The notes under the pieces were generated by a model, which was not told the origin of the DNA, did not search any database, and worked only from the letters and a program-made list of their open reading frames with translations. Positions 1 through 64,000 of a stretch of DNA of 64,000 nucleotides are shown here, piece after piece. Origin of the DNA: Denitratisoma oestradiolicum (GTDB lineage: Bacteria > Pseudomonadota > Gammaproteobacteria > Burkholderiales > Rhodocyclaceae); contig NZ_LR778301.1 of NCBI RefSeq assembly GCF_902813185.1, positions 3,142,001 through 3,206,000 on the forward strand, read 5' to 3'. Position 1 is the first letter of the stretch; the number at the start of each line of letters is the position of its first letter. The translations under genes were made by a program, and so were the position numbers.

Positions 1-1449
1 GCCACCTACCTGAAGAGCTACACCGATGTGCAAATCGTTCTGCCGGTGGGCAAGCTGGATGTTTCGGTCGCCATCCTCTCCAGCAAGGCAATACCTCTGG
101 GAGCGGTGGAGGAAGATGGAACCGCCTACCCATTTGAACTGGAAATCATCGAGTGGAAGGCTCCGACAGATCGCATTGTCTATCTATGTAACGAGGCGGG
201 ATTTCCTCTTTCCCAGACCGATGTGCGACTCCAGGCTCCTGGGCTGAATTTCTCGGCCTATGTGAAGTCGCCCTACATTTCCAAGCTCTCGCGTGACGGG
301 TTGCTCGGCTTGGCCGAAATGAACACGGTGCTCATCGAGGTTCTGGGCAAAGTCAAAGAGGCGGTGAAGGCGTTTTATCGCGAACGCAACGCAGAGAAGG
401 CGCAGACCGTCGTCGAGCAATGGAAGGATGAGAGCGTTTATCCCTTCCAGGCCGATCCGCAGACGATGGTCGAGAAGATCGAGCGCGAAGTGTTCGACAT
501 TGTCGCCGTCAAGGTAAACAACCTCCTGCCAGAGTTCGAGAGCACGCCCCAGAAGGGCAAGAGGCTGCAACTTCGCATGCTGCGGCAGGCAATCGAGAAA
601 AGTCCGGAGGACTTGCAACTGATCCTCACGGAGGTTCTTGAACTGCCCGAGAAAATGCAGAAGGAATTTGCCAAGCTCCTTCAAGAAACATCATTGACTG
701 CGATCATTAGCGCGTCGAAGGTGGTCGCAGACCGGCTCAAGTTCATTGCGGGCCTTGATGCACTTCTGTTCGACGAGGAGCACAAGAAGAATCTCAAGGA
801 GCGAACCCAACTCCACCGGCTCCTTGTCGAGAACACCTGGATTTTCGGCGAGGAGTTTTTCTTGACGGTCGATGACCAGTCCCTGACCGAGGTCTTGCGT
901 AAGCATCTCGCTGCCCAAGGGCTTTCCACCACTGTGGATGAGCCGGTAAAGCGGATTGACGGCAAAACGGGGATCGTCGATTTGATGCTTACCCGTAACG
1001 TGCCCAGCCATCGGGAAAACGAGTTGGATCATCTTGTTGTCGAGTTGAAACGTCCGACCGTCAATATCGGCGTAGAGCAGCTTTCACAGATCGAAAGCTA
1101 CGCCTTTGCCGTTGCTGAGGACGACAGATTTCGGGGGATCGACACCCGATGGAATTTCTGGGTGATTTCAAACGGCATGGACGCGCACGCCAAGAGGCGG
1201 GCACAACAGGCCAACATGCCGCCTGGAATGGTGCATCAGTCGGAGGACAAACGGCTCACGATATGGGCCAAGACGTGGTCAGAGGTTCTGCACTCGAATC
1301 GCCAGCGTCTGCGGCTTTTTCAGCAGAAGCTGGAGTACAACGCCGATCACGATGCTTCCCTGCAATTCCTGCGCGATACCTACCGGGAAATACTTCAACC
1401 GGCGCAGGCAGATGCTGATGACACTCCCGACGTGTCGGTGGCTGCCTAG
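1..1449 (+). CDS. C-terminal part of a protein ending in a PD-(D/E)XK-like nuclease domain (5'-truncated by window edge)
   Basis: The frame is open from base 1, so the true start lies outside the window and 482 residues are visible. The last third reads like a restriction-endonuclease fold of the DUF4263/Shedu type: LLVENTWIFGEEFFL, then GIVDLML (Asp) and HLVVELKRP (E-x-K), the expected D...ExK spacing. The upstream half (for example IVLPVGKLDVSVAI, then a charged helical stretch) resembles the transducer region that follows GHKL ATPase domains, but the ATPase motifs themselves would lie outside the window, so that part is inference. It converges with the Wadjet-like operon, leaving a 64-base gap. 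Likely role: nucleic-acid cleavage in defence. The nuclease fold is fairly secure; family and partner domain are not. Confidence 0.6.
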   Translation, partial: ATYLKSYTDVQIVLPVGKLDVSVAILSSKAIPLGAVEEDGTAYPFELEIIEWKAPTDRIVYLCNEAGFPLSQTDVRLQAPGLNFSAYVKSPYISKLSRDGLLGLAEMNTVLIEVLGKVKEAVKAFYRERNAEKAQTVVEQWKDESVYPFQADPQTMVEKIEREVFDIVAVKVNNLLPEFESTPQKGKRLQLRMLRQAIEKSPEDLQLILTEVLELPEKMQKEFAKLLQETSLTAIISASKVVADRLKFIAGLDALLFDEEHKKNLKERTQLHRLLVENTWIFGEEFFLTVDDQSLTEVLRKHLAAQGLSTTVDEPVKRIDGKTGIVDLMLTRNVPSHRENELDHLVVELKRPTVNIGVEQLSQIESYAFAVAEDDRFRGIDTRWNFWVISNGMDAHAKRRAQQANMPPGMVHQSEDKRLTIWAKTWSEVLHSNRQRLRLFQQKLEYNADHDASLQFLRDTYREILQPAQADADDTPDVSVAA

Positions 1450-1513
1450 CGTAACTGATGGGCGCAGGCTTGCTGTTTGCAGCTGCAATTGATTGCACGA
1501 CACGTCCTGAACA

Positions 1514-2347
1514 CTATGTCGTCCAGAGGATAAGCGGCATTCTCTCGGCAATCATCCGTTCCTGGTCAATTCCCTTTCGCTGGTTGCGAATTGCTTGCTC
1601 CAACGCGAAACTCTTCCCATGTAAGTGCATGGCATCAAGCTGCTGTAGCTGGTTCAGGTAAAGATCGTCCCGGCCATGCTTTGAAAGACATTCTTCAGGG
1701 TCGGTGGGCGCGAGAATTCCGATCAATTTCGGCAAGCCTGCGCTGAAGAGCAGGCCCGCTGGATCAAGGTCTGGCCATGCGATAACGGGTGCTTGACTGT
1801 TTCTTAGGAACTCGAGAACGGCATCCGCCATGTTGATGCCATCACCCCGAAATGCAACAAGCGGTTGAGAAAACGAAAGGTCGATTCGGGCATCCTCGAA
1901 GTGGATGAACGCCTCGAAATTTTCGGCAAGGACAATCACGTCATGCCGAAAATCGACCGCCGCGTCGACCGGAATATCCAGAAACGCTTTTGCGGGCAGA
2001 TGAACGGATGAGACTCCCTGTTTCAGGCCGGCAGGTGCCCGCAATGCGATCCGTCCTTCCCGCGGCCGTCTTCCGGCGAGCTTCTCATTTCGTCCCAATT
2101 GGGTGGCTTCGATTCGATTACGGCCCAGCCAGGCATCCGGTGGAGTGGTGGCGTCGATATTCTCCACCCTTTGCAGATAGGCGCGGATCCGATCCCGGTC
2201 GGCATCCGTGACCAACCAGTGCTTTCCCACGACACGCCCGAATCCCAGGGAGTCGACAAGCCTCTGGGCGGTCTTGCTGTAGGGGCGCCGACCGGTATCA
2301 GTTTGGCAGGCGCGCAGCAACACCTGAATTTCCTGTATCGACAGCAT
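1514..2347 (-). CDS. JetD-like Toprim nuclease subunit of a Wadjet-like system
   Basis: This 277-residue product has a winged-helix-like N-terminal half and a C-terminal Toprim-type core: VIVLAENFEAF supplies the conserved Glu, and IAWPDLDPAGLL the D-x-D motif, followed by GIDQERM near the end as in DUF2220/DUF2399-type JetD proteins. In characterised Wadjet systems JetD is the nuclease that cleaves closed circular plasmid DNA handled by the JetABC SMC complex. The start at 2347 has GGAG four bases upstream; longer readings run through the upstream gene. It overlaps the upstream 424-residue gene by 50 bases and is last in the operon. The Toprim assignment is read from motifs; the Wadjet role is inferred from motif plus neighbours. 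Confidence 0.72.
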   Translation of the reverse strand: MLSIQEIQVLLRACQTDTGRRPYSKTAQRLVDSLGFGRVVGKHWLVTDADRDRIRAYLQRVENIDATTPPDAWLGRNRIEATQLGRNEKLAGRRPREGRIALRAPAGLKQGVSSVHLPAKAFLDIPVDAAVDFRHDVIVLAENFEAFIHFEDARIDLSFSQPLVAFRGDGINMADAVLEFLRNSQAPVIAWPDLDPAGLLFSAGLPKLIGILAPTDPEECLSKHGRDDLYLNQLQQLDAMHLHGKSFALEQAIRNQRKGIDQERMIAERMPLILWTT

Positions 2348-3572
2348 AAGGCTCCAGCCAGATATCGGTAAGTACGGGAGTGTCCCAACGCGGGTTGAGA
2401 CAGGCGATTTCATGTTGGTAACACCAGCCTGCCGGCGGCGGCAGGCCATTGTCGATAGCTGCCGACAGGGTCCCCAGCCAGATCACGGGAGAATAGGGAT
2501 AAAGCGCCCGACGATTCTGGTGAGTCCGCAACCAGGTCATAACGGAGATTGCCTTGCCAAGACGTTCGATATCGGTGATGAGCAGATTCAATGCGTGGCG
2601 AAATTCGCTGGGGCTGGGGCTAGCGGGAGGCGGCTCGCCGGCATCGTTGAGACTCCCGGCGCGTGGTGGTGGCGTTCGCGAGAGAGGACGTCGATCGTCG
2701 CGTATTTCTGCCAATAGCGATAGCAAGGTTTCGCTGTCATCGCCATTGGCATCAGGGTAGGCTGGCAGCGGAAAGCCCGTGAAGCGAAACAGCATGTCTG
2801 GCAGGCAGCTATCGTCTTCCCATATAGGCGGGGTGAAATCGGCTTGGCGGGTCAGGCGGTCATCAAGCCTGAGGAGGACTTCCACCAAGCGATGCGCGGC
2901 ATGAAGGTCGAACAATGCTGCATTCAGCGCTTGCTGCACCTCGAACAAGCGTCGTCTCAGGTCGTCGCTGCCTTCGACCCGGTTGTGCAGATGGCGGCGC
3001 AGGATACTTGTGAGTTCCGTATAGCCCTGAACTGCATCCAGCAGATCGGCCTGATCAAGCAGCCCCACGGCTTCGACCATCTGGGCGGCTTGCTCGACAT
3101 AGTTCTTGTTGTGAAACAGCCGGTCCTTGATGCCACCGCCCGAAAATCCCTTGCGGGTATCCACGACCATGCGGAAGTGTTCGATGTCTTCCTTCATGCC
3201 GGTGGCGAACTCGTCGCACAGGTCAATGATCTCGTCGATACAATCTTCCTGGCTCTGGGCGTCGGCCGCGATGAGCGCTCCTTGGTAGGCCTCGGTCATA
3301 GCTTGCAGTTTGCCGACCACATGGGCGTAATGCGTCGAATTTCCATAAATCTTGACGCGATTCACGGCGCGGTCGAAGAAGACCCGCAGCCGCCGATCCA
3401 ACCTGAAGCTCCCCTCGATATAGGGCGTCAGCGCCTTGACCTTGAGCAAGCGGGTGAAGGCCGCCTGCGTATCTACCTCCGGGGCGACGCCTTGGCTCTG
3501 GCAGTAGGCATCGGCGATCAATTCCTTGTTCTGGTGGAGCGCCTGGATGACGTTGAGAATGTGTTCCCGCAT
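2298..3572 (-). CDS. JetA/MukF-like subunit candidate of a Wadjet-like system
   Basis: A 424-residue, mostly helical, charged protein with no membrane segment and no enzymatic motif that I recognise. It starts inside the stop codon of the upstream gene (TGATG, one shared base), a classic sign of translational coupling. Size and position between a short partner and the Toprim protein fit the kleisin-like JetA/MukF role, which bridges SMC heads and recruits the small subunit. A proline-rich low-complexity patch (RTPPPRAGSLNDAGEPPP region, about residues 300-325) separates two helical parts, as expected for a linker in a kleisin. The assignment rests on synteny and size rather than on recognised family residues. 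Confidence 0.55.
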   Translation of the reverse strand: MREHILNVIQALHQNKELIADAYCQSQGVAPEVDTQAAFTRLLKVKALTPYIEGSFRLDRRLRVFFDRAVNRVKIYGNSTHYAHVVGKLQAMTEAYQGALIAADAQSQEDCIDEIIDLCDEFATGMKEDIEHFRMVVDTRKGFSGGGIKDRLFHNKNYVEQAAQMVEAVGLLDQADLLDAVQGYTELTSILRRHLHNRVEGSDDLRRRLFEVQQALNAALFDLHAAHRLVEVLLRLDDRLTRQADFTPPIWEDDSCLPDMLFRFTGFPLPAYPDANGDDSETLLSLLAEIRDDRRPLSRTPPPRAGSLNDAGEPPPASPSPSEFRHALNLLITDIERLGKAISVMTWLRTHQNRRALYPYSPVIWLGTLSAAIDNGLPPPAGWCYQHEIACLNPRWDTPVLTDIWLEPYAVDTGNSGVAARLPN

Positions 3573-4231
3573 CAGGCGCCATCCTTCGATGCGTGAAATA
3601 GCGCCCCGGTCTGCGCGAATGCTTGAGATGCCGTGGGTGTTTCACGTTCCTTCGCCTCGTCGAAGGCGAGAATCATGTCCAGCACCCAGTCCACCTTGCC
3701 GGTTAGGCGATAGATGCCCTTGTTCTCGTCGATCAATTCCAGCAGCCCCTGGTCTTCGCGTAGTGCCCAGTTGATGACCAGTTCCAGCATTTTCTGCAGG
3801 GAGGCATCGGCGGTGCTGCGGAGCCGCTGGGCAAGTGTGCGCAGGGTTTCCTGCAGGTTGAGGTTCTCGTGGATAGCCTGATTGAGACGATGGGCGTGGA
3901 GCAAGGCACCAGCAACGGGAGCCGGTTCGTTGAGTGCCGACATGGTCAGCTTGAGGAAGCTGACCCAATGTCGCAGTTCCCGCTTGGCCTGCGCGGCGGC
4001 TTCACGCGCCGCGTTGCGATTCGATTCGTCCAGCCGTCGCAGCGCGGCAAACCAGGTTTCTCCGTTGCCAGTACGTAAGGCACGCAATCCCACGCGCCCC
4101 AGAAAATCGTTGAGGCCATCAATGTTAGCCGGCTCTTCCAGATAATCGAAAAGCTCCGGGTCCACCGCCCGATTGATGAAGTTGCCGCTCAGCAGGCGGA
4201 CGGCAATCAACTGGAAGCGGTCAGCGCTCAT
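3572..4231 (-). CDS. JetB/MukE-like subunit candidate of a Wadjet-like system
   Basis: A 219-residue helical protein. The start at 4231 (MSADRFQL) is chosen because GGAGA lies about eight bases upstream; it overlaps the end of the SMC gene by 11 bases. Winged-helix-like stretches (for example GIYRLTGKVDWVLDMILAF near the C-terminus) fit MukE/DUF4194-type small subunits, which bind the kleisin and DNA. It has no catalytic motif. The order SMC, small subunit, mid-size subunit, Toprim protein with overlaps throughout argues for a single transcript and a stoichiometric complex. JetB identity is inferred from size and context. Confidence 0.55.
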   Translation of the reverse strand: MSADRFQLIAVRLLSGNFINRAVDPELFDYLEEPANIDGLNDFLGRVGLRALRTGNGETWFAALRRLDESNRNAAREAAAQAKRELRHWVSFLKLTMSALNEPAPVAGALLHAHRLNQAIHENLNLQETLRTLAQRLRSTADASLQKMLELVINWALREDQGLLELIDENKGIYRLTGKVDWVLDMILAFDEAKERETPTASQAFAQTGALFHASKDGA

Positions 4232-7200
4232 CAATGTTCTCCGTTGTCGCTTCCGCTTGCTCGGGGAACGGCCAGGGTACCAGCGTCCCCATGTCCCTCT
4301 GGCGTTTGGGTGCATCGTCCGTTGGTGACGGAGCCGCTACTGATGAGGGTTTCCCGAGTTCCGGCAGTTCGTCCTCCCCGAGGATTCGGCGAATTTCAAA
4401 ACCCGGTAGAACCTCATAGCGGTGGTTGAACAATGCTTGCAAGGACTCCTTGGCTTCAGGGCTGGCGGATACCAAACGGATGCGGTTGCGATTGAGCATG
4501 GCCAGCAGAGCCTTGGAATTGCCCTCGTCAATGGCGCCGATTTCGTCGAGCGCCCAGGTGAGCCAGAGATCCGCCGACTCGTTATTGCGACGGGCGCGAT
4601 TGGCGAAGGCGACGAAAATCAGGCACAGCACCAGGTAGCTCAGGCCATTGCTCGACACCTGCTTCAGGTCGGCCTCATTGCGCACGCGTTTGACATCGGT
4701 ACCGTCGTCCACTTCGATTTCCAGGTCCATCAGGGTATCCGGCTTCTCGGCGAGCGCGCCTTCCGGCAAATGGCGGGCGAAATCCTGTAGCGCGTCCAGC
4801 AATGCCTGGCCAGGAAGGCCGGCGAAGTTGATCTCTTGCCAGCGATCGTGCTCGGTTAGCACGTGGCCGAGGGCATCCCAGTAGGGGCGCCGTTCCACCA
4901 GCGCTGACAAGCGCAGGGAGAGCCGCCGGATTGCCTCGAACACCATGCCGGAGTCCAGGCTGGCCTGTAGCTCTCGCGACAGCCCGGTGATACTGCTCTG
5001 GAATCCCAGCAAGCCTTCCTGGAACCGCCGCAAAATACCGCAGCCGTTACGGATTGAGCCTGCCAAAACATCCCGCTGCTGTGCGTGGGCGGTGCCGTAC
5101 CAATCGGCGAAAACATCCAGGGTGTGCTGCACTTCCGACCAGTAATCGTCGGCGAGATGGGTGGCGTATTCGCCGATCTTGGTCGCGGTAAATTCCTGCT
5201 TGCGGAAGGCGCGGACCAGAGAACCTAAATGCTGGTGCAACCGATGTTCCTGATCGCGGAGTTGGCCGGTGGCGTTGTCGAGTTCCGACAGGATTTCGGG
5301 CAACTGCCAGTGTATGGCGACTTCATCGGTTGTCCCGGCAACATCGGCATCGATGCCCACCAGCCGGGCCTGTTGGGCTGTTTCAGCTTGCTCCAAACGC
5401 TGACGAGCGAGGGTGACATGCTGCTTGGCAGCTTCGAGCGCCGCTCGCTGGTTGGCGATCCGGGCGTCAAAGCGGCCCATCTGTTCCTGTTTTTGTTGCT
5501 GGAGCGCCTCCCCTTCCCCAATTTTTTGCTGCCGTTGCCGCTTGAATTCCTGCCGCTGCGGCAGAACGCGTTCGAGCCAGCGCTGGTAACACTCGACGAC
5601 CGGGGTACTGCTCCTGGCGCGGTTGGCGGTCTCTTCGGCAAGCGTGAGTTCGTCCTCGAGCGCTTTCAACGCAGCGGTGTCGACACCCGCGTGTGCGAGT
5701 TCGGACAAGCGAAGTTTCTCCAGGCCCTCGAACGCCTTGAGCTTGGCGATATTGAGTAGGGAGAGTTCCTCATTGTGCCGCGCTTTCGCCTCGTGCTGTT
5801 GGTGCCGGAGCGCCTGGGCGCGGGTGTCGAAGCCAGACTTGATGTCGTCCTTGGCCTGCTTTTGGCTTCGTTTCAATTCCTCGATCGTCTGCTTGCGGCT
5901 GCGCTCGACGGAAACGGCTTCGGCACGCGTCGCGGTCAGTTCGCCGCGTCGCTGGCCGAGTTCTTCATCCCGCCGTTTCCCGGCGGCATCGAGGGCTTGC
6001 CGGGATTGCACCAAGACGTTTTCGCACCGGCCGCGGTCGGCGATTCGGTCACGGTGGGTATCACGGGCCGTTTCCACCGATTTGGCGAGCAGTCGTTCCT
6101 GTCGCACGGCATCTTCCCAGGCGGCTCTGGCATCGGCTTCAACTGCCTTGGCGCGAAGGATTTCTGCCGCCAGGGACTGCTCGCTGGAAGCGCGTCCCGC
6201 TTCAATACGGGTGAGGTCGAGCATCAGACCATAAAGACTGTTGTCACCAGCCTGGTCATCGGTGTTGCCGGGAGCAAGATCGGTCTTCAACAGCAGATCT
6301 TCACGCAGCACTTTGGCTATATTGCCGTGCCAGCCGGGCAGGTGTGCCCTGAGGTAGTGGAGCAGGGTATTGCTGTCGGGAGTCTCCAGCAAAAGCAGGT
6401 GGGAGAGTTTCTCGCTGGCTTGACCATGCTTTTGTACTTGCACAGCGGTGGCCTGGGTCTGCCGGGCGAGAAGGTTTTCCTGTTGGGTCAGGGCGAGAAG
6501 AGCGCTCGCTTCGTCCGCCACTGCTTGTTGCAGCGAGACCGTTGCCGTATCGAATGCCGTCTTGGCATCGCGGGCGAGTTGAACAAGTTCAGGATCGGGC
6601 GCTAGTTGCGACAGCGTCTGGTCGATCGTTGATATGGCTGTCATTGCGGCCTGCCACGCTTCATTGGCGGCAGCAGTGCCGATGGCCTGGGCATCTTCCA
6701 GCGCGCCGACGGCGGCATCGCGTTCGTCGGCAAGCGCTTCGATTTCCAGATTCAGATCGCCGATCAGGTTGTTGAGGCGGGTTTGCGCATCGGCCTCGGC
6801 CTGGTTGCGGCGGGATTTTTCTTCGGCAAATAATGCCTGGTACTTGCGGCTGACCGAATCGGCCGCGGAAAGCAGTTTGGTTTGTCGGTTCTTCAAATCC
6901 TCGACGTGAGCTTCCAGGGATTGTCGGCGGCTGACCAGATCGATCAGTGCATGGATGTCCTTGTCCGCCCAATCCTTCTCTTCACTGTCCGCGCGTAAGA
7001 TTTCACGGTTGAGCCGGTCGATCTCAGTGTTGATCATTTGCAGGTCGAGATCGAATGCCGCCGCCGCCGCGTGCTGCTCGCGCTGAAGGGTGGCAAGTGC
7101 ATCTTCTTCGTCGAACGCTTTTTGGCGCAGTGCTTCCAGAAGATGTCCGAGCGCTTGCACCAGCCGCTTGAGTTTGCCGGCTGCAAGTGTCTGGTGATGA

Positions 7201-7985
7201 CGGGCAACGTTCGCCTGGACATAGGCAGAATTCGCGGCATAAAACGCGGGCTCCAGCGCCATGACCGTCTGGTAGGCCTTGAAATCCGGCAGAAACCCTT
7301 CCAGTTCCTTGCGCGATAACGCGAGTACGATCTGCTTGTCTTCCTCATCGTAGGCAACCGACGCCGCCATGCGCTTGAGCGCGACAAACGTGATGTCCTT
7401 GGAGAACATCCCCGAGCTAATGCGTTCGATGCCGGCGAGACGAGAACGTCCGGAGACCAGCGCAAAGCGTCGGAGCAATGGACGATGCTCCGGAAAAGTC
7501 AGGCGTCCGCTGGTGCCTTGGATGATGGCGCGGTATTGCAGTACGCCGAGGGCGCTGCTCGGATTGCGGCCCAAGGTGCGCAGACGTGCGTTGAGATGGC
7601 GGCCTTCGACGAGATTGTCGTCATCAACGAAGATTTCCTTCGCGTAGGGGCCATCGGCCAAGTGGTACTGCGGACTATTGTCGGACCCGTAATGCAGAAT
7701 GGACAGCTTGATGCCATCGTGATTCTCGTACTCGAAGGCGACGTAGGACGTCGAACGGCTGAACATGAACTCGCGGAGCGAACGGACGACGCTGCCGGCA
7801 GACTTGACGATTTTTGAGGGCTGCTCGCCGTAGAAAAGCGGAATCAGCCGGATCAACGTGGTCTTGCCGCGGCCATTCCGACCGGACACATGCACATGAC
7901 CATCCAGGCGAACTTCACGAATGCGCGAGGCGGCATAGGAGTCGATGACAATCAGTTTGCGGAGACTTGGCATGGAAGAGCTCAT
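4221..7985 (-). CDS. JetC/MukB-like SMC ATPase of a Wadjet-like system
   Basis: A 1254-residue SMC-family ATPase. Walker A is GRNGRGKT at residues 35-42, the ABC signature-like segment SSNGLSYLV is near 1111, and Walker B LTWALDEIG is near 1142-1150. Between them are long charged coiled-coil arms (about residues 270-960) with a less regular middle. The N-terminal region resembles DUF3584-type ATPases seen with Wadjet-like and MksB-like loci. It would extrude or hold DNA loops with the two downstream subunits and hand DNA to the Toprim nuclease. It is first in a four-gene overlapping operon. The start at 7985 has only a weak ribosome site; an ATG at 7973 is an alternative. GC is lower than in the core genes further on. 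Confidence 0.82.
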   Translation of the reverse strand: MSSSMPSLRKLIVIDSYAASRIREVRLDGHVHVSGRNGRGKTTLIRLIPLFYGEQPSKIVKSAGSVVRSLREFMFSRSTSYVAFEYENHDGIKLSILHYGSDNSPQYHLADGPYAKEIFVDDDNLVEGRHLNARLRTLGRNPSSALGVLQYRAIIQGTSGRLTFPEHRPLLRRFALVSGRSRLAGIERISSGMFSKDITFVALKRMAASVAYDEEDKQIVLALSRKELEGFLPDFKAYQTVMALEPAFYAANSAYVQANVARHHQTLAAGKLKRLVQALGHLLEALRQKAFDEEDALATLQREQHAAAAAFDLDLQMINTEIDRLNREILRADSEEKDWADKDIHALIDLVSRRQSLEAHVEDLKNRQTKLLSAADSVSRKYQALFAEEKSRRNQAEADAQTRLNNLIGDLNLEIEALADERDAAVGALEDAQAIGTAAANEAWQAAMTAISTIDQTLSQLAPDPELVQLARDAKTAFDTATVSLQQAVADEASALLALTQQENLLARQTQATAVQVQKHGQASEKLSHLLLLETPDSNTLLHYLRAHLPGWHGNIAKVLREDLLLKTDLAPGNTDDQAGDNSLYGLMLDLTRIEAGRASSEQSLAAEILRAKAVEADARAAWEDAVRQERLLAKSVETARDTHRDRIADRGRCENVLVQSRQALDAAGKRRDEELGQRRGELTATRAEAVSVERSRKQTIEELKRSQKQAKDDIKSGFDTRAQALRHQQHEAKARHNEELSLLNIAKLKAFEGLEKLRLSELAHAGVDTAALKALEDELTLAEETANRARSSTPVVECYQRWLERVLPQRQEFKRQRQQKIGEGEALQQQKQEQMGRFDARIANQRAALEAAKQHVTLARQRLEQAETAQQARLVGIDADVAGTTDEVAIHWQLPEILSELDNATGQLRDQEHRLHQHLGSLVRAFRKQEFTATKIGEYATHLADDYWSEVQHTLDVFADWYGTAHAQQRDVLAGSIRNGCGILRRFQEGLLGFQSSITGLSRELQASLDSGMVFEAIRRLSLRLSALVERRPYWDALGHVLTEHDRWQEINFAGLPGQALLDALQDFARHLPEGALAEKPDTLMDLEIEVDDGTDVKRVRNEADLKQVSSNGLSYLVLCLIFVAFANRARRNNESADLWLTWALDEIGAIDEGNSKALLAMLNRNRIRLVSASPEAKESLQALFNHRYEVLPGFEIRRILGEDELPELGKPSSVAAPSPTDDAPKRQRDMGTLVPWPFPEQAEATTENIDER

Positions 7986-8033
7986 TTCGATGTTTTATGC
8001 ATCATAAACGCCAGCTGGTCTGTTATGTCGATT

Positions 8034-8312
8034 TCATCGATCCATCGTGAATCCTGCTCTCATCTGGCCCGCCACGCACCGGCCGACGAATTGAGCGAAA
8101 GGCTGAATGTTGCCCTCCGCGCTGGCTTGGTCGAGGGCCGCCATATACCCGGCCCGGTCGTCGACATGGGTACGCTCCAAGGGTAGCCGCCTGAGGCCAG
8201 CATCGCATTCATCAGGAAGCGCACCATGCGTCCGGTGCCATCCATGTAGGGATAGATGTAGACGAAGATGGAGCGGTCCAGCACAGCACGCACTGCCGGT
8301 TCCGTCTCACAA
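8034..8312 (-). pseudogene. fic family remnant, frameshifted and catalytically dead
   Basis: Reading minus, the segment from about 8312 gives ETEPAVRAVLDRSIFVYIYPYMDG then TGRMVRFLMNAMLASGGYPW in two consecutive pieces, clearly a Fic domain core. The catalytic HPFxDGNGRxxR motif is degraded: the active-site His is Tyr (IYPYMDGTGRMVR) and the Asn is Thr. Just after YPW the frame shifts; the continuation DDRAGYMAALDQASAEGNIQ and then PFAQFVGRCVAGQMRAGF in another frame ends in a stop at 8034. The N-terminal part of the gene is missing. It sits directly upstream of the Wadjet-like operon, so it is a dead member of the same island. Confidence 0.8.
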
Positions 8313-8566
8313 CGGCAAGTTGATTATACGAATCACGCCTTGCCGGCGTTCCAGAATTTGCCAGAGATATTCTCACGATAAATTTTTCGGATGTCCTCAA
8401 TGCCCTGGATAAGTCGATCGCCGGGGCGACGACAGATGCGTACAACGCATCTGAACAGGCGGTCGGATTTTTCACGATGCACGAGGAGAATCTTGCTGTT
8501 CCGTCTGTGCCCCGGGTCCTGGGGCAGGATGTCAGGTGACCAGCACTTCAGTAATCGGTTTTTTTG
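8313..8566. other. Intergenic stretch with no recognised gene
   Basis: Between the Fic remnant and the end of the caspase-SUMF1 gene I see no credible gene. A minus-strand frame ending at about 8336 (LIQGIEDIRKIYREN then ISGKFWNAGKA) is open for roughly 60 codons, but has no clear start or ribosome site and I do not recognise it. It could be the tail of a gene lost by deletion. Confidence 0.4.
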
Positions 8567-10498
8567 CTATCTGGCAGTAATGGAAGCCGCCACCCGGAAA
8601 CCCATGGAATTGTTGCGCAGGCTCGGTTCCCGGCGGCTGCGGTTGCCTGAGCGCACGTCCTTGGCCATGGAATTCCAGGAGCCGCCGCGCCGTCCGTAGC
8701 GGGCGCAGTCGCTTGCCAGGCGGGGCGCCGTGCCGACCGGGGCATCGGCATAGCTGTCCACGTAGCAGTCCGCCACCCATTCCCACGCATTGCCCAGCAT
8801 GTCATGCAGGCCGAAGGCATTGGGTTTGAAGCTGCCCACCGGCGCCGTATAGACGTAGCCGTCGTTGCAGTCGTGGAGCGCCCAGCGGCCGAACATGCCA
8901 ACCAGGGAAAGATCGGCCACGTTGGCCCAGGCGCAGGCATCGGCCGGCTTGTCGCCCCAGAAGCGTACCCCCGTGCCGCTGGCTCGGGCCGCGTATTCCC
9001 ACTCCGCCTCGCTGGGCAGGCGATAGGTCTTGCCGGTCTTGAGATTCAGCCAACGCAGGTATTCCTGGATGTCCTCCCGATTCACGCAGGTGACGGGATG
9101 ATCGTCGGTCTGCTCGAAACCCGGGTTGCGCCAGTCGCTTTTTTCATCCAGCAGCCACTGGCTGTCCCGCCAGACATAACAGCCGGGAGTGGTGGGATAA
9201 CCTGAATCTGAGACGAAACGGGCATATTCCCGCCGGGCCACCTCGAAGCGGCCCAGGGCGAAGGGTGCCGCCACGGCCACGGTGCGGGTCGGTCCCTCGT
9301 CCACCACCCGTTCCGTTTCGGTCGCGGGTGTGCCCATGATGAAACTGCCGGCCGGCAGCACCAGCATTTCCGGGCAGCCTTCACAGTCCTTGAAATTCTT
9401 CACGCCGGCGGGCAACAGGGACTCGGCGCGTATCGTCGTTCGGGAGGGCGGGACGGCAGCCGGAACCACGGTAGCCGGTGCCTGATGCTTTGCTGTCGCC
9501 GGCCCGCCGCCGCCCAGGAAGCGCAACCGATTCTGGGCCAGGGGGACAAACTTGCCCTTCGGGTACTGCGTCAGGTAAGCATTGAAATCCTCCGGGTCGC
9601 TACTGGCCTTGATGCTGTTCCAGAACTCCAGTTCCACCGTCACCGGGTCCACGGTGTTGCCCACAGACATGGGCGTGGGCGCCGCTCCGGAGGTAGCAGA
9701 TTCGGCGGGCCGACTCGCCAGATAGAACTCCCCCCCCACCAGGGAACCGTAGTCCCAGGGCTCCTGGCGACTCTGGGTGACCCGTACCACCTGCTCCCGC
9801 ACCCGCCGCAGCATGATGGCCACATCCACCGGGTCCCCCAGATGGGCCAGCAGGGCCTCGGTATAGGGACTGTGCTCACCCTCCCCATCCTCGGCCACCC
9901 GACCATCCTTGGTGGCGTAGGAAATCAGGGTGCCGGTGGTAGCGTCCACCGGTGCCAGGCCCCGTCCCACGGAGACAGAACGGGTACGCATGACAAAACT
10001 GCGGGACAGGGGATTGTCCCTACAGGCATCGAGAAACAGTAGCTTCACCCGGGCCGACTCCATCTCCTCCAGGGCGTCCGTCATCTTCACCATCTGGTAT
10101 TTCAGATCCCGCTCGCTGGTGGGATGGGCATCCACCGGCACCAGATAATTGACGCCACCGATCTGGAGTCCATGTCCGGCATAGAACAGCAGGGCGATCT
10201 GCGCCCCCTCCGCCCGGATGCCGAAGCGGCGCAGCGCGTCGTCCATGGCGGCCTTGCCGCCGTCCTTGACGAAATCCACATCGAAACCGATGCCCTTCAG
10301 GGTCGCCGCCAGCGCCGCCGCGTCATTGCGAGGATTGGGTAGTTCCACCGTGTGCTGGTAGGCGCTGTTACCCACCACCAGGGCCACCTTGCGCGATCCA
10401 GCCTCAGGGGCAGCCAGCGCGCCAGGCGACAGGGCCAAGGAAAGCAGCAGGGCAAGGGCACTCGCGAGGCGATGAAATACTGTGTGCACAATGGACAC
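8567..10498 (-). CDS. Exported caspase-like peptidase fused to a SUMF1/FGE-like domain
   Basis: A protein of about 643 residues with a hydrophobic signal segment (LASALALLLSLALSPGALA), a caspase/peptidase C14 domain and a C-terminal formylglycine-generating-enzyme-like (SUMF1) domain. The caspase dyad is visible: His in LLFYAGHG and Cys in LFLDACRDNP. The SUMF1 fold begins at LVLPAGSFIMGTP and ends with GRRGGSWNS...RSGNRSRRE...MGFRVA. The catalytic cysteines of true FGE are not in their usual place (GGSWNS instead of a Cys-containing segment), so sulfatase activation by this protein is unlikely and the domain may bind ligand. Orthocaspases of this architecture are widespread; many substrates are unknown. 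The start is unresolved: GTG codons at 10498 and 10489 precede the signal peptide, and an upstream ATG at 10645 is possible. Confidence 0.8.
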   Translation of the reverse strand: MSIVHTVFHRLASALALLLSLALSPGALAAPEAGSRKVALVVGNSAYQHTVELPNPRNDAAALAATLKGIGFDVDFVKDGGKAAMDDALRRFGIRAEGAQIALLFYAGHGLQIGGVNYLVPVDAHPTSERDLKYQMVKMTDALEEMESARVKLLFLDACRDNPLSRSFVMRTRSVSVGRGLAPVDATTGTLISYATKDGRVAEDGEGEHSPYTEALLAHLGDPVDVAIMLRRVREQVVRVTQSRQEPWDYGSLVGGEFYLASRPAESATSGAAPTPMSVGNTVDPVTVELEFWNSIKASSDPEDFNAYLTQYPKGKFVPLAQNRLRFLGGGGPATAKHQAPATVVPAAVPPSRTTIRAESLLPAGVKNFKDCEGCPEMLVLPAGSFIMGTPATETERVVDEGPTRTVAVAAPFALGRFEVARREYARFVSDSGYPTTPGCYVWRDSQWLLDEKSDWRNPGFEQTDDHPVTCVNREDIQEYLRWLNLKTGKTYRLPSEAEWEYAARASGTGVRFWGDKPADACAWANVADLSLVGMFGRWALHDCNDGYVYTAPVGSFKPNAFGLHDMLGNAWEWVADCYVDSYADAPVGTAPRLASDCARYGRRGGSWNSMAKDVRSGNRSRREPSLRNNSMGFRVAASITAR

Positions 10499-10610
10499 CC
10501 GGAAGCGTGGAATGACGTTGGGTATTGTACGACGCACTGGAGCCGCCCCCTCTCCCCCTCCCCCGCGACTTTCCATTAACATCTCCGCTCCCAGCCTCTG
10601 GCCCAATGTC

Positions 10611-12440
10611 ATGAACGACGCCTCTCCGCCCGCCGGTTCCAGCATCGTCGACGCCCTGCGCCGGGACCCGTTGTTCGCCCGGGCCGGCTACCAGAGTCTG
10701 GCTCGACTGCTGCCCCAGATCACCCTGATGGCTGTGAAACAAGGAACAGCGGTGGCCCGGTGCGGGGCCCCGGCCCATTATCTGTTCCTGGTGCTGGCAG
10801 GCCGGGTCGAGGTCGAAGGTGAAGAACGTCGCCGCTGCGGCGACGAAGCGGCCACGGCCCTGGAGCACTACCGCCAGGATGCGGTAGCCCTCAGCGACGC
10901 CAGCCTGATCGCCATTTCCCGCCAGGGCATGGCCCGGCTGCTGGCCGAAAACCCGGCCCTGCGGCCCGATTTCTACCAGTCCCTGGTGGGCCACCAGGAC
11001 GCGGAACCTTCGCTGGAAGCCCCTCCTGCCCCCGGTGCCACGACATCCGACTGGCCTGCCCTGCTGGGCTGGCTGCTGGCCCTGCTGGCTCCCGCCGCCG
11101 TGCTCTACTGGGGCCGCGACTGGGGCCTGGAGCGCAACGCCCTGTACTTCCTCGCCATCTTTTCCGTCACCGTGGTCATGTGGGTATTCACCCTGGTGGA
11201 TGAATACCTGCCCGGCATCTTCGCTCTGCTTGCCACCCTGGCCATGGGCCTGGTGCCCATGCCGGTGATCCTGGGCGGGCTGGCCTCCGACGGCTTTTTC
11301 CTGGCCATGAGCATGCTCGGCCTGGCCGCCGTGGTGGTGTCCTCGGGACTGAGCTACCGGCTCCTGCTGCTGCTCCTGCTGAAGCTGCCCAACACGCCTT
11401 TCTGGCAGAACGCCGGGCTGCTCTTCACTGGCTTCGCACTAACCCCGGTAGTGCCCTCCATCAACGGCCGGGTGGCCCTGGTCACCCCCTTCATGAAGGA
11501 CATGGCGGAAATCCTCCACCTGCCAAACCGGGGTCCCGCAGCCACGCGTCTGGCGGTCTCCGCCTTCACCGGCGCCAGCCTGCTCTCGGCGGTATTCCTC
11601 TCCAGCAAGTCGGTGAACTTCGTGGTCTTCGGCCTGCTGCCGGATCAAGTGAAGGAGGAGCTGCAATGGCTGCACTGGGCCATGGCGGGCGCCGGCACCG
11701 GCCTGATCCTGCTGATCCTGTATTTCCTGATGACCGCCCTGCTGCTGCGGGGCGGCGAACCCTCCCACGTTTCCAAGAATCAGGTATCCACCCAGATCGC
11801 CCTGCTGGGCCCCATGCGCCGCCGGGAATGGGCCGCCCTGCTGGGCATTGGCCTGTTCATCGGCGGCGTTGCCACCGCCGCCCTGCACCAGGTACAGCCC
11901 CCCTGGTTGAGTCTGGCCGTGCTCTACGGCCTGCTGCTGTTCGGCACCCTGAGCAAGAAGGAATTCCAGCAACGCATCGACTGGCCCTTCCTCTTCTACC
12001 TGGCTGGCATCGTCGGCATCACCGCCGCCTTCAGCCACCTGGGCCTGGACCGGCTGATCGCCGCCCGCCTGCCCTGGCTGGGGGAGATCATGCGCAGCAG
12101 CTTTCCCCTGTTCATCCTGGCCCTGGCCGGGGTGATCTTCATCATCCGCCTGGCGGTACCCATCAGCGCCACCATCGTGATCCTGGCCACCGTCTTCATG
12201 CCCGTGGCCGAGGCCTACGGCGTCAACTCCTGGATCGTCGGCTTCCTGATCCTGGTGCTGGGAGAGATGTGGTTCTTCCCCTACCAGTGCTCCTATTATC
12301 TCCAGTTCCGCCAGCTCACCCACCACTGCGAAAGCTTCGACGAAAGGCGCTTCCTGTTGTTCAACGCCCTGGGCAACGGCGCCCGCCTGGCCGCCCTCTA
12401 CCTGTCCATTCCCTACTGGAAGCTGCTGGGGCTGCTATGA
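10611..12440 (+). CDS. SLC13/DASS-type anion transporter with N-terminal cyclic-nucleotide-binding-like domain
   Basis: A 609-residue inner-membrane protein. Residues 1-135 resemble a cNMP-binding domain (LLPQITLMAVKQGTAVARCG, then LFLVLAGRVEVEG), although it is short and poorly conserved. From about residue 150 there are some 11-13 hydrophobic segments with DASS-like features: SSGLSYRLLLLLLLKLP, a Pro-rich turn VVPSINGRVALVTPF, and SAVFLSSKSVNFVVFGLLP, reminiscent of paired SNT-type substrate loops. Family members move sulfate or dicarboxylates with Na+ or H+. An N-terminal cNMP-like fusion suggests ligand gating. The start at 10611 (MNDASPPAG) is chosen because the upstream frame overlaps the divergent gene's signal peptide. 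It diverges from the caspase-SUMF1 gene. Confidence 0.72.
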   Translation: MNDASPPAGSSIVDALRRDPLFARAGYQSLARLLPQITLMAVKQGTAVARCGAPAHYLFLVLAGRVEVEGEERRRCGDEAATALEHYRQDAVALSDASLIAISRQGMARLLAENPALRPDFYQSLVGHQDAEPSLEAPPAPGATTSDWPALLGWLLALLAPAAVLYWGRDWGLERNALYFLAIFSVTVVMWVFTLVDEYLPGIFALLATLAMGLVPMPVILGGLASDGFFLAMSMLGLAAVVVSSGLSYRLLLLLLLKLPNTPFWQNAGLLFTGFALTPVVPSINGRVALVTPFMKDMAEILHLPNRGPAATRLAVSAFTGASLLSAVFLSSKSVNFVVFGLLPDQVKEELQWLHWAMAGAGTGLILLILYFLMTALLLRGGEPSHVSKNQVSTQIALLGPMRRREWAALLGIGLFIGGVATAALHQVQPPWLSLAVLYGLLLFGTLSKKEFQQRIDWPFLFYLAGIVGITAAFSHLGLDRLIAARLPWLGEIMRSSFPLFILALAGVIFIIRLAVPISATIVILATVFMPVAEAYGVNSWIVGFLILVLGEMWFFPYQCSYYLQFRQLTHHCESFDERRFLLFNALGNGARLAALYLSIPYWKLLGLL

Positions 12441-12482
12441 GCGTCCCGCGCGGCCGCCCGGAGGGGCGCATCACACAATCAA

Positions 12483-12596
12483 CCGTCGTCACCCCCTCCC
12501 TCGGGGAGGGGGCTGGGGGGAGGGTTCTCCAGTTCCCCACGGGGTTCGCCCCGCGAACCCCCTCCCCTGGGAAGGGGCTTGGGGGGAGGGCCGTCC
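12483..12596. repeat. Two copies of a CT/GA-rich inverted repeat element
   Basis: Between the transporter and the next gene lie two related units of about 42 bases, 12488-12529 and 12556-12596. Each has the form CCCCCTCCC...GGGAGGGGGCT(G)GGGGGAGGG, able to fold on itself. A third, diverged copy lies near 46831-46857. These look like a dispersed intergenic repeat family of the kind common in Betaproteobacteria. No coding function is seen. Confidence 0.6.
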
Positions 12597-12597
12597 A

Positions 12598-13632
12598 GTG
12601 AGCACCCTGAAGAAGGCCCTGATCCTGCTTTTCCTGCTGGCGGCGGGGATCACCGTCGTCGTTTTCAACCTCGCCAAGCCCCGTGTGCTGGTGCTGCACA
12701 GCTACGACCGTGACTACTCCTGGACACGGGATGTGAACACGGGCCTCAAGCGAGTGCTGGACCAGAAGTCCCACTACGCGGTGCGCTGGTTCTACATGGA
12801 CACCAAGCGCCACCCCTGGCCCGACTACAAGCAGACCATCGGCGCCGCCGCCCGCCGCGTGATCGACAACTGGAAACCAGACGTGGTGATCGCCGTGGAC
12901 GACGATGCCCAGGAATATGTGATGCGCCGCTATGTGAACCGCCCCGGCATCAGAATCGTCTTCGCCGGGGTCAATGGCGAAGCCGGGGCCTATGGCTACG
13001 ACGGCGCCGACAACGTCACCGGCATCCTGGAACGCAAGGAACTGGACTTCATCCGGGACACCATTGTTACCCTGGCGACAGACCGCCCGGTGGGCGCCCC
13101 ACCCCTGCGCCTGGTGCATATCGGCGACAACTCCGAATCGGTGAACAGCGACGACCGTTTCATGCACAGCTTCGACTGGTCTCCGGTGAGGCTGCTGGAC
13201 TCGATCCTGGTGGAGACCTTCGAGCAGTGGCAGCAGGCGGTTAACGCCGCGCCGGAGCAGGCCGACTTCATCACCATCAGCAACTACCGCAAACTGCGCC
13301 GCTCGGCCCGGGACCGCAGCCTGGTGCCGCCGAAGGAAGTGGTGCGCTGGACCGTGGACCACGCCCGTCTCCCCATCCTCGGCAGCAACGGCTTCTACGT
13401 GGAGGACGGCGGGGCCTTCGCCATCGGCACCTCCCCCTTCGAGCAGGGCGAAGTGGCCGCCGAACTGGCCGCCGAACTGATCGAAAAAGGCACCGCCCCC
13501 GCCGCCCTGCCCTTCCGCAGCACCCGTCAGTTCGTGGTGTACATGCGGGGTTCGGGCATTGCCCGGAACGGTTTCCAACTCCCCCGGCTCTACGAATCCT
13601 TCGCCCGGGCCACGAACAATTATTTCGAGTAA
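12598..13632 (+). CDS. Periplasmic ABC-type substrate-binding-like protein
   Basis: A 344-residue protein beginning with GTG and an uncleaved or cleaved N-terminal hydrophobic segment (KKALILLFLLAAGITVVVFNL). The rest resembles the ABC_sub_bind family (PF04392): a VLVLHSYDRDYSWT opening, VVIAVDDDAQEYV, IVFAGVN and a C-terminal lobe with VRWTVDHARLPILGSNGF. Such proteins bind small ligands or act as sensor domains of signalling systems. No permease or ATPase gene lies beside it; the upstream gene is the SLC13-like transporter, so the two may share a transcript across the repeat-containing gap. Ligand unknown. Confidence 0.65.
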   Translation: MSTLKKALILLFLLAAGITVVVFNLAKPRVLVLHSYDRDYSWTRDVNTGLKRVLDQKSHYAVRWFYMDTKRHPWPDYKQTIGAAARRVIDNWKPDVVIAVDDDAQEYVMRRYVNRPGIRIVFAGVNGEAGAYGYDGADNVTGILERKELDFIRDTIVTLATDRPVGAPPLRLVHIGDNSESVNSDDRFMHSFDWSPVRLLDSILVETFEQWQQAVNAAPEQADFITISNYRKLRRSARDRSLVPPKEVVRWTVDHARLPILGSNGFYVEDGGAFAIGTSPFEQGEVAAELAAELIEKGTAPAALPFRSTRQFVVYMRGSGIARNGFQLPRLYESFARATNNYFE

Positions 13633-13661
13633 GGTCCTGTTTCAAGACAGGCGATGACACC

Positions 13662-14102
13662 ATGCGACTCTGGTCACTGCACCCAAAGTATCTCGATCCC
13701 CAGGGGCTGGTGGCCCTGTGGCGGGAAACGCTACTGGCCCAGGCGGTACTGCGGGGCGAGACCCGAGGCTATCGCCATCATCCCCAATTGCAACGCTTTC
13801 AGGCCCAGACAGACCCGGAAGGTGCCATCGGCGCCTATCTGCGGGCAGTCCTGGCAGAGGCGCGGGACCGGGGCTATGGTTTCGATGGGAGCAAGATCCG
13901 TTCTGCGCGCGAGTGTGCGCCCATAGAGGTCAGCACCGGACAGATCATGCATGAATGGCGGCATCTGCTGCAAAAGCTGGCGGCGCGGTCACCGACAGTT
14001 CACGAAAAATGGCAAGACATCGAAATACCCGAGACCCATCCGCTTTTTTCCCCGGTACCGGGTGATGTGGCCCCCTGGGAGAAGCATCAGGAAGCACCAT
14101 GA
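13662..14102 (+). CDS. Pyrimidine-dimer DNA glycosylase/endonuclease V-like protein
   Basis: A 146-residue protein opening with MRLWSLHPKYLDPQGLVALW and continuing RETLLAQAVL...GYRHHPQLQRF, the pattern of the Pyr_excise family (PF03013), relatives of phage T4 DenV that nick DNA at cyclobutane pyrimidine dimers. The N-terminal region carries the family's conserved residues. The C-terminal part (HEWRHLLQKLAARSP) fits the usual helical end. The stop codon overlaps the next start (ATGA), so the two genes are co-translated. Function in this host is inferred from the family. Confidence 0.72.
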   Translation: MRLWSLHPKYLDPQGLVALWRETLLAQAVLRGETRGYRHHPQLQRFQAQTDPEGAIGAYLRAVLAEARDRGYGFDGSKIRSARECAPIEVSTGQIMHEWRHLLQKLAARSPTVHEKWQDIEIPETHPLFSPVPGDVAPWEKHQEAP

Positions 14103-14497
14103 AGTCCCGGACGATTTCCCTGTTCATCGATGCCCCGCCGGACCGGGTTTATGCCTACGCCTCGGACCCGCGCAACCTGCCCCTGTGGGTGCCATCCTTC
14201 TGCAAATCCGTGGCCCTGGTGGATGGCCAGTGGATAGTGCAGTCTCCCGAGGGGGCGGTAGTGTTCACCTTCGCCCCGGCCAATGCCTTCGGCGTGCTGG
14301 ACCATACGGTGACCCTGCCATCCGGCCTGCGCCTGTACAACCCGATGCGGGTGATCGCCAACGGCGAGGGCAGCGAAATGCTGTTCACCCTGTTCCAGCA
14401 TGAAGGCATGTTCGAACAACAGTTCCAGGAGGACGCAGCCCTGGTCCTGAGCGATCTCGGCAACTTGCGCCGATTACTGGAGCCGGTCGGCAGCTAG
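14099..14497 (+). CDS. SRPBCC (START/Bet v1-like) superfamily protein
   Basis: A 132-residue protein with the typical SRPBCC opening SRTISLFIDAPPDRVYAYAS followed by DPRNLPLWVP and alternating strands ending in a long C-terminal helix. Members bind hydrophobic ligands or act as polyketide cyclase/dehydrase-like proteins. It overlaps the preceding glycosylase-like gene by four bases (ATGA). The ligand cannot be read from sequence. Confidence 0.7.
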   Translation: MKSRTISLFIDAPPDRVYAYASDPRNLPLWVPSFCKSVALVDGQWIVQSPEGAVVFTFAPANAFGVLDHTVTLPSGLRLYNPMRVIANGEGSEMLFTLFQHEGMFEQQFQEDAALVLSDLGNLRRLLEPVGS

Positions 14498-14706
14498 TCG
14501 CTCCGACCGGAATACCCCGTCCACCCGCAAGTGTGTTTGCCGGTAAGGGGGGCTGTTACATGCGGAAACATTTTTATTAGGACAGCTGTAGTATTAACCG
14601 GCGATCATCCGCAGGTGGTTGCCGCCCTTTTTGGGCAACCCCGTTCGCGATCCCCGTTCCATTCCTGCTAAATTCGCGACGCTTATTCACCGACAAGGAG
14701 AGAACA
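14498..14706. other. Intergenic region upstream of the arylsulfatase
   Basis: A 209-base gap likely carrying the arylsulfatase promoter. An AT-rich patch (near 14566-14600, ACATTTTTATTAGGACAGC) stands out against GC-rich flanks. A ribosome site AAGGAGAG is visible just before the ATG at 14707. I did not identify a defined operator. Confidence 0.35.
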
Positions 14707-16224
14707 ATGCGGACCCTGTGCGGATTCTGGCGGCTATGTCTGGTATGCCTGCTGGCACTTTGCCTGGCGCCCTTGGCCCAAGCGGCCGGCAAGCCCAACA
14801 TCCTGATCATCATGGCCGACGACGTGGGCTACTGGAACGTCGGCGCCTACAGCCACGGCATGATGGTGCCGACGCCCAACATCGACCGCATCGCCAAGGA
14901 AGGCATGCTGTTCACCGACCACTATGCCGAGCCCAGCTGCACGGCCGGCCGTGCCGCCTTCATCACCGGCCAGATCCCGATCCGCACCGGTCTCACCACC
15001 GTGGGTCAGCCGGGGGCGCCCATCGGCCTCAGCGACAAGGATCCGACCCTGGCCGAGATGCTGAAAAAACAGGGCTATCGCACCGGCCAGTTCGGCAAGA
15101 ACCATCTGGGCGACCGCAACGAATTCCTGCCCACGGTGCATGGCTTCGACGAGTTCTACGGCAACCTCTACCACATGAACGTGGAGGAGGAGCCCGAGCA
15201 GATGGACTGGCCCAAGGACCCGGGTTTCAATCAACGCTATCGCCCCCGCGGCGTAATCAAGGCCACGGCCAGCAGCGAGGATGATCCGACGGTGGATCCC
15301 CGCTTCGGCAAGGTGGGCAAGCAGAAGATCGAGGACACCGGCCCCCTGACCAAGAAGCGCATGGAAACCGTGGATGACGAATTCACCAACGCCGCCTTCG
15401 ACTTCATGGACCGCTCCGCCAAGTCCGGCAAACCCTTCTTCACCTGGCTCAACACCACCCGGATGCACGTCTACACCCACCTCAAGAGCGACAGCCGCTA
15501 TCTGGCCCAGCCCTACTCGTCGGATTACGATGTCTATGGCAGCGGCATGATGGAGCTGGACAAGGGGGTGGGTCGCATCCTCAAGTGGCTGGAGGACAAG
15601 AAACTGGCGGAGAACACCATCGTGGTGTTCACCACTGACAACGGCGCCATGTCCGACTGGTGGCCCGATGGCGGTGCCACACCGTTCCGCGGTCAGAAGG
15701 CCACCACCTGGGAGGGCGGCGTGCGGGTGCCGATGCTGATCCGCTGGCCCGGCAAGATCAAGCCCGGCTCGGTTTCCAACGGCATCCAGAGCCACTTGGA
15801 CATGTTCACCACCCTGGCTGCGGCCGGCGGTGAGCCCAATGTGGTGGAAGATCTGAAGAAAAGCCACAAGGTGCATATCGACGGGGTGAACAACATCGAC
15901 CACTGGCAGGGCAAGGCAGAATCCGCCCGCAAGTTCCAGATTTATTACAACGAGCGGGAACTGACCGCCCTGCGCGTGGGCCCCTGGAAGGGACACTTCA
16001 AGACCCGGGAAGGTTTCTTCGACTGGAACAAGCCGGCGGCCCTGATGTTCAACCTGCGCATGGATCCTTTCGAGAAGCAGGATGGCTCCAAGTCCCAGCA
16101 TATGGCCATGGAGAAATCCTGGATCGGTGGTCTGATGCGTGATGTGCTGGGGCAGCACATGATGAGCCTGCAGTTGTATCCTCCCCGGCAGAAGGGCGGC
16201 AGCCTGGGGGTCGAAGTGAACTGA
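14707..16224 (+). CDS. Exported arylsulfatase with C-T-A-G-R formylglycine motif
   Basis: A 505-residue sulfatase with a Sec signal peptide (cut near AQAA, about residue 27). Metal ligands are visible in NILIIMADDVGYW (Asp-Asp) and VVFTTDNGAM (Asp-Asn). The active-site motif is C78-T-A-G-R82 rather than the commonest C-x-P-x-R; C-x-A-x-R is an accepted variant in some Cys-type sulfatases. The Cys must be converted to formylglycine by FGE or anSME; no clear maturase is in this window, because the nearby SUMF1-domain protein lacks the catalytic cysteines. A Shine-Dalgarno AAGGAGAG precedes the start. A strong terminator follows the gene. Substrate unknown. Confidence 0.9.
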   Translation: MRTLCGFWRLCLVCLLALCLAPLAQAAGKPNILIIMADDVGYWNVGAYSHGMMVPTPNIDRIAKEGMLFTDHYAEPSCTAGRAAFITGQIPIRTGLTTVGQPGAPIGLSDKDPTLAEMLKKQGYRTGQFGKNHLGDRNEFLPTVHGFDEFYGNLYHMNVEEEPEQMDWPKDPGFNQRYRPRGVIKATASSEDDPTVDPRFGKVGKQKIEDTGPLTKKRMETVDDEFTNAAFDFMDRSAKSGKPFFTWLNTTRMHVYTHLKSDSRYLAQPYSSDYDVYGSGMMELDKGVGRILKWLEDKKLAENTIVVFTTDNGAMSDWWPDGGATPFRGQKATTWEGGVRVPMLIRWPGKIKPGSVSNGIQSHLDMFTTLAAAGGEPNVVEDLKKSHKVHIDGVNNIDHWQGKAESARKFQIYYNERELTALRVGPWKGHFKTREGFFDWNKPAALMFNLRMDPFEKQDGSKSQHMAMEKSWIGGLMRDVLGQHMMSLQLYPPRQKGGSLGVEVN

Positions 16225-16244
16225 GGCCTTGGGTCTTCCTGTGC

Positions 16245-16279
16245 AAGGCTGTCCGGAGTTTCTCCGCGCAGCCTTTTTT
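16245..16279 (+). terminator. Rho-independent terminator after the arylsulfatase
   Basis: AAGGCTG...CGGAG TTT CTCCG...CAGCCTT forms a long stem followed by a run of six T residues. It sits 21 bases after the sulfatase stop and separates it from the MoxR operon. Confidence 0.85.
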
Positions 16280-16309
16280 GTTGTTCGGACTATCCCGATT
16301 GAGTGATCC

Positions 16310-17287
16310 ATGGATCCACGCCACACCATCCTTGAACTTCAGCAACGTCTCAACCGCGAAGTCCTGGGCCAGTCGGCCCTGGTGGAGCGGCTGATCCTCG
16401 GCCTCCTGGCCAACGGCCACCTGCTGGTGGAGGGGCTGCCGGGGCTGGCCAAGACCCGGGCGGTGCGCAGCCTCGCCGGGCACTTGGCGGCGCGGCTCTC
16501 CCGCATCCAGTTCACTCCGGACCTGCTGCCCGCCGACATCACCGGCAGCGAGATCTACCACCAGGAAGGCGGGCGGGACGAATTCCGCTTCGCCCCCGGT
16601 CCCGTCTTCGCCGACCTGGTGCTGGCCGACGAGATCAATCGGGCGCCGGCCAAGGTCCAGGCCGCCCTGCTGGAAGCCATGGAGGAACGACAGGTCACCG
16701 TGGCCGGCAGCACCCATATCCTGCCGCCTCTGTTCATGGTCATGGCGACCCAGAACCCCATTGAGCAGGAAGGCACCTATCCCTTGCCCGAAGCCCAGAT
16801 GGACCGCTTCCTGATGAAAGTGAAGGTCGGCTATCCCGGCGTCGAGGCCGAAGCCGAAATGCTGCGCCTGGTGCGGGGCGAGGAACGCCCCGACGGCACC
16901 CGGCCCATGGGGGACGACCTGCCGCCCCTGGCGACGGAGATCGTGTTCGCCGCCCGGCGCCAGGTCCATGACATCCATGTGGCCCCAGTCATAGACCGTT
17001 ACCTGGTGGATCTCGTCCATGCCACCCGTGAGCCCCGTCCCTACGGCGACGATCTGGCCGGCTGGCTCCAGGTAGGGGCCAGCCCCCGGGGTGCCATCGC
17101 CCTGGACCGGGTCGCCCGGGCCCACGCCTGGCTGATGGGACGCGACCACGTGACGCCCGACGACGTGCGCGCCGTGGCGGCCGACTGCCTGCGCCATCGC
17201 CTCATCCTCAGCTACGAAGCCCACGCAGGCGGCATCGACGCCGACCAGGCGATCGCCGCCCTGCTGCAACGGGTGGCCGTGGCCTGA
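16310..17287 (+). CDS. MoxR-type AAA+ ATPase
   Basis: A 325-residue MoxR-family chaperone-like ATPase. Walker A is GLPGLAKT at residues 42-49, Walker B LVLADEIN ends at residue 110, and sensor-type ATQNPIEQEGTYPLPEAQMD is complete. MoxR proteins work with VWA-domain partners in metal insertion or complex assembly. Here it heads a run with a DUF58 protein, a DUF4381 protein, two VWA proteins and a BatD-like protein, the standard partner set. The gap to the next gene is five bases. Confidence 0.92.
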   Translation: MDPRHTILELQQRLNREVLGQSALVERLILGLLANGHLLVEGLPGLAKTRAVRSLAGHLAARLSRIQFTPDLLPADITGSEIYHQEGGRDEFRFAPGPVFADLVLADEINRAPAKVQAALLEAMEERQVTVAGSTHILPPLFMVMATQNPIEQEGTYPLPEAQMDRFLMKVKVGYPGVEAEAEMLRLVRGEERPDGTRPMGDDLPPLATEIVFAARRQVHDIHVAPVIDRYLVDLVHATREPRPYGDDLAGWLQVGASPRGAIALDRVARAHAWLMGRDHVTPDDVRAVAADCLRHRLILSYEAHAGGIDADQAIAALLQRVAVA

Positions 17288-17292
17288 GCGCC

Positions 17293-18267
17293 ATGTTCGG
17301 CAAGCGCGCCGCCGCGTCCGCCAGCGCCGGTACTGCCGGCGTCTACACGAGCCTGGCCGATCTCGTCGCCCTGGAGCATCGCAGCCTGACCAGCGCAGCG
17401 GGGCCGCGCCAGCCCCTGGCCAGCCTGCTGGCGGGGCGCCACGGCTCCCGCATGCGCGGGCGGGGTCTCGACTTCCTGGAGATGCGCCACTACCTGCCCG
17501 GCGACGACGTGCGCGCCATCGACTGGCGCGTCAGCGCCCGCACCGGCCGGCCCCATGTGCGGGTCTATGCCGAGGAGCGGGACCGGCCCGTGGTGCTGGT
17601 GGTGGACCAGCGCCGGAACATGTTCTTCGCCACCCGCCGCGCCATGAAATCAGTGGTGGCCGCCGAGGCCGCCGCCCTCCTGGGCTGGGCGCTGCGCCGC
17701 GGGGGCGACCGCGTCGGCGCCCTGGTGTTCGACGACCGGGATCTGGCCTATTTCCCACCCCACCGGGGCCGCGCCGGCTGGCTGCGCATCCTGGGCGAGA
17801 TCGTCCGCCGCAACCAGGCGCTGAGCGCGGGACCATCCCGGCAGGAGGCGCCGGCCATGCTTAATGCGGCTCTGGCACGGCTGCTGCAGACGCTCTCCCA
17901 CGACCACCTGATCGTGCTGCTCTCCGATTTTGCCGGCGTCGGGGAGGAGAGCCGCGCCCTGGTCGCCCAACTGGCCCGCCGCCACGAACTGCTGGCGTTG
18001 CCCGTCTGGGACCCGGGCGCCGGCCAGTGGCCCGAGCGGGGCCAGTACGTCGTCAGCGACGGCGCCTTGCAACTGGCCCTGAGCGGCGACGACGCGGCCC
18101 AGGGCCAGCGCCTGGCCGACCTGGCCGCCGCCCATCGCCGCGAAATCCAGCGCTGGCGCGAGGAACTGGCCGTGCCGGCACTGCCCCTGACCACCGCCGA
18201 GGACGTGGCGGCGCAACTGCGCCGGGCCCTGGCCGTCGATCCGGGAAGGCAGGTCCGTGAACGCTGA
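17293..18267 (+). CDS. DUF58 domain protein of the MoxR/Bat operon
   Basis: A 324-residue cytosolic protein with the DUF58 hallmark LPGDDVRAIDWRVSAR (about residues 67-82), followed by a VWA-like fold (VVLVVDQRRNMFF; LIVLLSDFAGVGEE). DUF58 proteins are the regular partners of MoxR ATPases. It overlaps the next gene's GTG start by 11 bases, so translation is probably coupled. Role inferred from family and neighbours: adaptor between the ATPase and the membrane VWA proteins. Confidence 0.87.
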   Translation: MFGKRAAASASAGTAGVYTSLADLVALEHRSLTSAAGPRQPLASLLAGRHGSRMRGRGLDFLEMRHYLPGDDVRAIDWRVSARTGRPHVRVYAEERDRPVVLVVDQRRNMFFATRRAMKSVVAAEAAALLGWALRRGGDRVGALVFDDRDLAYFPPHRGRAGWLRILGEIVRRNQALSAGPSRQEAPAMLNAALARLLQTLSHDHLIVLLSDFAGVGEESRALVAQLARRHELLALPVWDPGAGQWPERGQYVVSDGALQLALSGDDAAQGQRLADLAAAHRREIQRWREELAVPALPLTTAEDVAAQLRRALAVDPGRQVRER

Positions 18268-18754
18268 TTCCGATCCCCTGGCCGGGCTCCATGATCTGGC
18301 GCTGTCCGCGCCGCCGGACTGGCTACCGCCCCAGGGGCCGGGCTGGTGGCTGCTGGGCCTGCTGTTGCTGGCCGCGCTGGCCTGGGGGAGTTGGCGCCTC
18401 TGGCAATGGCGCCGTCGCAGCCGCTATCGGCGCGAAGCCCTGGCCCAGCTGGAACGCCTGGCGCCGGACCTGGGAGCCCCGGAGTCGCTGGCCGAACTCT
18501 CCGCCCTGCTGAAGCGCACGGCCCTGGTTGCCTATCCCCGGGAAACTGTAGCAGCCCTGTCCGGTGCCGCCTGGCGCGACTTTCTCTGCGCCAACGGCGC
18601 GCCGGCTTTTGCCTCTGCCACCTGCGATCCCCTGTTCGAGTCCACCTACCGGGCCGCCTGCGACACCACGCCGCAACAGCGGACGGCGCTGGTCGCCGCC
18701 GCCCGGCAATGGATCGTTGCCCATCGCGCCCCGGCGGAGGGCACACGGCCATGA
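18257..18754 (+). CDS. DUF4381 membrane protein of the MoxR/Bat operon
   Basis: A 165-residue protein with one membrane segment (GWWLLGLLLLAALAWGSW, about residues 28-46) and a basic cytosolic helical domain, as in the DUF4381 family. The GTG start at 18257 follows an AGG ribosome-site core by four bases, inside the previous gene. The stop overlaps the next ATG (ATGA). Family members occur only in Bat/MoxR operons; biochemical role unknown. Confidence 0.82.
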   Translation: MNADSDPLAGLHDLALSAPPDWLPPQGPGWWLLGLLLLAALAWGSWRLWQWRRRSRYRREALAQLERLAPDLGAPESLAELSALLKRTALVAYPRETVAALSGAAWRDFLCANGAPAFASATCDPLFESTYRAACDTTPQQRTALVAAARQWIVAHRAPAEGTRP

Positions 18755-19932
18755 GCGGTCTCGATTTCGGCATCCTCAATCTTGGGGCCTTCCTCGCCCA
18801 TCTGGAGTGGCTGTCGCCCTGGGCGTTGCTGGGCTTGCCCCTGCCGCTGCTACTGCGGCGTCTGCCACCCTATCGCCAGCGACGGCCGGCCCTCTACATC
18901 GCTTTCTTCGATCTGGCCGTGCGGGGTGCCGGGCGGGTGCCCGAGCCTGGCGCCGTCGTAGTGCCGGCGGGCATCACGCAGATGATCGTGCTGGCGCTGG
19001 CCTGGTGCCTGCTGCTGCTGGCCCTGGCCCGGCCGGTCTATCTGGAGCCGCCGCTGACGCGTATCCAGCCAGCGCGGGACCTGCTGCTGGCCGTGGATAT
19101 CTCCCCCTCGATGCGCGCCCGGGACTACCGGGATCGTGAAGGCCGGCCGGCCGAGCGCATGGCGGCGGTGAAGGACGTGCTGGACGAGTTCATCGCCCGG
19201 CGCGGGGGCGACCGTATCGGTCTCCTGTTCTTCGGCCAGGAACCCTACGTCCAGGCGCCCTTCACCCTGGAGCACGGCACGGTGCGCGAACTGCTGGCCC
19301 AGGCCCGGCCCGGCATGGCCGGCGGCCGCACCCTGATCGGCGACGCCCTGGGGCTCTCGATCCGCATGTTCGAGGCCAGCACCGTACCCAGCAAGGTGGT
19401 GGTACTGCTCTCCGATGGCGCCGACACCGGCAGCCGCGTGCCGCCCCTGAAGGCAGCGGGCTTCGCTGCCCGTGCCGGCATCACCGTCCATACCGTGGCC
19501 ATCGGCGACCCCCGTGCCGTGGGCGAGGACCGAGTGGATGTGAACGCCCTGATCGACATCGCTCAGGCCACCGGCGGTCGTGCCTACCGGGCCGAGGATC
19601 GTGTCGGCCTTGCCGCCATCTACCGGCAACTGGATGCCCTGGAGCAACAGAACTTCAAGACCCTCTCCTGGCGACCCCAGCGGCCCCTCTACCCCTGGCC
19701 CCTCGGCGCCGCTCTGGTTCTGCTGCTGGGCTGGCACGCAGTTGCTGCCCTGGCGGCGGCACTGCGGTTCATGCCTTGGGCCGAGCAACCTAGGGGAACA
19801 CAGATTAAGTCCGTTCGCACTGAGCTTGTCGAAGTGCACGCCGCGCCACCACTGGGCTTCGACAAGCTCAGCCCGAACGGATGGGCGCTTGTTCAGCGCT
19901 TTCCTGGGCAGCAGCCGGAGCAGGACGCGTGA
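18751..19932 (+). CDS. BatA-like VWA membrane protein with a repeat-derived C-terminus
   Basis: A 393-residue protein with N-terminal membrane segments, a VWA domain with intact MIDAS D-I-S-P-S (residues 116-120) and later LLSDGADTGS, and a C-terminal membrane segment (LGAALVLLLGWHAVAALAAAL). Its final 40 residues include a stretch encoded by an inserted palindromic repeat (KSVRTELVEVHAAP...GFDKLSPNGW). The start ATG shares four bases with the upstream stop; its own stop overlaps the GTG of the next gene. BatA proteins sit in the inner membrane and present VWA domains to the periplasm or to MoxR; substrates here are unknown. Confidence 0.87.
   Translation: MSGLDFGILNLGAFLAHLEWLSPWALLGLPLPLLLRRLPPYRQRRPALYIAFFDLAVRGAGRVPEPGAVVVPAGITQMIVLALAWCLLLLALARPVYLEPPLTRIQPARDLLLAVDISPSMRARDYRDREGRPAERMAAVKDVLDEFIARRGGDRIGLLFFGQEPYVQAPFTLEHGTVRELLAQARPGMAGGRTLIGDALGLSIRMFEASTVPSKVVVLLSDGADTGSRVPPLKAAGFAARAGITVHTVAIGDPRAVGEDRVDVNALIDIAQATGGRAYRAEDRVGLAAIYRQLDALEQQNFKTLSWRPQRPLYPWPLGAALVLLLGWHAVAALAAALRFMPWAEQPRGTQIKSVRTELVEVHAAPPLGFDKLSPNGWALVQRFPGQQPEQDA
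19810..19881. repeat. Palindromic dispersed repeat inserted in-frame in batA
   Basis: TCCGTTCG-CA-CTGAGCTTGTCGAAG at the left (19810-19834) is mirrored by CTTCGACAAGCTCAG-CC-CGAACGGA at the right (19857-19881), a perfect long palindrome around a 22-base loop. The motif cttcgacaagctcag/cgaacgg is a well-known intergenic repeat of Proteobacteria. Here it lies inside the coding frame near the 3' end of the BatA-like gene without breaking it. Confidence 0.85.
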
Positions 19933-21581
19933 CAGGCGGCTGGCTGCCGGCGGATTTCCATTTCCTGCGACCCTGGGCCCTGTGGGGACTGGCGCCCCTG
20001 TTGCCCTTGCTCTGGCTCGCGGTCTGGCACGAGGGGAAGGGCCGCCTGGCGGCCTGGCGCGGCCGTATCGACCCCCATCTGCTGGCGGCGCTGACCGTGG
20101 GCGGCGGCCGGCGTTCCGGGCTGCGTCCGATCCACACCCTGCTGCTGGCCCTGGCCCTGGGCTGCGTCGGCCTGGCGGGGCCGGCCTGGCAGCGGGAACC
20201 CATGCCGCTCACCGAGGACCGGGCGCCCCTGGTAGTGGCTCTGGATCTTTCACCCTCGATGGACGCCGTGGATGTGTCACCAACGCGCCTGGAACGGGCC
20301 AAGCTCAAGCTGCGGGCCCTGCTGGCGCGACGTCAGGGCGCCCGCACGGCCTTGCTGGTGTTCGGCGCCAGCGCCCATGGCGTGCTGCCCCTGACCGAGG
20401 ACCCGAACCTGCTGCTCACCTATGTGCCGAGCCTGTCCACCGGCCTGATGCCGCCGGCCCCGGCCACCACGCCCAAGGCTACCGCCGATGCCCTGGCCCT
20501 GGCGGCGCGGATGCTGGAAAAGGAACCGATTCCCGGCAGCGTCCTGTTCCTCACCGATGGTTTCGAGGCCGCGCAAGCCCGGGACTTCGTGGACTTCCGC
20601 GCCCGCTCCCGCAGCGAGCCACTGCTCTTGACCTTCGGCGGCGATGCCCCGGCGCCGCTGCGGGGGGGCGACGGCAGTTACGTCACCGGCCCGGATGGGA
20701 GCCGGATCATGGCCCGTCTGGGCCGGGCCGGGCTGGAAGCGGCGGCCGCCGGCGGATTCTGGCTGGCCTCATCCACCGCCGACGACCGCGATCTCGATGC
20801 CGTGGAGGCTCGCCTGCAACGCCACCTGGCCCAGGCCCTGGCCTCGGACCCGGCCGCCCGCTGGCGTGATGAAGGTATCTGGCTGGTGCTGCCGGCGGCC
20901 CTCCTGCTGCTGCTTTCCTTTCGTCCGGGCTGGACGGTGCGCTGGGGCCAGGCGCTGGCATTGCCGCTATGCGCCTTGCTGCTGGGGCTGGGCGCACCCG
21001 CCGACACGGCCCGGGCCGGAGAGCAGGGTTGGCACGACTGGCGTTTCGCCGATCTCTGGGCCAGCCGCGACCAGCAGGGGCGCTGGCAGTTCGAGCATGG
21101 GCAATTCGATGCCGCCGCACTTTCCTTCGCCGATCCCCTCTGGCGCGGCATCGCCCTTTACCGGGCCGGGCGCTTCGAAGCGGCGGCCGATGCCTTCGCC
21201 GCCGTGGATTCCGCCGAAGGGCACTACAACCTGGGCAATGCGCTCGCCCGCCTGAAGCGTTATCCGGAAGCCCTGGCGGCCTACGACCAGGCCCTGGCAC
21301 ATCGCCCCGGCTGGCCCCAGGCCCTGGCCAACCGGACCCTGGTGGCGGGTCTGCTGCCCAGGGACGAAGAAGGTGTGGCAAGAGAGGGGGAGGCCAATCC
21401 CGACGAGCTGGACCAATCCCCCTTTGGCAAGAAGAAAGGGCGCAAGCTCACCCGGCGCCGGCCTTTGACCGAAACGGAAATCACCCGCCTCTGGCTGGCG
21501 CGCATCCAGGTCAGCCCGGCCGGATTCCTGAAGAACAAGTTCGCCATCCAGGCACGACAGCAGCGGGAGGCAGGGCGATGA
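19929..21581 (+). CDS. BatB-like VWA protein fused to TPR (BatC-like) region
   Basis: A 550-residue protein starting at GTG 19929, inside the previous stop (GTGA). It has two N-terminal membrane segments, a VWA domain with MIDAS D-L-S-P-S (residues 106-110), another membrane pair (VLPAALLLLLSFRP and LALPLCALLLGLG) and a C-terminal TPR region (GHYNLGNALARLKRYPEALA). In many genomes BatB and BatC are separate; this is the fused form. The tail (KKKGRKLTRRRPLTE) is basic. Predicted to work with BatA and MoxR at the periplasmic face of the inner membrane. Confidence 0.86.
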   Translation: MTGGWLPADFHFLRPWALWGLAPLLPLLWLAVWHEGKGRLAAWRGRIDPHLLAALTVGGGRRSGLRPIHTLLLALALGCVGLAGPAWQREPMPLTEDRAPLVVALDLSPSMDAVDVSPTRLERAKLKLRALLARRQGARTALLVFGASAHGVLPLTEDPNLLLTYVPSLSTGLMPPAPATTPKATADALALAARMLEKEPIPGSVLFLTDGFEAAQARDFVDFRARSRSEPLLLTFGGDAPAPLRGGDGSYVTGPDGSRIMARLGRAGLEAAAAGGFWLASSTADDRDLDAVEARLQRHLAQALASDPAARWRDEGIWLVLPAALLLLLSFRPGWTVRWGQALALPLCALLLGLGAPADTARAGEQGWHDWRFADLWASRDQQGRWQFEHGQFDAAALSFADPLWRGIALYRAGRFEAAADAFAAVDSAEGHYNLGNALARLKRYPEALAAYDQALAHRPGWPQALANRTLVAGLLPRDEEGVAREGEANPDELDQSPFGKKKGRKLTRRRPLTETEITRLWLARIQVSPAGFLKNKFAIQARQQREAGR

Positions 21582-21616
21582 TGTGGGGACACGATTCGTG
21601 AATCCGCAACCATCGT

Positions 21617-21692
21617 CACCCCCGTCATTCCGGCCCAGGCCGGAATCCAGTGGGCCGTCGCTCTGGACCCCCGCTTGCGCCGGGGTGACGGG
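21617..21692. repeat. Palindromic intergenic repeat ahead of the BatD-like gene
   Basis: CACCCCCGTCATTCCGGCC...GGCCGGAATCCAG and CTCTGGACCCCCGC...GGGGTGACGGG form a nested inverted repeat. The cgtcattccggc...ccggaatccag family is a widespread dispersed element. It lies between the BatB/TPR and BatD-like genes; a reading frame passes through it, but the repeat explains that stretch better than protein coding does. Confidence 0.75.
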
Positions 21693-21720
21693 TTTTATCC
21701 TTGGGAGTGGCTTCGCTGGA

Positions 21721-23079
21721 ATGAATTGCTCTTTCCCCATCTACCGGGCGTTACTGATGCTCCTCGGCTTGTTGCTGGGGGCTGCCGCCCTGGCGGCGCC
21801 CCAACCTTTCCTGCGCATAAGCCTGAGCCCCGCCGTTAGCGTCAAGCTGGGGGAGGAAGTGAGCCTCGCGGTGGAAGTCTTCGTTCCCACCTGGTTCCTC
21901 GACGCGCCCCGCTTTCCGGAAAGCATCGAGATACCCGGTGCCACGGTGGAGATGGTGAAGGGTTCGGCGGAAAACCTCTCCGAATCCGTCGCCGGTGTCA
22001 CCTGGGCCGGCTTGCGTCGTCGCTACCGCATCCAGCCCCTGAATCCGGGTGAGTTCCGCCTGCCGGAACTGGCGGTGCCCCTGACCTATGCCCGGGAGGG
22101 CGGCAAAGGGCCCCTCACCGTGACGGCGCGGGGGCGGCTGGCGCAGCCGTTCCTGGTAAGAGTGCCGGTCGCCGCCGCCCGACTCGACCCTTTCATCGCT
22201 GCGCGCCACTTGCGTCTTGCCCAGCGCCTTGAACGCTCCGAGGGTGCCCTGGGCGTGGGCGATGCCGTGCGACGGACCGTGGCCGTGGACACCGATGCCG
22301 CCGCCCTGGAACTCCCGGAGACCCTTTGGCCCCAGTCGCCGGGCATGCGCGTGTATCTGGATCCGCCCCGCAGCCGTGAAAGCCGCAGCGACGCCGCCGC
22401 CCGTCCGCAGTTGCACTGGGAGCAGACGGCCAGCTGGGTATTCGAGCAGCCCGGCCAATACCAACTGCCCGCAGTGACCCTGGACTGGTGGGACCTGGAA
22501 GCCCGCCAGGTGCGCCAGGCCCATCTGCCTGCCGTCTCCTTGAATGTGGGGCCGGCCCGGACGACGGGCGTTTTCGCTTTGCCCGAGGCCGTGGCGGAGC
22601 TGGCCCCGGCCGGGCGCCTGACACGGGAAACCTTGCGTCCCATCGCCTACGGGCTGGGCGCGGTGATGCTCCTGCTGCTGGGCTGGCGCGGCAGGCAGCT
22701 TGGACGGCGAACCTGGGCCTGGGTGCGGAGGCATGGGCAAGACATGCTGACCGCCGAATGGCTGCAATTCCAGCGGCTCCTCCGGGCCTGCCGCCGTCAT
22801 GACGGCCCTGCCGCTCAGGCGACGCTACATCGCTGGCTCGATCTCTGGGCCGGCGCCGGCATGGGCCTGGCCTCCTGGCTGCTGGATAAGGCGCCCTCCG
22901 CCGATCTGGCGGCCGCCCTGGCCGAACTGGATGCCGCCCTTTATGGTTGCCGTGGACCGGACGATGCGGTGCCCTGGCGCGGCACCGCCTTGTCCCGACA
23001 ACTGATCCTCGCCCGCCGGAAACTGTCCCAGCAGCGGCCGGCAAAGGCTGCTACCCTGCCGGCCGCCCTCAACCCCTGA
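21721..23079 (+). CDS. BatD-like protein of the MoxR/Bat operon
   Basis: A 452-residue exported protein. The start at 21721 is chosen because it directly precedes the signal peptide (ALLMLLGLLLGAAALAA) and lies downstream of the repeat; an ATG at 21757 is possible. The body is beta-rich (SVKLGEEVSLAVEVFVP; VTWAGLRRRYRIQPLNPGEF), as in the BatD/oxygen-tolerance family, with a membrane anchor near residue 305 (IAYGLGAVMLLLLGW) and a helical cytosolic tail. It closes the canonical MoxR/Bat set. The role in assembly or stress tolerance is inferred from the family. Confidence 0.8.
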   Translation: MNCSFPIYRALLMLLGLLLGAAALAAPQPFLRISLSPAVSVKLGEEVSLAVEVFVPTWFLDAPRFPESIEIPGATVEMVKGSAENLSESVAGVTWAGLRRRYRIQPLNPGEFRLPELAVPLTYAREGGKGPLTVTARGRLAQPFLVRVPVAAARLDPFIAARHLRLAQRLERSEGALGVGDAVRRTVAVDTDAAALELPETLWPQSPGMRVYLDPPRSRESRSDAAARPQLHWEQTASWVFEQPGQYQLPAVTLDWWDLEARQVRQAHLPAVSLNVGPARTTGVFALPEAVAELAPAGRLTRETLRPIAYGLGAVMLLLLGWRGRQLGRRTWAWVRRHGQDMLTAEWLQFQRLLRACRRHDGPAAQATLHRWLDLWAGAGMGLASWLLDKAPSADLAAALAELDAALYGCRGPDDAVPWRGTALSRQLILARRKLSQQRPAKAATLPAALNP

Positions 23080-23092
23080 TCCCGAGTTTTTC

Positions 23093-25384
23093 ATGCCTGC
23101 CAAGAAGCGCACTCCCAAGACCCCGCCCTCCTCTGCGTTGCCCGAGACTAAGCCCGTGCTGGCTCACCGCTTCGCGCCCCTGCTGCGTCCCGTGGCAACC
23201 CTGTTGTTGCTGGTGGTGGTTGCCGGGCTGGGGTGGTATTTCCTGGGAGGAGGCAAACCGGGGGCGCCCGCTCAGTCGCCGGCTTCCCGCTACGTGGGCG
23301 CCCAGGCCTGCGCCGGCTGCCACGAGGCGGCGATGCGGGAATGGCAGGGCTCCGACCACGCCCACGCGATGCTGGAAGCCAAAGGCGAAGCCCTGCGCGG
23401 CGACTTCGCCAATGCCACGCTGCGCCAGAAAGGGCAGGAGGCGAAATTCTTCATGCGCGAGGGCAAGCCCTTCGTCCACACCGAGGGCGTCGACGGCAAG
23501 CCCGGCGACTTCGAGATCCGCTACACCTTCGGCTGGTATCCCCTGCAGCAGTATCTGGTGGATATGGGCCAGGGCAAACTGCAAGCCCTGCCCTTCGCCT
23601 GGGACAGCCGCGACCAGGCCCAGGGCGGCCAGCGCTGGTTCACTCTCTACCCGGAGCAGGCACCGAAACCCGGCGATAGCCTGCACTGGACGGGACGGGA
23701 CCAGAACTGGAACTTCATGTGCGCCGGCTGCCATTCGACCCATCTGGAAAAACGCTACGACGCGAAGAGCGACAGTTTCGACACCCGCTGGTCCGACATC
23801 GCCGTGGCCTGCGAGGCCTGCCACGGCCCCGGCTCCGCCCACGTGGAATGGGCCAGGGCGGGGGGCAAGGCCGGCGGCAACAACGGATTGACGGTGGCGA
23901 AGGCGCCGGCCGGCCAGTGGACCTTCGCCACCCCGGGCCAGGGCATCGCCCATTGGACGGGGGGCGAGCGGCGCGAGGCCATGGCCCCCTGTTTCGCCTG
24001 CCACAGCCGGCGGCGCGAGATCGCCAATCCCCTGAGTGGCGACGTGCCCTTGCTCGACCAGACGGTGCCCAGCCTCTTGGAGCCGGGGCTGTACAGCGCA
24101 GACGGCCAGATCGACGGCGAGGTCTTCGAGTACGGTTCCTTCCTGCAAAGCCGCATGTACCGGGCCGGGGTGATCTGCCAGGACTGCCACCAGCCCCACA
24201 GCGGCAAGCCGCGCCTGACGGGCAACAACCTGTGCGCCCAGTGCCATGCGCCAGCGACCTTCGACACGCCGGCCCACCATCATCATCAGGCCGTCGGCAA
24301 AGGCAGCCAGTGCGTGGATTGCCACATGGCGGGCAAGACCTATATGGGCGTGGATTTCCGTCGCGACCACAGCTTCCGCCTGCCGCGCCCCGACCTGAGC
24401 GAGAAGCTGGGAACGCCCAACGCCTGCACCGGCTGCCACCGGGACAAGCCCGCGAGCTGGGCAGCGGCCCAGGTGCGCGGCTGGTTGAAGGATGCAGGGC
24501 GCGAGCCGGGCAGGGATCATGCCCCCGTGGCCGAAGCCCTGACCGCCGCACGGCAGCACAGGGCCGAGGGCGGGCCGGCACTGCTGGCATTGCTGGACCA
24601 TCGCGACACCTCCCCCATGGCCCGGGCCACGGCCCTGGCGGCCCTGGCCGATTACCCCGGCCCTCTGGCCCAGGAGAAACTGCGGGCGGCGATCAATGAC
24701 CCGGAACCCCTGGTGCGCCTGGCCGCCCTGTGGACCTTCCGCCTGCTGCCCGAGCCAGAGCGGGACCGCCTGCTGCTGGGGCGCCTGAACGACGAGGCGC
24801 GGGCAGTGCGAATCGAAGCGGCGCGGTTGGCTGCCGCCATCCCCGACAACCGGCTCGACAGTACCGACCGGGCGCGGCGGGACACCGCCCTGGAAGCCCT
24901 GGTCGCCAGCGAGACCATCCATCTCGACCGGCCCGAGGCCCATCTGAACCTGGCCCTGATCCACCTGGCCCGGGGGCGAGCGGCGGAAGCGGAAGCGGCA
25001 CTGAACCAAGCCCTGGCGATGGATGCCGGCTTCGCCCCGGCCCGCATCAACCTGGCGGACCTCTACCGGGCGACGGGGCGCGACAAGGAAGTGGAACCCC
25101 TGCTGCGGGAAGGCCTGGGGCTGGCGCCGAAGTCCGCCGACCTCAATCACGCCCTGGGCCTCTTCAAGGTCCGGCAGGGCGAACGCGCGGCCGCCCTGGA
25201 CCTGCTGGCCGCCGCCGCCAAGGCGGCCCCGGACAATCCCCGCTACACCTATGTCTACGCGGTGGCCCTGGCCGACATTGGTAAAAAGGCCGAGGCCCAG
25301 GCGGTGGCGCAAAAGGCCCTGGCCCGCACCCCCAACGACCCGGCCCTGGCGCAGTTGCTGGGGCAGTGGCGGGGGCATCAGTGA
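23093..25384 (+). CDS. Octaheme cytochrome c fused to HEAT-like and TPR repeats
   Basis: A 763-residue protein with an N-terminal membrane anchor (PVATLLLLVVVAGLGWYFL, about residues 33-51), then eight CxxCH heme sites between about residues 73 and 449 (CAGCH twice, CEACH, CFACH, CQDCH, CAQCH, CVDCH, CTGCH). After these come HEAT-like repeats (about 490-580) and TPR units (HLNLALIHLARGRAAEAEAA onward). This architecture matches multiheme cytochromes of the c-554/nitrite-reductase-like group carrying TPR tails; I see no clear catalytic Lys-type heme motif. It follows the BatD gene by 13 bases, so it is probably co-transcribed, which suggests the MoxR/Bat machine may help mature it. Electron-transfer partner unknown. 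Confidence 0.88.
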   Translation: MPAKKRTPKTPPSSALPETKPVLAHRFAPLLRPVATLLLLVVVAGLGWYFLGGGKPGAPAQSPASRYVGAQACAGCHEAAMREWQGSDHAHAMLEAKGEALRGDFANATLRQKGQEAKFFMREGKPFVHTEGVDGKPGDFEIRYTFGWYPLQQYLVDMGQGKLQALPFAWDSRDQAQGGQRWFTLYPEQAPKPGDSLHWTGRDQNWNFMCAGCHSTHLEKRYDAKSDSFDTRWSDIAVACEACHGPGSAHVEWARAGGKAGGNNGLTVAKAPAGQWTFATPGQGIAHWTGGERREAMAPCFACHSRRREIANPLSGDVPLLDQTVPSLLEPGLYSADGQIDGEVFEYGSFLQSRMYRAGVICQDCHQPHSGKPRLTGNNLCAQCHAPATFDTPAHHHHQAVGKGSQCVDCHMAGKTYMGVDFRRDHSFRLPRPDLSEKLGTPNACTGCHRDKPASWAAAQVRGWLKDAGREPGRDHAPVAEALTAARQHRAEGGPALLALLDHRDTSPMARATALAALADYPGPLAQEKLRAAINDPEPLVRLAALWTFRLLPEPERDRLLLGRLNDEARAVRIEAARLAAAIPDNRLDSTDRARRDTALEALVASETIHLDRPEAHLNLALIHLARGRAAEAEAALNQALAMDAGFAPARINLADLYRATGRDKEVEPLLREGLGLAPKSADLNHALGLFKVRQGERAAALDLLAAAAKAAPDNPRYTYVYAVALADIGKKAEAQAVAQKALARTPNDPALAQLLGQWRGHQ

Positions 25385-25585
25385 TCCTGCGATGGGAGGC
25401 AGAAGTGCTGGTGGATAGTGCTTTGGCATCGGGCTGCATGCGGCCAGAAGCGGATGCCCAACCGCAGACCGCAAAGCGGTCATTCGGATTCGTCATCAGG
25501 GGCTGGGGTATGATGCCCTTCGCATCTCACTTAAGAAGTTATTAGGGATCAATGACCTCCGCAACCCAATGTTCGCATACAGCAT
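25385..25585. other. Intergenic lead-in to the cassette array
   Basis: Between the cytochrome stop and the first attC-like hairpin I see no gene. The segment contains a short imperfect palindrome (ACCGCAGACCGCAAAGCGGT, about 25460-25480). GC drops here relative to the preceding operon. No attI site or integrase gene is recognisable. Confidence 0.4.
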
Positions 25586-25633
25586 GCGCTAACAATCTGC
25601 GCCGAGTCATGCGGCAACCAGCTGAGTTAGGGC
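25586..25633 (+). repeat. attC-like site upstream of the first cassette
   Basis: GCGCTAAC at the left end faces GTTAGGGC at the right end, with an inner GCCG...CGGC stem and imperfect middle pairing, the layout of a short integron attC. A second small palindrome (GTTAGGGC...GCCCTATAAC, 25626-25654) overlaps its right end. Identity with the two downstream sites is low, so this one is the least certain. Confidence 0.5.
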
Positions 25634-25678
25634 ACAAGGCTGCGCCCTATAACCAAGTTATGTGTTTGGAGACTCGCC

Positions 25679-26122
25679 TTGAAAGCTCGTGAGTGGCTTG
25701 AGCGCGGAAATCAGATGAGCGACCCCATTGACGTCTTCTCAAGTTATTGGCGCGGCTTCAACAACCTGTTCTCGTCGGTCGGCCAGGGGCAGGAGCGAGA
25801 TCTCATCAAAAGTTACCTTGGCGTAAACATTTCGCCCGAGCAGGCGCAGGAAGTCTTGGACAAAAATGCTACTGAAATTGACTACTTGCTTTCGCAACCA
25901 GTCATCGACATGCGGGGTAATGGAAAAGACACCCTGCCCAATATCGACGCATTCCAGGGTGCCGCCGATACCAAAGCCAAGTTATCCGAACTCTTCATGG
26001 TTATCTACCAAGTGAGGTGCAATCTTGAGCATGGACAGAAATCTCCAACCAGTGACCGCGATGTTCGGCTTTGCGCCTGCGCAGCCCCGATCGTTTCCTA
26101 TGTTCTTGAGCGAAACGCATAA
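25679..26122 (+). CDS. Cassette gene 1: HEPN-like protein of unknown function
   Basis: A 147-residue protein. I do not recognise a named family, but the C-terminal part has an HEPN-type motif: YQVRCNLEHGQKSP, with R113 and H118 spaced R-x4-H, followed by a helix rich in Cys/Ala. HEPN domains are helical RNA-binding or RNase modules common in toxins and defence proteins. The TTG start at 25679 has GGAG seven bases upstream; an ATG at 25715 is the alternative. It lies between two attC-like sites and therefore fits an integron cassette. GC is lower than in the flanking core genes. Confidence 0.6.
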   Translation: MKAREWLERGNQMSDPIDVFSSYWRGFNNLFSSVGQGQERDLIKSYLGVNISPEQAQEVLDKNATEIDYLLSQPVIDMRGNGKDTLPNIDAFQGAADTKAKLSELFMVIYQVRCNLEHGQKSPTSDRDVRLCACAAPIVSYVLERNA

Positions 26123-26185
26123 CGCTGCGGCCCACCGGACGCTGCGCGATAAAGCCGCACAGCGCCAGTGACCTCCACGTTGGAA
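26117..26185 (+). repeat. attC site after cassette 1
   Basis: GCATAAC (R''-like) at 26117 and GTTGGAA (R'-like) at 26179 bound an imperfect inverted repeat: AACG-C-TGCGGCCCACCGG pairs with CCAGTGACCTCCACGTT, with an unpaired extra base as in functional attC sites. The inner part CGCTGCGCG-ATAAAGC-CGCACAGCG folds tightly. It starts inside the end of cassette gene 1 and ends 11 bases before cassette gene 2, the expected geometry. A clearly related core lies at 28322-28372. Confidence 0.75.
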
Positions 26186-26195
26186 CTCACAGTCC

Positions 26196-27014
26196 ATGCG
26201 CAAAGTTATCCCCTCTCCCGTTATTGCTGTCGTCGCCTCGATTGCGTCTCATCGCGAGACACATGCGTCGATGGACAACTTGTTCATGTATGCGGGTGCC
26301 CCAGGCGACCCCCCAGAAGGGAGTAAATGGGTAAAGGCTCAAGAGTGGCTACGTCGGGTAAATACAGATGGATCGGTTCAACCCCTCCAGGTTCTTGGCC
26401 GGCTCATCGAAGGTTACATGGAAGAGCTTCCGCCTGAGGGCAGCCCATTCGACAACACTCCGCCACCTAGCCAGACACCAGATCAAGAGAAGCTGACCAA
26501 GATCCTCGCGCGCTATGAACTGCAATACGTCCGCGGTGGCTCAATCGTTGGAGCACTCGGCATTCCATCCAGAACACTTGAGGAGTTTGTCCGCGAAAGG
26601 GACATCGCTGCTCTGGAACATGAATTCAACCGCGCGCTTGAGAATGTTGACGAAGACCCACGAGAGGCCATTTCTGCGGCGAGCAATATTCTGGAAACCC
26701 TCTGCAAGGTGTACATCGATGAGCAGGGACTCGAGATGCCTGCAAAACAGGACCTCAAGCCTGTGTGGAATGTCGTTCGCAAAGACCTTGGCTTTGATCC
26801 AGGCCGAGTGGAAGATCAGGACCTCCAAACCATTCTGACTGGGTTGCTTGCACTCGTTGATGGAATTGGCGCGCTAAGAACCCACGCGAGTTCTGCGCAC
26901 GGAGCGGGAAAGAAGTCATACAAACTTGAATCTAGGCACTCACGCCTTGCGGTTCATGCTGCGCATACTGTGGCGCTGTTTGTTCTTGAGTCGTGGGAGC
27001 GCAAGAAGAAATGA
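26196..27014 (+). CDS. Cassette gene 2: abortive-infection C-terminal (Abi_C) family protein
   Basis: A 272-residue protein. The C-terminal half (about residues 135-265) matches the Abi_C/abortive infection family: ALEHEFNRALENV, then a helical region and GALRTHASSAHGAGKKSYK (R228...H235), the R-x6-H signature of that HEPN-like family. The N-terminal half is variable and not recognised. The ATG lies 11 bases after the preceding attC, typical of cassette genes read from a leaderless or short-leader transcript. Abi_C proteins are associated with phage defence by growth arrest; that role here is inferred. Confidence 0.72.
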   Translation: MRKVIPSPVIAVVASIASHRETHASMDNLFMYAGAPGDPPEGSKWVKAQEWLRRVNTDGSVQPLQVLGRLIEGYMEELPPEGSPFDNTPPPSQTPDQEKLTKILARYELQYVRGGSIVGALGIPSRTLEEFVRERDIAALEHEFNRALENVDEDPREAISAASNILETLCKVYIDEQGLEMPAKQDLKPVWNVVRKDLGFDPGRVEDQDLQTILTGLLALVDGIGALRTHASSAHGAGKKSYKLESRHSRLAVHAAHTVALFVLESWERKKK

Positions 27015-27090
27015 GTTCCAACCCGGCATTCGAGCGGACCTGCGCGGATAACCTCGCAGCAGAGGCGTCATGGGCCAACAAAGGCGGGAG
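27015..27090 (+). repeat. Degenerate or truncated attC-like segment between cassettes 2 and 3
   Basis: The sequence GAGTTCCAACCCGGCATTCGAGCGGACCTGCGCGGATAAC just after cassette gene 2 has the look of the left half of a long environmental attC (R''-like TTCCAAC followed by GC-rich arms). No matching GTTRRRY right end follows before cassette gene 3, so the site seems to have lost its right half. Confidence 0.4.
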
Positions 27091-27094
27091 CGCG

Positions 27095-27715
27095 ATGTAC
27101 AACTATCCAGCAAAGTCCTTAGACATCCAGGCACGATTGATGACGCTCGGCCTCAACCATAATCATCTGATGCTAATGGGTGCCTTCATCACAGCCTACG
27201 GTCTCTTCGAGACCACGCTCGAACGCGCGCTTTGGACTTTGAGTGAAAGGAGCATTGAAGGCGTCCGTCCTTTCACTGAGACGATGAACACCGAAGCCCA
27301 ATTCAAGATGCTCGGTGCGGGCAGTTCTAAATTGAGCGACAAGAGTAACGCCGTCCTAAGGGTCGCAGCCCATGCCGCAGAGGACTTGAATGAGTATCGG
27401 AATAGCCTTGTTCATGGCTATATCCTGTCCTTTGGCCCGGACAGCGTTCCCAGCTTCATGAAAAATCCTCATTGGCACGGCGCGACGGGTAGGAAGAAGG
27501 CTGTTGGTGACGCCTACATCAACGAGCCTATCCAAGACCTGGTCCTCATCGCTGCCTGGAACCTGTTCGCGCTCGTTCGCGAAGTTGAGAGAGTCTTCTC
27601 TGACCCCAATGCTCAGCAAGCGATCGAAGGCATGAAGGATGACGTCGCCCGAGCAAAAAGCTACGCGGGCGAAGCCCGTCATCTACGGTCCCTTATGAAC
27701 CATGAAAAGTATTAA
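27095..27715 (+). CDS. Cassette gene 3: HEPN-like protein of unknown function
   Basis: A 206-residue, mainly helical protein. I do not recognise a named family. It contains EYRNSLVHGYI with R102-N103...H107, the canonical HEPN R-N-x3-H form, set in a long helix bundle (FITAYGLFETTLERALWTL; DLVLIAAWNLFALVREVERVF). The start at 27095 (MYNYPAKSLD) is preferred because GGGAG lies four bases upstream; an earlier in-frame ATG at 26993 would overlap cassette gene 2. Catalytic residues look intact, so an RNase-type toxin or RNA-binding role is possible but unproven. Confidence 0.6.
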   Translation: MYNYPAKSLDIQARLMTLGLNHNHLMLMGAFITAYGLFETTLERALWTLSERSIEGVRPFTETMNTEAQFKMLGAGSSKLSDKSNAVLRVAAHAAEDLNEYRNSLVHGYILSFGPDSVPSFMKNPHWHGATGRKKAVGDAYINEPIQDLVLIAAWNLFALVREVERVFSDPNAQQAIEGMKDDVARAKSYAGEARHLRSLMNHEKY

Positions 27716-27730
27716 TTAGACCTGTCGCAG

Positions 27731-28219
27731 ATGCCCACCGTTTTGTCACTACCTCAGCCCGTCATTGACCTTTGGCGTTCGCAGCAGGCTCTTGCGAAGC
27801 ACTATTCCCATACAGGTTTAAAGTTCACACTAGACGGGCGCTTGGTTGGCGATATCGCCGAGGCGTTAGCTCTTGAGCACTTTGACCTCAGTCTGCCGGC
27901 AAAGCGCACGAAGGGTGTAGATGCGATGACTGCGTCGGGCGACTCCGTGCAAGTGAAGGCATCAGGCTTGAAGAATGCAGGACCGGCCTTTACCCCTGGG
28001 ACTGGTATCGCTCGCTATTTGCTATTCTTTTACTTCGACTTTCCGGCGGGCTTGGCAACGATCCTCTACAACGGGTTGGAGGCGCCGGTTCGAGCCCAGC
28101 TGCTCCCAAAGGAATGGACTGGCACGCGGGTTGTGAATCTAGCAGCACTGCGAGATCTTGCCCACGAACTTGGAGATGCGAATGCGTTGCCACTTAAAAA
28201 GCAGACGGTAATACCCTAG
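27731..28219 (+). CDS. Cassette gene 4: predicted PD-(D/E)XK-like protein (DUF6998-like)
   Basis: A 162-residue protein with a probable restriction-endonuclease-like core: GDIAEALALEHF (Glu in helix 1), KGVDAMTASGDSVQVKAS (Asp, then Q-V-K in place of E-x-K), followed by ARYLLFFYFDF. It resembles the small DUF6998 family. There is no attC between it and cassette gene 3 (15-base gap), so the two may travel as one two-gene cassette. An attC follows at 28298. Activity is uncertain because the usual E-x-K Glu is Gln. Confidence 0.55.
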   Translation: MPTVLSLPQPVIDLWRSQQALAKHYSHTGLKFTLDGRLVGDIAEALALEHFDLSLPAKRTKGVDAMTASGDSVQVKASGLKNAGPAFTPGTGIARYLLFFYFDFPAGLATILYNGLEAPVRAQLLPKEWTGTRVVNLAALRDLAHELGDANALPLKKQTVIP

Positions 28220-28297
28220 CCTTCTGCCGGTCCCTAGTGCATCGAACGCGGCCGAGATCGTCAAATCTGGAAATAGCTCCAGCAACCGGTTGATGGC

Positions 28298-28372
28298 GAT
28301 CAACCTCGCTTCCTTCGGTCGCTGGACGCTGTGCGATAAAGCTGCGCAGTGCCAATTAGCTCTACGTTGAAC
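28298..28372 (+). repeat. attC site after cassette 4
   Basis: R''-like GATCAAC at 28298 and a perfect R' GTTGAAC (GTTRRRY) at 28366 bound a hairpin whose core TGGACGCTGTGCGATAAAGC...GCGCAGTGCC is a diverged copy of the core of the site at 26117-26185. Both cores keep the sequence GCGATAAAGC at the apex. Confidence 0.75.
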
Positions 28373-28469
28373 GTCTGCTATCTTTGGGTAGCGACCGGCG
28401 GCTATGGGTCGATAGCGGTAGCTCGATGTAATCCGCACCCCGCATGGAAGATCACCCGTGATGAACAAA

Positions 28470-28503
28470 AAAATGGCGCGGTCATTGCCGCGCCATTTTT
28501 ACA
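28470..28503 (-). terminator. Terminator shared at the 3' end of the SDR gene
   Basis: ATGGCGCGG-TCATTG-CCGCGCCAT is a perfect 9-base-pair stem flanked by A-runs on the left and T-runs on the right, so it can act in both directions. Read on the minus strand it follows the SDR stop by about 20 bases and ends in seven T residues. Confidence 0.85.
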
Positions 28504-28519
28504 GCGGAAGACGGCGTCT

Positions 28520-29293
28520 TCAGCTATGCACACCGCCATCGATGCGGATCACTTCGCCGTTGATGTGGGCGCCGTCGGCAGAGGCCAGCATGGCGATGAC
28601 GCCGGCCACGTTCTCGGGCTGACCGAAGCCGTTGAGCGGGGAGAGGTGGGTGATCAGGCTGTAGTCCACGCCCTCGGGAAAGCCGGTGGCCATGGCCTGG
28701 GTCAGCGGGGTGCTGATGCCGCCGGGGGCCACGGCATTGACCCGCACGCCGGTCTTGAGGAATTCCCAGGCCAGGGTATGGGTCATGGCGGCCACGCCGC
28801 CCTTGCTGGCGGCGTAGGCGGCCATGTAGGGATGACCGAAGTAGGAAGAGGTGGAGGCGGCATTGACGATGTTGCCTTTGCGCTGGATCAGATGGGGCAT
28901 GGCTTCGCGGCAGAAGAGGAAGGTGCCCCCCAGGTTGACCTGGACCACGTTCATGAAGTGTTCGAAGGTGGTTTCCTGGGTGTGGGTGGCGCGCAGGAAG
29001 CCGGCCATGTTCACCAGCACGTCGAGACCGCCTTCCCTGGCGACGAAATCGGCGACGGTCTTCTTCACGGCGGCTTCATCGGCGATGGAGGCCACGGCAT
29101 GGGCAGCCCGGCCGCCGTGGGTGGCGGTGGCCTGGGCCAGGGCGACGGACTCCTGAAGGCCGGCTTCGTTGAGGTCCACGGCCAGGGCGACGGCGCCTTC
29201 GGCGACCAGGCGGATCAGGGTGGCGCGGCCGATGCCGGAGGCGGCGCCGGTGACGATGACAATCTTGTGGGCAAAACGGGAAGAGGTGCTCAT
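28520..29293 (-). CDS. Short-chain dehydrogenase/reductase (SDR), classical type
   Basis: A 257-residue NAD(P)-dependent oxidoreductase. The Rossmann motif is TGAASGIG, followed by VNMAGF, the catalytic Ser of AASTSSYFG and the YAASKG Tyr/Lys pair, and it ends with IRIDGGVHS. Classical SDRs oxidise or reduce secondary alcohols or ketones; the substrate here is not readable. It is monocistronic, with its own terminator. Two more SDR genes lie at 35440 and 47679, which suits an organism catabolising steroids or terpenoids. Confidence 0.88.
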   Translation of the reverse strand: MSTSSRFAHKIVIVTGAASGIGRATLIRLVAEGAVALAVDLNEAGLQESVALAQATATHGGRAAHAVASIADEAAVKKTVADFVAREGGLDVLVNMAGFLRATHTQETTFEHFMNVVQVNLGGTFLFCREAMPHLIQRKGNIVNAASTSSYFGHPYMAAYAASKGGVAAMTHTLAWEFLKTGVRVNAVAPGGISTPLTQAMATGFPEGVDYSLITHLSPLNGFGQPENVAGVIAMLASADGAHINGEVIRIDGGVHS

Positions 29294-29403
29294 GAAAAAT
29301 ATCCTGAATTTTTTGGGGGATGGATTATCTCATTTGACTGACCGGTAGGTTAGTTTTATAGGTTCGGGCAGGGTTTGGCCTCCTGCGGCAAAGGGGAAAG
29401 GGG

Positions 29404-31104
29404 TCAGTCGAAGTACTTCACCAGCCGGTCCAGTTCCTGGGCGGTTTTCTCCAGGTGCTGGGAAGCAGCCCAGGCGGCCTGGACCTCCTCGCGGTTTTGA
29501 ACGATCAGTGCGGCCACCTGCCGGAGCTGGGAGGCTACGTCTTCCACCGTGAAGGCCTGGACCCTGGCCGCGCCGGCCACGTCGTCGGCCCGGGCGAGCA
29601 GGCCGGGCTCCGACGCTGTTCCGTCATCCTCCGCCGAAGCAGCCCCCGGCGCCTCCTGGCGGATGGCCTGGGCCAGCTCCTCCACCTGATCCGCCAGTGC
29701 CCCCAGGCCGGTGCAGGAATCGAGGATGGCATCCAGGGTCTGATAGACGCGATCGTGCTGTTCCTCGGAATGCTCCGCCAGATTCATCATGGTGCCATTG
29801 AGTTTGCCGCACTGTTCCCGGATCGAATCGGAGGACTGACGGATCTCGTTCATCATGACCTGGAGATGCATCTGCATCACAGTAACCGCAGCCAACACCC
29901 GGCCCGGCTCGCCATAGGGCGAGGCCTCGACGGTATCGGAAAGATTGCCGTCGGCGATCTTCTCCAGGGAGGCCACTGCCGTCTGAAGGGGCAGCACCGT
30001 GACCTGGAAGAAATACAGTCCGGACAGCAGCATCACCAGGGCTCCCAGCGCGATCCCGACCACTGCCACCAGGGCGATTTTCTGGTTGCGGGCGGCGACT
30101 TGCTGGTAGTTGGCCTGGGCCCGGTCGGATAGGTGCTGGAGCAGGATGCCGACCTGCTGGTTGGCGGCGTCGTAAAGCGGATTCACGTTATCGAGCAATA
30201 GCCGTTCGGCCTGGGGATACTCCCCCGCCACCAGGGCCGCCCTGGCCTGCAGCAGACCCTCCTGCACATAACGGTTGCGGGCTTGCCAGTAAGTATCAGA
30301 GAGCTGCCGTTCGGTGCCGCTGCGGATACCCCGGGCATAGCCGGCCCAGAGGGCGTCGATTTCCTCCTTGTTCTTCGTCAGGGTGGCGATGTGACTGTCC
30401 ACGCCATGACCAAGATTCTCGCCGCCATGGGTGGCCGGGTTGTGGTGCAGGGACAGGGCCACCTGGGCCCGGTTGTCCGCCATCAGGAAGTTGATGCGGC
30501 CGATGGTCTGCACTGGAATCATGTCCTCCCGGTAGAGGGACTCCATCGCCGAATTGGACAGCTTGAGGCCGGTAATGCCCAGGATGCCGCCGGCGATCAT
30601 CAGCAGGGTGACGAAGATCATGCCGATCGATACCCCGTTCTTGATGGAGAACATGCGCTTCCAGCCGGTGCCGGTCAGGTCGCTGACCGAAGCCGTGGCG
30701 TGTTCCGCGTCCTTGTAGGCCTGTTCGGCCTGGGCGATGGCCTCCCGTGTCGGCGCCGAGCGCACCGACATGTAGCCGGTGATTGCACCGTTCTTCTTGA
30801 CCGGCACCACCTTGGCATCCACCCAGTAATGGTCGCCGTTCTTGCAGCGGTTCTTGACCACCCCGTGCCAGGGAAAACCATGCTCGATGGTGTTCCACAT
30901 GGTCTCGAAGATCACCGGTGGAACGTCGGGATGACGCACGATGTTATGACTGCTACCCAGCAGTTCCTGGCGCGAGAACCCGCAAACGTCGACGAAGCAG
31001 TCGTTGGCGAAGGTGATGATGCCCTTGGTATCGGTGCGCGACACCAGGCTGTAGTCGGCGGGAAAGATTTTTTCCTGCCCCGTGGCGGGAAGATTCTTTT
31101 TCAT
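29404..31104 (-). CDS. PAS-4HB-HAMP chemoreceptor-like protein without a signalling tip
   Basis: A 566-residue membrane protein. An Aer-like PAS domain lies at the N-terminus (DYSLVSRTDTKGIITFANDC, then GFSRQELLGSSHNIVRHPDV), followed by a membrane segment (IGMIFVTLLMIAGGILGITGL), a periplasmic four-helix bundle, a second membrane segment (IALVAVVGIALGALVMLLSG) and a HAMP-like region. The C-terminal coiled coil lacks the conserved methyl-accepting hairpin tip that contacts CheA/CheW; it ends with QELDRLVKYFD. The start at 31104 has GGGAG eight bases upstream. It lies downstream of the HD-GYP gene on the same strand, suggesting a shared signalling unit. Likely a redox or energy sensor with a non-standard output. 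Confidence 0.78.
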   Translation of the reverse strand: MKKNLPATGQEKIFPADYSLVSRTDTKGIITFANDCFVDVCGFSRQELLGSSHNIVRHPDVPPVIFETMWNTIEHGFPWHGVVKNRCKNGDHYWVDAKVVPVKKNGAITGYMSVRSAPTREAIAQAEQAYKDAEHATASVSDLTGTGWKRMFSIKNGVSIGMIFVTLLMIAGGILGITGLKLSNSAMESLYREDMIPVQTIGRINFLMADNRAQVALSLHHNPATHGGENLGHGVDSHIATLTKNKEEIDALWAGYARGIRSGTERQLSDTYWQARNRYVQEGLLQARAALVAGEYPQAERLLLDNVNPLYDAANQQVGILLQHLSDRAQANYQQVAARNQKIALVAVVGIALGALVMLLSGLYFFQVTVLPLQTAVASLEKIADGNLSDTVEASPYGEPGRVLAAVTVMQMHLQVMMNEIRQSSDSIREQCGKLNGTMMNLAEHSEEQHDRVYQTLDAILDSCTGLGALADQVEELAQAIRQEAPGAASAEDDGTASEPGLLARADDVAGAARVQAFTVEDVASQLRQVAALIVQNREEVQAAWAASQHLEKTAQELDRLVKYFD

Positions 31105-31178
31105 GCCTGTACTCCCTGGATCAATCCAACAATCCAAACATATGCATCGACGATGTGTGATTCAGACCGGATTTCATA

Positions 31179-31448
31179 TTAGCGACCGAGCCAGACCCGC
31201 TTGATGGTGATGGCCGCCGACTTGCATTCCGAGAAGGGCACCACACCGGTAATCTCGTATTCTGGCTGGGCGGTATTCCTCGGTATCGGCGCCGGCAGCA
31301 CCATGCCGGTCTTGCTGTACACGCTATAGACCAGGGCCTGGTCGGCCTTCTGCGTCGGGCTCTTGACCACGGCGATCTCGCCGCACTTGAGTTTCACGAT
31401 GGTGCCCGGCGGCAGCATGCCGATCTGGCGAATCAGAATATTGACTAG
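31179..31448 (-). pseudogene. 3' part of the HD-GYP gene, separated by an in-frame stop
   Basis: After the TAA at 31449-31451 the same frame stays open for 89 codons: LVNILIRQIGMLPPGTIVKL then KCGEIAVVKSP, the normal continuation of HD-GYP proteins after the domain core. An internal ATG at 31418 gives a 79-residue piece, but without evidence of its own ribosome site. The split is therefore a nonsense change (a CAA to TAA would suffice) rather than two genes. Confidence 0.75.
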
Positions 31449-32345
31449 TTACTCGTCCATTTCGGAACCGACCTTGAGATAGATTTCGCGCAGGGCGTTC
31501 TGTGGCCCCAGGACCCGGTTGCGGTAGGGGCGCGGTTTTCCCATGGCGCTGAAGACATCGGCGATCGCCAGCACCCTCCCCCCCAGAGGTATCTGGTCGC
31601 CCTTGAGTTGATTGGGATAGCCGGAGCCATCAAGCCTTTCGTGGTGGGCGCGAATGGACTCCAGCCAGCAGGCGTCGGTCACCCCGGCCTGTTCGAGCAT
31701 CTCGATGCCCCGGGTCGGATGTGCCCGCACCCGTTGCTTCAGCCCATCGGACAGAGGGCCGGTCAGGCTGTCCAGTTCCCCTTGCAGCGACAGTTGCCCC
31801 CAGTCCCGGGTCAGTGCCCCACAGATCATGGACACCCGCTGTTCGACATCAACCCCCTTGCGCTCGGCGACGACCTCGGTCAACACCGCCCCCATGAGCT
31901 GATGCACGATGATGTAGGGATTCTGGTAGTCCAGATAGGGGGCCGCCAGCATACTGTCCAGATCCGCCCGACAAAGCTCCTGGATGGTGCGGGCAATTTT
32001 GCCGATCCGTGCCGGCAAATCGATCTGCTCCGGCGTCCGCAAGGCGGTCGCCACAATATGCTTCAGGTTCAGGGCCAGGCCGGCAATGCGCTCGAAGACG
32101 GGTTCTGTCGGGGCTGCCGCAGGCATGGGCGAGGAACGCTGAGGACGGCCAGCGCCGGCCAAACCCGCCTCGGGCCGGGTATCCTCGATCAGGGCGCCCC
32201 GGGTCACCAGGCGATCCACCTGGTCGGGCATGGCAATGGCAATCCCCTTGCGCAGCAGCAGATTGCCTCGCTCGTCGAATATCGAGAAGGGCAGCGGCTC
32301 GCCCAACACGATATCCGCAGCAACGAGTTTTTTCATTACCGGCAT
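31449..32345 (-). CDS. HD-GYP domain protein, prematurely terminated
   Basis: A 298-residue product of the HD-GYP (c-di-GMP phosphodiesterase) family. The N-terminal part is variable. The HD region shows ICGALTRDWGQL in place of a standard HD dyad and later HHERLDGSGYPNQLKGDQIP, which holds the HHE-x-DGxGYP signature, then VLAIADVFSAM. The first His-Asp pair that binds metal is not clearly present. A TAA after SEMDE cuts the protein about 90 residues short of the normal end. Output may be lost, or retained as a regulator. It is upstream of the PAS/HAMP protein and downstream of the OB-fold gene on the same strand. Confidence 0.75.
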   Translation of the reverse strand: MPVMKKLVAADIVLGEPLPFSIFDERGNLLLRKGIAIAMPDQVDRLVTRGALIEDTRPEAGLAGAGRPQRSSPMPAAAPTEPVFERIAGLALNLKHIVATALRTPEQIDLPARIGKIARTIQELCRADLDSMLAAPYLDYQNPYIIVHQLMGAVLTEVVAERKGVDVEQRVSMICGALTRDWGQLSLQGELDSLTGPLSDGLKQRVRAHPTRGIEMLEQAGVTDACWLESIRAHHERLDGSGYPNQLKGDQIPLGGRVLAIADVFSAMGKPRPYRNRVLGPQNALREIYLKVGSEMDE

Positions 32346-32430
32346 GGCAACCCATCCTCTTGGGGAACCACTGATTCAGTAGCCGCTCCGGCCCAAGACC
32401 GGGCGGCAATGGCAGGACAGCGCCCGCCGG

Positions 32431-32802
32431 TCACTTCGCCGGGGTAATGGTGGTTTCCTCTATCAGCAGGGGATAGGCATAACCGGCACCGAAGTCCCGG
32501 TTCAGGACCACGATCCCGGTCACCGTCACCTGATCGCCCACATTGGCCGTCTGCTTGCTGGTGACGGTTAGATCGTTGCTGCCGGCATCGCCCGTGCCAT
32601 CCTGCACGTGAACAAAATTGCGGCTCATGATGCCGTTATTGACCTTGACCACCTTGCCCTTCACGCTCACCTTCTGACCGGACAACGCAGTCATTTCCTT
32701 GTGAACGGCGGCCACGGTCTTGAGGACAGGTTCCGCAGCCATTGCGCAGACTGCGCTCAGACCCAACACTCCGACGAACAGCGCAGCAAGAATCTTCCTC
32801 AT
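32431..32802 (-). CDS. Small exported OB-fold (nucleotide-binding-like) protein
   Basis: A 123-residue protein with a clear signal peptide (MRKILAALFVGVLGLSAVCA, cut near AMAAEP). The mature part is an OB-like barrel: GQKVSVKGKVVKVNNGI, FVHVQDGTGD, QVTVTGIVVLNRDFG. Such small periplasmic OB proteins are often annotated as DNA-binding or nrfJ/ydeI-like; ligand unknown. The start at 32802 has GGAG nine bases upstream. It diverges from the hemerythrin gene. Confidence 0.75.
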   Translation of the reverse strand: MRKILAALFVGVLGLSAVCAMAAEPVLKTVAAVHKEMTALSGQKVSVKGKVVKVNNGIMSRNFVHVQDGTGDAGSNDLTVTSKQTANVGDQVTVTGIVVLNRDFGAGYAYPLLIEETTITPAK

Positions 32803-33016
32803 GAATAAGCTCCAGGCAAAGGTTTGATGGGGAAACCGCCTTCCAGGAGAAGGCCTTTTCACTTCAGGGATTCTATCTCCCCCGGGCCTTGCTGTCCGGG
32901 TTTGCCTCTTGATGCGCGAAAAGCAGGATTGGAAATGGACAATGGCTTGCCATAGGGATAACGGTAGAATCCCCCAAGCCATAAACCCAGCGGCTATTTC
33001 CGGGAGCATGAGTGGC

Positions 33017-33445
33017 ATGGAATGGGACAATTCACTAACAACAGGCCTACCCGTGCTGGATGCCCAGCATCAGGCCATATTCCGCTGCTTCGAGCAGCTC
33101 CGGGACGCCTCCGCCCAGCGACGAATGCTACGGGTCGCCCATGCCCTGACCCAACTGGAAACCTATGTGCGTGAGCATTTTGCCGACGAGGAGAAAGTCC
33201 TGGCGGCACAGGGCTTTCCTGGGTTAAAGGAGCACGCAGCCGAGCACCGCCAATTTGCTGGCCAGCTTGTGTTATTTCGGCGCCGTTTTCTGGCCCGGGA
33301 CATCTCCGAGGAGTTGAGCCAGTTTCTTGCCGACTGGCTGGAGAACCACGTCCGCATCGCCGACATGGAGTATGTCCGCTTCCTTTCCGTCCTGAAGGAC
33401 GGAAAGGAGATGGGTGACTACCAGGCCAAGGCTTCCCCCGCCTGA
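33017..33445 (+). CDS. Bacteriohemerythrin
   Basis: A 142-residue hemerythrin-fold O2-binding protein. The di-iron ligands can be read in order: DAQHQAI, REHFADEE (HxxxE), KEHAAEHRQF (HxxxH) and ENHVRIADMEY (HxxxxD). The start at 33017 (MEWDNSLTTG) is chosen over 33008 because GGAG is then ten bases upstream and the protein begins like other family members. Probable role is oxygen or NO sensing, transport or storage; proximity to nirS fits a micro-oxic lifestyle, but that is inference. Confidence 0.87.
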   Translation: MEWDNSLTTGLPVLDAQHQAIFRCFEQLRDASAQRRMLRVAHALTQLETYVREHFADEEKVLAAQGFPGLKEHAAEHRQFAGQLVLFRRRFLARDISEELSQFLADWLENHVRIADMEYVRFLSVLKDGKEMGDYQAKASPA

Positions 33446-33487
33446 CTACGACTGTCGGACTGGAAGAGGCCGGGTAGCCGGTGGATT

Positions 33488-35236
<1,749 letters not shown>

Positions 35237-35293
35237 TCAACCGACCTGATGATCGGCAATCTCGACTATGGCCGGAAACTCAAGGCAAATGAA

Positions 35294-35307
35294 TTGATTC
35301 GAATCAA
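35294..35307. promoter_or_regulatory. FNR/DNR (Crp-Fnr family) operator for nirS
   Basis: TTGATTCGAATCAA is a perfect palindrome matching the FNR/Anr/Dnr consensus TTGAT-N4-ATCAA, 91 bases from the nirS start. It predicts anaerobic or NO-dependent activation of nirS. It could also affect the divergent SDR gene, whose start is 133 bases away on the other side. Confidence 0.9.
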
Positions 35308-35439
35308 GGAAAACATGATGGAAAAGTATCTCAACGGATACCTCCTTCATCCGTCAGCGAATGCGAACCACACAGAAATCGGAAGCACCTAAGCTCGGCC
35401 CGTTGAAAAGCCCCCCCCACACAAACCGAGGAGAAAGAA

Positions 35440-36279
35440 TTGAGCCTGACCCTGACCGGATTCGACAACAAGGTGGCCATCGTGACCGGCGCCGGGCGGA
35501 TGCGCAGTATCGGCCGGCCCATCGCGCTGACCCTGGCCAAGGCTGGCTGCGATGTGGTGCTGACGGGAACAGGCAAATCGCCGGAGCGCTACCCGGACGA
35601 TGAGAAGGCGGCCGGCTGGCGGGATATCGAGTCGGTGGCCGACGAGATTCGCGCCCAGGGGCGCCGGGCTCTGCCCCTGGTCTCCGATGTCTCCAGTCCG
35701 GAAGCGGTGGAAGCCCTGGCGGATCGGATACTGGCTGAATTTGGCCGGGTGGATTTCGTGATCAACAACGCCGGCTCCACCAAGGGCCAGGACCGGCAGC
35801 CGGTCGTGACCCTGCCGGTGAACGAATGGCAGCGGGTGATCGACACCAACCTCAATGGCAGTTTTTACATGTGTCAAACCTTCGCCCGGCGCATGATCGA
35901 CCTGGACCAGGGAGGGGCCATCATCAACATTTCCACCCTGGGGACCCGGCTGCTGGCGGCCGGCACTGCGGCCTACGCCAGTTCCAAGGTGGCCATCAAC
36001 GGCCTCACCACGATTCTCTCCGGTGAGCTGGGCCGCTACGGCATCCGGGTCAACGGGGTTTGTCCCGGACTGATCGATACCAGTCGCCTGGACGATATGG
36101 GCCGTGGCGACATCTGGGAGCAGCTGGTAAAAAGCTTCATACCCCTGGGCCGGGCCGGCACCGGCGAGGATATCGCCAACATGGTGGCCTTCCTCTGTAG
36201 CGAGCAGGGTGCCTGGATCAACGGCCAGAATATCTATGTGGATGGCGGCTATACCAATGTGCCTCTGATGGGGAACTGA
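35440..36279 (+). CDS. Short-chain dehydrogenase/reductase, FabG/BphB-like
   Basis: A 279-residue SDR starting at TTG with a strong GAGGAGAAAG ribosome site. TGAGRMRSIGRPIALTL is an extended glycine motif, NNAGSTKG the cofactor helper motif, and NISTLGTRLLAAGTAAYASSK gives the Ser, Tyr and Lys of the active site. It ends with YVDGGYTNVP. The insert after the Gly motif (RMRSIGRP) is a little unusual. It diverges from nirS and shares the region with the FNR box. Substrate unknown. Confidence 0.85.
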   Translation: MSLTLTGFDNKVAIVTGAGRMRSIGRPIALTLAKAGCDVVLTGTGKSPERYPDDEKAAGWRDIESVADEIRAQGRRALPLVSDVSSPEAVEALADRILAEFGRVDFVINNAGSTKGQDRQPVVTLPVNEWQRVIDTNLNGSFYMCQTFARRMIDLDQGGAIINISTLGTRLLAAGTAAYASSKVAINGLTTILSGELGRYGIRVNGVCPGLIDTSRLDDMGRGDIWEQLVKSFIPLGRAGTGEDIANMVAFLCSEQGAWINGQNIYVDGGYTNVPLMGN

Positions 36280-36381
36280 ACCCTTCGGGTTGCGATGAAT
36301 CGCCCGGCCTGATAAAAGACAGCCTCCCGTGACCGGCGGTCGATTGTCGGCCGCCGCTTTTATCCTTCCCCGACGCACCCC

Positions 36382-38319
36382 ATGAGCTTTCTCGATCTTC
36401 CTCCCCTGCACCGTGCCGCGGGCCTCATCCGCCTGCCCGGTTCGAAAAGCATCTCCAACCGCACCCTGCTGCTGGCGGCCCTGGCGGCCGGCGATACGGA
36501 AATCCACGACCTGCTGGATTCCGACGACACCCGGGTGATGCTGGCCAGCCTGCGCCAGCTGGGCATAGACATAGCGCCCATCGGTCCCGACAGCTATCGG
36601 GTGAAGGGGGCCGGCGGGGTCTTTCCGGTCAAGGAAGCCAGCCTTTTCCTGGGCAACGCGGGCACGGCCTTCCGGCCCCTGACCGCCGCCCTGGCCCTTG
36701 CGGGGGGGCGCTACACCCTCTCCGGGGTACCCCGCATGCACGAGCGGCCCATCGGCGACCTGGTGGATGGCCTGCGCCAGATCGGTGCCGCCGTGGACTA
36801 TCTGGAGAACCCGGGCTACCCCCCCCTGACCCTGCAACCGGCAGCCATCCGCCTGGACCGGCCGATCCGGGTGCGGGGCGACGTTTCCTCCCAGTTCCTC
36901 ACCGCCCTGCTGATGGCCCTGCCCCTTTCCGGCCAGGCGGCGGTGATCGAGATGAGCACCGAGCTGATCTCCAAGCCCTATATCGAGATCACCCTGAACC
37001 TGATGGCCCGCTTCGGCGTGAAGGTGGAACGCCAGGGCTGGGAGCGCTTCAGCATTTCCGCCGGCCAGCGTTATCGCAGCCCTGGAACCATCCATGTGGA
37101 GGGCGACGCCTCCTCGGCCTCCTATTTCCTCGCCGCCGGTGCCATCGGCGGTGGCCCGGTGCGGGTGGAAGGCGTCGGCCGGGACAGCATCCAGGGGGAT
37201 GTGGCCTTCGCCGCCGCTCTGGAGGCCATGGGTGCCCGAATCGAAATGGGGGCCAACTGGATGGAAGCCCGGTCTCCCGCCCACGGAAAGCTCAAGGCCT
37301 TCGACCTGGACCTGAATCACATCCCCGACGCCGCCATGACGCTGGCGGTGGCGGCCCTGTTCGCCGACGGCCCCTGCACCCTGCGCAACATTGCCTCCTG
37401 GCGGGTCAAGGAAACCGACCGCATCGCCGCCATGGCTGCCGAGCTGCGCAAGGTCGGCGCGACGGTGGAGGAAGACGCGGACTTCATTCGGGTCGTTCCA
37501 CCCGCATCCCTGACTCCCAGCGCCTCCATCGCCACCTACGACGACCATCGCATGGCCATGTGTCTCTCCCTGGCGGCCCTGGGCGGCGTCCCGGTGCGCA
37601 TCCTGGAACCGGAATGCGTGGCCAAGACCTTCCCGGACTATTTCGAGCGCTATGCCGAAGTGACGGCCCCGGTGATCGCCATCGACGGCCCCTCCGCCTC
37701 CGGCAAGGGCACGGTGGCGGCCCGGGTGGCCACCACCCTGGGCTACCACATGCTGGACAGCGGCGCCCTCTACCGGCTCACTGCCCTGGCGGCCCGGAAG
37801 GCTGGCGTGGCCTGGGAGGACGAGGCCGCCGTGGCCGCCATCGCCGCCGCCCTGCCGGCGGAATTCGAGGGAGAGCGCATCCTGCTCTCCGGCGAAGAAG
37901 TGAGCGAGGCCATCCGCAGCGAGGAAATGGGAGATGGTGCCTCGAAAGTGGCGGCCCTGCCGGCGGTGCGAGCCGCGCTGCTGGCCCGGCAGCGGGCCTA
38001 CCGGCGCTGGCCGGGGCTGGTGGCCGACGGCCGGGACATGGGCTCGGTGGTCTTCCCCTGGGCCGAGTGCAAGGTTTTCCTCACGGCCAGCGCCGAGGCC
38101 CGGGCCGAAAGACGCCATAAACAGTTGATCGCAAAGGGAGTCCCTGCTAAGATCACGCCTCTTCTGCAAGACTTGCGCGAGCGCGACGCGCGCGATACCG
38201 CCCGTAGCGTCGCTCCCTTGCAGAAGTGCGCGGAAGCGGAACTGCTCGATACCTCGAATCTTTCCATCGAGCAGGCAGTGGCGGCAGTACTGGGCTGTGC
38301 CCGGGAACGCATCCACTAA
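36382..38319 (+). CDS. aroA-cmk: Bifunctional EPSP synthase-cytidylate kinase fusion
   Basis: A 645-residue fusion. Residues 1-428 are EPSP synthase (shikimate pathway): [28 protein letters not shown] and the [10 protein letters not shown] region are all present. From about residue 432 it is cytidylate kinase (CMP to CDP): [19 protein letters not shown]-loop, [26 protein letters not shown]. There is no stop or linker of note between the parts ([17 protein letters not shown]). In most Proteobacteria the genes are separate neighbours; fused forms are known in some Betaproteobacteria. It is followed by rpsA, the standard order. Confidence 0.93.
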
Positions 38320-38414
38320 AACCGCCGCGCAAGGGTGTCCGACAGGTGCCAGCCTGCCGGACGTTTTGCAACTTTCCCGCCGTCTCCCGACGGTGTGTAT
38401 GGATGCCAAAAATC

Positions 38415-40103
38415 ATGTCTGCTGTTATTGCCGAAAGTTTTGCCGATCTCTTTGAAGAGAGCCTTTCCCGCCAGGAAATGCGCGCCGGCGAAGTCATCAC
38501 CGCCGAAGTCGTTCGCCTCGACCAGAATTACGTGGTCGTCAACGCCGGCCTCAAGTCCGAATCCTTCATCGACATCGCCGAGTTCAAGAATGATCGCGGT
38601 GAAGTCGAAGTCCAGCCGGGCGATTTCGTCCAGGTCGCCATCGAGATGCTCGAAGACGGCTACGGCGAGACCCGCCTGTCCCGCGACAAGGCCAAGCGCA
38701 TCGCCGCCTGGAACGACCTGGACAAGGCCCTCAACGACAGCATTCTGGTCAAGGGCGTGATCACCGGCAAGGTCAAGGGCGGCCTCACCGTCATGACCAA
38801 CGGCATCCGTGCCTTCCTGCCCGGCTCCCTGGTGGATACCCGTCCGGTCAAGGACACCACCCCCTACGAGGGCAAGGAATACGAATTCAAGGTCATCAAG
38901 CTCGACCGCAAGCGCAACAACGTGGTGCTGTCGCGCCGCGCCGTGCTTGAGGCCTCCATGGGCGAAGAGCGCCAGAAGCTGCTGGAAACCCTCCAGGAAG
39001 GCACCATCATCAAGGGCATCGTCAAGAACATCACCGACTACGGCGCCTTCGTGGACCTGGGCGGCATCGATGGCCTGCTGCACATCACCGACCTGGCCTG
39101 GCGCCGCGTCCGTCACCCTTCCGAAGTGCTCACCGTGGGTGACGAGATCACCGCCAAGGTGCTCAAGTTCGACCAGGAGAAGAACCGCGTCTCCCTGGGC
39201 ATGAAGCAGCTGGGCGAAGATCCCTGGGTGGGCATCGCCCGCCGCTATCCCTTCAGCACCCGCCTGTTCGGCAAGGTCACCAACCTCACCGACTACGGCG
39301 CCTTCGTCGAAATCGAGCAGGGCATCGAGGGCCTGGTGCACGTCTCCGAGATGGACTGGACCAACAAGAACATCCATCCCTCCAAGGTTGTCCAGCTGGG
39401 CGATGAGGTGGAAGTGATGATCCTGGAAATCGACGAGGACCGTCGCCGCATCTCCCTGGGCATGAAGCAGTGCCTGTCCAACCCCTGGGATGATTTTGCC
39501 CAGAACCACAAGAAGGGCGACAAGGTCAAGGGCGCCATCAAGTCCATCACCGACTTCGGCATCTTCATCGGCCTGCCCGGCGGTATCGATGGCCTGGTGC
39601 ACCTCTCCGACCTGTCCTGGAACGTGGCCGGCGAAGAAGCCAAGCAGAACTACAAGAAGGGCGACGAAGTGGAAGCCATGGTGCTGGCCATCGACGTCGA
39701 GAAGGAGCGCATCTCCTTGGGCATCAAGCAGATGGATGGCGATCCCTTCACCAGCTTCATCGCCACCCACGACAAGAACAGCCTGGTCAACGGCACCGTC
39801 AAGAGCGTGGATCAGCGTGGCGCGGTGATCGATCTGGGCGGTGACGTGGAAGGCTATCTGCGCGCTTCCGAAGCCACCCGCGAGCGTATCGAGGATCTGC
39901 GTACCCTGTACAAGGAAGGCGATGCCGTCGAGGCCGTGATCATCAACGTGGATCGCAAGACCCGCTCCATCAGCCTGTCCATCAAGGCGAAGGATCAGGC
40001 CGAGCAGAATGCGGTGATGCAGAAGCTGGCTTCGGAAAGCTCCGGTTCCGCAGGTACCACCAACCTCGGTGCCCTGCTCAAGGCCAAGCTGAACCAGAAC
40101 TAA
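38415..40103 (+). CDS. rpsA: 30S ribosomal protein S1
   Basis: A 562-residue ribosomal protein with six S1 RNA-binding domains, for example [19 protein letters not shown] and [20 protein letters not shown]. It helps the 30S subunit bind and unfold mRNA leaders. The start at 38415 (MSAVIAESF) matches the usual N-terminus; an ATG at 38403 is possible. It lies 96 bases after the aroA-cmk stop and 17 bases before ihfB. Confidence 0.96.
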
Positions 40104-40119
40104 ACTGCTGCAGCCGCCC

Positions 40120-40413
<294 letters not shown>

Positions 40414-40445
40414 CGTTATGGGCGCCCTGCTGGCGCTGTATCGGG

Positions 40446-40479
40446 CGGGCGGCATTCGTTGCGGATGCCGCCCGTTTTT
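40446..40479 (+). terminator. Rho-independent terminator after ihfB
   Basis: CGGGCGGCAT-TCGTTGCGG-ATGCCGCCCG forms a 10-base-pair stem followed by TTTTT. It would end the rpsA-ihfB transcript, partly or fully, before lapA. Confidence 0.85.
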
Positions 40480-40510
40480 CATGATCGAAGGGTTTGCTGC
40501 GGGCTGAAGC

Positions 40511-40765
40511 ATGAAAATTCTGATCTGGCTGTTGCGTATCGTCGTCTTCATCGCCCTGTTCGGTCTGGCCGTCAAGAACAGCGCGACCGTGGAATTACGC
40601 TTTTTCTTCGATCAACATGTCCTGGCACCCTTATCCTTGGTGCTGCTGGCGGCCTTTGCCGCCGGGGCCATGGTGGGCGTGACTGCCGCCCTGGCCACCC
40701 TGATAAGGCAAAAACGAGAACTGAGCCTTCTGCGCCGCCAGGCCAGGGCACCGGAGACGCGCTGA
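40511..40765 (+). CDS. lapA: LapA-family (DUF1049) inner-membrane protein
   Basis: An 84-residue protein with two membrane segments (WLLRIVVFIALFGLAVKNS and SLVLLAAFAAGAMVGVTAAL) and a basic cytosolic end. LapA works with LapB in control of lipopolysaccharide synthesis. It lies three bases before lapB, between ihfB and lapB as in other Proteobacteria. Confidence 0.9.
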   Translation: MKILIWLLRIVVFIALFGLAVKNSATVELRFFFDQHVLAPLSLVLLAAFAAGAMVGVTAALATLIRQKRELSLLRRQARAPETR

Positions 40766-40768
40766 ATC

Positions 40769-41944
40769 GTGGAAATCCAACTTTGGTGGCTGCTGGCCCT
40801 GCCAGCCTTTTTCGTCCTCGGCTGGGTCGCCGCCCGTATCGACATCAAGCATCTGGTGCGTGAGTCCCAGGCCCTGCCCCGCTCCTATTTCCGCGGCCTC
40901 AACTTCCTGCTCAACGAACAGCCGGACAAGGCCATCGAAGCCTTCCTCGAAGCGGCCCGGGTGGATACCGAAACCATCGAGCTGCATTTCGCCCTGGGCA
41001 GCCTGTTCCGCCGCCGAGGCGAGACCGACCGGGCCATCCGGGTCCATCAGAATCTGGTGGAACGGGAAGGACTGAGGCCGGAGCAAAGCCTGCATGCCCT
41101 GTCCGAGCTGGGCCAGGACTACCTGAAGGCGGGTCTCCTGGACCGGGCTGAGGACATTTTCGTCAAACTGCGGGGCACGGCCCGGGACGAGGAGGCTCTG
41201 CGCTTCCTGCTGGAAATCTACCAGCAGGAGAAGGAGTGGGGCCAGGCCATCGCCACCACCGCCGCCATGCCTGGCCATGCCGATCACCTTTGGCAGAAGG
41301 ATATGGCCGAGTTCCATTGCGAGCTGGCTGCCGGAGAACTGCTCCATGGCCACTTCGCCGAGGCCCGGCAGCACCTGGACGAGGCCCTGCGGGCCAATCG
41401 CAAATGCGTACGGGCCACCATCCTGCATGGTGATCTGGCCTGGAGCGAGGGCGATGCCGAGGGCGCCATCGAGGCCTGGAAGCGGGTGGAGGGACAAAGC
41501 CCGGCCTATCTGGCCCTGGTAGCCACCAAGTTACAGGAAGCCCACATCAAACTAGGGCGGGACGAACAGGGTCTGCAATTGCTGCGGGGCTACCTGGAAC
41601 GCCACTCCTCCCTCGATCTGCTGGACGTGGTGGCCCAGGTGGAGCAGGAACAGCGGGGGCCGGAATCCGCCTACAAACTGGTGCGGGATGAATTGCGGCG
41701 CAACCCCACCCTGCTGGGCCTGGATCGCCTGCTGGAAGCCCAGGTGCTGATGGCTCCGCCGGAGCGGCGCGGCGACCTGGAACTGGTGCGCAACCTGATC
41801 CACGCCCATACCCGCCGCGTGGCCCGCTACCGTTGCGACAGCTGTGGCTTCAAGGCCCGCCAGTTCCACTGGCGCTGCCCCGCCTGCGGCGGCTGGGAAA
41901 CTTATCCGCCCAAGCGGACGGAAGAATTCGATTTGACCCCGTGA
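40769..41944 (+). CDS. lapB: Lipopolysaccharide assembly protein LapB (TPR, rubredoxin-like)
   Basis: A 391-residue protein beginning with GTG. It has an N-terminal membrane anchor ([18 protein letters not shown]), a long TPR array, and a C-terminal rubredoxin-like zinc/iron knuckle CDSCG...CPACG. LapB recruits FtsH to degrade LpxC and so balances LPS synthesis. It lies in the core LPS/heptose block with ugd, rfaE1 and rfaD. Confidence 0.94.
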
Positions 41945-41978
41945 GGTCCTGGAGCCTCGCGTCTTTAAAGGATTGACT

Positions 41979-43301
41979 GTGAAGATCACCGTAATCGGAA
42001 CCGGCTATGTGGGCCTGGTCAGCGGCACCTGTCTGGCCGATGTGGGCAACGACGTGCTCTGTCTGGATGTGGACGCCAACAAGATCCGCATCCTCAATGA
42101 AGGGGGCATCCCCATCTACGAGCCGGGCCTGGAGGCCATGGTGAAGAAGAACGAGGCCGCCGGCCGGCTGCGTTTCACCACCGACATCGAGGCTGCCGTG
42201 GCCCATGGCGCCATCCAGTTCATCGCCGTGGGCACCCCCCCGGACGAGGATGGCTCCGCCGACCTGCAATACGTGCTGGCCGCCGCCCGCAACGTGGGCC
42301 GCCACATGACTGACTACAAGGTGGTGGTGGACAAGAGCACCGTGCCCGTGGGCACCGCCGACAAGGTACGGGCCGCCATCGCCGAGGAGTTGGCCCAGCG
42401 GGGTGTGGATACCCCCTACAGCGTCGTCTCCAATCCCGAGTTCCTCAAGGAAGGCGCGGCGGTGGAGGACTTCATGAAGCCCGACCGCATCGTCGTCGGC
42501 GCCGAGGATCCCCGCGCCATCGACCTGATGCGGGAGCTCTATGCTCCCTTCCAGCGCAACCACGAGCGCCTGATCATGATGGACGTGCGCTCCGCCGAGC
42601 TGACCAAGTACGCCGCCAACGCCATGCTGGCCACCCGCATCAGCTTCATGAACGAACTGGCCAACCTGGCCGAGAAGCTGGGGGCCGACATCGAGCACGT
42701 GCGCCATGGCATGGGCTCGGACCCCCGCATCGGCTACCACTTCCTCTATCCCGGCTGCGGCTACGGCGGTTCCTGCTTCCCCAAGGACGTCCAGGCCCTG
42801 GAGCGCACCGCACGGGAAGCCGGGCAGGAACTGAAGATCCTCGCCGCCGTGGAGGCCGCCAACGAAGTCCAGAAGCACGTGCTCACCGGCAAGATCGTCC
42901 AGCATTTCGGCGCCGACCTCTCGGGCCGGACCTTCGCCCTCTGGGGCCTGGCCTTCAAGCCCAACACCGACGACATGCGGGAAGCCCCCAGCCGGGCACT
43001 GATCGGCGACCTGCTGGCCCGGGGCGCCCGGGTGCGGGCCTATGATCCCGTGGCCATCCATGAAGCGCAGCGGATCTTCGAAGGAGAGGCCGGCGTCGAA
43101 TTCGCCGCCAGCCCCATGGATGCCCTGGCCGACGCCGACGCCCTGGCCATCGTCACCGAATGGAAGGAATTCCGCAGCCCCGACTTCGATGCCATCAAGA
43201 GTCAGTTGCGCCACCCGGTGATCTTCGATGGCCGCAACCTCTACGATCCGGCCCATCCGCGCCGGGCCGGCCTCGAATATTTCCCCATCGGACGCAAGTA
43301 A
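41979..43301 (+). CDS. ugd: UDP-glucose 6-dehydrogenase
   Basis: A 440-residue NAD-dependent enzyme that oxidises UDP-glucose to UDP-glucuronate for surface polysaccharides. [15 protein letters not shown] is the Rossmann motif, [13 protein letters not shown] contains the catalytic Cys, and [19 protein letters not shown] starts the C-terminal domain. The GTG at 41979 gives the normal N-terminus and lies six bases after AAAGGA; a TTG at 41973 is less likely. Confidence 0.94.
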
Positions 43302-43354
43302 CCAATGGATAACAACAGCGCTGCTGGATTCGATGTAGTTTTGATGTCCCAGAT

Positions 43355-44284
43355 ATGAACACTATCCCTGATACCTCCCAGGCCCGCATTCTCGTCGTCG
43401 GCGACGTGATGCTGGACCGTTACTGGTTCGGCGACGTGGCCCGAATCTCCCCCGAGGCGCCGGTGCCGGTGGCCAAGATCGAGCGCACCGAGGATCGGCC
43501 CGGCGGCGCGGCCAACGTGGCGCGCAACTGCCGCGCCCTGGGCGCCCCCACCGGGCTGCTCTCGGTGGTGGGAGCGGACGAGCCGGGCCAGACCTTGGCC
43601 CGGCTGCTCTCCAGTTCCGGGGTCGATGCCAGCCTCCATGAGGACGCCAAGCTCAACACCACGGTCAAGCTGCGGGTGGTGGCCCGCCAGCAGCAACTGA
43701 TCCGCATCGACTTCGAGAATGCCCCGGACCACGAGGTACTGCAATCCAAGCTGGCGGAGTTCTCCCAACGGGTGCAGGACTGCGACGCGGTGATCCTTTC
43801 CGACTACGGCAAGGGCGGCCTGACCCACATCACCGCCATGATCCGCATGGCCCGGGAGGCGGGCAAGCCGGTGCTGGTGGACCCCAAGGGCGACGACTAC
43901 GCCCGCTATGCCGGCGCCACGGTGATCACCCCCAACCGGGCCGAACTGCGGGAGGTCGTCGGTCGCTGGGGCAGCGAGGAAGAACTGAACCGCAAGGCCC
44001 ACGGCCTGCGCCGGGAACTGGGCCTCGCCGCCCTGCTGCTGACCCGGTCCGAGGAGGGCATGACCCTGTTCTCCGATGCCGGCGAAAGCCACGAACCGGC
44101 CCAGGCCCGGGAGGTGTTCGATGTCTCCGGCGCCGGCGACACGGTGATCGCCACCCTCGCGGTGATGCTGGCCAGCGGCCTGTCCCTGCCCGCGGCCATG
44201 AAAATGGCCAACCGGGCCGCCGGCATCGTGGTGGGCAAGCTCGGAACAGCGGTATGCTCCCGCGAGGAATTGCAGGCGCCATGA
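43355..44284 (+). CDS. rfaE1: D-glycero-beta-D-manno-heptose-7-phosphate kinase
   Basis: A 309-residue PfkB/ribokinase-family protein corresponding to the kinase half of Hld[32 protein letters not shown] and [14 protein letters not shown] with the catalytic Asp. The C-terminal nucleotidyltransferase domain is absent, so the split rfaE1/rfaE2 arrangement is used and rfaE2 lies elsewhere. It acts in ADP-heptose synthesis for the LPS inner core, with the next gene. Confidence 0.92.
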
Positions 44285-44318
44285 CATTGCGCGATCCACA
44301 GGCAAAAGGAAAACTTGC

Positions 44319-45314
44319 ATGAGTTACTACGTCGTCACCGGCGCCGCCGGTTTCATCGGTTCCAATATCGTCAAGGCCCTCAATGACCGGGGCATTACCG
44401 ACATCATCGCCGTCGACAACCTGAAGAAGGCCGACAAATTCAAGAATCTGGTGGATTGCCAGATCGCCGACTACATCGACAAGAACGAATTCCTCGACCT
44501 GATCGAGGACGGCTATTTCGACGGCGCCATCGAGGCCCTACTGCACCAGGGAGCCTGCTCCGACACCATGGAAACCGATGGCGCCTACATGATGGCCAAC
44601 AACTTCCGCTACTCCCAGTCCCTGCTGGACTACTGCCTGGACCAGGAAGTGCCCTACCTCTACGCTTCCTCCGCCTCGGTCTATGGCGGCGGCAGCGTGT
44701 TCAAGGAGGAGCGTGCCCACGAGGCGCCCCTCAACGTCTATGGCTACTCCAAGTTCCTCTTCGACCAGATCGTGCGCCGCCGTCTGGCCGACGCCAGCTC
44801 GCCGGTGACGGGCTTTCGCTATTTCAATGTCTATGGCCCCCGGGAACAGCACAAGGGACGCATGGCCTCGGTGGCCTTCCACCACTTCAACCAATACCGG
44901 GCCGAAGGCAAGGTCAAGCTGTTCGAGGGCTGCGACGGCTACGCCCACGGCGCCCAGAGCCGTGACTTCGTCTTCGTCGAGGATGTGGTCAAGGTGAACC
45001 TGCACTTCCTCGACAAGGGCACCTCCGGCATCTACAACCTGGGCACCGGTCGCGCCCAGCCCTTCAACGACGTGGCCGAGGCCACGGTGAATGCCTGCCG
45101 CGCCGCCGAAGGCAAGCCAACCCTGTCCCTGGCCGAGATGGTGGCCCAGGGCCTGGTGGAATACGTGGAATTCCCCGAAGCCCTGAAGGGCAAGTACCAG
45201 AGCTTCACCCAGGCCGATCTCTCCAATCTGCGGGGCGCCGGCTATGAAGGCGAATTCGCCACCGTGGGCGAGGGTGTCGCCCGATACGTCCAGCATCTGC
45301 TGCAAGCGCGATGA
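44319..45314 (+). CDS. rfaD: ADP-glyceromanno-heptose 6-epimerase
   Basis: A 331-residue extended-SDR epimerase that makes ADP-L-glycero-D-manno-heptose. [20 protein letters not shown] is the cofactor loop; [11 protein letters not shown] and [11 protein letters not shown] supply the Ser and Tyr/Lys; [16 protein letters not shown] is typical of RfaD. The stop overlaps the cysM start (ATGA). Confidence 0.96.
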
Positions 45315-46213
45315 ACTACAAAACCCTGGAAGACCACGTCGGCAATACCCCCCTGGTGCAGTTGAAGCGCATCCCCGGGGCGGACAACGAGCGCCGCGGC
45401 AATGTGATCCTGGCCAAGCTGGAGGGCAACAATCCCGCCGGCTCGGTAAAGGACAGGCCGGCCCTGTCCATGATCGTGCGGGCCGAGGCTCGGGGCGAGA
45501 TCAAACCCGGCGACACCCTGATCGAGGCCACCTCCGGCAACACCGGCATCGCCCTGGCCATGGCCGCCGCCATGCGCGGCTATCGCATGATCCTGGTGAT
45601 GCCCGAGAGCCAGAGCGTGGAGCGTTGCCAGACCATGAGCGCCTTCGGCGCCGAGCTGATCCTCACCCCCCGCGCCGGGGGCATGGAAGCGGCCCGTGAC
45701 CTGGCCGAGCGCATGGTGCGGGAAGGCAAGGGTCGGATGCTGGACCAGTTCGGCAACCCGGACAATCCCCTGGCCCACTACGAGGGCACGGGCCCCGAGA
45801 TCTGGCGCGACACGGAAGGACGCATCAGCCACTTCGTCTCCAGCATGGGCACCACGGGCACCATCATGGGCTGCTCCCGCTATTTCAAGGAGCAGAACCC
45901 GGCCATCCAGATCATTGGCTGCCAGCCCAGCGAAGGCTCCCAGATTCCCGGTATCCGCAAGTGGCCGGAAGCCTACCTGCCCCGCATCTACGACCGTTCC
46001 CGGGTGGACCGGATCGAATCCGTCAGCCAGGCCGAGGCCGAGGCCATGACCCGGCGCCTGGCCGCCGAGGAAGGCATCTTCGCCGGCATTTCCTCCGGCG
46101 GCGCCCTGCACGTGGCCCTGCGTCTCTCCGCCGAACTGGAGCATGCCACCCTCGTCACCATCGTCTGCGACCGGGGCGACCGCTATCTGTCCACCGGGGT
46201 GTTCCCGGTCTGA
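45311..46213 (+). CDS. cysM: Cysteine synthase B
   Basis: A 300-residue PLP enzyme of the O-acetylserine sulfhydrylase family. [15 protein letters not shown] contains the PLP lysine, [18 protein letters not shown] the substrate loop, and [12 protein letters not shown] the phosphate-binding turn. CysM-type members accept thiosulfate as well as sulfide. It overlaps rfaD by four bases, an order common in Betaproteobacteria. Confidence 0.93.
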
Positions 46214-46234
46214 CCTCGGTGGGCCCGGGGCCGG

Positions 46235-46675
46235 TCAGCCGAGGGCGTCGTTGATCTGCTCGTGAAATTCGGCCACGCCCACCGCGGCATCGATCTCCCG
46301 TGGCATCGCGTCGCGTATGGAGAACACCCCCACGATCTTTTGACGGGCGGTAACGATGGGGAGGTGTCGGAAGCCCCGCTCAATCATGATCAGCACGGCA
46401 TCGGTGACCGTGGTCTCCGGCGTCACGCAAAACGGGTTTCGGGTCATGACCTCGGTGACCGTGGTCGTTTTCGGCTCCCGTCCTTCGGCCAACACCCGCG
46501 ACATGAGATCCCGCTCGGTAAGGATGCCGATCAGCTCGCTGTTGGCGTCGATGATCAGCACGCTGCCGCATTGGGCGCGGGTCATGACACAGGCCGCCTG
46601 ATAGACGCTGGCCTTCGGGTCCAGACTGACCACCTGGCGCGGCAACAAGGACTGGAAAACAGTGCGTTCGGTCAT
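46235..46675 (-). CDS. CBS-domain protein
   Basis: A 146-residue protein made of two CBS motifs (MTRAQCGSVLIIDANSELIG and RGFRHLPIVTARQKIVGVFS). CBS pairs bind adenosyl nucleotides and regulate partners; no partner domain is attached. The start at 46675 follows GGGAGA by six bases. It converges with cysM. Confidence 0.87.
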   Translation of the reverse strand: MTERTVFQSLLPRQVVSLDPKASVYQAACVMTRAQCGSVLIIDANSELIGILTERDLMSRVLAEGREPKTTTVTEVMTRNPFCVTPETTVTDAVLIMIERGFRHLPIVTARQKIVGVFSIRDAMPREIDAAVGVAEFHEQINDALG

Positions 46676-46830
46676 GATGAGTCTCCCTGTGAGAAAACTG
46701 CCACCGTTATTGGGGAACAGGCCCCCTGCCCCACCAAGGCTTGTCCCGCGTTTTATTCTAGTGACTAACCACTTAAGTTTTGACAAATCGCGCAAAGAAT
46801 TGCGAGCGAAACGAGCCAAATCAGTCGCCT

Positions 46831-46857
46831 CCCCTGCGAGGGGGAGGATGGGAGGGG
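46831..46857. repeat. Third, diverged copy of the CT/GA-rich repeat
   Basis: CCTCCCCTGCGAGGGGGAGGATGGGAGGGG resembles the two units at 12488-12596 and can fold on itself. It lies between the CBS gene promoter side and the DUF2889 gene end. Confidence 0.45.
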
Positions 46858-46877
46858 CCGGCCGCTGATCAGGGAAT

Positions 46878-47669
46878 TTACATGCCCTCCGTCTCCATGA
46901 ACTGCAACATCTCGTCGGGAGAATCGGTGAAGTCCCGGATGCTGTTTGCCATAGGAATGCTGCTGTCGAAGCGTTCCTCCTGGCGGGCATAGCAGCTCCC
47001 GATCAGGTCTCTCGCCACATGGGGGATGGCCGGATATTTTTGCAGCATCGCGGCCCCGTCGAACATCCGGCTTCCCGCCACGAACAGGCCCATGTGCAGC
47101 ACATAGGCCGCTTCCAGGACATCGCCGCTGAAATGTTGCGGGGCCCACTGGGTGAAACCCTTGAACAGGGATACCCCCGCCACCTGCGCCGGGCCAACGA
47201 GGGTTTGCAGGTCCGAAGACCAGTCATGGACCAGTTCGCCATCCACCAGCACCTGGGCCCGGGTCAGGCCGTCCTTCAGGTCCGGCACGGCCACATCGAA
47301 CTGCCGCTGGCCCCTCTCCCGCAAGGCATGGGCTGCAGCCAGTCCCAGCAGGTTGAGAAGATGGGTACAGTGCAGGCGGGGGTCCTGGTACTCCCGGAAA
47401 GTCGTCCAACTGGCGGTGAGAGGCTGCCCCGCCAGGGCCGACAACTGGGTGGTCGCACCGGGGCAGGTCATGGTGGGATAACGCACCCACTCGGCATCCA
47501 CGGCAGCGATACACCCGTCCTGGTGGTGAAGTACCAGCTTACAGGCATGCATGGTGTCCTCCAGCCCCGCCAGGACGGACTGGCCATGATTTTCCAGCCG
47601 GATGCGGCGACGGAAGATTCCCGTCCCGTAGGACGGGTTGGGAATCGGCGGAAAAGGATAGAAGGCCAT
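46878..47669 (-). CDS. DUF2889 family protein
   Basis: A 263-residue protein of the DUF2889 family: GTGIFRRRIRLENHGQSVLA at the N-terminus and FDVAVPDLKDGLTRAQVLVD in the middle fit the family. The function is not established; genes of this family repeatedly occur beside SDR, acyl-CoA and LLM-reductase genes in steroid or aromatic degraders. It is the last gene of a four-gene minus-strand operon, nine bases after the SDR gene. Confidence 0.75.
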   Translation of the reverse strand: MAFYPFPPIPNPSYGTGIFRRRIRLENHGQSVLAGLEDTMHACKLVLHHQDGCIAAVDAEWVRYPTMTCPGATTQLSALAGQPLTASWTTFREYQDPRLHCTHLLNLLGLAAAHALRERGQRQFDVAVPDLKDGLTRAQVLVDGELVHDWSSDLQTLVGPAQVAGVSLFKGFTQWAPQHFSGDVLEAAYVLHMGLFVAGSRMFDGAAMLQKYPAIPHVARDLIGSCYARQEERFDSSIPMANSIRDFTDSPDEMLQFMETEGM

Positions 47670-47678
47670 GGGATGCCC

Positions 47679-48425
47679 TCAGACGATGATCGTGCCCCCA
47701 TCCACGTGGATCACCTGACCGGTGATCCAGCGTCCGTCACTGGAGACCAGGGCGGCGATGCCGTCAGCAATGTCCTCGGGCTGGCCCAGTCGTCTCATGG
47801 CGGCAGACGCCGCGCCATATTTGCGCAGGGCCTCGGCGTCACCCCCCTCCAGCATCGGCGTATCGGTCATGCCCGGGGACACTGCATTGACGGTGATGCC
47901 CCGGGGCGCCAGTTCCCGGGCCAGCACCTTGGTGAAACCTTCCACTGCCATCTTGCTGGCCACATAGAGAGCCATGCCCGCCGTATTGGCCACCGTGGCG
48001 CCGGTGGAAAGGTTGATGATGCGGCCGTTGTCCTCGATATGGCGGGCCGCCTCCCGGCACATCATGAAGGTGCCCCGGGCATTGACGTTGAAGGTGAAGT
48101 CGTAGTGGCTCATGGGGATGTCGGCAAAGGGCTTCATATGGCCGATGCCGGCATTGTTGATCACCACATCCACCCGGCCGTAGTGGGCCTTGGCGGCGGC
48201 GAAAAAAGCCACCACCTCATCCTCCACGGTGACATCCACCTTGCAGGCCCAGGCCTTGCCGCCCGCCGCCTCGATCTGCCTGACGGTTTCCTCGGCACCG
48301 ACGGCGGAGCGGGAGTAACCCACCACCACGGCAAAGCCGTCCCTGGCCAGACGCAGGCTGACGGCCCGGCCGATGCCGGTGCCGCCGCCGCTGATCAGGG
48401 CGACCCGTTGCGTTGTCGTGCTCAT
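47679..48425 (-). CDS. Short-chain dehydrogenase/reductase of the catabolic operon
   Basis: A 248-residue SDR: ISGGGTGIGRAVSLRLARDG, NNAGIGHM, INLSTGATVANTAGMALYVA with SK next, then VDGGTIIV at the end. AGGAG precedes the ATG by five bases. The start shares four bases with the stop of the LLM reductase gene (ATGA). Likely a hydroxyacyl-CoA or hydroxysteroid dehydrogenase by context; substrate unproven. Confidence 0.87.
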   Translation of the reverse strand: MSTTTQRVALISGGGTGIGRAVSLRLARDGFAVVVGYSRSAVGAEETVRQIEAAGGKAWACKVDVTVEDEVVAFFAAAKAHYGRVDVVINNAGIGHMKPFADIPMSHYDFTFNVNARGTFMMCREAARHIEDNGRIINLSTGATVANTAGMALYVASKMAVEGFTKVLARELAPRGITVNAVSPGMTDTPMLEGGDAEALRKYGAASAAMRRLGQPEDIADGIAALVSSDGRWITGQVIHVDGGTIIV

Positions 48426-49456
48426 GCTGTCTCCTTTGATGTATTCATGGCCCGGCCCAGGGCGCTGACCACCTCGGCGGCCAGGGTCGGGTCGGCAATA
48501 TAGCCGGTGGGGCTGATGCGATCCATGGTGCCACGATAGCGACTGACGATGGCCTGGGCGGCTTCCTCCGGCGTGCCGATGATGGCAACGGCATCCAGCA
48601 GTTCGTCGTCGATCCGCGTCGCCATCTCGGCCCAACGGCCCTGCTTGCTCAGGGCGTTGAGCTCGCCGTGGAGCCCGGCCCTATCCACCGACTCCAGCAC
48701 CGGCAGATAGGCCGGCGTCGAGGCGTAGAAGGCCACCTGGGCGCGCATGGCATCGCGGGCCTGCTCCAGCTCGGCCGAGTTGCGGCCGGCCCCCACCAGG
48801 ATCTGGCAGGAAATCTCCATGTCCTCCCGCTTGCTTCCACGCTTTGCCAGGCCCCGGTCCAGGGCCGGCAGGGCCAGTTGTTCCAGGTAGGCTGCGGAGT
48901 GAAAGGGATGAACCAGATAGCCGTCGGCCACTTCGCCCGCCACTTCGGTCATGGCCGGGCCGACGCCGGCCAGGAATACCCGAGGCGGGCCGTAGGGGTT
49001 GGGGGGCGGCGCCAGCAGGGGCGGCATCAGGGTGTGGGTGTAGAACTCGCCGCGGAAATTGAGGGGCGTGCCCTTCTGCCAGCCCTCCCAGATGGCCCTC
49101 AGGGCCAGGACGAATTCCCGCATCCGGGCTGCGGGGGCAGACCAGGGCATGGAAAAACGCTTTTCGATGTGGACCTTGATCTGGGAACCCAGGCCCAGAA
49201 TGAAACGGCCCTTGGAGAGGGTTTGCAGGTCGTTGCCCAACTGGGCCACCACCATGGGGTTGCGGGCGAAGGCCACGGCGATGGCGGTGATCAGTTCCAT
49301 GCGCTGGGTATGCTCGGCGGCGAAAGCCAGGGGCAGGAAGGGATCGGTGCGACCGTCGAAGGTGTAGGCGCCATCGAAGCCCCGGGCTTCCAGGTCCCGG
49401 GCCAGGGGGCCGGCTTCCAGGGCGTTCGCAACGTTCAGGGGGGCGTCGATTTTCAT
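48422..49456 (-). CDS. LLM-class flavin (F420-type family) oxidoreductase
   Basis: A 344-residue luciferase-like monooxygenase-family protein. FDGAYTFDGRTDPFLPLAFA, VAFARNPMVVAQLGNDLQTL and SKGRFILGLGSQIKVHIEKR are characteristic of the TIGR03617-like group, often annotated F420-dependent, although Betaproteobacteria may use FMN. It overlaps both neighbours by four bases. Its place between an enoyl-CoA hydratase and an SDR suggests a catabolic step on a polycyclic or terpenoid acid. Confidence 0.85.
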   Translation of the reverse strand: MKIDAPLNVANALEAGPLARDLEARGFDGAYTFDGRTDPFLPLAFAAEHTQRMELITAIAVAFARNPMVVAQLGNDLQTLSKGRFILGLGSQIKVHIEKRFSMPWSAPAARMREFVLALRAIWEGWQKGTPLNFRGEFYTHTLMPPLLAPPPNPYGPPRVFLAGVGPAMTEVAGEVADGYLVHPFHSAAYLEQLALPALDRGLAKRGSKREDMEISCQILVGAGRNSAELEQARDAMRAQVAFYASTPAYLPVLESVDRAGLHGELNALSKQGRWAEMATRIDDELLDAVAIIGTPEEAAQAIVSRYRGTMDRISPTGYIADPTLAAEVVSALGRAMNTSKETA

Positions 49457-50289
49457 GCTTCATCTCCTGGGGGGACTTCGGCCTGGGGCCAGTTGTCGTT
49501 GATGCTGGAGCGCCATTGGGGCAGGCGCTTTTCGGCATAGGCCGTACCTCCCTCGATGGCATCCTCGGTGCCCATGCTTTGCCCCAGCCAGTGGGTCTCC
49601 AGCCGGGCCACTCGGGGCAGGGGCGCCGTGGCAGCCTGGAGCAGCAGGCGCTTGGTCATGGCCACCGCCAGGGGCGAGCACTGGCTGGCGATCTCCCGGG
49701 CCAGTTCCATGGCCACGTTCAACACCTCGGCGGCGGGCACCACCCGCAGGGCCAGGCCCATGGCCGCCGCCTCGCTGCCGCTGATGCGGCGTCCGGTCAG
49801 CAGCAGCTCGTTGGCCCGCTCGGTGCCGATCAGGCGCGGCAGGGTCCAGTGGATGTAGGCATCGGCCACCACGCCACGCCGCACCTGGAGAAAGCCGTAC
49901 TTGCCCTCTTCCGCCAGCACCCGGAAATCGGCCTGGACCGCCAGGCTCAGGCCCAGGCCCACGGCGGAACCATTGACGGCGGCGATGACGGGTTTGCGAA
50001 TCTCGAAGGCCGCAGTGGAGAGGGCCGCGGCGCTGAAGTCGCCGCCCTCGTAACTATTGAAGGTGGCAGCACCACCACTCATGTCTGCCCCCGCGCAGAA
50101 AGCCTTGCCGGCCCCGGTGACCACCACCACCCGCACCTCGTCGTCGGCATCGGCCCGGCGATAGGCGTCGGACCATTCCTCGCCCAGGGTGCCGGAGAAG
50201 GCGTTGAGGGCCTGGGGGCGATTCAGGGTAATGAGCGCGATGTGGTCGCGCACTTCGTAGAGAATGTCCTGGTACATGGGGGCATCCAT
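49453..50289 (-). CDS. Enoyl-CoA hydratase/isomerase family protein
   Basis: A 278-residue crotonase-family protein, first in the four-gene operon. KAFCAGADMSGG and AAVNGSAVGLGLSLAVQADF form the oxyanion hole; KYGFLQVRRGVVADAYIHWT corresponds to the active-site helix, where the usual catalytic Glu is not clearly present. Family members hydrate or isomerise enoyl-CoA esters. Overlaps the LLM gene by four bases. Confidence 0.87.
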   Translation of the reverse strand: MDAPMYQDILYEVRDHIALITLNRPQALNAFSGTLGEEWSDAYRRADADDEVRVVVVTGAGKAFCAGADMSGGAATFNSYEGGDFSAAALSTAAFEIRKPVIAAVNGSAVGLGLSLAVQADFRVLAEEGKYGFLQVRRGVVADAYIHWTLPRLIGTERANELLLTGRRISGSEAAAMGLALRVVPAAEVLNVAMELAREIASQCSPLAVAMTKRLLLQAATAPLPRVARLETHWLGQSMGTEDAIEGGTAYAEKRLPQWRSSINDNWPQAEVPPGDEA

Positions 50290-50431
50290 GAAATGGGGTT
50301 AAGGCGAGTATAAGGAAGGGATCGGATCGGTCGGCGTTCGCATTTCGGCCCCGCCTTGGCCCGGCCGGGTCAGGAACCATGGGCTACAATCGCGCCCATC
50401 CCCACCTGGCCGGCCTGAACCGGTCTACGCC

Positions 50432-51217
50432 ATGACACCCGTCCTCGTCTTCGACATCGAGACCATTCCCGACATCACCGGCCTGCGCCAGATCCACGAG
50501 TTGCCGGCGGAACTCTCCGACGCAGAGGTGGCGGAATATGCCTTCCAGAAACAGCGGGCCCGGAACGGCAGCGACTTCCTGCCCCTGCATCTGCAACGGG
50601 TAGCGGTGATCTCCTGCGCCATGCGCTCCGACGAGGGCTTCAAGGTCTGGTCCCTGGCCGAGCCCAAGCTCAATGAAGGCGAGATCATCCAGCGCTTCTA
50701 TTCCGGCATCGAGAAATACACCCCCCAGATCGTCTCCTGGAACGGCGGCGGCTTCGACCTGCCGGTGCTGCACTACCGGGGCCTGATCCACGGCGTGGCA
50801 GCGCCCCGCTACTGGGAGACCGGCGAGGGCGGCTCCTACGATGCACGGGACTTCAAGTGGAACAACTACATCAGCCGCTACCATAGCCGGCACCTGGACC
50901 TGATGGACCTGCTGGCCCTCTACCAGCCCCGGGCCAACGCGCCCCTGGACGAACTGGCCAAGCTCATGGGCCTGCCCGGCAAGCTGGGCATGGACGGTTC
51001 CGCCGTCTGGCAGGGTTGGCTGGATGGCCATATCGATGACATCCGCGACTACTGCGAGACCGATGTGGTGAATACCTACCTGGTCTATCTGCGCTTCCAG
51101 CAGATGCGCGGCCACCTGACCCCGGCCGAGCATGCCGAGGAAGTGGCCTTCGTCCGCGCCCAGCTGGAGGCTTCGCCTCAGGAGCATTGGCGGAAGTTTC
51201 TCGCGGCCTGGGGGTAA
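50432..51217 (+). CDS. DEDD-type 3'-5' exonuclease (PF10108-like)
   Basis: A 261-residue nuclease. VLVFDIETIPD supplies the D-x-E of motif I, IVSWNGGGFDLPVLHYR the motif II Asp, and IRDYCETDVVNTYLVY the Y-x3-D of motif III, giving a DEDDy site. It corresponds to the predicted polymerase-B-like exonuclease family PF10108. It is monocistronic and diverges from the enoyl-CoA hydratase operon. DNA or RNA substrate unknown. Confidence 0.85.
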   Translation: MTPVLVFDIETIPDITGLRQIHELPAELSDAEVAEYAFQKQRARNGSDFLPLHLQRVAVISCAMRSDEGFKVWSLAEPKLNEGEIIQRFYSGIEKYTPQIVSWNGGGFDLPVLHYRGLIHGVAAPRYWETGEGGSYDARDFKWNNYISRYHSRHLDLMDLLALYQPRANAPLDELAKLMGLPGKLGMDGSAVWQGWLDGHIDDIRDYCETDVVNTYLVYLRFQQMRGHLTPAEHAEEVAFVRAQLEASPQEHWRKFLAAWG

Positions 51218-51242
51218 TGCCGGGACTCGGCCCGGCGGCCGA

Positions 51243-51272
51243 CCTACTTTCTTGCTTGTGCAAGAAAGTAGG
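51243..51272. repeat. Perfect 13-base inverted repeat after the exonuclease gene
   Basis: CCTACTTTCTTGC-TTGT-GCAAGAAAGTAGG has 13-base perfect arms around a four-base loop, 26 bases after the exonuclease stop. There is no T-run behind it, so it is either an atypical terminator or a dispersed palindromic repeat near the boundary of the IS-rich zone. Confidence 0.7.
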
Positions 51273-51366
51273 CAAAGAAGCATACGGTGTAGAAGTCAAG
51301 TACATAGGTTACAAATCAGTCCAAGGACATGGGTAACATGTATTTACCCTGCAAGGCAGTCTTCAA

Positions 51367-51560
51367 GTGGAGGCCGCCATGCCCTGGAAGAAAGTGAAAC
51401 CGATGGACGAGAAAGTACTCTTCATAGCCGATTACCTGCGCCAGCAAGGCAGCTTCAGCGACCTGTGCGACCACTATGGCATTAGTCACAAGGCTACAAA
51501 TGGGTTGCTCGCTACCGCCAGCAAGGCACTGATGGACTGGAAGGAAGAGCAAAGCCGACG
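51367..51560 (+). pseudogene. IS481/IS3-like transposase 5' fragment
   Basis: The frame from 51379 gives MPWKKVKPMDEKVLFIADYL and then RQQGSFSDLCDHYGISHK, the helix-turn-helix start of an IS481-type transposase. It is out of step soon after (a broken middle) and is cut at about 51565, where IS110-type sequence begins. No catalytic DDE part remains. Confidence 0.75.
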
Positions 51561-51569
51561 TCCCAAGGA

Positions 51570-52082
51570 CTGTAGCACTGTTACCCATCCTTGCCCGGGA
51601 AACAATCGGCGAGTTGCATGACCGAGTGCACGCACTTGATGAACGCATCCTTGCCTACGACCGAAAGATCACCGCGTTAGCGAAACAAAGCGAACCTGTT
51701 CAGCGGTTGATGGCGATTGAAGGTATTGGTCCCATCACGGCCACGGCAGAAGTGGCCCGTGTGGGCAACGCTCAGGCATTCAAGAATGGCCGCCAATTCG
51801 CCGCATGGCTGGGTCTGACGCCACGGCAGAACTCCAAGCGGTGGCAAGACGCGCGGCGCCATCAGCAAGCGCGGTGACGTCGTGCTGCGCACCCTGCTGA
51901 TCCATGGCACCCGTTCCGCCTTGCAGCGCATGGCGAACAAGACGGATCGGAAGAGCCTCTGGGCAGAAGCGCTCAAGGCCAGCGCGTGCAACAACGTGGC
52001 CGCTGTTGCATTGGCCGCCAAGAATGCTCATATCATCTGAGCCATGTTGGCTCGGGGTACCGAGTACCGGGTAGCCGTCTGA
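51570..52082 (+). pseudogene. IS110/IS1111-family transposase 3' remnant, frameshifted
   Basis: LLPILARETIGELHDRVHAL, then PVQRLMAIEGIGPITATAEV and NGRQFAAWLGLTPRQNS are the C-terminal transposase-20 domain of an IS110-family enzyme. After PRQNS the frame shifts; ISKRGDVVLRTLLIHGTRSA and ALQRMANKTDRKSLWAEAL continue in another frame and a TGA stands where Trp is expected near 52038. The N-terminal DEDD half is missing. A dead element. Confidence 0.85.
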
Positions 52083-52333
52083 CGTCGGTCGTGTTCATCC
52101 GTAGTACCAGTGATGTCCTACCTGGAGTTTGCGAGCGGAGCGTGTTGATGGGATGACGGTTCAAACCGACGCGGAAAGAGCCTGATAACGTGCTTGGCCA
52201 ACGCAAGGCCGCTCTACTAATGAGGCTCCCGTGGTGCATATGTCATCAGGGCCGGTGCTGACGGGCGCCACAGTAGGCCGGATAGATTCCTGCAGGCTTG
52301 TCCATCAGACCAAATTCACTTTCATCTTGCAAA
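52083..52333. mobile_element. Likely downstream non-coding end of the IS110 remnant
   Basis: The stretch after the transposase remnant (to about 52245) reads like the 3' non-coding end of IS1111-type elements, for example GAGCCTGATAACGTGCTTGGCC and CCGCTCTACTAATGAGGCTC. No gene is seen. The exact element end is unclear; it abuts the truncated DUF2325-like frame on the minus strand. Confidence 0.5.
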
Positions 52334-52540
52334 TCAGGGGGAGTCCATAGATTCGTTTGCAGGGATACAAGTGCCAATGACCGGACAGTGGTGTTTATCG
52401 GCCAGATCCCAAAGCTTGGCTTGCTTTTCCGTCGATCCGCCTGCCGGAGTGGTCGGAATGGCAAAGTCCTCGAGAGGCTGGGCTTTCGGAAGTCCGGCAA
52501 GCAGGCCGCGGCTCAGGGAACTCAGCTTAGGAGAAGGCAT
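52334..52540 (-). pseudogene. 5' fragment of a DUF2325-like gene, truncated near the IS remnant
   Basis: From the ATG at 52540 (AGAGGAAACAAC before it) the product begins MPSPKLSSLSRGLLAGLPKA and continues QAKLWDLADKHHCPVIGTCI, which resembles the N-terminus of DUF2325-type proteins. The frame ends after about 68 residues, where IS-associated sequence starts, far short of the usual several hundred residues. Family recognition is tentative. Confidence 0.45.
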
Positions 52541-52736
52541 GTTGTTTCCTCTGGCCATTAGTCTCCAGACGGATACTAGCGCGCTCGCACAGAGCGCTTA
52601 GTTCGGCATCTACTTCCGGCGCATTGGAGAGATGTTCCAATAGCCGCGCAGCTTGGCGAGCTGCCGCAGGACAGCCGGTTTCACTGTGGTGGAGTAGCAG
52701 GGCAAGGGCGCCTGCCCAGAGTTCGGTCGATGGCAT
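52527..52736 (-). CDS. Small hypothetical protein upstream of the DUF2325-like fragment
   Basis: A 69-residue helical, Ala/Leu-rich protein (AARQAARLLEHLSNAPEVDA). GGAG lies six bases before the ATG. Its end overlaps the start of the truncated gene by 14 bases, so the two formed one operon. I do not recognise a family. It faces the divergent TonB-receptor gene. Confidence 0.55.
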   Translation of the reverse strand: MPSTELWAGALALLLHHSETGCPAAARQAARLLEHLSNAPEVDAELSALCERASIRLETNGQRKQHAFS

Positions 52737-52902
52737 GGGGAGCTCCGGCTAAGGGAAATCAGTTTAGGGAAAGCGCTGTCCAGAGAAGTACGCCGGCGAG
52801 GAGGATGTGGGTAATCAAACCGTGGATGCCCTATCCGTTATTGACGTTTGGGTTGTTGAGAGTGGCTTTCAACAATCTACTCGTTTTTTCTTTGGTTGTA
52901 AA

Positions 52903-52923
52903 TGCAAATAATTCCTATTTGCA
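52903..52923. promoter_or_regulatory. Fur-box-like palindrome upstream of the TonB receptor
   Basis: TGCAAATA-ATTCC-TATTTGCA is a perfect 8-base-arm palindrome, of the AAATNNTTNNNATTT type typical of Fur operators, set in AT-rich DNA about 130 bases before the receptor start. It predicts iron-repressed expression of the following genes. Confidence 0.75.
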
Positions 52924-53055
52924 ATAGGTGTGCTAGTATCTCGTTCACTTAACTTTGCTAGCCAACCCATTACACCGCCGATAGTGCATGTAATAGGTTT
53001 TTACTGCACCAGCCAGCCACCGCCAGCCAGTGCTCCATTAAAAAAGGAAAACACT

Positions 53056-55212
53056 GTGTTGCGCAAAACCCCACTCGCCCTGGTGATTGGCGTCTCCCTA
53101 GGCATCTCTCCCTTCACCGCAGCATCGGAAAAAGTCGGTCCGAAATTCATACTGGCTGCGGCATCTTCATCTGCCAAGGAAGGCCCGATAAAAGAGCTGC
53201 CCGTAGTCAGAGTCTTAGCGGGACGTGAGTTGCCTCCGACCTACAATCCCCCAACCGCGAGCAGTGCGAGCAAGATCGAAGCACCCTTGCGCGACATTCC
53301 GCAGACCGTGAATGTCGTGTCCCAGAGCTTGATGCGGGATCAGAGCATGCATTCCATGCAGGACACGCTGAAGTCAGTGCCCGGAGTTGGCTTGTCCCAT
53401 GGTGACGGCCAGCGGGACCAAGTGACCATTCGTGGCTTTTCCGCCATTGCCGACCAGTTCATCGATGGCCTTCGGGATGATGCGCTGTACTTCCGAGACC
53501 TTTCCAATATCGAGCAGGTGGAAGTAGTTAAAGGCCCGGCCTCGGTTCTGTACGGACGGGGTTCTTCCGGGGGACTGATCAATCGCATCACCAAAAAACC
53601 CGGTATCGACCGCAATGAAGTGACTCTTCAAGCCGGCAGTTGGAACCAGCGGCGGGGCGAATTCGACCTAGCACGCAATCTGGATGACAAGGGCGTAGCC
53701 TTCCGTGTCACGGGCGCCGTTGAACGGGCTGACAGCTATCGGGACAAGCAGTTTCTCGATCGGGAGGCTATTGCACCTTCCGTTTCGCTAAAGCTTGGCA
53801 GGGCCACCCGCCTGCTGATTCAGGGTGAATATCTGTCCGACCGCCGAGTCACCGACTTTGGTACTCCTGCCTACCGGGGGCGGCCGGTAGATGTACCTGC
53901 CCGTACCTACTACGGCGCAGCCAATGCAAAGGATGCCGATTACACCCAGGCCGAAGTCTCGGCCATTGGCTTTACCCTGGACCATCGTTTCAATAGCGAG
54001 TGGTCGGCCCGTAACGCCTTCCGCTATTACGACTACCGCCTGGACCGTAATAACACTCTAGTAGGGTCCGTCAATGAAGCGGCACGAACCGTGTCCCTCA
54101 ACCGCAGCAATGTGCGGCGTCAGGAAGACGGCTATTTCAACCAGACCGAGTTGACCCAGAAAGCCACCATCGCCGGCATGCAGCACCAGTTGCTTTATGG
54201 CGTGGAAATCGGCAAGCAGAACAAAGATCAGGTCTTCCGTACCCAGAACAACATCGCTACGGGGATTTCCCTGTTCAATCCGGTCCTGCCGACACTGCCT
54301 TTCACTGTGACGGCAGCACCTACGACTGATAACTTGGGCATCCTGACCGTAGCCAGTGGTTATGTTCAGGATCTCGCCACCCTGTCCGAGCACTGGAAGG
54401 CTTTGGTTGGGGTACGCTACGACCGCTTCCAGCAGGAGACAAAGGAGCGCCGTGCCGGCCAGCGTGATCTGAGCCGAACCGATACCGCCCGGAGTCCACG
54501 TGCCGGCCTGGTGTACCAGCCCACTCTATATCAGTCCTACTACGCCTCCTACAGCAAGTCCTTCCAGCCTTCCGCCGAGAGCTTTCCGCTGGCTGCGAAC
54601 AATGCCCAGATCGCTCCTGAAGAGACCACCAATCAGGAGGTGGGTGCGAAGCTGGATTTCCTCGAGGGCATGGCGTCTGCCACTGCTTCCCTGTTCCGGC
54701 TTGAGCGTACCAACATCAAGACCACCAATCCGGCCACCAATACCCTGGTGCCCCTCGGTGTTCAGCGTACCGACGGCGTGGAGCTGACTTTCTCTGGCGA
54801 ACTACCCCACGGCTGGCAAGTGTGGTCCGGCTATGCTTGGTTGGATGCCCGTATGGTCTCCTCCGTAGCGATCGATGCCGGTCAGCCGGTGCAAGGAAAG
54901 CGCCCGACCCTCACGCCCAACCAAAGTGCCAACCTGTGGTTAACCAAGGCCCTGGGCGGTGGGTTCGGGGCAGGCGCCGGGGTCAATTATGTCGGCGACC
55001 GCTTCGCCAATCCCGGCAACACCGTAATGCTCCCCGCTTATATCACGCTCGATGCCATGGGCTACTACCGCGCCAAGGCATTCGATGCGCAGTTGAACGT
55101 GACGAATCTCCTCAATCGCAAGTACATCGTCTCCGGCCATGGCAGCGCTCCCAATCTCAATCTGCCCGGTGCGCCCCGTGCGGTCCAACTGACTATCCGG
55201 TATGCCTTCTGA
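53056..55212 (+). CDS. TonB-dependent siderophore receptor
   Basis: A 718-residue outer-membrane receptor. The start is placed at GTG 53056, where AAGGA lies seven bases upstream and a signal peptide follows (PLALVIGVSLGISPFTAASE). The plug domain shows LRDIPQTVNVVSQSLMRDQS, TIRGFSA and VEVVKGPASVLYGRGSSGGL; the barrel ends with the classic terminal Phe (LTIRYAF). It resembles the ferric-siderophore group (FhuE/Fiu-like). A Fur-like box upstream supports iron control. The next two genes form its operon. GC is lower than in the core genes. Confidence 0.9.
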   Translation: MLRKTPLALVIGVSLGISPFTAASEKVGPKFILAAASSSAKEGPIKELPVVRVLAGRELPPTYNPPTASSASKIEAPLRDIPQTVNVVSQSLMRDQSMHSMQDTLKSVPGVGLSHGDGQRDQVTIRGFSAIADQFIDGLRDDALYFRDLSNIEQVEVVKGPASVLYGRGSSGGLINRITKKPGIDRNEVTLQAGSWNQRRGEFDLARNLDDKGVAFRVTGAVERADSYRDKQFLDREAIAPSVSLKLGRATRLLIQGEYLSDRRVTDFGTPAYRGRPVDVPARTYYGAANAKDADYTQAEVSAIGFTLDHRFNSEWSARNAFRYYDYRLDRNNTLVGSVNEAARTVSLNRSNVRRQEDGYFNQTELTQKATIAGMQHQLLYGVEIGKQNKDQVFRTQNNIATGISLFNPVLPTLPFTVTAAPTTDNLGILTVASGYVQDLATLSEHWKALVGVRYDRFQQETKERRAGQRDLSRTDTARSPRAGLVYQPTLYQSYYASYSKSFQPSAESFPLAANNAQIAPEETTNQEVGAKLDFLEGMASATASLFRLERTNIKTTNPATNTLVPLGVQRTDGVELTFSGELPHGWQVWSGYAWLDARMVSSVAIDAGQPVQGKRPTLTPNQSANLWLTKALGGGFGAGAGVNYVGDRFANPGNTVMLPAYITLDAMGYYRAKAFDAQLNVTNLLNRKYIVSGHGSAPNLNLPGAPRAVQLTIRYAF

Positions 55213-55219
55213 GCCAGCG

Positions 55220-55945
55220 ATGCGAGTTTCGAATAGAACCATCATTGCTGCCGCCTGCGGGGTGTTGTCTACGGTGGGGGTCGCGCAGGCTCACTATCTG
55301 TGGCTCGAACCAGACGAGGCCGGTGCCAGGCTCTTCTACGGCGAGGCTGAAGGCGGGCTCAAAGAGAAGAGTCCGGGCAAGCTGGACACAATCAAGGCGC
55401 CTCGTGCTTTCGTACTGAATCAGCTGAGCGGACAACATAAAGCCCTAACCGTCAGCCTCACTGCAGGCCATTTCTTCGTTAACGGCGGCGGGAAGTCTCC
55501 CGCTCTCCTAGCTACGGAAGGGTCCCTGGAAGTCCGCGATCTGACCAAGCACGGGCTGGGCATGGCAAAGACCAATTACTACGCCCGCTATGGCCAGCCG
55601 AAAGGCCCGAACGACCAATTCTCTTTCGCGCTTGACGTCCAGGGACGTGATCCTAACAAACTGACCGTGCTCTATCGCGGGCAGCCCCTCAAGGGGGCGA
55701 AGTTGGAAGTGATTGCGCCCAATACCTGGGTCCAGGAATACAGGACGGATACCCAGGGAAGAGTGGCCATCAACACACCATGGCGCGGTTCGTACGTTAT
55801 CCATGTTTTGCATGTGGATGCGACGCCGGGGGAATTTGATGGCAAAAAGTATGAATCCTTGCGCAATCATTTCACCTACACGTTCCTCAAGGCAGACGGC
55901 GCCGATCCTGGGCCTGCCGTACCGCCCAGCCACGGAAGCGATTGA
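55220..55945 (+). CDS. DUF4198-family periplasmic protein of the iron module
   Basis: A 241-residue exported protein (signal near TIIAAACGVLSTVGVAQA, mature HYLWLEPDEAG). It has the DUF4198 pattern: an N-terminal His near the mature end, then an Ig-like C-terminal domain (NKLTVLYRGQPLKGAKLEV; DTQGRVAINTPWRGSYVIHV). Such proteins accompany TonB receptors and metal-uptake permeases. The start at 55220 is preferred over an ATG at 55202 that overlaps the receptor stop. Role in metal binding is inferred. Confidence 0.77.
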   Translation: MRVSNRTIIAAACGVLSTVGVAQAHYLWLEPDEAGARLFYGEAEGGLKEKSPGKLDTIKAPRAFVLNQLSGQHKALTVSLTAGHFFVNGGGKSPALLATEGSLEVRDLTKHGLGMAKTNYYARYGQPKGPNDQFSFALDVQGRDPNKLTVLYRGQPLKGAKLEVIAPNTWVQEYRTDTQGRVAINTPWRGSYVIHVLHVDATPGEFDGKKYESLRNHFTYTFLKADGADPGPAVPPSHGSD

Positions 55946-55947
55946 CC

Positions 55948-56658
55948 ATGGCCAACGCCAACACTTCCGTCCGCTTGGTAAACAGTGTCTCTGCTCTAAC
56001 AAGGGAAAATACTTTGGCCAGGGAGGGGCTGCGCCAGCGTAGCCGGCGAGCGGTGTTTCTTACTTGGTTGCGGAAGACCCACCTCTATGTGGGTCTCTGG
56101 GGCGCAATCCTCGGGCTATTATTCGGTGTCACCGGCATCTTGCTGAATCACCGGGCTATCATGAATATCCCGGTGGAGAAAACAGTACAGACCACGGTGC
56201 AATTGCCTCTGCCGAAGCAGAAACTTTCCAAGCCGGAAGATATGTCGGTCTGGCTTCAGCAGGAACTGAAGTTTGCTCCGGGGCAGGTCACTCAGATCAA
56301 AACCCAGCCAGCCAAAATAGTTGTATGGTCGGATAGGGAGGTTCTTCAACCGGAACGCTGGAGCATTAGCTTACAGAGCCCGCAACGCGGTGTAGTGGCT
56401 GAGTATTTTGCTGGCAACAGGTTCGTCAAGCTGGATCAGGTGGATGCTACCCCGATTGGTACCTTGACCCGCCTGCATATGTCAGTGGGCGTCAACGCCT
56501 TCTGGATAATCCTGTCGGATACGATCGCAGGCAGCCTGATCTTGCTGTCGATCACAGGGCTGCTCCTCTGGACACAATTGCGTACTATGTACACCGTGGC
56601 CGTCACGACAAGCGTTGGAGCCCTCGTGGCGGCCATATGGTTCGTGTGGTCGGTATAA
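55948..56658 (+). CDS. PepSY-associated membrane protein
   Basis: A 236-residue protein with membrane segments at about residues 48-68 (LYVGLWGAILGLLFGVTGIL), 170-200 and the C-terminus, and a PepSY-like extracytoplasmic part. KTHLYVGLWGAILGLLFG followed by LLNHR is the hallmark opening. Members of this family sit beside TonB receptors and act in siderophore-iron reduction or release. GGAAG lies about ten bases before the ATG. Last gene of the iron operon. Confidence 0.83.
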   Translation: MANANTSVRLVNSVSALTRENTLAREGLRQRSRRAVFLTWLRKTHLYVGLWGAILGLLFGVTGILLNHRAIMNIPVEKTVQTTVQLPLPKQKLSKPEDMSVWLQQELKFAPGQVTQIKTQPAKIVVWSDREVLQPERWSISLQSPQRGVVAEYFAGNRFVKLDQVDATPIGTLTRLHMSVGVNAFWIILSDTIAGSLILLSITGLLLWTQLRTMYTVAVTTSVGALVAAIWFVWSV

Positions 56659-56843
56659 AGTGCCATCTAAGGAAACGCCGAACAAGCCCTCGCGAGGCGA
56701 AGGCATGAGGGCGAGTTGAGATGGGAACATGAAACGAACGGAACATTTCCTGTCCATTTCTTCCGCCGGTGTGCCAACGGTGGGGAAATTCCCCGTTTGC
56801 CGCTCATATCGGACACACCTGTCGCGTCAGTGGTCGTCCCCAC

Positions 56844-57030
56844 TTGACTAGATTGATCCGCTTACTGATCCAACGGCTGCTTGACCATCTTACTCATCTC
56901 GATCTTCAGATTGCTGAGTTGGAGCAAGCAATCCTTCGCGAACATCGGGAGAATGAGGCTTGTCAGCGTCTGGCTGCAATTCCTAGCATTGGTCCAATCA
57001 CTGCGACTGCTCTGGTAGCTAATTTACCGA
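56844..57030 (+). pseudogene. IS110-family transposase fragment (right side of the iron module)
   Basis: HLTHLDLQIAELEQAILREH, then RLAAIPSIGPITATALVANL is the beginning of the transposase-20 domain of an IS110-family enzyme. It stops abruptly at about 57030 and has no N-terminal part. It differs from the left remnant at 51570-52082, so they are not two copies of one element. Confidence 0.8.
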
Positions 57031-57358
57031 GTTGTCGCCAACGTGTTGCCGATTCAATGGGCCGCCATGAGCGGCCCTTCCACCCCGGCAATAGGTACGT
57101 GCATGGGGGGCGTTGGCGGAACGATGGCCGATGCCCCGGGGTATTCCTCCAGGGGAACGAGGGTTTTGCGAATCGCCGGGCTAAGGTCGGAGGACTTCAT
57201 GGTGAAGCGCTTATCCTTTAATGAGAGGGCGGCTCATTAAAGGATAATAAAGTAACCATTAATGTGGCAACGGAAATCAAAGCATCACCGGTATCCCAGG
57301 CCTGATGGCCTCTGGCCCTGTAGCGGCCCGGGCACTGCTCCGTTGCGCGGCTTCCCGA
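57031..57358. other. Non-coding stretch with a fragmentary minus-strand frame
   Basis: On the minus strand an ATG near 57201 opens a short frame (MKSSDLSPAIRKTLVPLEEY) that ends after about 48 codons in sequence I do not recognise; it looks like the start of a gene cut by the IS110 fragment. The 14-base palindrome at 57212-57246 lies just upstream of that frame. No other gene is seen up to 57359. Confidence 0.4.
57212..57246. repeat. Perfect 14-base inverted repeat
   Basis: TATCCTTTAATGAG-AGGGCGG-CTCATTAAAGGATA has 14-base perfect arms and a 7-base spacer. It lies ahead of a broken minus-strand frame, so it may be an old operator or a mobile-element palindrome. Confidence 0.8.
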
Positions 57359-57634
57359 CTACTTTTCCGCCGCCAGTCCGGCCCGCAGCAGTTCTTCCAC
57401 CATCGTGTTGAGGGGCACCTGCCGGTCCGCGGCGCGCTGTTGCAGGGACTGCACCAGTTCCTTGTCGATCTTCACGGCAAAGGGCACCAGGCCCAGGGCC
57501 TGGTCACGGCGGCGCTGTTCCTTCTTGTCGGGCAGGGAGGCGGCGGCCTGGCCGAAGCGCTGGGGGGTGCCGGACTTGCTCATCTGACCCATAATCTTGA
57601 GGCCCAGACTTTTTGCCAGATCGGTGCGTTTCAT
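57359..57634 (-). CDS. Small basic hypothetical protein, possibly ribbon-helix-helix-like
   Basis: A 91-residue protein with a basic N-terminus and a C-terminal helix pair (VKIDKELVQSLQQRAADRQV; PLNTMVEELLRAGL) that resembles the ribbon-helix-helix pattern of small DNA-binding regulators. No cognate toxin gene lies next to it. It follows the upstream methyltransferase gene in the same direction with a 28-base gap. Function unknown. Confidence 0.6.
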   Translation of the reverse strand: MKRTDLAKSLGLKIMGQMSKSGTPQRFGQAAASLPDKKEQRRRDQALGLVPFAVKIDKELVQSLQQRAADRQVPLNTMVEELLRAGLAAEK

Positions 57635-57662
57635 GGTGTATCCACTTATCAGTGTATGAGAG

Positions 57663-58688
57663 TCAAACCCGCAGCAGCAGCATCTTCAGGGGATGCTTGC
57701 CGTCGTGGCTGGGGAAGTCGGTTTCCGGGGCGATCCACTCCGCTTCGCGGATGGGCCGGCCGGCTTTTTTGGCGCTGCGATCAAGCTGGTCCAGCCAGGC
57801 TTCCCCTTCCACCTGGGCCACGTTGTTGCAGCAGAACAGGCTGCCGCCTTCGGCGGTGCACAGCAGGGCCGGCTTGAACAGGGCCGGGTAGTCATTGATC
57901 AGGTCCACCACGCCGAAGGGGCTGCGGGCGTAACGGGGCGGGTCCATGAACACCAGGTCGAAGGCCCGCTGCTCCAGCTTGGGGAAGGGGGGCATGGGCT
58001 TGCCCCGTACCCGTTCCGGCTGGCCGATGCCCGAATACTGGCGCATGGCGGCGAAGGCGTCGCTCTTGATGAAGCGCAGGCGCTGGGGCAGTTCGTTGAG
58101 GGTGGCGTTGCCCTTGCCGATCTTGAGAGCCGTTTCGGAAAAATCCACATTCACCACAAAGCCGGCCCCGGCCTTGGCCGCCGCCACGCCCACGCCGCAG
58201 GTGTAGGCGAAGACATTGAGCAGGGACTTGCCTGCCGCTTCCGCCATCACCCGGCGCCGGGCCGCCCGCAGGTCCAGGAACAGCCAGGGGTCCTGGCCGG
58301 CATGGCGGCCCTGGACCTGGTACTTCACGCCCATCTCCTGCACGACCACCGAGGTGGTGGCGATGGTCATGGCATCGGGCGGCAGGGTGTTGCCGATGCG
58401 GGAGTTCTTGGCGCTGCGGTCGTTATAAACCAGCTTCAGGCCCGGGATATGGCTGTCGTAGAAGGCGGCGATGGCCTCCAGCCCGGCCTCGTCCAGGCTG
58501 CGGTGAAAACTCTGCACCAGCAGCAGTTCGCCATAACGATCCACCGTCAGGCCGCTCTCCCCCTCCACGCTGCCATGAAACAGGCGATAGGCGTCGGTGG
58601 ACTCGGCATGGAGCCGGGCCAGCAAATCAGCGCGGGCGCCATAGGCATCGGCCAGCAGGGCGATCAGGGAGTCGTTGGAGAGGGACAT
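57663..58688 (-). CDS. Class I SAM-dependent rRNA methyltransferase (RlmI-like)
   Basis: A 341-residue methyltransferase. The start at 58688 ([12 protein letters not shown]) is preferred to 58724. [20 protein letters not shown] opens the fold; [20 protein letters not shown] is the SAM-binding loop and [13 protein letters not shown] the D-P-P-x-Y catalytic motif of the RlmI/RlmK group, which make m5C in 23S rRNA. The N-terminal PUA domain of RlmI is reduced. It lies just beyond the tRNA-Ala gene. Confidence 0.82.
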
Positions 58689-58767
58689 GGGGCCTCGAAA
58701 ATGGAAGGAGCGGCTGGCCGGCACCGCAAAGGAAAAAGGCCAGAGCGGGTCTGGCCTTCTTGTGTCT

Positions 58768-58843
<76 letters not shown>

Positions 58844-58906
58844 ATGTGACAAGCGGGCGCGATTATATCAGTGCACGCCGGGCTTGTCGTATTGGAATGT
58901 CGGGGG

Positions 58907-59683
58907 CTAGCCCTTCAGCAGAGCCCGCAACTGGGGCCACTGGCGGCGGCTCACCGCCACCCGGTCATCGATGCCGCGCAGGATCAGTTGCCAGCGGGGC
59001 TCGCCCTCGGCCTCCCCGTCGGGTTCTGCCTCGGCGCCATGTTCGTAGCCGGCAATGGCGGCCCGGGCCACCAGGCAGTTGCGATGAACCCGGATGAAGC
59101 GTTCGCCCAGCTCCGTCTCCAGTTGGGTCAGGGATTCCTCCAGCAGGTATTCGCCGGCAGCGGTGCGGGCCGCGACGTATTTTTGCTCGGCCTTCAGATA
59201 CAGCACCTCCTCCACCGGGATCAGATGGACCCGGCCCCGCAGGGTGGAACGCAACTGGTGGCGGCCCTCCGGGGCCAACTGGCGCAGGGCCTCGGCCCCG
59301 GGGGCGCCGCGGCCGACCCGGACCAGGGCTTCCCGGAGACGCTGGGCCCGCACCGGCTTCAGCAGATAGTCCAGGGCGCAAAGCTCGAAGGCCTTGACGG
59401 CATAGCTGTCGTAAGCGGTGACGAAGATCAGGGCGGGCGCCTGGGGCCGCCGGGCCAGATGCAGGGCCAGTTGCATGCCGTCCATGCGCGGCATGCGGAT
59501 GTCCAGCAACACCGCGTCCAGCACCAGACCCTCGGCTTTTTCCAGGGCCTCGACGCCGTCGCCGGCCTCGGCCACCACCTCGGTGGGCAGCTCCGCCACG
59601 ATGTCCCCCAGCAACTGGCGCAGGCGGGAGCGGGCCAGGGGTTCGTCATCCACCAGCATCAGGCGCAGGGGGGCGGCCGTCAT
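58907..59683 (-). CDS. LytTR-family response regulator (AlgR-like)
   Basis: A 258-residue response regulator. The receiver domain has LMLVDDEPLARSR, the phospho-acceptor Asp in VLLDIRMPRMDG, and TAYDSYAVKAF; the C-terminal LytTR DNA-binding domain covers about residues 145-258 (VEEVLYLKAEQKYVAARTAA; FIRVHRNCLVAR). It overlaps the sensor kinase gene by four bases (ATGA). Regulates target promoters after phosphorylation by the neighbouring kinase. Confidence 0.92.
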   Translation of the reverse strand: MTAAPLRLMLVDDEPLARSRLRQLLGDIVAELPTEVVAEAGDGVEALEKAEGLVLDAVLLDIRMPRMDGMQLALHLARRPQAPALIFVTAYDSYAVKAFELCALDYLLKPVRAQRLREALVRVGRGAPGAEALRQLAPEGRHQLRSTLRGRVHLIPVEEVLYLKAEQKYVAARTAAGEYLLEESLTQLETELGERFIRVHRNCLVARAAIAGYEHGAEAEPDGEAEGEPRWQLILRGIDDRVAVSRRQWPQLRALLKG

Positions 59684-60543
59684 GATTCACCGTCCCGCCG
59701 ATGGGGCAGCACGATGCGCAGCACATAGCGCTCGCCCTTGACCTCGGCGTTCAGGCTGGCGGCCAGGCCGTAGAAGAGTTGCAGGCGCTCCCGGATGTTG
59801 GCCAGGGCCATGCGGTTGCCCTGGGCATGAACATGGCCAGGCAAATAGGGATTGGAAAGCTCGATCAGCACCATGGGGCCGGCGCTGGCCAGGCGAATGG
59901 CGATGGGCCCCGGCGCTTCCATGGGTTCGATGCCGTGATAGACGGCATTCTCCAGCAGGGGCTGGAGGATCAGTCGGGGCATGGTGGCATCCGGCGGGCA
60001 GTTGGCGATGTCCCATTGCACCTGGAGCCGTGCTCCCAGGCGCAGGCGTTCCAGGTCCAGATATTGGCGGCAGAGGGCAATTTCCTCCGACAGGGAAACC
60101 AGTTCCCGGGGATCCTGCATCTGGGCGCGGAACAGCTCGGCCAGTTCTTCCAGGGCCGCCTCGGCCCGGCGCGGATCGCTGCGTATGGTGCCCAGCACGG
60201 CGTTGAGGCTATTGAACAGGAAATGGGGGCGGATGCGGGCGGTCAAGGCCATCAGCCGGGCTTCGGTGAGGGCATCCTCGCTGGGACGGCGGGCGGCCCA
60301 GATCAGGGCCAGGGCCGCACCCAGACCGCCGCCCAGGAGTACGGACAGCAGGCCGAGGGACAGGCCCGCCCAGCGGACCAGCAACGCCAGGACCAGCAGT
60401 GCGACCTCGATGGCGGCCACGACCAGCAGCCCGCGCCCCAGGGCGCGGGCCGGCCCATCACGCCAAACGGCAAGGCACCGCTGTAGCAGGGAGGCGGCGG
60501 GGGACTCGTTGAATTGCCGTATACTTTCGTCTTCTTGGGCCAT
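59680..60543 (-). CDS. LytS/AlgZ-type sensor histidine kinase
   Basis: A 287-residue membrane sensor kinase of the His_kinase (PF06580) family. Two membrane segments (GLLVVAAIEVALLVLALLV and LGLLSVLLGGGLGAALALI) precede the phospho-acceptor region RPHFLFNSLNAVLG and the ATPase N box in LILQPLLENAVYHGIEP. The start at 60543 (MAQEDESIRQ) diverges from argH by 34 bases. Works with the downstream LytTR regulator. Confidence 0.9.
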   Translation of the reverse strand: MAQEDESIRQFNESPAASLLQRCLAVWRDGPARALGRGLLVVAAIEVALLVLALLVRWAGLSLGLLSVLLGGGLGAALALIWAARRPSEDALTEARLMALTARIRPHFLFNSLNAVLGTIRSDPRRAEAALEELAELFRAQMQDPRELVSLSEEIALCRQYLDLERLRLGARLQVQWDIANCPPDATMPRLILQPLLENAVYHGIEPMEAPGPIAIRLASAGPMVLIELSNPYLPGHVHAQGNRMALANIRERLQLFYGLAASLNAEVKGERYVLRIVLPHRRDGES

Positions 60544-60577
60544 TGGCCGATCTCGTTGATTTGACGGCACTTCGATT

Positions 60578-61993
60578 ATGACAGAACAACTCGGTGCGGC
60601 AGACGCCGGCAAAGCCTGGTCCGGACGTTTTTCCGAACCCGTTTCCGACCTGGTGAAGCGCTACACCGCTTCGGTATTTTTCGACCAGCGCATGGCTCTC
60701 CAGGATATCCGGGGCTCCCTGGCCCACGCCCGGATGCTGGCCCGGCAGAACATCATCTCCGCCGCCGACCTGGCCGCCATCGAAAGCGGCATGGCCCAGG
60801 TGAAGAGCGAAATCGAGTCCGGCAGTTTCCACTGGAACCTGGACGACGAGGACGTGCACCTCAACATCGAAAAGCGCCTCACCGCCCTGGTGGGAGACGC
60901 CGGCAAGCGCCTGCACACCGGCCGCTCCCGCAACGACCAGGTGGCCACCGACATCCGCCTCTGGCTGCGGGACACCATCGACACCATCGATGGCCTGCTG
61001 GCTGCCTACATCCGCGCCCTGCTGGACCTGGCGGAGCAGCATGCCGCCACGCCCTTGCCCGGTTTCACCCATTTGCAGGTGGCCCAGCCGGTCACCTTCG
61101 GCCATCATCTGCTGGCCTATGTGGAAATGGCCCGGCGGGACCGGGAACGCATGATGGATGCCAGGAAGCGGGTCAATCGCCTGCCCCTGGGCAGCGCCGC
61201 CCTGGCCGGCACCACCTTCCCCATCGACCGGGAATCCGTGGCCCGGGAACTGGGCTTCGAAGGAGTCTGCGAGAACTCCCTGGACGCCGTGTCGGACCGG
61301 GATTTCGCCATCGAATTCCTCGCCGCCGCCTCCCTGGTGATGGTTCATGTGTCACGCTTTTCCGAGGAACTAATCCTATGGATGAGCCCCCGGGTGGGCT
61401 TCATCGACATTGCCGACCGCTTCTGCACCGGCTCGTCGATCATGCCTCAGAAGAAGAACCCGGACGTGCCGGAACTGGCCCGGGGCAAGAGCGGTCGGGT
61501 GTTCGGCCACCTGATGGGCCTCTTGACCCTGATGAAGGGCCAGCCCCTGGCCTACAACAAGGACAACCAGGAGGACAAGGAACCCCTGTTCGACACTGCC
61601 GACACCCTGGTGGACACCCTGCGCATCTTCGCCGACATGGTGCCCGGCATCACCGTGAAGCCGGAAGCCATGGCCGCCGCCCTGAAGCAGGGTTACGCCA
61701 CCGCCACCGATCTGGCCGACTACTTGGTGAAGAAGGGTCTGCCCTTCCGCGATGCCCACGAGGCCGTGGCCCTGGCGGTGCGCGCCGCCGAACAGCGGGG
61801 CTGCGACCTGCCGGACTTCAGCCTGGCCGAACTGCAGGCCTTCTCCCCCCTGATCGGCGAGGACGTGTTCGCTGTGCTGACCGTGGCCGGCTCCCTGGCG
61901 GCCCGCAATCACATCGGCGGCACCGCGCCCGAGCAGGTCAGGGCCACCATTGCAAGAAGGCGCAAGGAGTTGGGCCCAGGCCCCGCTGCCTGA
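60578..61993 (+). CDS. argH: Argininosuccinate lyase
   Basis: A 471-residue enzyme of the fumarase/aspartase superfamily, splitting argininosuccinate to arginine and fumarate. [20 protein letters not shown] opens the protein, [17 protein letters not shown] is present, and [20 protein letters not shown] is the family signature. The stop shares one base with the start of the downstream kinase gene (TGATG). Confidence 0.97.
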
Positions 61994-63285
61994 TGGACTA
62001 CATCGGCAAATACGAGGTTCGGCGTGTCCTGGGGGAGGGTGCCACCTCCACCGTGTACCTGGGCTTCGACTCCTTCGCCCAGCGGGAAGTGGCCATCAAG
62101 GTGATCGCCGCAGAGGCCCTGCGAGACCGGGATAAGGGCAGGCTCTATCGCCACCTGCTGGTCAACGAGGCCTCCCTGGCAGGCAAACTCAACCATCCCC
62201 ACATCGTCCAGATCTTCGACGCCGTCCTCAGTGACGAGATCAGTTACATCGTCATGGAGTACGTATCGGGCGGTACCCTGGAGCAGTTCTGTTCGCCGGA
62301 AGGCCTGCTGCCCCTGGATCGCGTGGTCGAAGTCATTTTCAAATGCACCCGCGCCCTGGATTACGCCCACCGCCTGGGCATCACCCACCGTGACATCAAA
62401 CCCGCCAATATCCTGCTGGTCGGGGACGGCAGCAACGGCGACATCAAGATCTCCGACTTCGGCGCGGCCCTGCTCAACGACAGCGACCAGACCCGCACCC
62501 AGGTGACCGGGGTCGGCTCCCCCGCCTACATGTCGCCGGAACAGGTCCAGGACCAGGCCCTCAGCCACCAGACCGACATCTATTCCCTGGGGGTGGTGAT
62601 GTACCAGTTGCTCACCGGCCGCCTGCCCTTCCATGCCAGCAGCAATTACGGCATGGTCTATCAGATCACCAACGCCGAGCCGCCGTCCCCCTCCACGCTC
62701 CGCGCCGACCTGCCTCCGGAGCTGGAAACCATCGTGGCCCGGGCGATGCAGAAGTCCCTCGACGCCCGCTACGCCGACTGGGATGCCTTTGCCCACGACC
62801 TGGCGCAATCCTTCCGCAACGGCAAGCTCGCTTCCACCCAGACCCAGGGCGTACCGGACAGCGAGAAGTTCGAGACCCTGCGGGGGCTGCCCTTCTTCCG
62901 GGAGTTTTCCGACGTGGAAATCTGGGAGGTGGTGCGCTTCTCCACCTGGAACGATGTCAGTGCCGACACGCTGCTGATGAAGGACGGCGAGGCCGGCGAC
63001 TATTTCTGTTTCCTAGTCAGCGGCGAAGCCCGGGTCGCCAAGCGGGGCCGCACCCTGGGCCTCCTGACCCCCGGCGACTGTTTCGGCGAAATGGCCGTAG
63101 TCGGCCGCAGCAGCCGCGTCCGGGGTGCCGACGTGGCAGCCCGGAGCCATTCCCGGGTGATCACCATCCGCGCCGAGACCCTGCGCCACGCCTCCGACAC
63201 CTGCCGCATGCACTTCTACCAGGGCTTCCTGGAGGTCCTTTCCCGCCGTCTGACCATGGCCAACGCCCGGCTGGCGGCCCTCTGA
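61993..63285 (+). CDS. Ser/Thr protein kinase with C-terminal cNMP-binding domain
   Basis: A 430-residue cytosolic protein. Hanks-type kinase residues are complete: GEGATSTVYLG, VAIKVIA (Lys), ITHRDIKPANILL, KISDFGAALL, SPAYMSPEQ and DIYSLGVVMYQLLTG. From about residue 295 a cyclic-nucleotide-binding domain follows (DTLLMKDGEAGDYFCFLVSG; LGLLTPGDCFGEMAVVGRSS). This is the arrangement of PKG-like enzymes, with ligand domain after rather than before the kinase. The start overlaps the argH stop by one base, so it is translationally coupled to arginine synthesis. Substrate unknown. Confidence 0.9.
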   Translation: MDYIGKYEVRRVLGEGATSTVYLGFDSFAQREVAIKVIAAEALRDRDKGRLYRHLLVNEASLAGKLNHPHIVQIFDAVLSDEISYIVMEYVSGGTLEQFCSPEGLLPLDRVVEVIFKCTRALDYAHRLGITHRDIKPANILLVGDGSNGDIKISDFGAALLNDSDQTRTQVTGVGSPAYMSPEQVQDQALSHQTDIYSLGVVMYQLLTGRLPFHASSNYGMVYQITNAEPPSPSTLRADLPPELETIVARAMQKSLDARYADWDAFAHDLAQSFRNGKLASTQTQGVPDSEKFETLRGLPFFREFSDVEIWEVVRFSTWNDVSADTLLMKDGEAGDYFCFLVSGEARVAKRGRTLGLLTPGDCFGEMAVVGRSSRVRGADVAARSHSRVITIRAETLRHASDTCRMHFYQGFLEVLSRRLTMANARLAAL

Positions 63286-63324
63286 GTATCCCAAGGCCGG
63301 AGGAAGGTCTGATATATTTCAGCC

Positions 63325-63378
63325 ATGCAGCAACTTCCCTATAAGCGCTGGCCTTCCTGGTTTCGTTGGTGGCGGTAA
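63325..63378 (+). CDS. trpL: Putative trp operon leader peptide
   Basis: An 18-codon frame: Met-Gln-Gln-Leu-Pro-Tyr-Lys-Arg-Trp-Pro-Ser-Trp-Phe-Arg-Trp-Trp-Arg, with four Trp codons in 17, two in tandem, ending in TAA. It stands about 140 bases before trpG. The tandem Trp codons lie on the left arm of a hairpin (TTGGTGGCGG-TAAG-CCGCCAAA). This is the architecture of a ribosome-mediated tryptophan attenuator. The ribosome site is weak (GGAGG about 21 bases upstream). Confidence 0.7.
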   Translation: MQQLPYKRWPSWFRWWR

Positions 63379-63516
63379 GCCGCCAAACGATTCTTACGCA
63401 CGCCCCCCCGAAGTCAGAAAGCTGCAAATCCGGGGGAACAACGGAGTGGCAGACGCCCTCCGCAAGCCAGCGAAAAGCCAGACACCAGTCAATAGAATTC
63501 ACGGGATGCCAAACAT
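63352..63516 (+). promoter_or_regulatory. Candidate attenuator region between trpL and trpG
   Basis: After the leader peptide come several mutually exclusive inverted repeats: GGCGG-TAAG-CCGCC (63370-63384), a CCCCCCCG...CCGGGGG pair (63405-63437) and CGGAG-TGGC-AGAC-GCCC-TCCG (63443-63463). They fit alternative pairing in an attenuator. I see no T-run after the last stem, so intrinsic termination cannot be claimed. Confidence 0.5.
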
Positions 63517-64000
63517 ATGCTGCTGATGATCGACAACTATGATTCCTTCACCTACAACCTGGTCCAGTATTTCGGCGAGCTGGGGGAGGAGGTGCGGGTG
63601 TTCCGCAACGACGCCATCACCCTGGAAGGCATCGCCGCGCAGAAGCCTGACCGGCTGGTGATTTCCCCCGGCCCCTGCTCGCCGGCGGAAGCCGGCATTT
63701 CCGTGGCGGCGATCCAGGAATTCGCCGGGCAGATACCGACCCTCGGCGTCTGCCTGGGCCACCAGAGCATAGGCGCGGCCTTCGGCGGCCGTATCGTCCA
63801 TGCCAAGCGCCCCATGCACGGCAAGACCTCCGCCGTGACCCACGCCGACTGCGGCGTGTTCAAGGGCCTGCCCAATCCCCTGACGGTGACCCGTTACCAC
63901 TCCCTGGCCATCGAGCGGGCCACCCTGCCGGACTGCCTGGAGGTGACGGCCTGGACCGAGGATGGGGAAATCATGGGGGTGCGCCACCGCGTGCTGGCCG
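63517..64000 (+). CDS. trpG: Anthranilate synthase glutamine amidotransferase subunit (3'-truncated by window edge)
   Basis: 161 codons are visible before the right edge of about 190 expected. [19 protein letters not shown] is the typical opening; [13 protein letters not shown] and [15 protein letters not shown] contain the oxyanion motif and the nucleophilic Cys; [11 protein letters not shown] carries a His region. TrpG supplies ammonia to TrpE for anthranilate; it could also serve as PabA. A Trp-rich leader peptide just upstream favours the tryptophan role. trpE is not adjacent upstream, so this probably begins a trpGDC-type operon. Confidence 0.92.

Follow-up and report, generated by a model that had tools for sequence, protein, structure and literature searches.

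A chromosomal integron cassette array far from the resident integrase in Denitratisoma oestradiolicum, with an AbiJ-like gene and three further probable nuclease genes

The window analysed (a stretch of 64,000 nucleotides from the chromosome of Denitratisoma oestradiolicum) contains a short integron cassette array without an integrase of its own, which by its sequence is a CALIN (Table 1). The array itself is real, and the four small genes in one direction described in the initial annotation were all recovered. The explanation that best accounts for the whole, with a probability of roughly 0.68, is a CALIN in which genes 1, 2 and 3 would act as HEPN-type RNases and gene 4 as a PD-(D/E)XK nuclease, with at least gene 2 taking part in phage defence. 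The cassettes would have been put at this spot by integron recombination, and transcription of the upstream gene would read through into them.

Table 1. Features of the cassette array, in positions of the window
Feature	Position	Strand	Remarks
Proposed third attC, unsupported	25586..25632	+	R1 5.4 bits
GTTATGTG, R' end that probably marks the 5' limit of cassette 1	25657..25664	+	complementarity and sequence
Gene 1, 147 aa, single-gene cassette, probable HEPN RNase	25679..26122	+	TTG start; conserved YQVRCNLxHGQKSP
attC1 (short type)	26117..26185	+	R1 78 bits, E 2.2e-18
Gene 2, 272 aa, AbiJ-like, C-terminal HEPN (Abi_C)	26196..27014	+	R228-x6-H235; PF14355, PADLOC AbiJ
Left half of an attC, remnant of the site that belonged to gene 2	27013..27058	+	absent from the initial annotation
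Gene 3, 206 aa, probable HEPN RNase of an unnamed all-helical family	27095..27715	+	R102-x4-H107
Gene 4, 162 aa, DUF6998, probable PD-(D/E)XK nuclease	27731..28219	+	E44, D64, Q74-V-K76
attC2 (long type)	28298..28372	+	R1 53.1 bits, E 1.3e-11
Terminator-like hairpin between array and convergent SDR gene	28469..28500		

Two attC sites were found by a covariance model of our own (R1), at exactly the positions where hairpins had been annotated. R1 was built from 28 attC sites of relatives, none from this genome (28 of 35 extracted sequences, from 15 genomes); these had been collected by similarity to attC1, so that the attC1 score is somewhat circular and the attC2 score less so. A search pattern drawn up from attC1 and attC2 themselves also confirmed their common core, matching twice in the window and in none of 100 shuffles. 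The bottom strand of attC1 folded better than its shuffles (z -3.6); for attC2 the value was -2.1, with 5 of 200 shuffles folding equally well, and the attC2 piece had its energy minimum in a DNA fold other than the attC hairpin. A third, weaker attC had been proposed at 25586, which did not hold up: it scored at E 3.7 with filters off, and its bottom strand showed no folding advantage over shuffles, of which 29 in 200 did as well (z -1.1). Since R1 missed two attC-like sites visible by eye beside relatives of gene 1, a divergent site there is unsupported rather than excluded. The probable 5' boundary of cassette 1 is exactly complementary to the R'' side of attC1 over just six bases, a match that is not significant alone. 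Base composition, unlike that of the flanks, supports the CALIN explanation: the array had a GC content of 54.6% and its two flanks of 69.9% and 61.8%, and GC3 was 0.55-0.63 in the array against 0.87 in the cytochrome gene. The array is placed downstream of this cytochrome gene, with a convergent SDR gene on the other side. No promoter-like site was found at the array, and the terminator-like hairpin falls within a stretch common to a congener.

The statement that no integrase is present holds for the neighbourhood of the array and not for the genome, which encodes, about 0.27 Mb away, an intact integron integrase without stops that has attC sites next to it (C1:2898426-2899370; score 487 bits, cut-off 265). 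This was the sole match above the cut-off, which none of 14 control genomes passed, and an integrase occupies the orthologous site in two congeners. A functional integrase can mobilise CALINs in trans, according to passages of PMC12444791, and the array could be served in this way, the distant integrase being a candidate for moving its cassettes. One congener carries different cassettes, with three attC sites, at the same chromosomal spot; in a third congener the SDR match and the best cytochrome match (49% identical) were on different contigs. A survey of about 1.5 kb on either side of 27 cytochrome loci in 24 genomes (of 199 searched) gave five R1 matches at E <=0.1 in four loci, namely in this genome (two, one per strand), in the congener with cassettes at the same locus and, weakly, in L129 and L131.

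Gene 2 is, by its sequence matches, an AbiJ-like HEPN protein. It matched PF14355 at E 4.8e-19 (68.7 bits against a cut-off of 24) and PADLOC AbiJ at E 3.7e-13, the latter with residues 144-270 (model positions 157-280 of 281), so that the AbiJ match is C-terminal only and the N-terminal part is extra, of a type without a match. The arginine and histidine of its motif were invariant in all four sequences compared, and AbiJ is listed as a HEPN family in passages of PMC3710099. Matches were present in 180 plasmid records, the 20 listed all being annotated as abortive infection family protein, and in two of 369 genomes at E 1e-20 (this one included); the PHROG match (E 3.8e-17) was to a family of unknown function. 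At least gene 2 would be a candidate for phage defence by an abortive-infection route, in which its N-terminal part would sense infection and its C-terminal HEPN domain would cut RNA.

As the initial annotation suggested, the best reading of the array's predicted proteins is a portable defence or toxin set. The defence reading is strengthened by another pair of detached cassettes elsewhere in the genome, which carries a DUF4917/SIR2-like gene (PADLOC candidate PDC-S21, E 1.5e-110) and a DRT9 reverse transcriptase (Drt9, E 5.9e-208); it loses weight because PADLOC gave no match or weak ones on the genome's other cassettes and on those at the same spot in the congener. The cassettes might instead be stress or toxin cargo, kept for growth-arresting RNases and not for phage defence, as has been hypothesised for integron HEPN cassettes (in passages of PMC3710099); consistent with this, the resident array contains YoeB/YefM and that of the congener BrnT/BrnA. 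However, the cassettes of genes 1 and 2, each filled by its one gene, have no space for an antitoxin gene, gene 2 matches AbiJ and no toxin-antitoxin family, and the other detached set carries DRT9, so that we consider such cargo rather unlikely.

The R..H motifs quoted for genes 1, 2 and 3 are all present. Motif-only evidence for HEPN was rejected, as R-x4-6-H is frequent by chance: among the 47 other non-overlapping ORFs in the window that reach 100 aa, 37 contained it, as did 9 of the 16 of these that do not exceed 280 aa (mechanical ORFs, not annotated genes). The motif alone therefore means little, and it is conservation among homologues that counts. Profile comparison did not unify the three proteins into one family, genes 1 and 2 reaching a probability of 29% over 47 columns that lie outside the motif. 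The proposal that all three are HEPN proteins stands at three strengths, with gene 2 placed by the Abi_C/AbiJ profile, gene 3 well supported and gene 1 just likely.

Gene 3 is probably a HEPN protein, as judged from deep conservation and the order of helices in its predicted model. Its true start is the ATG at 27095, where the homologues begin, a point missed in the initial annotation. R102 and H107 were invariant in 6/6 sequences, including relatives of 25-28% identity, and are among the few invariant residues across 25-82% identity; the polar residue after the arginine was N in five and H in one. The predicted model is all-helical (pLDDT 74); the motif sits close to where the third long helix ends and E39/E43, also conserved, sit in the preceding long helix, an arrangement of the kind described for HEPN in passages of PMC3710099. 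A fold search with the model gave no significant match, a null that proves nothing. In the genome searches the gene was found only in its own genome (1/369 and 1/150); it was not found in phages or PHROGs, and not in viral contigs with the single sequence as query; an alignment query matched three viral contigs.

Gene 1 is likely a HEPN protein on the evidence of its conserved motif, RCNLxH being invariant and RCNLxHG kept in 3/3 sequences, with C after the arginine. It was found in three genomes, each time as a cassette gene, an attC-like sequence following directly (by eye) on each of the relatives in G327 and G349, where the R1 matches were elsewhere on the contigs. The matches in 4/369 genomes include its own and one in G272 that was dropped, as the stretch falls in a frame that we take, by our own reading, to be MreC, beside a presumed MreB. 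Gene 1 had no match in Pfam, PADLOC or NCBIfam, a weak one in PHROGs (E 0.022, family of unknown function) and nothing in the plasmid, viral and phage searches; its predicted model (pLDDT 43) was of too low confidence for a fold search. The array could be real while genes 1 and 3 encode small helical cassette proteins of another kind (such as regulators or partners) in which R..H has a different role, gene 2 alone serving defence. Neither gene has a profile match or a significant fold match, and the chance frequency of the motif also favours this; the invariance of R and H in gene 3, its fitting helix order and the retention of RCNLxHG in gene 1 speak against it and make it unlikely.

Gene 4 is probably a PD-(D/E)XK nuclease, as had been proposed from its appearance; the proposal is plausible from the residues E..D..(Q/E)xK, here with QxK, which were invariant in 3/3 sequences, and the supporting profile match is weak (PADLOC mREase_II, E 8.4e-5 over 48 residues). 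It matched PF22522 at E 2.4e-35 and a PHROG family of unknown function at E 1.4e-10, and Eco15I (8q5m) at a non-significant E of 1.1; matches occurred in 9/369 genomes, and apart from that in its own genome all were weak and partial. No attC separates genes 3 and 4, which may be a functional pair or an accidental fusion. After gene 2 lies the half attC, whose TGAGTTCCAAC is exactly complementary over 11 nt to GTTGGAACTCA in attC1, as was seen in 2 of 20000 random piece pairs. Its identity is 80% to an attC in the congener's array (41 nt compared) and 88% to a class 1 integron attC (42 nt), and it has no hairpin of its own (z 0.35). The half site indicates that gene 2 was once its own cassette and was later fused to genes 3 and 4. 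That the array is a decayed relic of an old cassette capture, without present function, would agree with this fusion, the half site, the lack of a promoter-like site and an outer R'' of attC2 that seems degenerate (GGTTGAT against YYAAC in long-type relatives, compared by eye with the alignment), but appears quite unlikely as all four ORFs are open and retain the residues conserved in relatives. A far-reaching extension of the preferred explanation, which we regard as improbable, is that a sedentary integron of the genus supplies satellite arrays at fixed chromosomal spots distant from the integrase, in which small defence systems are stably stored (an AbiJ-like protein, a nuclease, a SIR2-like protein, two HEPN families without a name, and DRT9 with its RNA), and that genes 3 and 4 make up a new two-gene system of HEPN protein and nuclease.

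HEPN cassettes and integrons as defence stores are already published, and no name was found for the two protein families of genes 1 and 3. If the RNase reading is true, the candidate defence proteins that are small and portable would gain these two families, and the locus would be a clean case of cassettes located far from the integrase. It also ties detached arrays, proposed to be degraded integrons in passages of PMC9024848, to possible defence cargo. Like CALINs as described in the literature, the array has at least two attC sites, an integrase elsewhere in the genome and none nearby, and a position that recurs in a related species; unlike them, it has two full attC sites plus a half one, and HEPN- and nuclease-like cassettes. 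The integron cassette HEPN family of PDB 3jrt (in passages of PMC3710099) is alike in being a HEPN-type protein carried as a cassette, which does not imply that the families are the same, as the gene 1 profile, run against PDB sequences, did not find 3jrt at E 10. With AbiJ/Abi_C proteins, gene 2 shares a C-terminal Abi_C with R-x6-H and a further N-terminal part, its match being restricted to AbiJ model positions 157-280 of 281. The defence-bearing integrons of Darracq 2025, Kieffer 2025 and Getz 2025, as described in passages of PMC12409362 and PMC12444791, likewise carry small defence genes as cassettes, whereas the arrays here, with their candidate defence genes, are detached from the integrase.

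Four small genes, all in one direction as the initial annotation had described, and on the plus strand, lie between a multihaem cytochrome gene and an SDR gene in the D. oestradiolicum chromosome (window at C1:3142001-3206000; genome of 4.29 Mb in two contigs). The GC content of the array stretch was 54.6%, against 69.9% and 61.8% in the flanks; its GC3 was 0.55-0.63, whereas the cytochrome gene reached 0.87. Both differences are what acquired DNA would be expected to show. Searching with attC1 at the DNA level gave matches in 68 of 150 relatives (own genome counted). From 20 fetched regions 35 attC sequences were extracted, of which 28, from 15 genomes and with the own genome left out, were aligned and used to build a covariance model of 21 base pairs. 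Both attC-like hairpins proposed earlier were recovered with this model (see table), the score of attC1 being partly circular because the model relatives were found by similarity to it, and that of attC2 less so. Their common core was likewise borne out: a pattern written from the two sites occurred twice in the window and in none of 100 shuffles. When the bottom strands were folded as single-stranded DNA, z was -3.6 for attC1 and -2.1 for attC2, where 5 of 200 shuffles did as well; the lowest-energy DNA fold of the attC2 piece differs from the attC hairpin, and its outer R'' is, by eye, unlike that of relatives. The third site proposed near 25586 was not supported (5.4 bits; fold z of only -1.1).

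Features of the array, its flanks and the cassettes at the same spot in the congener
Feature	Position	Strand	Remark
Multihaem cytochrome gene	23093-25384	+	Upstream flank
attC1	26117-26185		78 bits, covariance model
attC2	28298-28372		53.1 bits, covariance model
SDR gene	28520-29293	-	Downstream flank, convergent with array
Congener cassette			Monooxygenase-like gene (ABM)
Congener cassette			Protein with DUF5655 match below cut-off; weak PADLOC PDC-S18 (E 9e-4) and PDC-S11 (E 4e-3)
Congener cassette			BrnT/BrnA pair

The two ends of a free cassette together form one attC. At the end of gene 2, TGAGTTCCAAC is an exact 11-nt complement of the R' side of attC1; of 20000 pairs of pieces drawn at random from the array stretch, 2 reached that level. 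Gene 2 was therefore once a cassette, and the right half of its own attC is now missing. What is left no longer forms a hairpin (z 0.35); it matches an attC of the congener at 80% over 41 nt and a class 1 integron attC at 88% over 42 nt. At the ends of cassette 1 the complement is just 6 nt long (GTTATG at 25657) and by itself not significant, and the covariance model found no attC between genes 3 and 4. Read from these sites and from the R'' of attC2, the array would once have consisted of three cassettes, carrying gene 1, gene 2 and the pair of genes 3 and 4, of which the second and third are now fused. In the congener, a 7.3 kb stretch is bracketed by the same two flanking genes (DNA identity 85% for the cytochrome gene, 91% for the SDR gene); its first half holds three attC (48-61 bits) with cassettes all unlike those of the array studied here, and the remainder holds other genes. 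The spot may hold one old array with turnover, or may have been used twice; conserved CALIN positions have been reported in Xanthomonas (PMC12444791).

That no integrase is present held true near the array but not genome-wide, since one intact integron integrase without stops passed the cut-off at C1:2898426-2899370, 0.27 Mb away (0 of 14 control genomes passed). Past its 5' end lie attC matches at 2903680, 2905177 and 2907102 (41, 33 and 28 bits, respectively; genome-wide E 8.6e-7 to 0.003). This stretch also carries a group II intron reverse transcriptase with a GIIM domain and, in reverse orientation inside this resident array (locus L010, 5252-5754), a YoeB/YefM toxin-antitoxin pair. Near-identical reverse transcriptase frames occur at two genome places (L010 1771-3531 and L089 3203-4939), both near attC-like sites, with the GIIM domain shown in L010 only. 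The integrase site is orthologous in both congeners, the adjoining flank DNA showing 80-87% identity across some 0.6 kb. One isolated attC-like match (29.6 bits; L088 2028-2098, G000:C1:2050027-2050097) directly precedes what was read as a small cytochrome c-like gene, with a recombinase match below the integron integrase cut-off nearby. Cassettes would arrive via attC recombination, and the distant integrase could act on them in trans. The interval 25300-28600 showed no promoter-like site, and no plus-strand terminator-like site was seen to separate the cytochrome gene from gene 1, which makes read-through from the cytochrome gene the likeliest source of array transcripts; one plus-strand terminator-like site lies inside gene 2 (26957-26975), the number of such sites being within chance expectation.

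Gene 1 (147 aa) had no match in Pfam, PADLOC or NCBIfam, and the profile libraries searched gave no family name for genes 1 and 3. A search of 369 genomes of the class gave two real relatives of gene 1 (51-53% identity), another match having been dropped. Directly 3' of both relatives is an attC-like sequence holding the stop codon, with another R' end just 5' (by eye), so gene 1 is a cassette gene in 3/3 cases; the covariance model, run on both contigs, found attC elsewhere and not these two sites. RCNL, H118 and GQKSP are invariant (3/3), and the single-sequence structure model was unusable. The C-terminus of gene 2 matched Abi_C (E 4.8e-19) and AbiJ (E 3.7e-13), with R228 and H235 invariant in 4/4 sequences; matches occurred in 180 plasmid records, and each of the 20 listed carries the annotation abortive infection family protein. 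An AbiJ-like relative (43% identical) lies elsewhere in the chromosome (L101, G000:C1:1846026-1846793), its match spanning one stop near the end. By family, gene 2 would be an abortive-infection protein that cuts RNA upon infection.

The true start of gene 3 is 27095. Its relatives were found on plasmids (9 records), in Chromobacterium amazonense, in a Lysobacteraceae genome and on three viral contigs. R102, H107 and G108 were invariant in an alignment of six sequences, relatives of 25-28% included, with N or H after R. In the structure model (pLDDT 74), E39/E43 fall within a long helix and R102/H107 close to the end of the long helix that follows, where confidence drops to 62 and then below 50; this predicted layout fits the HEPN layout described in PMC3710099. 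Fold searches for gene 3 gave no significant match. Genes 1 and 3 would be small HEPN RNases. On an Agrobacterium plasmid (L115 1-5543) a gene 3 relative is flanked by a gene annotated as restriction endonuclease and by one for a pPIWI-associated nuclease, in a cluster that also holds AbiE genes and a caspase-family gene. Two of the viral-contig relatives adjoin a gene for a 717-aa protein (AAA_13 domain in the one copy scanned). Gene 4 belongs to DUF6998 (E 2.4e-35), with E44, D64 and Q74-V-K76 invariant (3/3); it also weakly matches methyl-directed restriction enzymes and would be a DNA nuclease. In the two regions read around plasmid relatives of gene 4, of six records found, there was no gene 3 relative.

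Another detached pair, at C1:3889659-3892573 (L086 3660-6574), consists of a DUF4917/SIR2-like gene (PADLOC PDC-S21, E 1.5e-110) and one for a DRT9 reverse transcriptase (E 5.9e-208). An attC match comes after each, of 24 bits (genome-wide E 0.03) after the former and of 37 bits (E 1.5e-5) after the latter. The fold of the 213 nt before the reverse transcriptase surpassed that of every one of 200 shuffles (z -3.1), and a terminator-like hairpin can be seen by eye in this piece, on which grounds the cassette probably includes the DRT9 RNA; in the DRT9 system studied in PMC12483538, the sequence for the RNA directly precedes the gene. Against the reading of cassettes as all defence weighs that PADLOC matched neither the three genes that precede two single attC-like sites nor three genes of the resident array.

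A literature search on DUF6998 found no paper, one on HEPN together with integrons listed 19, and among the best 10 of 129 matches none joined integron and DRT9. HEPN integron cassettes were named in 2013 (PMC3710099), and three 2025 studies, as described in PMC12409362 and PMC12444791, report that integrons store defence genes.
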